Below are positions 1 through 35,012 of a stretch of DNA of 35,012 bases, in pieces. Both the position numbers and the translations under genes were made by a program. The notes beneath the pieces were generated by a model that searched no databases, was not told the DNA's origin, and saw only the letters and a program-made list of their open reading frames with translations. Source of the stretch: Armatimonadota bacterium. Its GTDB lineage: Bacteria > Armatimonadota > Chthonomonadetes > Chthonomonadales > Chthonomonadaceae. The stretch covers positions 1 to 35,012 of the forward strand of contig JAGWMJ010000019.1 of assembly GCA_028871815.1 (NCBI GenBank). Reading direction: 5' to 3'. Each line of letters opens with the position of its first letter. Position 1 is the stretch's first letter.

Positions 1-501
1 GCAGCCACCCTGGTCGGCTCGGGATGCGGCGGCGGAGCCGGCCTGGCCACAGTCACTCGCACGTCACGTCCCCGGACGGTCGACGGCATCACGTTCAGCC
101 AGGTCGTCACTAGAACTACGAACTCTGGGACCAGTTGGCTGTCGATAACATTCACGGTGGCCAACGGCACAAAAGGCAGCGTGAGTTGGAACCGGGGTCC
201 GTTTTTCATAGGGACGGCCACCCGCGCAGACGGACGGGTCACACCGATCCCTGTGCAGGGTGGGTGGGGGACCTCTGGCCAAGATATGCCCGCAGTTGAT
301 GTCGGGCCCGGAACTTCGCAGAGCTTCACCGAAACCAGTCCGGACCTCGCAGCCGGGATGTACACGGTGGTCACGTACCCAAGGATGGCTTTGTACGGAA
401 CGGCCTTTAGCCCCACGAATGGCACGGGTGGCCCTGCCTCTATGCCGGGCGACCCCGCCACGACGGAAAATGCTAACCCGGTGAAGATCTGGGTACCGTA
501 G
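1..501 (+). CDS. Partial lipoprotein-like secreted protein, beta-sandwich type (5' end outside window)
   Basis: The reading frame is open from base 1 to a TAG at 499-501, so the gene starts upstream of the window. The visible N-terminal part includes VGSGCGGG, which resembles the end of a lipoprotein signal peptide although the lipobox is not canonical. The rest (about 150 residues) is rich in Gly, Thr, Ser and Pro. It has alternating hydrophobic strands and the phrase DVGPGTSQSFTE followed by LAAGMYTV. That pattern resembles small Ig-like or BsuPI-like beta-sandwich domains that bind or inhibit proteins. An internal ATG-like start near 157 would remove the signal region, so I prefer the long open frame. 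The function is unknown; the family resemblance is an impression only. Confidence 0.5.
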   Translation, partial: AATLVGSGCGGGAGLATVTRTSRPRTVDGITFSQVVTRTTNSGTSWLSITFTVANGTKGSVSWNRGPFFIGTATRADGRVTPIPVQGGWGTSGQDMPAVDVGPGTSQSFTETSPDLAAGMYTVVTYPRMALYGTAFSPTNGTGGPASMPGDPATTENANPVKIWVP

Positions 502-1016
502 AGGCTGGGTATAGCGATTCCGACATTGGGATCCGTGTTGCGCAGCTGGTCGCAGTCATCAGAGAAAGGGCGGTTGCGCAGTACATGACCTAGCAACCAC
601 ACAGGACGCCGGCGTGTCTCAGAGGTGCCGACAACTGAACTCGACGCGAGATTCGGAGCGCATTTTCACGCGAGGCGTATACAGCCGCAACACAAACAGC
701 GCAATCTAGCGCCAGATGGACTGGACAGGCGCCAACACCGGACCCTAACCCACGATATTTCGACCGCTAGACGGCACCTGAAACTGGCTGCGGGAGCCCG
801 TCCGAGAAAACGGCGACCAGGAACGCACGTGTCGCGACAGCCGACAGCGTAGCTGGAGGATTATGGGCAACGCGGCGGATTGACACGCAGAGGGGCTGGT
901 GGTACACTCGCGCGGAATGGCGGATTGCGCCTGGCTGCCCAGCCTAAATCGCGGTGATGCGCCCTGTTTCGGCGATTGGCGCCGGAATATCTGTAGGCCG
1001 CGAGGGAGACACCAGC
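502..1016. other. Intergenic stretch upstream of dxs
   Basis: About 515 bases with no frame that reads like a protein on either strand. No tRNA or clear terminator is seen. Short frames here have random composition rich in Arg, Pro and His. The last 20 bases carry the dxs ribosome binding site GAGGGAGA (about 1001-1008). I could not identify a convincing promoter. Confidence 0.5.
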
Positions 1017-2984
1017 ATGTACCCATTGCTCAACGGGATCGACCTACCACAAGGCCTGAAGACTCTCAGCCAAACTGAATTGGTACAGGTCGCGGCGGAA
1101 CTGAGGCAGGCGATTGAAGACAACCTGAGCAAGACCGGCGGTCACTTCGCCTCGGACCTCGGCGCGGTCGACATGATTCTGGCGCTGCACACGGTCTACT
1201 CCTCGCCGGCAGACAAGATCATCTTTGATACCGGGCACCAGGCTTATGCGCACAAGATGCTCACGGGCCGGCTGGATCGATTCGAAACCCTGCGCCAATA
1301 CGGCGGCTTGAGCGGCTTTTTACGCCGTGAGGAGAATGTTCACGATCAGTTTGGCGCCGGCCACGCAGGTACCAGCATCTCGGCAGCATTCGGATTTGCC
1401 GTGGCGCGCGATTTAGCCGGGCGCTCGGCCGATGAGAGCGTCATTGCGGTGATCGGTGATGCCGCGATGACCGCCGGACTTGCGCTCGAAGGCCTCCACA
1501 ACGCCGGCCACAGTGGGCGCAACTTTACGGTGGTGCTGAACGACAACGAGATGAGCATCGCCGAGAGCGTGGGCGCACTGGCCAAGTATCTGGCGAAACT
1601 TCGGGTGTCATCGCTGTACCAGAGCGTGGAAGCCCAGACGAAGTCGGTTTTGAAGCGGGTACCGGGTACGCCCGGCCGCGCTCTGGAGCGCGCCGCCAGT
1701 ACCATGCTGAAGCACAACCTCACCAACTTCGTGTCGCCCGAGCAGTCTGGAACTCTGTTTGAGGCGCTGGGGTTTGAGTACATCGGGCCGCTGGATGGTC
1801 ACGACATCGCGCTCATGGTGGATGTGTTCGCCCATGTACGTCAGATTCACCGCCCGGTGTTCGTACATCTGCTCACGGTGAAGGGTAAAGGCAACGAGCA
1901 GGCCGAGGCCAACGCTCGCAAATGGCACGCGGTTACGCCGCCCATGTTCAAGGACGTGGCGGAAGGCACCGCCAGCGGAAGTAAATCCAGCGGCAGTACA
2001 TGGACCGGCGTCTTCAGCGAGACGCTGAACGAGATGGCGGCGGAGGATGAAAGCATCACGGCTATTACGGCGGCAATGCCGGATGGCACCGGACTGACAA
2101 AGTTCAAGGAGATGTTCCCGGACCGCTATTTCGACACTGCGATCGCCGAGCAGCATGCAGTCTGCTTCGCCGCCGGCCTGGCGGCAGAGGGCGTCAAGCC
2201 GTTCACAGCAATCTACAGCACATTCCTGCAGCGCGCCTACGATATCATCCTGCACGACGTGGCGATCCAGAACCTGCCGGTGATCTTCTGCCTGGACCGG
2301 GCGGGTCTGGTAGGCGACGACGGGCCAACGCATCATGGCGTTTTCGATATCGCTTACCTGCGTTCCATACCCGGTGTGGCGATGCTGGCCCCAAAGGACG
2401 GCGAAGAGTTCAGGGCAATGCTGAGGTACATGGCCCGCGAGCATGTTACGGGCGCCAACAGATCGGCAATCGCCATCCGGTATCCTCGCGGCAACGCACC
2501 GAGCATCCAGTGGCCTCGCCCGTCACCGGCGATTGAGCTTGGCAAGGCAGAGGTATTGATGGAGGGGCACGACGTAGCCATTCTGGCCTATGGCAACATG
2601 GTGGCGCCGGCATTCACGGCGGCGCAGCAGCTGGCTTCCGAAGGTGTCTCACCACATCTGGTCAATCTCCGGTGGGCGAAGCCGCTTGACGCCGACGTCA
2701 TCATCAAGGCCGTGCGCCAGACAAATGCGCTGATCCTCATTGAGGAGGGCGTCGTACGCGGCGGCGTGGGTTCCGCGGTTCTGGAATTGCTCGCCGAACG
2801 CGGAGTTCCCATCGGGCCGACACGGCTGTTCGGAATACCGGACAAGTTTGTAGAGCATGGCGCCATCCCGATTTTGCACCGGCTCTGCATGCTTACGGCC
2901 GATGACTTTGCCGCCGCGGCGCGCGATATGCTTCAGCTCAAACAGCCGGAACCGGCGCGCCTGAGTGAGTCCACGGCGCAGTAA
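1017..2984 (+). CDS. dxs: 1-deoxy-D-xylulose-5-phosphate synthase
   Basis: A thiamine-diphosphate enzyme of the cytosol that condenses pyruvate and glyceraldehyde-3-phosphate to DXP, the first step of the MEP isoprenoid pathway; DXP also feeds thiamine and pyridoxal synthesis. The 655-residue protein has the DXS order. The N-terminal TPP domain shows GGHFASDLGAVD, FDTGHQAYAHKMLTGR and NDNEMSI. The transketolase pyrimidine domain shows AEQHAVCFAAGLA and the DXS signature DRAGLVGDDGPTHHG. A C-terminal transketolase domain begins near residue 510. The start is the ATG at 1017, 8 bases after GAGGGAGA; the longer frame from 954 has no site and lacks family similarity. The usual GDG of the TPP motif reads GDA (VIGDAAMTAG). 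The gene stands alone on this strand, 98 bases before the thioredoxin-like gene. Confidence 0.95.
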   Translation: MYPLLNGIDLPQGLKTLSQTELVQVAAELRQAIEDNLSKTGGHFASDLGAVDMILALHTVYSSPADKIIFDTGHQAYAHKMLTGRLDRFETLRQYGGLSGFLRREENVHDQFGAGHAGTSISAAFGFAVARDLAGRSADESVIAVIGDAAMTAGLALEGLHNAGHSGRNFTVVLNDNEMSIAESVGALAKYLAKLRVSSLYQSVEAQTKSVLKRVPGTPGRALERAASTMLKHNLTNFVSPEQSGTLFEALGFEYIGPLDGHDIALMVDVFAHVRQIHRPVFVHLLTVKGKGNEQAEANARKWHAVTPPMFKDVAEGTASGSKSSGSTWTGVFSETLNEMAAEDESITAITAAMPDGTGLTKFKEMFPDRYFDTAIAEQHAVCFAAGLAAEGVKPFTAIYSTFLQRAYDIILHDVAIQNLPVIFCLDRAGLVGDDGPTHHGVFDIAYLRSIPGVAMLAPKDGEEFRAMLRYMAREHVTGANRSAIAIRYPRGNAPSIQWPRPSPAIELGKAEVLMEGHDVAILAYGNMVAPAFTAAQQLASEGVSPHLVNLRWAKPLDADVIIKAVRQTNALILIEEGVVRGGVGSAVLELLAERGVPIGPTRLFGIPDKFVEHGAIPILHRLCMLTADDFAAAARDMLQLKQPEPARLSESTAQ

Positions 2985-3082
2985 TCACAGCGGGGGCTGA
3001 GAGTTGTGGTAAACCATCGCCGCACCTGCTTCGTATCGTAAGAAGCTAGCACTCGTTCGTTTCGTGTCAAGGAGCTGAAGAC

Positions 3083-3928
3083 GTGCGTAATCCAAATCTG
3101 TTCGCTATCGCGGGAGCTTCGCTCGCCGCATTCGCCGCGGCGCCGGCATCCGCTGCCAACTCCATACCGTGGAGCTCTTCGTGGGACGTGGCGATCGCCG
3201 CTGCGCGGAAATCTCACAAGCTGGTGATGATCGACTTCTACACCGACTGGTGTGTCTGGTGCAAGAAGCTGGACAAAGATACCTACCCCGATCCATCCGT
3301 GGTAAAAGCGGCTTCGCAGTTTGTACCGCTGAAGCTGAACGCCGAAAAGGATGGCAAGGAACAGGCGCAGACCTACCACGTTACCGGTTACCCAACAATC
3401 GTATTCGTGGATGCCGATGGCAAGATGGCGGGTGAGCTGGTGGGCTACGAACCGGCCGCCCAGTTTGCGAAGGACATTACGGGCATTGCCACGGCAGAGC
3501 GGCAATTGCCAGGCATGCTGAAGCAGATGCGAGATCACCCGGAGGACGCCAACACCGCCGCGCGCCTGGCCGCAATTTACGCCAAGCGCAGCGACACGGA
3601 GACCGCGACACACTACCTGAGCGTTGCCGAAACGGGCCACGCCAGGGGTTTGGGCACAGCCGATAACGCCGTGGGTGACAGCTTCCAGAACGCCGGCCAC
3701 TATAACAAGGCGCTTGGCTACTTTCAGCAGGCCGAAGTCTCAGGGAAAAGTGGCTATACCAGGGCCTATGCCCACCTGAGCGCCGGTGTGTGTCTGCTCA
3801 ACCTGAAGCGCGTTTCAGAGGCAAAAGCCGAACTACAGAGCGTGCCCAAGCTGAAGGGAGTTCCGGCCGACCTCGCGAAGATGGCCCAGAATATGCTGAC
3901 GGCCCTCGCCAAGACGCCGCCAAAGTAG
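3083..3928 (+). CDS. Secreted thioredoxin-fold protein with TPR-like C-terminus
   Basis: A 281-residue protein with a Sec signal peptide (hydrophobic stretch to about residue 24, cleavage near ASA-AN). A thioredoxin-like domain follows at about residues 35-135 with the redox motif WCVWCKKLD and the cis-proline region TGYPTIVFVD. This resembles the thioredoxin_7/DsbD-gamma type of thiol-disulfide proteins that act in the periplasm or on the outer face of the membrane. Residues 140-280 are helical, with TPR-like repeats (AARLAAIYAKRSD, ALGYFQQAE, AYAHLSAGVCLLNL) likely to bind a partner. The start is a GTG preceded by AAGGAG (3069-3074). A double hairpin lies just downstream. Whether it reduces or oxidises substrates cannot be read from sequence. 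Confidence 0.85.
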   Translation: MRNPNLFAIAGASLAAFAAAPASAANSIPWSSSWDVAIAAARKSHKLVMIDFYTDWCVWCKKLDKDTYPDPSVVKAASQFVPLKLNAEKDGKEQAQTYHVTGYPTIVFVDADGKMAGELVGYEPAAQFAKDITGIATAERQLPGMLKQMRDHPEDANTAARLAAIYAKRSDTETATHYLSVAETGHARGLGTADNAVGDSFQNAGHYNKALGYFQQAEVSGKSGYTRAYAHLSAGVCLLNLKRVSEAKAELQSVPKLKGVPADLAKMAQNMLTALAKTPPK

Positions 3929-3957
3929 CCGGCTTGCAGATCGCTGGTTGAACCTGC

Positions 3958-4015
3958 GGGGCGCGGCGCAAGCCGCGCCCCGTTTGCTTGCGCGGTTCGG
4001 CTGCGGCCGAACCGC
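3958..4015. terminator. Tandem perfect hairpins between convergent genes
   Basis: Two adjacent perfect 10-bp stems with 4-base loops. The first pairs GGGGCGCGGC (3958-3967) with its complement at 3972-3981 across GCAA, and is followed by GTTTGC. The second pairs GCGGTTCGGC (3992-4001) with 4006-4015 across TGCG. They sit between the plus-strand thioredoxin gene and the minus-strand lipoprotein gene, so a bidirectional terminator is the likely role. There is no real T-run. Confidence 0.7.
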
Positions 4016-4151
4016 TCTCGCTATCGGATTGAGATGACCCAGGCGACGGGCGGCCGCTGGGCCATTCATACTGATTGCCCTCCGCCGGCGGATGGCGCCA
4101 CAGCGGCTTTTCATGCAACCGTCATCGCGACCGCCAAACCAACAACCTGCC

Positions 4152-6395
4152 TTACGGGCATGCCCAGGCAAGTTCCTGACTTGCCATCACGGCCTGATCT
4201 TCCGGGACGTTGTACGCGGCGCGCCGCTGGCCGTTCGGCCAGTTGATGCGTATTGCGTTGATGTTGGTGTTGGCGCCTAGGCCAACTTGCGTGGCAGGCC
4301 CGGTAATCATCGTCCGTATGTCCAACGGCCCCGCACGAACCTCGATCTCTCCATCCTTACCGAAGGAGTTGACGCGACTGCCGGCGCCGTTCTGCCTGGT
4401 CACTCTGGCTGAGCGGGTGCGGATACATACCCAGTGGTTTTGTGGACTGGCCGTAAAGGCTGCCACGGCGGCCGTGCCGTCCGCGCCGTAGCCGACCAGC
4501 CTTACAACGCCATCGCCGGAGGGCGGCGCCGGGGCGGCAGAGCCAAGTGCGACCGCGCTGTGCAGGAACGTAACGTGGCTGCCACAGCCATCCAGCGCCA
4601 CGGTGGTTTCATGCCGGCCGGAGACAATGATATCTGCCACGCCGTTGTTGTCTATATCGACCACGCTGAGCACAGCGCCCTTGTCCGGAGCCGTCAGGAC
4701 GATCGGCTGGTCCACCATCCCATAGCCCTGCACCATGGAGTAGAACCGGATTGCACCTTCCTTCGTGAGAGCGACCACAGCCTGCGGCACGCCGAACCCA
4801 CCCGGCCGTGCCGCGATAGCGACCACGTCGCCGCGCTGGGCCGGCACGGGCCAAAGCAGGAATGTTCCGTCGTGCATGTTCCGATAAAACCGGAGGTTGC
4901 CGGCGGCATCCAGAAGAGCCACGGCGCCGGCGCCTTCACCATCAAGATCCACTACCGCCAACTGGCGAACGTTTTTCGCGCCGGAGAACGGTTGGCTGGC
5001 ACGGAAGGCGCCACCGCCAAGGTTGCGAAGCAGTACCGGCGCCCCGTCGACCGGCGCTAACAGAAGGTCCATATCTCCGCTGCCGGTGGCGCCAAGCGGC
5101 CAAACACCGGCCAGAGGCTGGTTCACGATGGACGCGGAAACACCCCGTATCGCTGCCGCAGCGCCGAAGAGACCGGGCTTTGCTTGCGGATAGATGCGCA
5201 GGCCACCGGCGCCGGCGCAGACCAACGCCGGACGGAATGTGTAGAACAGATCGGCGGCGGCAATGCCGTATCGCGTTGGCGGTGTGTGCGTGGCCCCGCC
5301 AGGGAACTTCAATGTGAAGCGAGGCTGATCCGCTTCCAGGATCGTCACGCGCGATCCGTCTGCCGTGACCAGCGCCGGCGGGGCCTCCGGCGCAGCGTAT
5401 ACGCCGGCCCCTCGGAACTGCCGGGCCGTAACCGTTGAGACCTGCGGCTGGAGCGAAAACATGCCCAGGAACGGCGCGCGTGTTGCTCCCGGCAGTGGCC
5501 GTATTGTTACCGTCATGTTGGGATTTGGCGGGGCTGTAACGGCCTGCGGCACGGGAACGGCAACCGGCTGCATGATCGGCTGCATGTTGTGCAGATCTGG
5601 GGGGCCCGCGATGGCTGCCTCGTCGGCACGGTAGGCCGGCAGCGGCCTCAGGAGGTTTCGCAGCACCACCGCCTGCGCGGCGAGTTGAAACGGCGCCGCA
5701 GCCGGTCCAAGCTTGCGCAGCTCAGCAAGTTCCGCGCGCACGTCGGCCTGCGGCGCAGGGAGCAGCGCCCCCAGCGTCTTCATCGCTTGCCCAAACAACG
5801 CGGCGCTGTGAGCTTCTGTGGCAGCCACGAGCATTTCGGCGGAGATGAAGAGATTATCCGGCCGCGTCCGCGCTATCACGGTCAGATAGAGCGATATCTC
5901 CACGGCGTTCTGCTGTGGCGACTCCACCTGGAGTTCACGGACGTACTGCCATCGGATATGCGCGTTAGATTGCGGTGAGGAGGCCGCGGCGTAGAGCCAT
6001 TTGCGCGCCAGCGCCGGACGGTTAAGTAGATCGACACCATACAACGCACCATAGAGCGCGTCGATCCGGCCGTCACCGGGCGCCAGGCGGGCGGCTCGTT
6101 TCAGGTCCGCCAGCGCCGGCCCGGTTGCGCCATCCATCTTCATTTCAACCACCGCCAGGTCGGCCCATGCGGCAGGCTCATCGGGCGCCAGGCGAGTCGC
6201 TAATCTCAGATTATGGAGCGCGATGTCGTTGGCATCCACCGTGGCGCCGGTCTCCAAAGCGGTGACGCCGGCGTAAAAGGCGCCGAGAAACGCCGTATAT
6301 CGGGCACTGCCGGGCTTCGGAATATCCGCGCGACCGCAGCCCGCGCAGAGCATGACCAGGGCGAGAACTGGGGCAGCGGCGAATCTCCGGATCAA
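4152..6395 (-). CDS. Lipoprotein with TPR-like N-terminus, FG-GAP repeats and ASPIC/UnbV-like C-terminus
   Basis: A 747-residue exported protein. The signal peptide ends in the lipobox LCAGC, so it is probably a lipidated surface or periplasmic protein. Residues 30-250 are helical with TPR-like features (LRLATRLAPDEPAAWADLAVVE, with further repeats). A Pro-rich linker carrying repeated MQP and VPVPQ follows. Residues 380-640 hold FG-GAP/VCBS-type beta-propeller blades, for example LAVVDLDGEGAGAVALLD and LSVVDIDNNGVADIIVSG. The last 80 residues resemble an ASPIC/UnbV domain (GLGANTNINAIRINWPNGQ). Such proteins usually mediate surface or carbohydrate contacts. It lies 3 bases downstream of the GH18-NodB-GT2 gene on the same strand, so both are probably co-transcribed and it may assist the same glycan. 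No enzyme signature was seen. Confidence 0.8.
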   Translation of the reverse strand: MIRRFAAAPVLALVMLCAGCGRADIPKPGSARYTAFLGAFYAGVTALETGATVDANDIALHNLRLATRLAPDEPAAWADLAVVEMKMDGATGPALADLKRAARLAPGDGRIDALYGALYGVDLLNRPALARKWLYAAASSPQSNAHIRWQYVRELQVESPQQNAVEISLYLTVIARTRPDNLFISAEMLVAATEAHSAALFGQAMKTLGALLPAPQADVRAELAELRKLGPAAAPFQLAAQAVVLRNLLRPLPAYRADEAAIAGPPDLHNMQPIMQPVAVPVPQAVTAPPNPNMTVTIRPLPGATRAPFLGMFSLQPQVSTVTARQFRGAGVYAAPEAPPALVTADGSRVTILEADQPRFTLKFPGGATHTPPTRYGIAAADLFYTFRPALVCAGAGGLRIYPQAKPGLFGAAAAIRGVSASIVNQPLAGVWPLGATGSGDMDLLLAPVDGAPVLLRNLGGGAFRASQPFSGAKNVRQLAVVDLDGEGAGAVALLDAAGNLRFYRNMHDGTFLLWPVPAQRGDVVAIAARPGGFGVPQAVVALTKEGAIRFYSMVQGYGMVDQPIVLTAPDKGAVLSVVDIDNNGVADIIVSGRHETTVALDGCGSHVTFLHSAVALGSAAPAPPSGDGVVRLVGYGADGTAAVAAFTASPQNHWVCIRTRSARVTRQNGAGSRVNSFGKDGEIEVRAGPLDIRTMITGPATQVGLGANTNINAIRINWPNGQRRAAYNVPEDQAVMASQELAWACP

Positions 6396-6398
6396 TCT

Positions 6399-9300
6399 TC
6401 AGCCCTGCACCCGCGCGTTTCCGGTCCGCTCAAACTTGCCCCACCCCACAGCGCCGCCACGCACTGCGGCAACCAGCGACTTCAGCATCACATAGTACAT
6501 CAACTGCCGGTAGACAAACCGCTGAAAGAACAGCCAGAAAAGCAGTTTGTAGTTGCCGCGGTCCATCCGGATAGCCACAGCGCCGGCCAGGAGTTCCGCC
6601 ATGGCAAACGCCAGGTACATCAGCCCAATCTGGGAGAAATTGCCTTCGAACAGCGACCAGACGACGGTGATATCCATCACGGGCGAAATCGCCGGCAGCA
6701 GAACCTGATAGATCCACAGGCTGGGAAGAACAAACCAGCCGAATGCGCCGTAATCAAACAGGGCATCACGGTGCTTCCAGAGGCACTGGAGCGTTCCAAA
6801 CGCCCATCGAAATCTCTGCCGCGCCAGGTTGTGCAGCGTCTCCGGCGCCTCCGTATATGCAATGGCGTCGTTGTCGTTGACGATGCGGTAGCCTTCCCGC
6901 CGCAGCCTCCAGGTGAGATCGGTATCCTCGGCCAGCGTGTCGGATTCGTACCCGCCGACGCTTGCAACTGCATTACGCCGCAGGGCGCCAACAGCGCCGG
7001 GAACCACCGTGATGCAGTTCAGCAGGTCGTATCCGCGGCGGTCAAAGTTCTGACTGGTGATGTACTCAACCGATTGCCACTTCGTGAGCAGGTTGCCCAC
7101 GTTTCCGACGCGCACGTTGCCGGAGACGGCGCCAACGCGTGGGTCGCTGAAATGCTCCACAAGCTGGCGGATGGTATCCGGCGTGAAGAGGGTATCGGCA
7201 TCCAGCGAAACCACGATCTCGCCGCCGGCATCCTCCAGTCCGCGGTTGAGCGCCGAGGCCTTGCCACCATTCGGTTTTGAAATGACGTGCACGTTCGGGT
7301 TGTTGGCGAAGGCGGCTCTAGCCGTATCGGCGGTGGCGTCGCTGCTGCCGTCATCCACCACGATTACCTCAAGCGCGGGATAGCTGCTGTTCAGGATGGC
7401 GTTCACGGTCCGTACAATCACCGCCTGCTCGTTGTATGCCGCAATCACCACGCTCACGCCCGGCTGGTAGTACGGATCGGCGACGCGAAAACGCTCGCGT
7501 CGCCGCTGGATCAGCGCCAGCGTAACCAGCAGGCCGACGCGCGAGAAGCCCAGGATGATGGAGAGCAGGAAGAGTGTGGTCAGCGTCCGCTGCAGGGAGT
7601 AGACCACCTCAAAAATGTACTGGTCCATGCCGATCAGCAGGATGTCTCGGCCCGATATCTTCGGCATCAGGCGGCTGCGCGGCAACCCACGCAGTTGCTC
7701 GATGCTGATGAAGGTGTAGCCGAGCGAACGCAGCTTGTTGATAATCGTAGGAAGCGCCGCCACAGTGCGGCTCCGGTCGCCGCCGGCATCGTGAAGCAGC
7801 ACAATGCTGCCCACGTCGCGGTTGTCGATGACGCTGTTGATGATCTCCTGTGCGCTGCGCGGTTTGCGCGTATCCACCGCGTTGGTACCGGGCTTCAACT
7901 CAAACAGGCGCCAGTCCTGCGGGTCGTTGGTTTCTCCCACGGTGATGTAACCAAGCTTCGCTGCCAGAATCATCGGCTCGACTTCCGCAGCCGTTTGCGG
8001 TTCCACATCTCCACCGTATGGCGGGCGAAAAAGCGTGGTGCTGTGGCCGGTGATTGCCTGGATGACGCGCTGGGTGGTGTTGAGCTGAAGAACCTGTGCC
8101 TCGCGACTCAGTTCGAACAGGTCCGGATGCGACCACGAGTGGTTTCCGATATCATCGCCCATATCCCACTCGCGCCGTACATCGTCCGGCCAGGCCTCGG
8201 CGTTGCGTCCAACCACGAAGAAGACCGCCGGAACGTGGTACTTCTGCAGGATGTCCAGCACCTCGGGCGTGTAGGTTGGATCGGGACCATCGTCGAACGT
8301 GAGCAGGATGCGCTTGTCGGGGTTGCCCGACCCACCCCCATAGCGCCGCACCACCGAGGCTGAAGGCAGCATCGGCTGGCCAGTGGCCGGATCTTTGGCA
8401 TACGTCTCGTTCGTAATCAGTCCGGTATCGGGCGCCACGATCAACGTGCGGTGGCCATCGGATGGATTGGCGACCGGCTGCAGGAGCTCGCCGTCGCCCT
8501 CGAAGTCGACTTCCGCCTGTCCGCCATACGAGACGGTATTGAGGATGCCGGACTGCACTTCGCTCGTCCAGTTGGCGTTCCAGTTTGCCTTGTTGAGAAA
8601 ACTCCAGATTGTTGGATCCTCGGCGCCCATAAACCAGAGCGCAGCGCCGCGAACGCCGTATGGCTTGGCCGCGAGGAGCTGGTTGTACACGCTGACGGCG
8701 TCCTGCATCCAGACGACGTGGTCGAGTTCGCGCTGGTTGCCGTGCTGATCCACCTCGACATCGGCGTACTGATAGGTGGGATTCAGGCTTCCCGGCGCGA
8801 TATGGATGACGGCATCGGGCTGGCTCTCCTTGGCCGTGATAATGGCGCTCTGAAAGGTTAAATCCTCTGCCGTGGTGGTGCCGCTAATCCAGTCGTATCC
8901 GTGGTTTCCAACACCCATCACGATTTTGCTGGCGGGAACCTGCTGAAGGATCTTGCGCAGGTTCTGCACCGTCCAATCGACGCCGGCCACGGCGCCCGGC
9001 GCCGTACCTCCCGCATGCTCGTCGTAGAGCATCGGGACAATCCAGTTGGTAACGGCAGCCAGCTTCGGCAGGTCATACGCCCCACTGCCCACCTCCACAT
9101 CCTCGGTCACCAGAAGGCCGAGCGGGTGCAGGGCCTGCCAAAGCTGGGTCATAAACAGTGTGAGGCCATTCTTGTCGTCGGTATCCACCTCCTCAAAATC
9201 CACGTTGATCCCCTGCATCTGGTTCTTCAGCAGCCAGGCTTTCAGGTGTGCGATCACCTGCGTGCGGGCCTTCGCGCTGGAGACGATGGAGTGGACGGCC

Positions 9301-10037
9301 CGCGTATCCCAATCGGCCGCCGATTCATCGGCGCCGGGCGGCTGCGTGTAGTTGTTGATGAGCGGCAGGATCGGCACACCGTGCGCGCGCACAAATGGCG
9401 TGATGTCGTTCTTATCCAGCGCCCGCTGGCGCGCATCAACAAACGGCTGGCTGCGCGGATCTGTATTGGCGTAGTTGTATCCCGAGGCCTTCAGATGCAG
9501 CCACTCCGGAATGAAATGCGTGAGCGCAGTGATGTGCCGGTGAACCGAAACCGGTGACGTCTCCTCCCAGTTGACGTAAAACCCGGCAACCACCGGCGCC
9601 GGTGCGTTGGTGGTGGGTACAAGCACTGTGGCCGGTTGGGCCGGTGCATGCGCTGCAAGAAACGCCTGCGCCTTGCGTGCGCGTGTGCGCTTGGCGCGCG
9701 CTTCACGCGCCTGCAGCACCTTGAGGCGCTGGACGTCACGCGCCTGGGCAAAGGCCAGTTTGCGCCGCGTATGTTCGCCCAGTATCGGCTCCATATTGCC
9801 GATGTCGCTCACAATCTGTACGCGTGGCAGCGGGCTGCGGGGCATAAAGACAACCGCAAACGCGCTGACGAGAAGTGTAACCGTGGCGGCAGCAACCAGC
9901 AGCGCAACCGGCACTCCCAGGCGCACCACCAGCGGCCAGCGACGGCTGTGGGCGTCGAAAAAGACTGGCAGCGACGGACCTGCATCCTTACCGGTCTCAG
10001 AGCGTGGTTTGGGCTGTTCGTCAGGTGGTTGCGGCAA
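6399..10037 (-). CDS. GH18 - NodB polysaccharide deacetylase - GT2 synthase fusion, membrane-bound
   Basis: A 1212-residue protein that appears to join three steps of glycan handling. After an N-terminal membrane anchor (about residues 36-66) comes a GH18-like domain (about 150-480) with VAGFYVNWEE and the catalytic-type strand GINVDFEEVD. Next is a NodB domain (about 575-780) with TFDDGPD, the metal-binding HSWSHPDL and FRPPYGG. The last part (about 840-1210) is a family 2 processive glycosyltransferase: VVIAAYNEQ, VVDDGSSD, SLDADT, AEDTDLTWR and QRFRWAFG, flanked by membrane segments as in PgaC/NodC-type synthases. The likely product is a partly deacetylated beta-linked amino-sugar polymer made at the membrane and trimmed outside. 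The start is an ATG at 10037. It is transcribed before the FG-GAP lipoprotein gene. The polymer itself is inferred. Confidence 0.9.
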   Translation of the reverse strand: MPQPPDEQPKPRSETGKDAGPSLPVFFDAHSRRWPLVVRLGVPVALLVAAATVTLLVSAFAVVFMPRSPLPRVQIVSDIGNMEPILGEHTRRKLAFAQARDVQRLKVLQAREARAKRTRARKAQAFLAAHAPAQPATVLVPTTNAPAPVVAGFYVNWEETSPVSVHRHITALTHFIPEWLHLKASGYNYANTDPRSQPFVDARQRALDKNDITPFVRAHGVPILPLINNYTQPPGADESAADWDTRAVHSIVSSAKARTQVIAHLKAWLLKNQMQGINVDFEEVDTDDKNGLTLFMTQLWQALHPLGLLVTEDVEVGSGAYDLPKLAAVTNWIVPMLYDEHAGGTAPGAVAGVDWTVQNLRKILQQVPASKIVMGVGNHGYDWISGTTTAEDLTFQSAIITAKESQPDAVIHIAPGSLNPTYQYADVEVDQHGNQRELDHVVWMQDAVSVYNQLLAAKPYGVRGAALWFMGAEDPTIWSFLNKANWNANWTSEVQSGILNTVSYGGQAEVDFEGDGELLQPVANPSDGHRTLIVAPDTGLITNETYAKDPATGQPMLPSASVVRRYGGGSGNPDKRILLTFDDGPDPTYTPEVLDILQKYHVPAVFFVVGRNAEAWPDDVRREWDMGDDIGNHSWSHPDLFELSREAQVLQLNTTQRVIQAITGHSTTLFRPPYGGDVEPQTAAEVEPMILAAKLGYITVGETNDPQDWRLFELKPGTNAVDTRKPRSAQEIINSVIDNRDVGSIVLLHDAGGDRSRTVAALPTIINKLRSLGYTFISIEQLRGLPRSRLMPKISGRDILLIGMDQYIFEVVYSLQRTLTTLFLLSIILGFSRVGLLVTLALIQRRRERFRVADPYYQPGVSVVIAAYNEQAVIVRTVNAILNSSYPALEVIVVDDGSSDATADTARAAFANNPNVHVISKPNGGKASALNRGLEDAGGEIVVSLDADTLFTPDTIRQLVEHFSDPRVGAVSGNVRVGNVGNLLTKWQSVEYITSQNFDRRGYDLLNCITVVPGAVGALRRNAVASVGGYESDTLAEDTDLTWRLRREGYRIVNDNDAIAYTEAPETLHNLARQRFRWAFGTLQCLWKHRDALFDYGAFGWFVLPSLWIYQVLLPAISPVMDITVVWSLFEGNFSQIGLMYLAFAMAELLAGAVAIRMDRGNYKLLFWLFFQRFVYRQLMYYVMLKSLVAAVRGGAVGWGKFERTGNARVQG

Positions 10038-10105
10038 TGGGTGGTTCTTACGACGAAGGCGCGCCCGGGTTGACGGCGTGGATGCTGCCCATCGTCACGT
10101 TCATT

Positions 10106-10135
10106 TTGACTTGAACCGCGCTATTCCGCTATACT
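10106..10135 (+). promoter_or_regulatory. Sigma-70-like promoter for the LolA-like/GT39 pair
   Basis: TTGACT (10106-10111) and TATACT (10130-10135) are separated by 18 bases on the plus strand, about 65 bases before the ATG at 10202. It lies in the divergent gap with the GH18-NodB-GT2 gene. Confidence 0.6.
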
Positions 10136-10201
10136 GCAGCCGTGCCATCCGCCGCATCCGGGATGCGGCACGGCGCGCTGTTTGTTCTGCAGGGAGTTGG
10201 A

Positions 10202-10978
10202 ATGATCGCCGATTCGCCTCTTTATTGCCGTATTGGACTAACGTTTGCTGCGGCCGCGGCCGCGATTGCTGCTTTTCTTCCTGCTGGCGCCGGCGCCGGT
10301 CTTGCGCCGGATCCGGCACACTTTTGCAGCGCCGCGTCCACGCTCCAGGGCAAGGTGCTGGTGACGCGGTATGTGCCCGACGCCCTTGCCAAAATCGGCC
10401 CCGATTTCCGCACGCTCTACGCAGTTCGCAAACTCAAGTTTGCGTGGAAGCAGCCGGGCAAGATCCGCATCGAGGGCACCTCGCCGATCCTCGGCAGCGC
10501 ACTTCTGCTGGTAGATGGTCCCACTCGAACCTTCGAGGTGCCGAAACTGCGCATCCATCAGACGCAGAATCTGGCGACGCACCCGACGCAGCGCCTCTCG
10601 ATACTGGAGTACGCGGGGCTTATCTCTGCGGACACGGTCAAGGAGATGCACTGGGCGCATGTGGGCGCGGCCGATTTGAATGGTCATCAGACCGAAATCT
10701 ACGACCTGGCATGGCTGGGCGTTACCAGCCGGAGCCACTACCGGGTATGGATAGATGACGATACGCACATAACCGATCAGCGTGCCTGGTTTGACAGCGC
10801 GGGCAAGCTCAAGGCGACGTTCCGGTACGAAGCGCCGCAGCAGATCGTCCCGGGGATCTGGGCGCCAACGCGCATCGTCATTCTAAACGCCGATGGAGCC
10901 GTAGGCGCCGAAACCGAGTTGAGCGACGTGTCGGCGAACGGCGTGCTGGCCGACAGCCTGTTCCAAGCCGGTTCGTGA
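10202..10978 (+). CDS. LolA/outer-membrane lipoprotein-sorting-like secreted protein
   Basis: A 258-residue protein with an N-terminal signal segment (hydrophobic Ala-rich run to about residue 35). The rest has the alternating strand pattern of LolA/LolB-like half-barrel proteins: a TLQGKVLVTRYV opening, LKFAWKQPGKIRIEG, then SHYRVWIDDDTHITDQRAW and LKATFRYEA. This fold carries lipids or acylated proteins across the periplasm; here it is recognised by pattern only. The start is the ATG at 10202 after GGGAG; an in-frame ATG 20 codons upstream lacks a good site and lies at the predicted transcription start. The stop codon overlaps the GTG start of the next gene, so the two are translationally coupled. 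Confidence 0.65.
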   Translation: MIADSPLYCRIGLTFAAAAAAIAAFLPAGAGAGLAPDPAHFCSAASTLQGKVLVTRYVPDALAKIGPDFRTLYAVRKLKFAWKQPGKIRIEGTSPILGSALLLVDGPTRTFEVPKLRIHQTQNLATHPTQRLSILEYAGLISADTVKEMHWAHVGAADLNGHQTEIYDLAWLGVTSRSHYRVWIDDDTHITDQRAWFDSAGKLKATFRYEAPQQIVPGIWAPTRIVILNADGAVGAETELSDVSANGVLADSLFQAGS

Positions 10979-12519
10979 CACCGCCCCCGGACGCCGGCGC
11001 GCGCCGGTATCTCATTGTCGCCCTGTGCCTCGTGGCTCTTATTCAGGGCGTGCGGCTTTTGACGCTGACGCACTGGGAGCTCTCGCCGGACGAGGCGTAC
11101 TACTGGGTCTGGTCGCGCCATCTGGCATTGAGCTACTACGACCAGGGTCCATTGATCGCGGTTGTCATTCGCATCACGACCAGCCTGTTCGGCAGCAACA
11201 CCTTCGGCGTGCGGCTTGGCGTCTGGGCGTGCACAACCGGCGTTCTGCTTGCCGCCATTCAGTTGGCTCGTCGATTCTTTTCGGATCGCGCGGGCCTGAT
11301 TGCGGCTGTGCTGCTGCTCTTCACGCCGCTGACCACGGTCGGCAGCGTAATCGCCACCTATGACGAACTGGCGGCTCTGGCGTGGGCAGCCGTGATCCTG
11401 GCGCTGGAGCGCGCGATTTACGGCCCGGAACGGCAGCAGCGATGGTGGTGGCTGAGCGTCGGTGTTTGGGTCGGTCTGGGGATGCTGGCGAAATACACCA
11501 TGATTCTGGTGGCCCCATGCGTGCTCCTGTTTTTGGTGCTCTCACCGGAGCATCGCGTCTGGTTAAAACGCTGGGAGCCCTGGGCGGCGCTCGCCATCAG
11601 CTTCGCGATGTTCTCCGGCGTACTTGTCTGGAATGCCGGGCATCACTGGTGGACGTTCAGCCATGTGCTCTACCTGGCGAACAAATCGCGCATGACGGCA
11701 TCGGACCGGTTCGCTGAGTTTACGGGGTCACAGGCCGGACTCCTGGGACCGGTGCTCTTCGTTGGCGCACTGTGGGCTTGCGTGGCGAAGACCAGACTGG
11801 ACCGATCGCGCCAGGTGTTTCTTGTTTCTCTGGGCCTTCCCGTGTTTTTATTCTTCTGCCTGCTGGCGCTCAAATCGAAAGTGCAGGCCAACTGGGCCGT
11901 GACAGCGTGGATCAGCCTGGTGGTGCTTTGGGCCGGCAACCTGGACGACGGCCTGACCGAAGCGGGCAAGCGCCGGCGCGCGGCACGCAACCTCATTGGC
12001 GCATCGGTCATTACCGGATCGGTGCTGTGCGCGCTTATCCTCTGGCCGTCGTCACGGCGCCTGATTCACCTGAGGTTGAAGGCGAAGACGGATGTGACCA
12101 ACACCACGCACGGCTGGCGAAGCCTGGCGCACGAGGTCGCTATCCTGCGCTCCGTGACGGAAAGCAAAACGGGCCGTCCCGTGTTTGTGGCCAGCAATGG
12201 CTACGAGTACTGCAGCGAAATGGCATTCTATCTGCCGGATCACCCGCAGACGTGGGACCTGTTCCTGCACAACAGGCTGGATACGTACGCCACATCGATC
12301 GACCAACTGCGCGCACACCTGGGCGAATCGGCAATCTTCGTCAGCGATTCGCAGCAGAGTGACAAGGATCTGCGCGCTATCTTCGGCAGCGTGGAGTGGC
12401 AGCCGCCGATGCCGGTCTACCGACCCGGCGTCTATCGCGGCGCTATCAAAACCAACTACATTGCCCTCTGCGGCAACTTCAATCGATACGAGGGTCTGAA
12501 CTGGGCCAGTAGAGGGTGA
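10975..12519 (+). CDS. GT39/ArnT-type polytopic membrane glycosyltransferase
   Basis: A 514-residue integral membrane protein with about 10-12 hydrophobic helices. The first periplasmic loop carries SPDEAYYWVWSRHLALSYYD followed by QGPL, the acidic-pair signature of the PMT_2/ArnT family, which uses polyprenyl-phosphate sugars to modify lipids or proteins outside the membrane. The C-terminal soluble part (about 400-514) includes FVASNGYEYCSEMAFYLPDH. The GTG start overlaps the upstream TGA as GTGA, so it is expressed with the LolA-like protein. That pairing suggests transfer of a sugar onto a lipid or lipoprotein. The acceptor is unknown. Confidence 0.85.
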   Translation: MTPPPDAGARRYLIVALCLVALIQGVRLLTLTHWELSPDEAYYWVWSRHLALSYYDQGPLIAVVIRITTSLFGSNTFGVRLGVWACTTGVLLAAIQLARRFFSDRAGLIAAVLLLFTPLTTVGSVIATYDELAALAWAAVILALERAIYGPERQQRWWWLSVGVWVGLGMLAKYTMILVAPCVLLFLVLSPEHRVWLKRWEPWAALAISFAMFSGVLVWNAGHHWWTFSHVLYLANKSRMTASDRFAEFTGSQAGLLGPVLFVGALWACVAKTRLDRSRQVFLVSLGLPVFLFFCLLALKSKVQANWAVTAWISLVVLWAGNLDDGLTEAGKRRRAARNLIGASVITGSVLCALILWPSSRRLIHLRLKAKTDVTNTTHGWRSLAHEVAILRSVTESKTGRPVFVASNGYEYCSEMAFYLPDHPQTWDLFLHNRLDTYATSIDQLRAHLGESAIFVSDSQQSDKDLRAIFGSVEWQPPMPVYRPGVYRGAIKTNYIALCGNFNRYEGLNWASRG

Positions 12520-12531
12520 CGGAGATACCGC

Positions 12532-12981
12532 CTATTTCGGTATGCCCATGCCCATCGACTTGTAGATGCTCTCGATGAGGTCCTTATCCTGCTTCGCCGG
12601 CTTGTTGGACGGATTTGCCACCAGCGCCGTGCGAAACAGAGCAAGCGCCGCGCGGTATTGAATAGGCGGCGGCAATTTGCCGCGGTCCAGCATGATGGTA
12701 TGCCCGTAGGTGTAGGCCTCGGTGGAAAACGCCGTACGCACCGCTTTATCCTTCGGCTTTCTGTGAAGCTTTGCCAGCGCAGCGTTGTACTTCTTCTGCA
12801 TGGGCAGCAGCGACTTATCCAGTTTCGGAGCCTCCACCAGCGCTTGAGCCGTGGTCACCTTCTCGTACTTGCCGGCAGGGTTGGGGCGCTTCGGCGGTTT
12901 GGACTTATGGGTCTGCGCGCCGCACACAGCGGGCACAAGCGCCGCCGCGAGAATGACTGGCACAAGTGAGCGTAGTCGCAT
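12532..12981 (-). CDS. Small secreted helical protein of unknown function
   Basis: A 149-residue product with a signal peptide (RLRSLVPVILAAALVPAVCG, cleavage near GAQ). The mature part is Lys- and Ala-rich and helical. It contains KKYNAALAKLHRKPKD and YRAALALFRTALVANPSNK, which resemble one or two TPR-like helical pairs. The start is the ATG at 12981, 6-7 bases after CAGGGAG; the frame stays open further upstream but reads like noise and overlaps the divergent dienelactone-hydrolase-like gene. It converges with the GT39-type gene, leaving 12 bases between the stops. I do not recognise the family. Confidence 0.7.
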   Translation of the reverse strand: MRLRSLVPVILAAALVPAVCGAQTHKSKPPKRPNPAGKYEKVTTAQALVEAPKLDKSLLPMQKKYNAALAKLHRKPKDKAVRTAFSTEAYTYGHTIMLDRGKLPPPIQYRAALALFRTALVANPSNKPAKQDKDLIESIYKSMGMGIPK

Positions 12982-13156
12982 AATGGGAACTCCCTGAAGA
13001 ACCGTAGGTCGCGCCGGCTGCATGGCGGTGGCCGCTTGCGGTGCATTGAAGAGTACCCGAAGCGCGCGCGGAGTAATATGCAGGACAGATTGCAGCGATA
13101 ATCGAATGGTCGCAAAAGGTGGTTTGGCGCAAAAGCCTTTGCATAAGGAGACAAGT

Positions 13157-13813
13157 ATGCCGAATTCGCGGCCTGATGGCTTCCTCTCCGTACCGACCGT
13201 TGGCAGCGGCGCACCCGTTTTGGTGCTGCATGCCTGGTGGGGATTGAACGACACGATTCGGGGGATTTGCGCGCGGCTTGCCGAAGAGGGCTTTGTGGCG
13301 TTCGCGCCGGATCTCTACCATGGCAAGGTGACGAACAGCGTTGCTGAGGCAGAAACGCTGGTTCGCGCGCTCAACCGCGACCCGGACCACAGCGAGGCCG
13401 TACTGGCCGAAGCAGCCCGGTTCGTTACCGAACACGCCGACCGCAGCGATCGCGGCCTCGCCGTGATCGGTTTCTCGCTCGGCGCCAATTTCGCGCTGGA
13501 CGTTGCGGTGGGTAATCCGGAGAATGTGCGCTCCGTGGTGCTGTTTTACGGCACCAGCGGCGGCGACTTCAGCGCGTCAAAGGCTGCGTATCTCGGTCAC
13601 TTTGCCGAAAACGACCCGTTCGAGCCGCGATCCGAGGTTGACAACCTGGAGCAATCGCTGGAGCGTGCGGGGCGGCCTGTCACGTTCCACCACTACGCCG
13701 GCGCCGGGCACTGGTTCTTTGAACCGGACCGTGCTGACAGTTACGACGCGGAGGCTGCACAACTGGCTTGGGATCGAACGCTTGCCTTTCTGAAGCGCCC
13801 GGCTGACGGGTAG
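13157..13813 (+). CDS. Dienelactone hydrolase family protein
   Basis: A 218-residue alpha/beta hydrolase of the dienelactone hydrolase type, presumably cytosolic as no signal is seen. Family marks are VLVLHAWWGLND near the N-terminus, FAPDLYHG, the nucleophile elbow GFSLGA, a catalytic Asp region in HFAENDPFEP and the catalytic His in GAGHWFFEPDR. The nucleophile is Ser where classical dienelactone hydrolases use Cys, a substitution found in many family members. The true substrate is unknown. The start is the ATG at 13157 with AAGGAG at 13145-13150. A longer frame exists but lacks a site. Confidence 0.85.
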   Translation: MPNSRPDGFLSVPTVGSGAPVLVLHAWWGLNDTIRGICARLAEEGFVAFAPDLYHGKVTNSVAEAETLVRALNRDPDHSEAVLAEAARFVTEHADRSDRGLAVIGFSLGANFALDVAVGNPENVRSVVLFYGTSGGDFSASKAAYLGHFAENDPFEPRSEVDNLEQSLERAGRPVTFHHYAGAGHWFFEPDRADSYDAEAAQLAWDRTLAFLKRPADG

Positions 13814-14444
13814 TTGTGCGGAGGGCCGAAGGCCATGCAACTCCGACCCTCTTCGTCGCTCAGCGAGGATGTGCAGCCTGCAGCCGCATCGCCGGAGGCT
13901 CACCGGATGACGGGGTTAAGTTCTCCCGGGTCACCGGTCATCGGCTAGCGGGTCCTTTGATGATGCGGTGAGGCGGAGCCGACCCGCAAGGCTCCCATGC
14001 GTTCCTATAAAAGCCCGCATACCTCCTGTTCTTGTCACCGAGAACGCGTGAGGTACCAGCAACATGACACTCTCGTCGGTTCCGGACTACTCAGGCGCTG
14101 CCCGACCGGAGTCCTATATGTCGTAGTTGTCCCGTATGTCCCATTTCCGCCCGGTACCGACAAACGCGACGTCTGAGACCTCGTCTTTCCCAGCACCCGA
14201 AGCGGCTTGAGCGGTAGGGCGGCACCCTCCTGCCAAATGCGGTTCTTTCGGCCGGGCCGAGCTGTCCGCCCACGCCGATGGACCACAGCGCAGGTGTGGT
14301 GCCTACCCATCCAATTACGGGCGACCAATCGTGGCAGACGACCATCCAGCCGGCCGCAGGCGCCACCAGCCGCATTCCCGCCCATCAACCCTCGGGCCGG
14401 CTGCTGTGAGGCCCGCCGGTGCTCCCAAGCTCCCGCCGCTCCGA
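13814..14444. other. Gene-free stretch between the hydrolase and queG
   Basis: About 630 bases with no frame of protein-like composition. I looked for tRNA shapes, a signal-recognition-particle RNA and transposon ends and found none. Short self-complementary stretches such as GGGCCGAAGGCC near 13823 are present, but none is followed by a T-run. Confidence 0.4.
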
Positions 14445-15578
14445 TTAAGCCCTTTTCGCCATCGACGGTAGGCCAGCGGCACCGTCACCTCCCTCCGTGC
14501 TGCTCTGCCGGCGCCGCCGTATCGTGCCTAGCGCCCGCCCTGCCGCATCGCTCACCAACCGGTCGGGACTGTCGACCGCGTGTTCCAGTGCATGAACAGC
14601 TTCGCTGTCGTCACGCGCGGAGAGCGCAGCAGCGGCATTCCGCAGCAGCCCGCGCATCTTCGTCCTCTTTACCGCGCTGCCTTTGAACTGCTCACGAAAC
14701 TGCTCTTCGGTGAGCAGGCAGAGATCGCTGGTGCGCGCGTGCCGCGTGATGTCGCGTGGCTGAAATGCCGGCTCGGTGGTGGGTTGCGAGCGGCGCAGAT
14801 TGAAGGGGCACACCTCCTGACAGATGTCGCAGCCGAAGACGCGGTCGCCGGCGGCTGAGAGCGCCGGTGCAAACTCGTCCGGGATATCGCCCTTCAGCTC
14901 GATCGTAAGGTACGAGATGCAGCGGCGCGCATCCAGGGTGAAGGCCTCTGTGAGCGCACCGGTTGGGCATGCATCCAGGCAGGCCGTGCATGTTCCACAC
15001 CCGCCCTCGGCCGGCACGTCGGGCGGCATCTCAACGTTAGTGATGATCTCGCCAAGCAGGAAGTACGAGCCACGCCGCGTGTTGATCAGCATGGTGTTCT
15101 TGCCAAACCAGCCGATCCCCGCCTTCTGCGCCAGCTCGCGCTCCAGCAGCGGACCCGTATCCACATAGACACGTCCCGACGCTCCAGGCGGCGCGCGCTC
15201 GATGAGGAGATCAAGCAGCTGCTGCAGGCGCGGTCGCATCACCTCGTGATAGTCGTCGCCGCGCGCGTAACGCGCAAATATGGCACGACCTGCTTCGGCC
15301 GGCGGCGTTCCGGGGCCTTCGACCTCGTCGCAGTAATAGGTCATGCCCACCACGATAACCGACCGCGCGCCGGGAACAATCTCGCGCGGATCGAAACGCC
15401 GTTCGAGACCGCGCTTCAGGTACTCCATCTCGCCGGCAAAGCCATGGGCCAGCCAGGCGGCGTATTCAGCGGCGAAGAGTGAGGGTTCCGCTGCGGCGAT
15501 GCCCACCAGATCGAAGCCGAGATCGCGTCCATGCGCCTTCACCAGCGCAGCCAACGTAGGCGGCGAGAGTTGTGGCAT
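14445..15578 (-). CDS. queG: Epoxyqueuosine reductase
   Basis: A 377-residue cobalamin- and iron-sulfur-dependent enzyme that reduces epoxyqueuosine to queuosine in the wobble position of tRNAs with GUN anticodons. It has the QueG N-terminal domain (RSVIVVGMTYYC, YARGDDYHEVM, VDTGPLLERELAQKAGIGW). Two 4Fe-4S cluster motifs follow: CGTCTACLDACPTGAL and CDICQEVCPFN. The C-terminal ~70 residues look like a HEAT-type helical tail (RNAAAALSARDD, LVSDAAGRALGTI). It follows hemQ by 35 bases on the same strand, so the two may form an operon. The start is an ATG at 15578. All key Cys residues are present. Confidence 0.95.
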   Translation of the reverse strand: MPQLSPPTLAALVKAHGRDLGFDLVGIAAAEPSLFAAEYAAWLAHGFAGEMEYLKRGLERRFDPREIVPGARSVIVVGMTYYCDEVEGPGTPPAEAGRAIFARYARGDDYHEVMRPRLQQLLDLLIERAPPGASGRVYVDTGPLLERELAQKAGIGWFGKNTMLINTRRGSYFLLGEIITNVEMPPDVPAEGGCGTCTACLDACPTGALTEAFTLDARRCISYLTIELKGDIPDEFAPALSAAGDRVFGCDICQEVCPFNLRRSQPTTEPAFQPRDITRHARTSDLCLLTEEQFREQFKGSAVKRTKMRGLLRNAAAALSARDDSEAVHALEHAVDSPDRLVSDAAGRALGTIRRRRQSSTEGGDGAAGLPSMAKRA

Positions 15579-15613
15579 GGCGTGCCTGCAAGCCGACCCG
15601 GCGGCGGCCCGCC

Positions 15614-16303
15614 CTACCCGACCGCCCTGAGCGCCTCGCCGATCGACATCTGCACACAGGTAAAGGTCGGCGTGTCGCGCAGCGTGTAACCGCTGGACTC
15701 GGTTTCGCGCAGCGCGTGAACAAGATCCAGAAAGTCCGATGGGATGTCGGTTTCAAACGCCACCACAAACTCCTGATCATCGAGGCCAAACGAGTAGGTG
15801 GTGTTGAGCTTTACGGTGGGAAACAGGTGGCCAACTTCGATGTGCGTCTTCATCAAGGCGCCGCGCTGCTCGGCAGTGAGCAGATACCAGGCGCGCGTCT
15901 TGACGAACGGATAGACAAACAGGTACTTGCGACCTGTAGGCCGCAAGACCAGCCGGCGTCCGGGCGGGCCCTTCTCGTGCGGATCCTTGTACTGCGAGTC
16001 TTTGGTCATCGACAGGTAGCAGTACGGCAGCGCGGCCCACCGCCCCATCCCGGTTTGGAGGAGCGTTGAGGTCGCGCTCTTGATGGCGTCCAGATCCGGC
16101 CCGGCGCTCCAGAGCAGCAGATCGCAATCACCGCGTATGCCGGTGAGTGAATAGCTGCGGACCATGTGGTCGTCTGCGGCATCCTCCACCGCGCAGGCAA
16201 ACTCGGCGCGCTGCGCATCGCGCAGTTCGTCGGATTGCCGGCGGAAGGCGGCGTCGAACTTGTAGAAAGCAAACTGGACAAATGTGCGTCCACGATTTTC
16301 CAT
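15614..16303 (-). CDS. hemQ: HemQ-type coproheme decarboxylase / chlorite dismutase family
   Basis: A 229-residue member of the chlorite dismutase superfamily. In the coproporphyrin-dependent heme pathway, HemQ decarboxylates coproheme III to heme b in the cytosol using peroxide. Family marks are DCDLLLWSAGP, the conserved KYLFVYPFVKTRAWYLL, the probable heme-ligating His segment MKTHIEVGH, and TTYSFGLDDQEFVVAFETD near the C-terminus. The length matches HemQ proteins. It is not likely to be a true chlorite dismutase, because those are rarer and no perchlorate genes are near, but the two cannot be separated by eye. The start is an ATG at 16303. A TAAAAT box lies about 45 bases upstream on this strand without a clear -35. 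Confidence 0.85.
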   Translation of the reverse strand: MENRGRTFVQFAFYKFDAAFRRQSDELRDAQRAEFACAVEDAADDHMVRSYSLTGIRGDCDLLLWSAGPDLDAIKSATSTLLQTGMGRWAALPYCYLSMTKDSQYKDPHEKGPPGRRLVLRPTGRKYLFVYPFVKTRAWYLLTAEQRGALMKTHIEVGHLFPTVKLNTTYSFGLDDQEFVVAFETDIPSDFLDLVHALRETESSGYTLRDTPTFTCVQMSIGEALRAVG

Positions 16304-16431
16304 GGCGAGGTCCTACCCAAAAGATGGCGTGTTGAATTCGGTGACTCTATTTTAGCCAACATCGGCGCATGCGCCGCATCGAGCGCCGAAGCACACCTTC
16401 CGGGTCCGCGGTCCGGATGGTGCGCCGAGCC

Positions 16432-16569
16432 CTAGCCTTCACCGGTGGAAGCGACAGTGCCATCTCCAGCACACGCCGCGAACACCTGGTCGCCACCGGT
16501 CGCGCCCGCAGCGGCAACCGGCGCGGCGTTAGGCAGTTGAAGCGAACTCCAGAACAGGAGCGGGTTCAT
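16432..16569 (-). CDS. Small ORF downstream of the sigma factor gene
   Basis: A 45-residue frame beginning with an ATG at 16569 preceded by AAAGGTGG, 43 bases after the sigma factor stop on the same strand. The peptide starts MNPLLFWSSLQLPNAAP and is then Ala-, Gly- and Thr-rich. The ribosome site and position argue for a real small gene. The composition is weak evidence and no family is recognised. Confidence 0.35.
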   Translation of the reverse strand: MNPLLFWSSLQLPNAAPVAAAGATGGDQVFAACAGDGTVASTGEG

Positions 16570-16612
16570 TGAGCCACCTTTCGTATCCCTCACTGAAACG
16601 CCTGGGGGCGGT

Positions 16613-17278
16613 CTATGCAGCCGCCGATCGGCGCTTTGGCGCCACATATTGGCGGCGCGGCTTGCGGTAGATGGCGACGCGGCTGCCGATTGCGAAGAGG
16701 CGCATGGCCGAGGGCGATGCGTCGTCACCCAGCTCACGGGCGGCACGCAGCCGCCTGGCGGCGGCCGCGATCTTCTGCGACACCGCCTGCTTGCTCACGC
16801 CAAAGCGGGCCGCAATCTCACCCTGGGGCAGGCCGCTCAGCCAGAGGCTGATGCACTGCCGCTGGCGCAAGGGCAGGGAGGTCTTCTCGACCAGCCGGCG
16901 GAGCGAGCCGCAGTCCTCGGAAAGATCATCCTCGTCGATCCGCATGTCCATCGCCTCTTCGGCCAGAGCCAGGATCTCGTTGGCGTCGGTCAGCACTTCC
17001 CCGCGGTTTGCGCGCGCTCGGATGCAGTCACCGCAGACCGCATCCAGGATGCGCATCACCCAATAGCTGAAGCCGCGAGCGCCGCTCTCCGGCTGATACC
17101 GCGCGCGATGCTGCCATGCGTGCATGAGCGCCGTCTGAACCAGGTCGTCGGCATCGGAAGCGCCGGCGCGAACCCGTGCGCGCCGCAGCATCGCCGGGCG
17201 AAGCGCTCCGGCCATCACATCAAACTCACGGCTTCCAAAGCATCCTGAAGCACTGTTTACGTCGTCCGGCGCGGTCAT
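16613..17278 (-). CDS. Sigma-70 family (ECF-like) RNA polymerase sigma factor
   Basis: About 221 residues with the two DNA-contacting regions of small sigma factors. Region 2 shows ASDADDLVQTALMHAWQHR followed by FSYWVMRILD. Region 4 shows LPLRQRQCISLWLSGLPQGE followed by the helix-turn-helix AARFGVSKQAVSQKI. An extra ~50-residue basic tail (AIYRKPRRQYVAPKRR) follows region 4. I chose the ATG at 17278, six bases after GGAG; a TTG at 17290 is in frame but would place the start inside that site. No anti-sigma gene is adjacent. It is divergent from the phage-tail-like block and may control it, but this is inferred from position only. Confidence 0.85.
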   Translation of the reverse strand: MTAPDDVNSASGCFGSREFDVMAGALRPAMLRRARVRAGASDADDLVQTALMHAWQHRARYQPESGARGFSYWVMRILDAVCGDCIRARANRGEVLTDANEILALAEEAMDMRIDEDDLSEDCGSLRRLVEKTSLPLRQRQCISLWLSGLPQGEIAARFGVSKQAVSQKIAAAARRLRAARELGDDASPSAMRLFAIGSRVAIYRKPRRQYVAPKRRSAAA

Positions 17279-17289
17279 CGGCATCTCCA

Positions 17290-17317
17290 ATAGTAGACAT
17301 CTGTATGCCAGTACTAT
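17290..17317. promoter_or_regulatory. Inverted repeat in the sigma factor / tail-block divergent gap
   Basis: ATAGTA (17290-17295) is mirrored by TACTAT (17312-17317) across 16 bases, just upstream of the sigma factor ribosome site. It could be an operator or a bipartite promoter element. Further right, TTGACG (17384) with ATTTAA 17 bases on is a weak candidate promoter for the tail block. Confidence 0.3.
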
Positions 17318-17477
17318 CGCTCCACACCGGTTCGCGGAAACGTCCCAAGGGTCTTATCGCGGCACAGCGCCATCACCAAACCGTTGACGGCCATGGCCGC
17401 AAAGCGATTTAACGGGAAGCATGTTTCCGCAGCGAGCCACCATTCATCGGCGCCGGTTGGAGAGGGGGCAAAAAGCG

Positions 17478-19457
17478 ATGCAAAAAGCACCTCCGGACCG
17501 GCATGCCGACGAGCGGCGCTATGCGGCGGCTCGCAGACGCATGGGGCAGTCTGCCGCTACCATCCGCCGCCTGCCCGGCACGCAGCCGGCCGGTTTGGAT
17601 CCGGCCGCGGCCAGCGCATTCACGGGCGATTCGCAGGCGGGGATCACCGATATCACCGCGCTGCTGGAACAACTGTCGGCCGTACTCAGCCCGTTTACCG
17701 CCGCACTCATCGGCCTTGCGCCGGGGAGCGCCGCGGCCAACTTGCCGCTGCAAGCTGACGCCACCACCGATGTTGCGCTCAGCAGCAGTGTCTCTCCCCT
17801 ACCCTGGACGCTGCACCGGCCGGCTGGTACGGGTATCACCGGGGCCGAGGCGGCATTCTGGCAGGCGCAGCGCGTGGAGACTCAGCAGCACGAGGCGCAG
17901 CTTGCCGCGCAGTTTGCTACCGGGCGCCTCACGCCGGAGGCCTGGAGCGCCGAGCTGCGCGCCATGGCGCCGGAATTCGACTACGCCTCATTGGGGCTGA
18001 TGCGCCGGAGGCGCGATGCGGGGTTCATGGCGCGATGGTCGGAGGGTTATCGGCCTTCCCAGCGGATGGATCGTTCCGCGGATGCTCAGATGGAGGCCGG
18101 CGTCACCGGCGGCAGAGATGCGTCGGCCGGCCCGGCGCACGCGCTGAAGGCGCTCGGCGCTGCGATGCGCATCATAAACGACGCCGACATCGACCGGCTG
18201 AAGCAGCAGAGCCGCACCTTTGCCGAGGCCATGAAGACCATTTCGCGCGGCATGCGAGAGCTCGATCTTAGCCAGACTGCGGTCGCCCAGCGACAAATGG
18301 CTGCCGCAGTCGCGGGCATGGAGCAGCGCTACTCGGCAGAACGCGCCACGCTCCGCAGCGGATCGAGGCTGCGAACAACGGGCCTGCCTCTGCAGGAGCT
18401 TGCGGCCGCAGCGAATGATGCGCGGAATCTGGAGCAGACCTGGCTGGACGAGATCAGCGCCATGTCGCGGCTTACCTCCAGCCTCAGCGCGGGCCAGCGA
18501 GACAAGCGGTTGGCCCCGCTCAGGGCCGGCCTCTCGGCAGCCGAAGAGCACGCGTGGCTGCTGCCGCGCGAGTTTGCGGTACAGCAGTTCAACGCCAACT
18601 ATCGCAGCGTACAGGGCGCGATGGTTGATGGATCGATGCAGTTTCTGCGCGGCGGCGAACCATTTGGTCGCGCAGTCACCTCCACGGCAGACTCCGTCAC
18701 CAACCGGATTCTGCAGGCGCAGTTGCAGAAGTGGCTCGATCCGGCGGTCCGCGCGACGGCCGATCAGGTGACGGCCCTCACCGTAAACACACGGGCTCTG
18801 GGCGCGCTCACCGGCATTCTCACCGGCAGCAGCGCCGGGACGGCGTTTGCGCCGGCCGGCGCCTTCGGCGATCAAGGCACGTTTGGCCCTTCCGGCCCGT
18901 TCAGCCCAAACGGCGCGGTCACCGAGTGGTACCAGAACAGCGCATCCGAGGCGCCGGGCGGAGCCTCGCCGGCGAACGCGCCGTCGAGGGCCGCCACGGG
19001 TAAGGACCTCACCGCCGCTCTTGGCGCGTGGTCGATAGCGTCGCAAGGCGCCAGCCAGGGCGTGACGCTTGGCTCGATGGCCGGCGGAGCCGCAACCGGC
19101 CTCGGGCTGGCCGGTGCGCTGGGAGTGAGCGGCCCTGTCGGCGCCGCCATTGGGGCGGGGCTCACGTTGATCGGAGGTCTGTTTCACCACGGACCAGACC
19201 CCAGGTATCCCAGCGCATACAATGCGCCATCCGATTTTGAATACGACTTCTGGCGATACCAGGTGACGCACCACCCCTCCGCCGGGCAGCCCGCGCCCTC
19301 TCACACTGCAGCCGCCAACGCGGCACAGCACGCCATGGAACTGCACATCCACATGCCCGGCATGAAGGAGGTGGTCTCCCGCGTGATTCTCTCTCAGACC
19401 AGCTCCGCGGCGGCCAACCGCGTCAATGTGGATCTGGATACCTACACGCCGATCTAG
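17478..19457 (+). CDS. Tape-measure-like phage tail protein
   Basis: A 659-residue protein, mostly helical in the middle (about 100-350, rich in Gln, Ala, Arg and Glu). A Gly/Ala hydrophobic segment of membrane type lies near residues 525-575 (GVTLGSMAGGAATGLGLAG onward). The C-terminal domain ends in ELHIHMPGMKEVVSRVILSQ. Long helices with a hydrophobic Gly-rich stretch and a short beta C-terminus are typical of tail tape-measure proteins, and the next gene is hub-like, which fits that order. It is shorter than most tape measures, so any tail would be short. The start is the ATG at 17478 after GGAGAGGGGG; the upstream in-frame ATG at 17421 lacks a site. The identity is an inference from shape and neighbours. 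Confidence 0.5.
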   Translation: MQKAPPDRHADERRYAAARRRMGQSAATIRRLPGTQPAGLDPAAASAFTGDSQAGITDITALLEQLSAVLSPFTAALIGLAPGSAAANLPLQADATTDVALSSSVSPLPWTLHRPAGTGITGAEAAFWQAQRVETQQHEAQLAAQFATGRLTPEAWSAELRAMAPEFDYASLGLMRRRRDAGFMARWSEGYRPSQRMDRSADAQMEAGVTGGRDASAGPAHALKALGAAMRIINDADIDRLKQQSRTFAEAMKTISRGMRELDLSQTAVAQRQMAAAVAGMEQRYSAERATLRSGSRLRTTGLPLQELAAAANDARNLEQTWLDEISAMSRLTSSLSAGQRDKRLAPLRAGLSAAEEHAWLLPREFAVQQFNANYRSVQGAMVDGSMQFLRGGEPFGRAVTSTADSVTNRILQAQLQKWLDPAVRATADQVTALTVNTRALGALTGILTGSSAGTAFAPAGAFGDQGTFGPSGPFSPNGAVTEWYQNSASEAPGGASPANAPSRAATGKDLTAALGAWSIASQGASQGVTLGSMAGGAATGLGLAGALGVSGPVGAAIGAGLTLIGGLFHHGPDPRYPSAYNAPSDFEYDFWRYQVTHHPSAGQPAPSHTAAANAAQHAMELHIHMPGMKEVVSRVILSQTSSAAANRVNVDLDTYTPI

Positions 19458-19481
19458 TCGGCGCAGAGGAGGCGGCAGCCG

Positions 19482-21995
19482 ATGCCGGGATACGGCGACT
19501 CAACTCCGGCCGGCACGGCCGATTCCACCTCCGATCCGCTGCTGCTCCCGGGCACCGGGATCACCGGCATCACCACGAGCATGACCGCGCTTGCCATGCG
19601 AGTCCACCGGAAGTCATCACCCGCATCCGGCTCTCCACCAAATGAGGGAGAGCTCTGGTACCTGGATGCGGCTGGTGGTGGCTGGATGCTGCTGCCGGTG
19701 CAGCCCGTCTTCACCGGCGCGATGGCGCCTACCATCTCGCGCGCCTTTCGCGAAGTTTCCACGCTGCAGTTCGCCCTGCAGGATGACGCCACCGGCAGCC
19801 TGGCGCCGGAAAACCGAAACTCGCCGTGGAACTACGACTCGGCCGCAGCCTGGTCGCCGCTGCTGGATGAGGCCCGACCGGTGCTGCTCCGCGCAGGGGC
19901 ATGGTGCTGGTTCAATGCCGCGGCCGGCATCGCGCCCTCCTCCACGCTGCCCCCGGCAAACGGCACCAGCCTCTCATCGCTCACAGACGGCACGCTCGGC
20001 GATATCAGCGTCAGCAGCGCCGGGTTCGTCCAGTTTCAACCAACATCCGCCGCCGCGTTCTCATTGACGGTGGATCTTGGCACTGTTCAGCGCCTGGAGC
20101 ACGCGGTTCTCCGGTTCGGTTCGCGCACCACCGGTGGCTGGGCCACCCTCCCAGCCGGCGCCGAGCTGCTGGTCTCCACCGATGGCGCTGCCTGGCAGCC
20201 TGCGTTTGCAACGCCTCGACCGCTGGGCGGCAACGGCTTCGGCGCCGGCGGAGATTGGGATGATGATCGCGATGGCAGGCAGGTTGAGGTTGCGTTTGTC
20301 GACGCCGGTCTGCCCGCCCGGTATGTGCAGTTTGAAATAACGCCAACGGGCGCGCAAACGATCTTCGTCGACCAACTTGCCATCTACACCTCAAGCCAGG
20401 GCGGCTCCGTATTGGGGTTCAACCAGTTTTGCGGCTATCTCGGTGATGGCGTGGACGCGCTGAACAGCGGACTGATCGTTGTGCAGGCTACCGATGTGCT
20501 GAAGCGCCTGGCCGATATGAACAGCGTGATGGTGACGCGGGCCTACTACCGCTGGGAGCTGGCCGACATTCTGTATGACCTGCTGACCAGCGCCAGTTAC
20601 TGGCGTGGCACGGGCGCCGGATACAATGCGCCCTTCCCGCCATCCGGGATCAACTGGACCAACGGCGTCCAGTTCACCGGCTACCAGGTCCCCGTCTGGC
20701 AGGGTCGCCGCAACTCGGTGCTTGGCTACGTTCAGGAGTTGGCCAGGCTCATCGGCTGGCAGGTTTGGGCCGATGGCAGCGGCGTGCTGCAGCTTACCGC
20801 GCCGCCCTGGCAGCAGCATACGCCGGACCGGCTCTGGATCGCCGCGGCCGAGGAGGGTCAGAACGACGTGCGCCGGTGCGAGCGGATCCGGGCCGGCAAG
20901 GACCTCCGCAATCGCGTGGCGCTGCAGACCAGCCAGACCAAGAACGAAGCGCTGGCCTACTCGCTCTCCGATCCCAACAGTGTGGCGGAATATGGCGAGC
21001 GCATTGTGGTGGTGACCGACAGCCTCGCGACTTCGCTTTCGCTCCAGAAGAATCTGTGCCGCGGCATCCTGCGGGACTATGCGTGGCGGGTCCAGACGCT
21101 AAACGCCACGTTAACCACAGATGCCCAGACCGTGATCCGCGGCGTCTGCGCGTTCCGCGCCGCGGCACGGCCCAATCTGTACCCGCGGGAGTGCGACCTG
21201 CCCGGCGCACTCCACCTGCGGGAGCAGTGGAGCCTCACACAGATGCAGGAGGTGATATCGGCCGGTACATGGGAGGCTGCCTGTCAGTTTGTGCCCTACC
21301 GGCAGGCGTTTCCCGAGCCGCCGCAGCTGCTCTCCGCCGTTCCGGTCAGCGGCAGCCCCGGCTCGGCAACGCTCACATGGAGCGCCATCGCCGATACCTC
21401 GGTGCAGACGCTGAACGTCTACCTCTCAACCACCACGCCCACTCCGCCGTTCCCGCGCTGCGCCACCGGCCTCTCGGCGCTGCCGGGGTCGGGCGTTGTC
21501 AGCGGGCTTTCGGCAGGCGTTCTCACCTGGGTCTATGTGACGGCTGTGGACGACTTCGGAAGCGAGAGCCTGCCGGGCAATGTGGTCGGTTTTACACCTG
21601 GCGGCAGCTCGGGTTCGGCATCGCCTGGAGGGGTGACCAACCTGACGGCACAGTTGATCCGCACGGATACTTTCGGCATCAGCTTTGCCTATGGCTTCCA
21701 GATCCAGTTCACGGCGCCACCAGCCGGTATCTGCCGTTTGGAGCCGGTCTGGTATCCCGGCGCCGCGCCGAGCCAGCCCACCGATGTGAACAACTGGTAC
21801 AGCATGCCGGCGCAGAGCAACGGCCAGTACTATGCCGGCGGCGCCGCGGCCACGCTCTACCCACGATTCGCGTGCGACACCGACTACACCGGCATGAACA
21901 TCGCCGTCGCTGTTTTCACAACGCCGATCACCGCCATGGGGTTGTTGGAGAGCAACGTGGTTGCGGTTCCGATTCCCTCGATACCATGGCCGTAA
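19482..21995 (+). CDS. Tail hub/tip-like structural protein with discoidin-like and FN3-like domains
   Basis: An 837-residue protein starting 24 bases after the tape-measure-like gene. Residues about 165-305 resemble an F5/8-type C (discoidin) carbohydrate-binding sandwich (FSLTVDLGTVQRLEHAVLRF, ARYVQFEITPTGAQTIFVDQ). Residues 310-620 resemble phage hub/baseplate proteins of the gpD/gp27 type: ADILYDLLTSASYW, NSVLGYVQELARLIGWQVW, IRAGKDLRNRVAL. Residues 625-715 look like a fibronectin type III domain (SATLTWSAIADTSVQTLNVY onward), with a further beta-rich tail. The combination suggests the tip of a tail with a built-in sugar-binding module for host or surface recognition. The exact hub class is uncertain. 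Confidence 0.55.
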   Translation: MPGYGDSTPAGTADSTSDPLLLPGTGITGITTSMTALAMRVHRKSSPASGSPPNEGELWYLDAAGGGWMLLPVQPVFTGAMAPTISRAFREVSTLQFALQDDATGSLAPENRNSPWNYDSAAAWSPLLDEARPVLLRAGAWCWFNAAAGIAPSSTLPPANGTSLSSLTDGTLGDISVSSAGFVQFQPTSAAAFSLTVDLGTVQRLEHAVLRFGSRTTGGWATLPAGAELLVSTDGAAWQPAFATPRPLGGNGFGAGGDWDDDRDGRQVEVAFVDAGLPARYVQFEITPTGAQTIFVDQLAIYTSSQGGSVLGFNQFCGYLGDGVDALNSGLIVVQATDVLKRLADMNSVMVTRAYYRWELADILYDLLTSASYWRGTGAGYNAPFPPSGINWTNGVQFTGYQVPVWQGRRNSVLGYVQELARLIGWQVWADGSGVLQLTAPPWQQHTPDRLWIAAAEEGQNDVRRCERIRAGKDLRNRVALQTSQTKNEALAYSLSDPNSVAEYGERIVVVTDSLATSLSLQKNLCRGILRDYAWRVQTLNATLTTDAQTVIRGVCAFRAAARPNLYPRECDLPGALHLREQWSLTQMQEVISAGTWEAACQFVPYRQAFPEPPQLLSAVPVSGSPGSATLTWSAIADTSVQTLNVYLSTTTPTPPFPRCATGLSALPGSGVVSGLSAGVLTWVYVTAVDDFGSESLPGNVVGFTPGGSSGSASPGGVTNLTAQLIRTDTFGISFAYGFQIQFTAPPAGICRLEPVWYPGAAPSQPTDVNNWYSMPAQSNGQYYAGGAAATLYPRFACDTDYTGMNIAVAVFTTPITAMGLLESNVVAVPIPSIPWP

Positions 21996-22026
21996 CGGCG
22001 GCCCGCTTCCCCATGGAGCATGCCGA

Positions 22027-23253
22027 ATGTCATCACTGCTCAAGGCCGCCGCGGAACGCGACGCAACTGCGAGGATGCAGCGCCGCTTCTTCCAGGGTCG
22101 CGTCACCGCCGTCGACTCCATCAACTATGTGGTGCAGGTGGATGTCGGCGAGACGCTGCCCGACGGCACGCCACAGCCACTGGAGTGGCTGCCGTACGAC
22201 CCGCACGCCCGGCCATCCATCGGCGACTATGTGAACCTGGCCTACAGCACGGCGCAGGGGATGAGCGCGTTTGTCGGCAGCTTTGCGCTTGGCCAGGGCA
22301 ATGGAGATGGAAGCCTTGGCGAAGCGAATACCGTGAGCAGCCTCCAGGCGCAGGGGGCTTCCACCGCTCTGCAGGGCGCCGTGACGCTTTCGGCTTCCGG
22401 CGAGGTGACTCTGACCCAGGCGGGTCAGAACATCCAGATATCGGCGCCGCCGGCGGCATCGCCGGCCTCCACCGTGACGGACGTGGAACCTGCCGGTGTG
22501 GTCGGGGTTGCTGCCACCTACGCGCGCGAAGACCACGCTCACCGCGGCGTACGCAGTCTGCAGCATGCGGCAGATGGCGCCCTGTACGGCGATCTGCAGA
22601 TGCAGGACAGCGTTAACATCGGCATCGCAACCGTTGGCGGCGGCTTGAAGTTCACCTTCGGCGCCACCCGCCAGGTTACCACCAACACCCTGCTGACCAT
22701 GCTCGACTCGACCATCCTGGCCGGGGCAAGCGGAATCACGGTGAGCCTGCCCGACGCAACCCTGAACCAGGCGAAGCTCTACCTGATCAAGAGTGGCGGC
22801 GTCACGGACGTCACCGTCTCGGCGGCAAGCGGTCAGCAGATCGACGCTGCCACCAGCGTCACACTGGCGGCCGCATACGCCTGGCTGATCCTTCAGAGCG
22901 ACGGCGTGCAGTGGTGGATTCTGGCCCAAAGTCCCGCGGCAAACCCCGCCGGCACGCGCAAGTGGGCATTCGCATCGGCCAACGACGGCACGCGATACCT
23001 GATCCAGGCCACCGACTGCATCCTCCAGATGACGGACCATTCCACTCCGGTGGCCAATTCGGTGGAGATGCCGGCGGCCGCCGCCGCGCTGACCGGCCAG
23101 CTCTGGATGATCCACGCCGCCGGCAGCCATACGGTGGGCGTGATTGCCGCATCCGGCAGTCTGGATGGCGGCAGCAGCATTTCGATAGCAAGCGGACACA
23201 AGCGCACGCTCTACTGCGACGGCTCCAACTACTGGAGCGTCTGCGACGAGTGA
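22027..23253 (+). CDS. Baseplate spike-like protein with N-terminal OB fold
   Basis: A 408-residue protein whose first ~90 residues look like the OB-fold of gpV/gp5-type baseplate proteins (RRFFQGRVTAVDSINYVVQV, PSIGDYVNLAYS, AFVGSFALG). The remainder is beta-rich with fibre-like repeats (LLTMLDSTILAGASGITVSL, KLYLIKSGGVTDVTVSAASG), similar to phage side-fibre or collar-spike domains. The start is the ATG at 22027 following ATGGAGC; the frame is open upstream into the previous gene but that part reads like its shadow. It sits between the hub-like and fibre-like genes in a compact row. It likely tips or caps the tail tube. Confidence 0.55.
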   Translation: MSSLLKAAAERDATARMQRRFFQGRVTAVDSINYVVQVDVGETLPDGTPQPLEWLPYDPHARPSIGDYVNLAYSTAQGMSAFVGSFALGQGNGDGSLGEANTVSSLQAQGASTALQGAVTLSASGEVTLTQAGQNIQISAPPAASPASTVTDVEPAGVVGVAATYAREDHAHRGVRSLQHAADGALYGDLQMQDSVNIGIATVGGGLKFTFGATRQVTTNTLLTMLDSTILAGASGITVSLPDATLNQAKLYLIKSGGVTDVTVSAASGQQIDAATSVTLAAAYAWLILQSDGVQWWILAQSPAANPAGTRKWAFASANDGTRYLIQATDCILQMTDHSTPVANSVEMPAAAAALTGQLWMIHAAGSHTVGVIAASGSLDGGSSISIASGHKRTLYCDGSNYWSVCDE

Positions 23254-23267
23254 CCTGAGGAGCTTCC

Positions 23268-24275
23268 TTGGCAAATAACACGGTTCTGAATCCGGGCAGT
23301 GGCGGCGATACGCTGGTCACCGAAGACGTTGGCGGCGGCGTGAAGATCGCCGCGGGAAAGCTGCACACCGGCGCGGCCGGCGCCGACGGTGGCCCCGTGA
23401 CGCTGGGCAATCCGCTGGCGGTACAACTCTCGAACGGCGCGGGAGCTTACGGTACGCCCAGCTCGCCGATTTCCGTTACGGTGGGCGATTTCCCCACCAC
23501 ACAGGCGGTTACCGCCGCCGCAGGCGCCGAGGCCGACGGCCACAGCGCGACGCTTGGATTTACATCCGACGGCGCCTGGAGCGGTTCCGGTTCCGGCACG
23601 GCGATCGCGGTTCTGAAGGCGGTATGGCAGCGGCTGCGAGGCGGCCAGCAGGCGATGGCCGTCAGCCTGCCGGTGGCGATTGCCTCCGATCAACCGGCGC
23701 TGCCGGTATCTGCAGCGACGCTGCCGCTTCCTGCCGGCGCGGCCCAGGACGGCGCGGATGCAACGGGCGTCTCCGCGCCGCCAGGAGCCTCCGGGCTGCG
23801 CGGCTGGCTGAGCGGGATCTACAAGCTGCTCAGCGGGTCGATCGCGGCATCCGGCTCCATACCGGTCGGTTCCGTCGCGTCCGGTTACCCGGTGCTCGCC
23901 GGCGGCAGCGATGGCGCCAACGTGAGGATGCTCTACGTGACCGCGGCCGGTTACATCGGCACCTACGCGCAGCAGCGAGCCAGCGTCGGCAGCCAGGGCA
24001 ACCTGTGGAACGCCGCTGTGGTCGGAGCAGGCGGCACATCGGCCCTCGTGAACGTTATCAACGGCCAGCCGCTGGTCAGCATCTTCGGCAATGCATCCTC
24101 CGCCACTACCATCACCATCTACTTCAGCGCCGACCTGGTGCACTTCTACAACACCGGAACCACCATAGCGGCAAACGGTGACTTTGCGCTGACGCTGCAG
24201 ACCGGCGCCTTCTACCTGCGCCTGGTAAGCAGCAGCGCGTGCACCATCACGGCAACGGCCACCGGAAAGGTATAG
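23268..24275 (+). CDS. Phage tail fibre-like / structural protein
   Basis: A 335-residue protein, strongly enriched in Gly, Ala, Ser and Thr with few charged residues, as in tail-fibre or collar proteins. It opens ANNTVLNPGSGGDTLVTED, a style common for phage proteins that bind through GDTV-like motifs. The C-terminal half has short strand repeats (VSIFGNASSATTITIYFSA). The start is TTG at 23268, chosen because TGAGGAG (23256-23262) lies just upstream and no ATG fits. The gap to the spike-like gene is 14 bases. No enzymatic motif is seen. Function as a fibre or adhesin is inferred. Confidence 0.5.
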   Translation: MANNTVLNPGSGGDTLVTEDVGGGVKIAAGKLHTGAAGADGGPVTLGNPLAVQLSNGAGAYGTPSSPISVTVGDFPTTQAVTAAAGAEADGHSATLGFTSDGAWSGSGSGTAIAVLKAVWQRLRGGQQAMAVSLPVAIASDQPALPVSAATLPLPAGAAQDGADATGVSAPPGASGLRGWLSGIYKLLSGSIAASGSIPVGSVASGYPVLAGGSDGANVRMLYVTAAGYIGTYAQQRASVGSQGNLWNAAVVGAGGTSALVNVINGQPLVSIFGNASSATTITIYFSADLVHFYNTGTTIAANGDFALTLQTGAFYLRLVSSSACTITATATGKV

Positions 24276-24280
24276 CGCTT

Positions 24281-24547
24281 ATGAACTACAGCACCGTTAT
24301 CGCGGGCGCAGCGTACGACACATCCACGGCTTCGCAAACCGGCGCGGCCATCACCGACTCGCTCGGTACGCCGGTAACGCTGTTCCTCACGCCGGAAAAC
24401 AACTGGTTTCTGCTGCAGGTGGGCCGGCCGCAGGATGGTGGCTGGTGGCAGATCGTTCCGATGGCGCCGGCGGACGCGTGGACGTTTCTGGCGAACAGCC
24501 AGCCGTCGGTCTGCGCGCAGGCTTTTCCAGCCGGCCAGCCGGCCTAG
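24281..24547 (+). CDS. Small tail-cassette protein
   Basis: An 88-residue product starting with an ATG at 24281, five bases after the previous stop. It begins MNYSTVIAGAAYDTSTASQ and contains VTLFLTPENNWFLLQVG and QIVPMAPADAWTFL, a compact aromatic-rich beta pattern. No family is recognised. Its place between fibre-like and lysis-like genes suggests a small structural or accessory phage protein. Confidence 0.5.
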   Translation: MNYSTVIAGAAYDTSTASQTGAAITDSLGTPVTLFLTPENNWFLLQVGRPQDGGWWQIVPMAPADAWTFLANSQPSVCAQAFPAGQPA

Positions 24548-24651
24548 ACCCACATTCCGCACCGGCGCGGGCCAGCCGGAGGCGATGCGTTCGTGGCCCA
24601 ACACCCTTCCCGGCTGCCGGTTTCGGCGGCCTCTTCCGTTCCGGAGACTTT

Positions 24652-24927
24652 ATGACAAATCTCAACATCACGCACATCATCGCGCTGGCGGCCGGCGCGC
24701 TTCTGGCCCACCTTTCACAGCGCAGCGCCCGCGACGCCGCCGACCAGGCGATCAGCTGGCTGTTCCACCGCCCGCTCCACGTGCCGGCGGCCTCGGCGCA
24801 GAAGCTGGAGACCATCCTCCGTGCGCCTTCCGGCGTGGTCGGCGATGTGGAGGACCTGATCGCGCGCGCGGCCGCGGCGGCGGCGGATGCCGCCATCGCA
24901 CGCATCACGCCGCCCCGAGGAGCCTGA
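24652..24927 (+). CDS. Small holin-like candidate
   Basis: A 91-residue protein with one hydrophobic N-terminal segment (ITHIIALAAGALLAHL) followed by helices rich in Ala (ARAAAAAADAAIARI). It starts at the ATG at 24652 after CCGGAGAC. Position just before an XhlA-like protein and an endolysin suggests a holin or lysis accessory. Only one membrane segment is seen, so a class III holin or spanin-like role cannot be told apart. Confidence 0.4.
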   Translation: MTNLNITHIIALAAGALLAHLSQRSARDAADQAISWLFHRPLHVPAASAQKLETILRAPSGVVGDVEDLIARAAAAAADAAIARITPPRGA

Positions 24928-24932
24928 CAGCC

Positions 24933-25208
24933 ATGACACGCAACGGAGCAGCGGCCGCTCCACCAACCGGACAGGACGGAGGAGCGGCCTGGTTCTGGCG
25001 CGAGATTCTGCGCGAGGTTCACAAGCTGGGCGCTCAGTTGAGCGACGTCTGCGCGCGCTGCGCCGCCATCGAGACGCGACTCGACGCCATGGAGCGCGAC
25101 GTGCAGCGGCGGGCCATCCAGATGCGCTGGCTGGTTGGCCTGGCGGCTACCGGCGGCTGCATGATGGCAGCCGCGCTGGCGCCGCTGCTGCTGCGGATGG
25201 TTCGCTGA
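24933..25208 (+). CDS. XhlA-like membrane protein of a lysis cassette
   Basis: A 91-residue protein with a soluble N-terminal part, a heptad-rich helix (REVHKLGAQLSDVCARCAAI, ETRLDAMERDVQRR) and one C-terminal membrane segment (MRWLVGLAATGGCMMAAALA). A coiled coil plus a single C-terminal membrane segment is the layout of haemolysin XhlA-type proteins found beside phage holins and endolysins. It starts 5 bases after the preceding gene and ends 21 bases before the endolysin, supporting one lysis operon. Confidence 0.5.
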   Translation: MTRNGAAAAPPTGQDGGAAWFWREILREVHKLGAQLSDVCARCAAIETRLDAMERDVQRRAIQMRWLVGLAATGGCMMAAALAPLLLRMVR

Positions 25209-25229
25209 TTTCAACTAGAAGGAGGAGCG

Positions 25230-25688
25230 ATGCAAGGAGATATCGGGGCCGCGGTTGCGGCCGTGGCCGAGCGTTACGTGGGTATTCGCGAGATTCCGGC
25301 CGGCAGCAACCGGGGTGAGCACATTGACCGCTGGAACCGGGAGGTCGGAAACCCCATCGGCAGCCCGTGGTGCGCGGCGTTTGCCTGCTGCGCCGCGCGT
25401 GAAGCCGGCGTGGAACACGGTCCCTGGACGGGCAGCAGCGGCGAAGTGGCGAACTGGGGCGAGCGGACCGGCAGCGGCGTCTCAGGCGGCGACGTATGCG
25501 CAGGCTGCCTCGGCGCCGTCATCAACCCGGAGACAGCCACCGGCCACTGCCACACCGTGGTGGCCGTCTCCGGCCCGGATTCCGATGGCGTCATCGACAC
25601 CGTGGAGGGAAACGAAGGCAACGCCGTAAGGCGCAACCGCCGTCACGCCGATACCGTTGACTGGGTTGTACCGTGGGGACCGGAGTAA
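25230..25688 (+). CDS. CHAP-type endolysin / peptidoglycan amidase
   Basis: A 152-residue cysteine amidase/peptidase of the CHAP type. The probable nucleophile is Cys in GSPWCAAFACCAAREAG. The catalytic His lies in GHCHTVVAVSG and a late polar strand in DTVEGNEGNAVRRN, all in the usual order. It likely cuts peptidoglycan peptide bonds. It has no signal peptide, as expected for a holin-released phage endolysin. A good site (AAGGAGGAG, about 25219-25227) precedes the ATG. It is the last gene of the tail-like block. No separate cell-wall-binding domain is present. Confidence 0.75.
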   Translation: MQGDIGAAVAAVAERYVGIREIPAGSNRGEHIDRWNREVGNPIGSPWCAAFACCAAREAGVEHGPWTGSSGEVANWGERTGSGVSGGDVCAGCLGAVINPETATGHCHTVVAVSGPDSDGVIDTVEGNEGNAVRRNRRHADTVDWVVPWGPE

Positions 25689-25904
25689 GGCTGCCCGGTT
25701 CTGCTCCGTCATCCAAGCCCGCCGCTGTCACTCGGAACACAAAGCGCGGCTGCACGGCACGGTGGAAGAGTGCCGGTGGGAGGGTTAAGGTGCGGCAGGA
25801 ACGGCGGCAGATTGGGGATATGGTTCGTCCATGGCATGCTCCCACGATTTGAAGACGTGTAAACCAGACTCCTCTCGACACCTACGAGGGAGGATTATTC
25901 CCCA

Positions 25905-26470
25905 GATGTCCAGTTTCACGGAGAAGTAGATTGAAAGGCTCCTCGGCGATCTGAAGGCTGGCGCGCCCATGAAGACGGTCTGCGCGACACAGGGCGTGAG
26001 CGATGTGACGGCCTACACCTTGCGGCGTAAACACGCCGCCATGGAGAACGATCACGTTAAGCGGCCGCGGATGCTAGAGAGGGAGAACGAATCGCTCAAG
26101 CTGCTGGTTGCAGAGCGTGAGCTTGAGATCTCCGCGGTAAGGAAACTCTGGGCAAAAAACGGGTGGGCGCTCTCCAGCGGCTGCGGGAGCGCGGCTCCTG
26201 ACGTCTGAATGTGTTACGGCCAGGCGAGCCTCTAAGATCGCGGGCGTCTCCATGGCGGCGCCGTATCGCAATAGTGCTCGGGAAAAGGACATCGGACCTA
26301 CGTGAAAGGCTGCGCAAGACCTGGCGGCCGAACATGGGCTGCCGCATGGCGCACGCCCTCGTTCGATCGCAGTTTGCGCCGCTGAACATCAAGCGGGTTC
26401 ACCGGGTCTGGAAGGAGGAGAAGCTCGGGCGGATGAAGCAATAGCGTCAGGAGCGAACTGACGCAACACA
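25905..26470 (+). pseudogene. IS3-family transposase remnant (OrfA plus broken OrfB)
   Basis: OrfA begins at an ATG at 25905 (MSSFTEK) and is stopped by an early TAG at 25926. It then continues in frame as IERLLGDLKAGAP with the helix-turn-helix and a leucine-zipper-like segment (LERENESLKLLVAERELEIS), as in IS3/IS407-type OrfA. OrfB pieces follow in shifted frames: ASKIAGVSMAAPYR, then LRKTWRPNMGCRMAHALVRS and NIKRVHRVWKEEKLGRMK, matching the N-terminal HTH_21-type part of IS3 OrfB. The DDE catalytic core is missing. Upstream TGTAAACCAGACTCC (25858) could be a left end, but I found no matching right end. The element is dead and marks the border between the tail block and the accessory island. 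Confidence 0.8.
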
Positions 26471-26624
26471 CTGCGGATTCTAGTTAGGCCGTCTCCAACG
26501 TTGGGGCAGACCGGACCTTCATTACGATGTCCTTGAAAGTCAAGCGAACAAACTTTTCGGGCTTCGCATCGCTCAATGAGGCGTCGAAGACTGCCGGTGT
26601 CGCGCCCACTCCTTTTTAGAGCAT

Positions 26625-26639
26625 ATTATGTTGCATAAT
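26625..26639. promoter_or_regulatory. Palindrome ATTATG-TTG-CATAAT
   Basis: A perfect 6-bp inverted repeat with a 3-base centre, in an otherwise gene-free stretch (26471-26783) between the dead transposase and the nuclease-like gene. It is AT-rich compared with its surroundings and could be an operator. Nothing else supports this. Confidence 0.3.
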
Positions 26640-26737
26640 CACACGCTTACCCGGATCGGCATTGAGAGCGGCAAGACAAGTCTGCGCGGCATCCTATCGG
26701 GTCCCTGGGCCCAGCCCTTTACCCACTCGCCCTGTGC

Positions 26738-26769
26738 GTAAATGTGTAAATCCGTAAATTCGTAAATCG
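26738..26769 (+). repeat. Four tandem GTAAATNN units with exact 8-bp period
   Basis: GTAAAT occurs at 26738, 26746, 26754 and 26762, each followed by two variable bases (GT, CC, TC, CG). The array ends 14 bases before the ATG of the nuclease-like gene. Short regular direct repeats directly before a start suggest operator sites for a regulator binding in tandem, or iteron-like sites. Confidence 0.75.
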
Positions 26770-26783
26770 AAAGGGCTAGGCGT

Positions 26784-27515
26784 ATGATGAGACCCAGAAC
26801 ATTCAGTGCGCTAGTACGTGCTGGCGGCCCGGAGCGATTTGTCCGTGAGGCGTCCGAACGAGCTGCCCGGCTCGAGCGTGAACACTGGCTTAAGACACTC
26901 GAAGCCGAGGCATTACGCCAATGCGGGAAAGAAGCGGAAATATGCGCCACGTACCTCGACGGTCTGCGGCGCAAGCTCAATTCAACTCGTGCTGACGTCG
27001 CTCCTCGCGAGGATAGACGTGGCCGAGTGCAACGGCTGCACGCGCTTGGGGTTTGGGGGGAACACAAGGCCGTCGCATTGCTAAAGCGAGCAGGTTTCAG
27101 CGATGTATGCGAACTCAATGCGCAGTTTCCTAATCATCAGTTCGCTGACATTCTGGCAGAGCGCGACGGGAAGAAATATCTAATTGGCGTAAAGACTCGC
27201 AACAAATATCAAGCGAGCGGCCGATTAAACCCGACATACAACATAAGAAAGAAAGAAGCAGATATCCAAGCTCTTGCGGATAGGCATGAAGCCGTTCTTG
27301 CTTGGGTGGCTATCTCTGTCGTCCCTGAGCAACAGAAGTTCAGCGCGTATTTCGGCACGATAGACGAAATCCAATCGAGCGGAGAACGATTCTCTATTCC
27401 GATGACGCCGGAACACACAGCGAGGTATGATCGCCTGTCTTGCCCGCTGGAAGAAACTGATTCGTCGATTGAGCCGGATTGGACAAACGGCGGCAATGCG
27501 AACCGACCGGAATAA
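26784..27515 (+). CDS. PD-(D/E)xK-like nuclease-fold protein, possibly inactive
   Basis: A 243-residue protein with a helical, charged N-terminal third (FVREASERAARLEREHWLKT) and a central domain (about 90-200) like the restriction-endonuclease fold. The order is GVWGEHKAVALLKRAGF, then HQFADILAERDGKKYLIGVK followed by TRNKYQ. In active PD-(D/E)xK enzymes the last strand reads ExK; here it is GVK, so a metal-binding acid may be missing or displaced. The start is the ATG at 26784 after AAAGGG. No methyltransferase or helicase is adjacent, so a classical restriction system is not supported. Lower GC than its neighbours and the island setting suggest transfer. Confidence 0.5.
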   Translation: MMRPRTFSALVRAGGPERFVREASERAARLEREHWLKTLEAEALRQCGKEAEICATYLDGLRRKLNSTRADVAPREDRRGRVQRLHALGVWGEHKAVALLKRAGFSDVCELNAQFPNHQFADILAERDGKKYLIGVKTRNKYQASGRLNPTYNIRKKEADIQALADRHEAVLAWVAISVVPEQQKFSAYFGTIDEIQSSGERFSIPMTPEHTARYDRLSCPLEETDSSIEPDWTNGGNANRPE

Positions 27516-27938
27516 TGGGTTCGCATATGATGCGTAATCAACCTTGGGTCGACGGAGTAGGAGACATGCGAAGAGCGGGTCCCTCGTTCGAAAAGCATCT
27601 TGAGTGGGCTGAGCCTCCCATCCGGCCGGTGCAGGACTATCTCCGTGGTCGAATCAGGGCCTTGGCCGAATGGGAGAGTAAGTCGCAGATCAACCGTGAG
27701 TGGCCTACGAAGTTGAGCGGGATTTCTGCGAAGTAAGGGCCCAGTGAAGCGGGAATCCGTCAGGTTTTTCGATGCGGGAGTACGAGACCCCAAGGGCCAC
27801 GTGACAGCTTTCTCGGGCAAAATGGTCGGTGTACCAGAGTGAGCTGCGAATCGACGCCGTAGAACTTATGGACTACACGATCCTCTTCATCGAGGCGTCG
27901 TACCGATCTCCCTTGGCTAGTGAACCGCGCCCTGCACT
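27516..27938. other. Stretch without a convincing gene
   Basis: A short plus-strand frame ends at 27736 (a possible start at 27530 gives about 68 residues with RPVQDYLRGRIRALAEWESK). It has no clear ribosome site and no recognised family. The rest shows no protein-like frame. A perfect 7-bp hairpin GGACCCC-ACC-GGGGTCC lies at 27956-27972, just past this stretch. Confidence 0.3.
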
Positions 27939-28480
27939 CTATCCAGCCCTTTGCCGGACCCCACCGGGGTCCAGCATATCCCCCTCAGCCTCGTCGCCTA
28001 GGCTCCGGTTCACTTTCTGGAGGAGTCTGCTTGTGGTCTCTCGTTCAGTCAGTGAAGAGTTTGTGGTAGACCTCTCCCGAGGTCCCGCGGGACCCTTCGA
28101 AGCCCAGTGTGGCGCTTGTTATGCAGCCCTCCGATAGGACTTGCCCGAGTCGTATCAGGTACTCGTCGATGCTCAGGTCGGTTGCCTTATTCCATAGCGA
28201 GGTCCCTACCGCAGCTCCGGACGAAGTGGCGGAGCGCCACGTGTAGTGTCTCGCGATGGAGTCCGGCCGCCGCCCGGGGCACTGTAAGGGTCACGACCCA
28301 CCCGGGATTGTGCAACACGGTACTGCCGTCTGTAGCCATCGTGGGGTATCCCTCGCTCGGCACAACAGACATTGTGCCGAGCGAGGGTCCGGTAATGGTC
28401 AAGCCCAAACCGGACCTGTTGAGGTTCCGTACCGCGGCCTGTACTATGAACTTGGCGCGAGACCTGGCGCCCCGGGACGA
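27939..28480 (-). pseudogene. Decayed VWA-like/DUF2201-type metallopeptidase, MoxR partner
   Basis: Directly after the MoxR-like stop and in the same frame, the minus strand encodes FIVQAAVRNLNRSGLGLTIT, then MATDGSTVLHNPGWVVTL and LHRETLHVALRHF. This is the pattern of the zincin-like domain of putative metallopeptidases (ATDG, YNP, then HExxHVALRH). The HExxH reads RETLH, so the first zinc-binding His is lost. A TAA at 28187-28189 interrupts it. A +1 shift then continues with WNKATDLSIDEYLIRLG and VYHKLFTD up to a TGA at 28045, and a further shift gives GDMLDPGGV. The usual C-terminal VWA-like half is absent. In known MoxR-VWA modules the ATPase acts on this partner. The gene is dead or carries several sequencing errors. 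Confidence 0.6.
28350..28387. repeat. Perfect 16-bp stem, 6-base loop hairpin inside a coding remnant
   Basis: CCCTCGCTCGGCACAA (28350-28365) is exactly complementary to 28372-28387 across CAGACA. It lies within the metallopeptidase remnant, encoding PSLGTMSVVPSEG, in front of the conserved ATDG motif. Such a perfect stem is unusual inside a gene; it may be an inserted palindromic element. Confidence 0.75.
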
Positions 28481-29545
28481 CTAGACCGTACCAAGGATCT
28501 CGTCCAAGTCGATGCCGTCCTCCATACCCGTGACTGACCTGCACTGCCAGGTGGTAGTGCGAGCTCGAATTGTCGCAGTTTTGGAAAGGAGCTCGGCCGC
28601 GACTGCGCCGCGCGAGTACTGCGCGTTCTCAACTTTTGCCGCGAATGCCATAGCCGCATCAGGGGCACAGTCCCAGTGCTTGAGTGTGAACGCGCAGAGC
28701 GTTTCTGAGTTTTCCTCACTCAGAGCCCGAATGAGCCGCGGCAGGATGTCCGCCGGGTCAATGGACGCGGAAAGATCGGCACCCTGTACGGCCCGGACCA
28801 CGGCACGATTGATGTTGTCGTCCGTGACGTACGTCCAGAATTCCCGCCCGATGGCGGGGCCCAACATGTCGAGTGCTAGTGCCTCAAAGTCGGTCACAGC
28901 CGGATTCGTATCGTAGATCTTTGAGAGGTTCTCCCAGGCCCGGGGCGTGGCTGTTGTGGTATCCCGCTGCGGGGGCTGCATGAGATAGGAGGGGTTTGAA
29001 CCCACGAATCCCATGATCCGGGTCCAGATACCGCTCGCGTCGGCCCACATGAGGAAATCCTCTGCGTTGGGTTCCAGGCGGGCTACGACCCCGAACTTGC
29101 TATAGACCCCAGAGGGAATCGCGCAAGCTCCCGCCCCATCCTCGGGGTGGGGGCCAGCCGCCACTATGATGACGGAGTCCGGCAGAGTCCTGCCGTTTAC
29201 CGTGCGGCCCCACAGCCACGACGAATGAGCCGCCTGGACGCTCGGAGCCGCGTGAGAGAAATGATCCCAGAACCATATGGTTGCGGGAGAGACCGGCGCT
29301 GACAGGACTTCAGCGGTTTCAGCGAATGGCACGACACGGGCCCCGGTGGCAGCTACGACGGGCATTCCGTTCGCGTCCACGATGTGTTCTATCCTCGGAT
29401 GGGAGACGATGAGGTTGCTCCCCGACTCCTCAGCCGCCTGCTTGACAGCAGCCGTCTTACCGACCCCGGAGGGTCCCTGTATTAAAGCAGACCGTCCAAA
29501 TCGGACGCATTCCTTGACGAGGCGTACGACCTCTAGGTACCGCAT
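28481..29545 (-). CDS. MoxR-like AAA ATPase with altered catalytic residues
   Basis: A 354-residue protein of the MoxR/AAA_5 type. Walker A is intact (GPSGVGKT, residues about 24-31). The Walker B region reads TIWFWDHFSHAAPSVQAA, where family members have a DE pair before the PxVQ helix; here Glu is replaced by His. Sensor 1, normally Asn in AAGNPxED, reads AAGPHPEDGAGA. ATP binding is plausible, hydrolysis doubtful. MoxR ATPases act as chaperones for VWA or metallopeptidase partners, and the broken gene downstream is such a partner. The start is the ATG at 29545 with AAGG about ten bases upstream. A strong consensus promoter lies about 150 bases upstream. An island or phage origin is likely. 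Confidence 0.75.
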   Translation of the reverse strand: MRYLEVVRLVKECVRFGRSALIQGPSGVGKTAAVKQAAEESGSNLIVSHPRIEHIVDANGMPVVAATGARVVPFAETAEVLSAPVSPATIWFWDHFSHAAPSVQAAHSSWLWGRTVNGRTLPDSVIIVAAGPHPEDGAGACAIPSGVYSKFGVVARLEPNAEDFLMWADASGIWTRIMGFVGSNPSYLMQPPQRDTTTATPRAWENLSKIYDTNPAVTDFEALALDMLGPAIGREFWTYVTDDNINRAVVRAVQGADLSASIDPADILPRLIRALSEENSETLCAFTLKHWDCAPDAAMAFAAKVENAQYSRGAVAAELLSKTATIRARTTTWQCRSVTGMEDGIDLDEILGTV

Positions 29546-29702
29546 AGTATTGACCTTACCTTTCTATGATTGGGGTCGCTTAGCGTAGTTTGATCGGCTC
29601 CCCACAGGCAACCTGTACTGGCCTAGTTGAAGTTGCGCAATATCCCTATCGGGTCCCTACTTGTGTAGGTATCGTGTTCTATCGCGTCTAGTCCATTGTT
29701 CT

Positions 29703-29732
29703 ATTATATCATCTTGCTATATATCTTGTCAA
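29703..29732 (-). promoter_or_regulatory. Consensus sigma-70 promoter for the MoxR-like gene
   Basis: On the minus strand TTGACA (29732-29727) is followed by 18 bases and TATAAT (29708-29703). Both hexamers match the consensus exactly. The predicted start near 29696 leaves a ~150-base leader before the ATG at 29545. Confidence 0.8.
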
Positions 29733-29778
29733 GCCCTCGTAACTACGGTTGCAAGATATCTGCGCTGGCGCGCTGAGG

Positions 29779-30151
29779 GTGGCTGGCACGGCAGCACGAG
29801 CAGTCCCGTTGCAGAATGTGGAGGAAGTTGAGAAGGAACTGCTTGCCAGGCCTAACGGGGGTCGTGAATGCGGTCTACTCGGCAATTAACTGGGTACCAC
29901 GGCTGGCCCCGGCGACCAACGACCTTGAGCCTACCGAAGAGAAAGTCCTCCATTAGGCGGTTGCCGTTATCGCCGGACTCAAGCGGCCCGTGACGGCTAT
30001 CAAGGCCTTGTGTCTGCAGGATGAGCGGACGTGGAATGACAAGAAGTATGGCGGCGAGGGAACCGACTGGGTCTCGCCAGAGCAAGCCCAGGTCGCGAAG
30101 CAGTTGGTCGCCACAGTGCGAATGTATGAACCGCTACTCGGAATAGACTGA
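29779..30151 (+). pseudogene. Fragmented unknown gene
   Basis: Three successive pieces on the plus strand read like one protein. A GTG at 29779 opens a piece containing AVPLQNVEEVEKELLARPNG, stopped at 29887. A shifted frame gives VVNAVYSAINWVPRLAPATN and EKVLH, stopped by TAG at 29954. The same frame resumes with AVAVIAGLKRPVTAIKALCL, then DERTWNDKKYGGEGTDWVSP and VAKQLVATVRMYEPLLGID, ending at TGA 30149-30151. The last piece has the best coding look. I do not recognise the family. A frameshift plus an amber codon suggest decay; a suppressed stop is possible but not supported. Confidence 0.4.
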
Positions 30152-30174
30152 GCATCATATCGGCGCGGGATCGG

Positions 30175-30216
30175 GACTATGCCGCCGTACAGGTCCTTCT
30201 ACACGACGGCATAGTC
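30175..30216. repeat. Inverted repeat between the gene remnant and the CRISPR array
   Basis: GACTATGCCG (30175-30184) is exactly complementary to CGGCATAGTC (30207-30216) across 22 bases. It lies 36 bases beyond the distal repeat of the array and 24 bases after the gene remnant. It could end transcription from either side, but no T-run follows. Confidence 0.55.
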
Positions 30217-30251
30217 GTGTCTGGCCGAGGATTTAACCCGACGCGCCCGGG

Positions 30252-30485
30252 GTTGTATCACAGACCCGATTCCCGGCAGACCCTAGCGCCATCGCGTCGA
30301 ACTGGACGGTATACCCGATTGTATCACAGACCCAATTCCCGGCAGACCCTAGCCTAAAACCTAATAATGGCAAGCGGTCGATCATTGTATCACAGGCCCA
30401 ATTCCCGGCAGACCCTAGCATAGCGAAAAAGGTGCGATAATCCTCATTGATTGTATCACAGGCCCAATTCCCGGCAGACCCTAGC
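30252..30485 (-). CRISPR. Small CRISPR array, 4 repeats of 36 bp and 3 spacers of 30 bp, no cas genes seen
   Basis: Repeats at 30252-30287, 30318-30353, 30384-30419 and 30450-30485 alternate with three unrelated 30-bp spacers (exact 66-bp period). On the minus strand each repeat starts GCTAGGGTCTGCC and ends TGTGATACAAT. The two right-hand repeats are identical, the next differs at one base, and the left-most differs at further positions including the last base. Decay at one end marks that as the old end, so the array is read right to left. The 36/30 sizes and the TACAAT end resemble type II-C arrays such as that of Neisseria, where each repeat carries its own promoter; TGATACAAT matches an extended -10. 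No Cas9, Cas1 or Cas2 gene is found in this window. Confidence 0.85.
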
Positions 30486-30496
30486 ACGCTCACGCA

Positions 30497-31075
30497 TCAA
30501 ATAGGAAGTACTCTTGTAATGGTGAATTCTCGAGTGTAGGAAAAGAAGGGGCGATTTAACTGTCCTATAGAGACGTCTCCTATGCAGGTACCGAAGGGAC
30601 GATTAAACTGTGCTATAGAGTCTGAATACAGGCGACGCGCCAGCACATCATTTTCAAGGCGACTAAAGCCTGAATCAGCCATCCAGGCGTCATAGTCGGA
30701 ATGGCCAAGATTGAATTCGTGCATTCCAATTGCTACCATCGCTCCCCAGAGTTGTCTGCGAGACATCTTGTGTATTATCCTGTAGTAGACGCAATTGAAG
30801 CGCGCCGCCGTACGCCCGGAATCCTTTGTCGGACCCGTCATGAAATCGTATAGAAAAGCCTTACTTTTTTCAAAGTTCCTCAGGCGCTTGGCCCGACTCA
30901 GCAGAATAGGATTCTCTTCCGTACGGAGTGAGCGCGCCCACTTCATGAAGTCACTTCCCGTCTTTGCAAGGTGGTAGACCCCAATATTCACGTAATCCGG
31001 GAGAAACCGCACGTATAGCCAGAGCCGTTTCACCTTCCGCAAGACCGGTTCCAGCTTTCGCGTGAGTCGTTTCAT
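30497..31075 (-). CDS. Basic protein of unknown function directly upstream of the CRISPR array
   Basis: A 192-residue product ending 11 bases before the first CRISPR repeat and read in the same direction. It starts MKRLTRKLEPVLRKVKRLWL, highly basic, followed by YHLAKTGSDFMKWARSLR, then KAFLYDFMTGPTKDSGR and VYYRIIHKMSRRQLWGAM, rich in Arg, Lys and aromatics. The C-terminal ~40 residues contain two similar segments (SIAQFNRPF and SIGQLNRPF) encoded by a 28-bp DNA repeat. I chose the ATG at 31075; a TTG at 31117 would encode the degenerate CRISPR-like repeat. There is no ribosome site, but a TACAAT six bases upstream could give a leaderless message. It does not resemble any Cas protein I know. 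Base composition is lower in GC than the flanking chromosome. Confidence 0.5.
   Translation of the reverse strand: MKRLTRKLEPVLRKVKRLWLYVRFLPDYVNIGVYHLAKTGSDFMKWARSLRTEENPILLSRAKRLRNFEKSKAFLYDFMTGPTKDSGRTAARFNCVYYRIIHKMSRRQLWGAMVAIGMHEFNLGHSDYDAWMADSGFSRLENDVLARRLYSDSIAQFNRPFGTCIGDVSIGQLNRPFFSYTREFTITRVLPI
30545..30620. repeat. Imperfect 28-bp direct repeat, two copies 48 bp apart
   Basis: Copies at 30545-30572 and 30593-30620 share GAAGGG, CGATT, AAACTGT/TAACTGT and CTATAGAG and differ at about four positions. The repeat spacing is a multiple of three, so the gene on the minus strand encodes a duplicated SIxQxNRPF. It may be a duplicated coding segment or a DNA site close to the leader of the array. 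Confidence 0.6.
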
Positions 31076-31081
31076 CTTTCG

Positions 31082-31116
31082 ATTGTACCGCATGCCCAAT
31101 TCCGGCAGACTCCACA
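31082..31116 (+). repeat. Degenerate CRISPR-like repeat; possible tracrRNA anti-repeat
   Basis: The plus strand reads ATTGTA, then six unlike bases, then GCCCAATTCC, GGCAGAC and a divergent end. It matches the plus-strand form of the array repeat except for the internal block, one deleted C and the last bases. It lies 596 bases from the array. A transcript to the right from here would pair with the crRNA repeat over GCCCAATT and CAGAC with a central bulge, as anti-repeats of type II tracrRNAs do. A GGAAGG hairpin (loop nine, CCTTCC) follows at 31159-31179. No promoter or T-run terminator was recognised. It may instead be a stray repeat used as promoter by the unknown gene. Confidence 0.55.
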
Positions 31117-31370
31117 AACGCTAGGTTCCTATAGACCCCCCGCCCGCGCGGCGCAAACGGAAGGCTGCGTGGACCTTCCGGGCCCGCGTGGTCGTGCCAG
31201 GTGACGCGCCATCGACCCATCTATCTGTGCCGCCGGGAGTCGGCGGAGCGCGCCAGGCCCGACACTTAGGCAGCAGTCGAGCCGCCGGTTCGGCGTCTGG
31301 GGTTCGCACATTGAGTCGGCTCCGGGTCGGATTCATACCACTCGAAGCCCGATGCCGGAGATTGCCGGGC

Positions 31371-31475
31371 TCAATGATGGATGAGGAAACCGAGCCGCGC
31401 TCCAGCCAGCACCAGCCACGCAGAATTGACGCGGCCGCGGAACAGCATGGTGGCTGCAACAGTGGCTATCAATTG
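31371..31475 (-). pseudogene. 3' remnant resembling a chromate transporter
   Basis: The minus strand encodes QLIATVAATMLFRGRVNSAW followed by LVLAGARLGFL and a TGA at 31371. This resembles the last membrane segments of ChrA-type chromate transporters (xRxxVNxAWLxLxGAxLGxL). Nothing upstream on this strand continues it, so only the tail is left. The rest of 31117-31693 shows no gene. The match is short and remembered from family pattern, so it is tentative. Confidence 0.35.
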
Positions 31476-31693
31476 TGTTGAATTATCGGTGTGACCCGGA
31501 ACAGCGAGGCAGCCCGACCCACGCAGCGCCGGTGAGCGCTGGCCGAGCGCAGTAGAATTGGAAGAGGAGGAGATCTGTGCGCGGTCGCGAAGATTTCGTC
31601 GACGCCAATGCGGTGTTCGCCGCCACAACCTGCATCCGGGTTCCGCGCGCCACCGCCCTGGCGAAACGATCGTTGGAAAGGGGATCGTTTCTC

Positions 31694-34600
31694 GTGAACC
31701 TCATGCAAAGTGCAGTCTTGTCACGGTTCCAGATTCGGCGCGGCCGTGCAGCCGCCGCCAGCTGCGCCATCGCTGCAATCTGCTTTTGTGTGGCTCGTAA
31801 CGCCCACGCGCAAGCCGCCGTGGTCGAGCATGCCTTTGCCGCGGGAGCGGGCGGGCCGATCATTGCCGACAACTCCCTGATCATGGGGACGGACGGCAAC
31901 CTGTACGGCACGTCGTCGCGCGGCGGCGCCTATGGAGGCGGCTGCGTGTACCAGATGACGACGGCCGGGGTCATCACCGTGCTTCACTCGTTCTCGGGTC
32001 CGGATGGCTGGCAGCCCAGTGGCGCGCTCCTCCAGGTAAACGACAATCTGCTGGGCGTCACGAGCCACGGCGGGTTTATCGGCGACGGCGTGGCCTACCA
32101 GGTCAGTACTTCCGGCGTCTTCACGGTGCTGCACCATTTCGACGGTTCTCGCGAGGCCTACCGTCCGTTCGGGCCGCTCGTGCCCTACCACGGCGCCTAC
32201 GTCGGCGGGGCTAACGGCGCGGGTGGCTCGCTGTTCAGCATGACACCCGGCGGCCAGGTCTCGATGATCCACTCGTTCGCGGGCGGCAGCGACGGCATTT
32301 ATATCGATGGCGCGCCCGTGCTCGGCAAGGACGGCAACCTCTACGGCGCCACGTATGCCGGCGGCGCAACCAACACCGGCACAATCTACAGAGTCACGCC
32401 CTCCTTGGCTGTCTCCATCATCACTTCGGTGCCCGCCGGCGCAGCGGCAAACCCGTATGAGCCACTTGCCGTGGACGCTTTCAGCGGCAACCTGTACGGG
32501 ATCAGCGGATCGAACGACAGCGTCATCTTCAAGGTAACGCCGGCCGGCGCCTTCAGCATTGTTCACACGTTGACGGCGCCGGAAGGCGCATATTGCCTTT
32601 CCGGGTTGACTTCGGTCTCTTCCACGGCGACTCAGATGGTCGGCGTCACGACGGGCTACCCTACTGGACCGTTTCTCTTCACGTGCGATTCTGCCGGCAA
32701 CCTCACCGACCAGCACACGTTCACCCGTTCGGAAGGCGTCTACACGGAGTGCGCGGTCGTGGCTGCCGGTCCTGCGGGATCGCCTACTCTGTACGGCCTC
32801 AGCGCCTGGGGTGGCGCACACCAGATTGGTACCGTGTGGAAGTACCAAACCGGGTTCACGCTCCTCGGGTCGTTTGCAGACAAGAACCTCTCCGGCGCGC
32901 ACCTGACCGATGGCCTGGTCAAAATGGCCAGCGGCGCCATCCTTGGCGTCGACACGAAAGATGGCGCAGAAGGCACCGGCGAGGTCGTGTCGATGGACCA
33001 CGGCGGCAACCTGACGCCGCTTGGCGCGCTGCCAGCCAGCCAGCCATACGAAACCAATAATGACGGGAGCGTCTACCGCCCACTGATAACCCCATCCGGC
33101 GTCATCATTGGCAGCGCAGACGGCCTTTCGGTCGGCGGTTACGGCGACGCGATTTACAAAGTCGGCACCGGCGAAGCCGTCAATGTGTTGAACTACCTGG
33201 TTGTGGGTAACCACTTCTCAGGACCGCTTGCCGCAATGCCGGGCAGCACCTCGATGATTGCCGAAGAGGCGCCGAACGGAACTGACAGCGGATCGATCGT
33301 CACCATATCCGCAAATGGCCAGCCGACCACCTTGCATACCTTCCTGGGAAGCCCATTCGACGGCGCCGAACCGAACGGCGGGCTCACTCTTGCCGGCGAC
33401 GGCAACTTCTACGGAGTCACGCAATCCGGTGGGGCCGAGCAATTCGGCACGATCTTCCGCATCACGCCCGGCGGCACAGAGTCGCTGCTGCACAGCTTCA
33501 CCGGCGTGGATGGGTCGTATCCCGTCTTCGCGTTAACCATCGGTCCCGACGGCGCGCTGTATGGCACCACGGAAGCGGGCGGCGCTTACAACGCCGGCAC
33601 CGTATTCCGCATGACGACGGCCGGCGCTTTTTCGTCGATCTACCAGCTCAACGTCCTCGATGGCGCCACTCCTCGTGGCGCGCTGACCCTCTGCTCGGAT
33701 GGCAACCTCTACGGCAGCATCGAAAGGTACAACGCGGGGGGGTTTGGGGGCGCGGTTTTCCGCGTCAGCACAGGCGGCGCCATTCAGATTGTGCATGCAG
33801 TCAACTTTGCCACCGAGGGCGTGGAGCCAACTGGACCCTTCGTGGAGATCGCCGGCGACCTCTATTACGAGACCACCGGCCTCAATAATGGGCTGCTATC
33901 CCAGCCGGTCGACTGCGCGCTGGTGAGGCTTGACCTCAACCTGCACGACCACGACTTCAACGGCGACTGTCACCCCGATCTGCTCTTCCAGAACACGTCT
34001 ACCGGCAGCATCGTGTACTGGACAATGAACGGCATCACGAAAACCGGTAGTGGCGTCATTACCAGCACACTCAACCCGCAGTGGCAGCTGGTGTGCAGCT
34101 ACGACCTGAATATGGATGGTCACCCAGACCTGCTGCTCCACAACACCACCACCGGCGAGCTGGACTACTGGCTGATGAACGGCACCGCGCGCATCGGCAG
34201 CGGCGTGATTGCAACAGGCGTCTCAACGGCCTTCAAGCCGATCTGCGTTGCCGATCTGGACGGCACCGGATTCCCGTACCTTCTCTGGCAAAACCAGACG
34301 AACGGCGGCGTGATCTACTGGCACCTCAACGGGGTCAAAGTCATCGGCACCGGCACACTGTTCGCCTCAGAGCCGGCGAATCTGGCGCTCGTCGGCGCGG
34401 CAGATATGAACGGCGACGGTTACGCCGATCTGCTCTGGCAAAACCGAACCGTTGGCGACGTAACCTGCACGTTCATGAGCGGTATCCGGCAGATCGGAAG
34501 CGGCGTAATATCAACGGGGCAGGATCCTTCCTGGGAGTTGAGTGGCGCCGTGGATCTCAACGGCGACTTCAATCCGGATATCCTGTGGCATAACTCCAAA

Positions 34601-34699
34601 ACCGGCGACCTGGTCTACTGGTACATGGACCACCTCGTGCGCCTCAGTGGAGGATTTATTGCCAACATCGCCACTTCATGGGAACCTGTAGAGCGATAG
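31694..34699 (+). CDS. Secreted GloVer-repeat protein with FG-GAP/VCBS C-terminus
   Basis: A 1001-residue exported protein. The signal peptide (hydrophobic AASCAIAAICFCVARNAHA, cut before QA) is followed by about ten tandem repeats of the choice-of-anchor GloVer type, each with a core such as GTDGNLYGTSSRGGAY, GKDGNLYGATYAGG or GPDGALYGTTEAGGAYNAGT, then VFRMTTAGA. These form a beta-propeller-like surface domain. The last ~260 residues hold five FG-GAP/VCBS-like units of about 52 residues (DFNGDCHPDLLFQN, DLNMDGHPDLLLHN, DMNGDGYADLLWQN, DLNGDFNPDILWHN) with calcium-binding Asp patterns. No C-terminal anchor motif is seen. The start is GTG at 31694 after GGAAAGGGGA; an ATG at 31703 is possible. 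It is probably a cell-surface or released protein; its ligand is unknown. Confidence 0.85.
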   Translation: MNLMQSAVLSRFQIRRGRAAAASCAIAAICFCVARNAHAQAAVVEHAFAAGAGGPIIADNSLIMGTDGNLYGTSSRGGAYGGGCVYQMTTAGVITVLHSFSGPDGWQPSGALLQVNDNLLGVTSHGGFIGDGVAYQVSTSGVFTVLHHFDGSREAYRPFGPLVPYHGAYVGGANGAGGSLFSMTPGGQVSMIHSFAGGSDGIYIDGAPVLGKDGNLYGATYAGGATNTGTIYRVTPSLAVSIITSVPAGAAANPYEPLAVDAFSGNLYGISGSNDSVIFKVTPAGAFSIVHTLTAPEGAYCLSGLTSVSSTATQMVGVTTGYPTGPFLFTCDSAGNLTDQHTFTRSEGVYTECAVVAAGPAGSPTLYGLSAWGGAHQIGTVWKYQTGFTLLGSFADKNLSGAHLTDGLVKMASGAILGVDTKDGAEGTGEVVSMDHGGNLTPLGALPASQPYETNNDGSVYRPLITPSGVIIGSADGLSVGGYGDAIYKVGTGEAVNVLNYLVVGNHFSGPLAAMPGSTSMIAEEAPNGTDSGSIVTISANGQPTTLHTFLGSPFDGAEPNGGLTLAGDGNFYGVTQSGGAEQFGTIFRITPGGTESLLHSFTGVDGSYPVFALTIGPDGALYGTTEAGGAYNAGTVFRMTTAGAFSSIYQLNVLDGATPRGALTLCSDGNLYGSIERYNAGGFGGAVFRVSTGGAIQIVHAVNFATEGVEPTGPFVEIAGDLYYETTGLNNGLLSQPVDCALVRLDLNLHDHDFNGDCHPDLLFQNTSTGSIVYWTMNGITKTGSGVITSTLNPQWQLVCSYDLNMDGHPDLLLHNTTTGELDYWLMNGTARIGSGVIATGVSTAFKPICVADLDGTGFPYLLWQNQTNGGVIYWHLNGVKVIGTGTLFASEPANLALVGAADMNGDGYADLLWQNRTVGDVTCTFMSGIRQIGSGVISTGQDPSWELSGAVDLNGDFNPDILWHNSKTGDLVYWYMDHLVRLSGGFIANIATSWEPVER

Positions 34700-34817
34700 A
34701 GGAGTTGTGACGGCGAGCCGTACCCCTGGTCGGGCGGTACAAGGCAGCCGGGACGACATCTCAGCCGGCGCCGGTTCCGTCGCGGAGCGCGACGCCGTTA
34801 CCAAAGTGCGAGCGGGA

Positions 34818-34858
34818 GATGGCAGGCACACGGCGCCCTGCGCCGTGTGCCTGCCATC
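34818..34858. terminator. Perfect 18-bp hairpin between convergent genes
   Basis: The left arm GATGGCAGGCACACGGCG (34818-34835) pairs exactly with 34841-34858 across the loop CCCTG. It lies between the GloVer gene and the minus-strand gene at the right edge, so it probably ends transcription from both. No T-run follows. Confidence 0.7.
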
Positions 34859-34880
34859 CCCATTCATGCCGACCCGGCCG

Positions 34881-35012
34881 CTACGGCAGGAGGTGCACGG
34901 TGGTGTACCGGCGCCATCCGCCAAATGTCGCCTTGAGGACAACCGCGGTGTCCGTGGTGACGGTGCTGGTATTTGCAACGAAGTCTGCGCTCGTGTTCCC
35001 GGCCGAGATGAG
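34881..35012 (-). CDS. C-terminal end of a secreted Ig-like-domain protein (5' part outside window)
   Basis: The minus strand is open from the window edge to a TAG at 34881-34883, giving the last 43 residues: LISAGNTSADFVANTSTVTT, then AVVLKATFGGWRRYTTVHLLP. This beta pattern, with GNTSADF and a TFGG turn before the final strand, is typical of tandem Ig-like or calx-type repeats in surface proteins. It faces the GloVer gene across the 34818-34858 hairpin. Too little is visible for a firm family. Confidence 0.5.
   Translation of the reverse strand, partial: LISAGNTSADFVANTSTVTTDTAVVLKATFGGWRRYTTVHLLP

Follow-up and report, generated by a model that had tools for sequence, protein, structure and literature searches.

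A tiny, genuine CRISPR array occupies positions 30252-30485 of the window, which is one whole contig (C19, 35,012 bp). It is probably an orphan array with type II-C-like repeats, its cas genes lost or absent, left as a relic in a lower-G+C, partly phage-derived stretch. The resemblance of its repeat to those linked with cas9 elsewhere in the phylum and the absence of cas genes above model cut-offs throughout the genome both support the original prediction of a cas-less array with II-C-like repeats. That prediction had offered three explanations (effectors encoded elsewhere, a relic, or a link to an adjacent basic protein), among which the relic fits best. The array is most likely a leftover rather than a new system, and ordinary in kind. 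As cas9 and cas1 were both searched for and not found, we file it as an isolated CRISPR array with a repeat of the II-C kind and not as a II-C system.

Organization of the array

The array comprises four near-identical 36-bp repeats, starting at 30252, 30318, 30384 and 30450 (a period of exactly 66 bp), and three unique spacers of constant length (30 bp), reproducing the coordinates and spacing originally predicted. Listed along the minus strand, the crRNA direction indicated by comparison with cas9-linked repeats, repeat 1 (30450-30485) and repeat 2 (30384-30419) are identical to the consensus GCTAGGGTCTGCCGGGAATTGGGCCTGTGATACAAT, while repeat 3 (30318-30353) departs from it at one position and repeat 4 (30252-30287) at three, so that the differences from left to right on the contig are 3, 1, 0 and 0. 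Spacers S3 (30420-30449), S2 (30354-30383) and S1 (30288-30317) lie between them on the same strand and are unrelated to each other, with pairwise identities of 8, 4 and 9 of 30 positions. No match to the repeat arises in dinucleotide shuffles of the window.

On the minus strand each repeat ends in TGATACAAT or TGATACAAC, resembling the extended -10 promoter found in II-C repeats; such repeats have been reported to have promoters of their own (PMC12080349). In II-C arrays it is the first, oldest repeat that mutates (PMC12080349), whereas here the most changed copy is the last in the presumed direction, at the opposite end, although with four repeats this departure carries little weight.

Kinship of the repeat with cas9-linked repeats

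Ten arrays lying next to cas9 in other members of the phylum supplied repeats for comparison, each in crRNA orientation. The window repeat agrees with them at 180 of 360 positions (15-22 of 36 for each repeat, the best single match being L010 with 22/36), a total that none of 20,000 shuffled repeats reached (mean 92, maximum 163), while the opposite strand of the window repeat scores 119/360. Over the last nine bases, which include the TACAAT-like end, 70 of 90 positions match across the ten repeats. In relatives with a recognisable tracrRNA, anti-repeat and tail fix the strand, and on that basis the crRNA here is likely to be read from the minus strand. The kinship thus falls on the strand for which closeness to type II-C repeats had been predicted, and in its 36-bp length and terminal motifs the window repeat is of the II-C kind.

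Arrays adjacent to cas9 in genomes of the phylum have 36-bp repeats and mostly a period of 66 bp. II-C arrays such as those of L010, L013, L026, L027 and L029 resemble the window array in their 36-bp repeats, 30-bp spacers and 66-bp period, and share with it terminal motifs (TACAAT or similar) and 15-22 of 36 repeat positions. They differ from it in adjoining cas9 (in L026 also cas1) and a tailed tracrRNA, whereas the window array has neither a cas gene nor a recognisable tail. For annotation this means that a short cas-less array can be typed through the cas9-linked repeats of its own phylum.

Absence of cas genes from the window and the genome

No cas gene was found among the scanned window proteins, as originally predicted, which leaves the array with cas-free flanks of 30 kb and 4.5 kb. 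The same holds across the genome (3.68 Mb in 22 contigs, 98.32% complete), where Cas1, Cas9, Cas12/TnpB and Cas3 are all lacking above cut-off; a genuine array with no cas gene nearby is what defines an orphan (isolated) array. Cas1 is absent under a model that is positive in 9 control genomes, no Cas12/TnpB was detected, and a profile made from ten of the phylum's own Cas9 proteins finds nothing in the genome at E values up to 10. One match to the Cas9 model in this genome (E 5.8e-4) was rejected as Cas9, being sub-threshold and unaccompanied by any hit of the phylum profile; in other genomes, most sub-threshold matches this strong are confined to model positions ~592-633 and are taken for HNH nucleases. 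Matches to the Cas3 model lie below cut-off and are read as ordinary helicases, since that model is positive in all 14 control genomes.

The search for Cas9 or Cas12 genes and for further arrays proposed with the original prediction thus yielded no effector above cut-off and no second array with the same repeat in the genome. Among 291 genomes of the phylum 32 carry Cas9 above cut-off, including four of family f3, which belongs to the same order, but no searched genome of f1, the family of the window. The suggestion that effectors elsewhere serve the array is disfavoured within its own genome, where no Cas1, Cas9 or Cas12/TnpB was found.

Spacer targets

Comparison of the spacers with phage and plasmid sequences, likewise proposed at the outset, gave one partial match for S1 and none for S2 or S3. 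Twenty bases at the presumed seed end of S1 occur in one viral contig, where the match extends to 21 of 30 contiguous bases and then stops. It lies within a Tail_completion_gp17 gene (PF11367), the shared frame reading VQFDAMA in both sequences, and is suggestive while not distinguishable from chance. A degenerate-codon search of the viral contigs with the S1 reading frame returned no further example, and a match to a Caballeronia plasmid (E 0.06) is weak and was treated as chance. None of the spacers has a self-target in the genome at E <= 0.001. The repeat itself was not found in the viral contigs, phages or plasmids, nor its pattern in the viral contigs and GTDB genomes.

A diverged fifth copy of the repeat

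A finding new to this analysis, and far above chance, is a diverged fifth copy of the repeat on the plus strand at 31082-31110. Its sequence, ATTGTACCGCATGCCCAATTCCGGCAGAC, corresponds to the repeat with 3 mismatches, all in the first twelve bases, and one gap. Its local score is 42, whereas none of 300 Markov sequences as long as the window scored above 36 and the next best site in the window reaches 28. Its start lies 632 bp away from that of the closest repeat, out of register with the 66-bp period. The duplex predicted between copy and repeat, at -46.0 kcal/mol, is almost as stable as the real pairs of the relatives (-48.4 to -65.5) and makes the copy look like the anti-repeat of a tracrRNA, although any degenerate copy of the repeat would pair in this way.

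The tail after the copy lacks the AAGG and nexus-like sequences that stand behind the anti-repeats of the relatives and folds no better than shuffles; 31116-31215 found no support as a tracrRNA tail. An Rfam search of 28-33 kb returned nothing near gathering scores. The fifth copy is thus a probable anti-repeat remnant, with no recognisable tail, rather than a demonstrated tracrRNA.

The open frame beside the array

The adjacent basic protein of the original prediction is an open frame on the minus strand (30497-31117) without known relatives, one end of which overlaps the fifth copy while the other lies within 11 bp of the array. Pfam, PADLOC and NCBIfam assign it to no family, and in PHROG it has only a weak match (E 0.09). 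No homologue was found in the 291 phylum genomes, viral contigs, GTDB genomes, phages or plasmids, two of these scans being single-protein queries that reach close relatives only, and the DNA of 30486-31400 gives short chance-level matches only in 101 genomes. Codon usage in the first half of the frame is better than in other frames and still not above background; in the second half it is worse than in several other frames and not coding-like. Structure prediction for the 191 residues is unusable (pLDDT 40) and gives no fold. The frame could be a decayed gene, or not a gene in the first place. The proposed tie between array and protein thus found no support, there being no homologues and no coding-like codon usage in the second half, and membership of the frame in a CRISPR system is likewise unsupported.

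Within this second half, beside the array, a ~28-bp sequence (reading CTCTATAGSACAGTTWAATCGYCCCTTC on the minus strand) can be seen by eye to occur twice, ~48 bp apart, at 30543-30620; the two copies might be paired binding sites or belong to a leader.

Origin of the array and alternative explanations

The array probably derives from a II-C locus that was lost in the lineage or that arrived as a fragment with mobile DNA, and the fifth copy at 31082-31110 is best taken for the anti-repeat left from the lost tracrRNA. Transcription, if it occurs, would presumably follow the minus strand, and a crRNA would be active only with Cas9, tracrRNA and RNase III from elsewhere, for which reason the array is most likely inert in the present genome. 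Several observations sit less easily with a relic. Decay is mild, with two repeats identical and all spacers 30 bp long, so that the loss is recent or the array has been kept. The most mutated repeat is the last, against the II-C rule, and the candidate anti-repeat has no recognisable tracrRNA tail. In an assembly of 22 contigs a cas9 in unassembled DNA is, strictly, still conceivable.

This last point is taken further if the array is functional and served by a II-C locus that the organism possesses and the assembly lacks. The intactness of repeats 1 and 2 is in keeping with such a locus, as are the 22 contigs and 98.32% completeness; we nevertheless consider it unlikely, as it requires both cas1 and cas9 to be missing, no second array with the same repeat is present, and the contig of the array is itself cas-free over the 30 kb and 4.5 kb at its sides. 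A working mini-array on a phage-like mobile element, whose guide RNAs and perhaps own tracrRNA borrow a host Cas9 against competing phages, would account for the phage-type ATPase (28481-29545), the drop in G+C, the resemblance of one spacer to part of a phage tail gene and the shortness of an array without cas genes, virus-borne mini-arrays being known (PMC6858448). It is rather unlikely all the same: no intact element could be delimited, the repeat is absent from the viral contigs, phages and plasmids searched, the spacer match covers 21/30 only, and Cas9 occurs in no searched f1 genome. It is quite improbable that the short II-C-like array and the nearby tracrRNA-like element form an effector-less guide-RNA module on mobile DNA that uses any Cas9 a host supplies. 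Were the array and the anti-repeat-like copy co-expressed, this would be an example of guide RNAs on the move in the absence of their enzyme.

The remaining readings depart further from a CRISPR relic. The fifth copy might control the frame at 30497-31117, or guide a Cas protein to it, as a regulatory or toxin-antitoxin-like unit, and the start of that frame inside or beside the fifth copy, on the strand of the array, and the TACAAT upstream of an ATG at 31072 are in line with this; the frame's lack of relatives and fold, its weak or missing coding signal and the absence of a Cas effector from the genome make it very improbable. The least credible reading, and one we reject, dispenses with CRISPR altogether and takes the array for a 22-residue tandem coding repeat in an 86-residue protein (30233-30493, minus strand). 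The frame is open and 66 is a multiple of three, but the spacers share only 4-9 of 30 bases, codon usage is not coding-like, and the repeat is kin to cas9-linked repeats. No DNA homologue occurs in 101 genomes, barring a 31-bp stretch inside an ordinary-looking gene of genome G065 (L003) that was set aside as chance. Neither of the two observations that the original prediction named as arguing against an array was made: no coding repeat with the 66-bp unit was found in homologous proteins, and the spacers are unrelated to each other.

A cas-less orphan array has precedents. Isolated (orphan) CRISPR arrays are a known class (PMC5294841), sharing with this one diverse spacers and a 10-kb neighbourhood free of cas genes; the present array differs in that the search of the whole genome, too, found no cas gene and in having an anti-repeat-like copy in its vicinity. 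Cas-less mini-arrays borne by viruses have also been described (PMC6858448) and are similar in having few spacers, no cas genes and phage-type genes nearby, whereas the present array has three spacers instead of one or two, lies on a bacterial contig and not in an intact virus, has a candidate target for spacer S1 only and has no matching host system known. As an orphan, the array records past contact of the lineage, or of mobile DNA that it acquired, with a II-C system, and it does so in family f1, where the genomes searched show no Cas9 above cut-off.

Genomic setting

The stretch around the array is lower in G+C and partly phage-derived, a setting equally compatible with arrival on mobile DNA and with the loss of a locus once resident here. 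Most of the window has a G+C of 0.60-0.70, but values drop to 0.54-0.55 around 26.5-28 kb and to ~0.53-0.56 around 29.5-31.5 kb. The ATPase at 28481-29545 has a strong PHROG match and distant relatives in 500 phage records, and tail-like genes lie further to its left. Weak matches to phage tail, tape-measure and endolysin-type proteins extend over 17421-25688, possibly a prophage remnant or a tail-like particle, and a frame at 26784-27515, within the lower-G+C stretch, is weakly similar to the YraN-like and NOV_C families.

Upstream of the ATPase frame, the minus strand carries at 29703-29732 what looks like a promoter, matching the consensus at all 12 bases: TTGACA, an 18-nt gap and TATAAT, with a preceding TG. 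By eye, the interval 29841-30151 between the ATPase frame and the array resembles a gene in decay, interrupted by stops. A long, near-perfect hairpin at 30175-30216, 36 bp past the left end of the array, could mark the end of a transcript, although it has no T run, and the sequence 30160-30252 folds far better than its shuffles (z -3.9).
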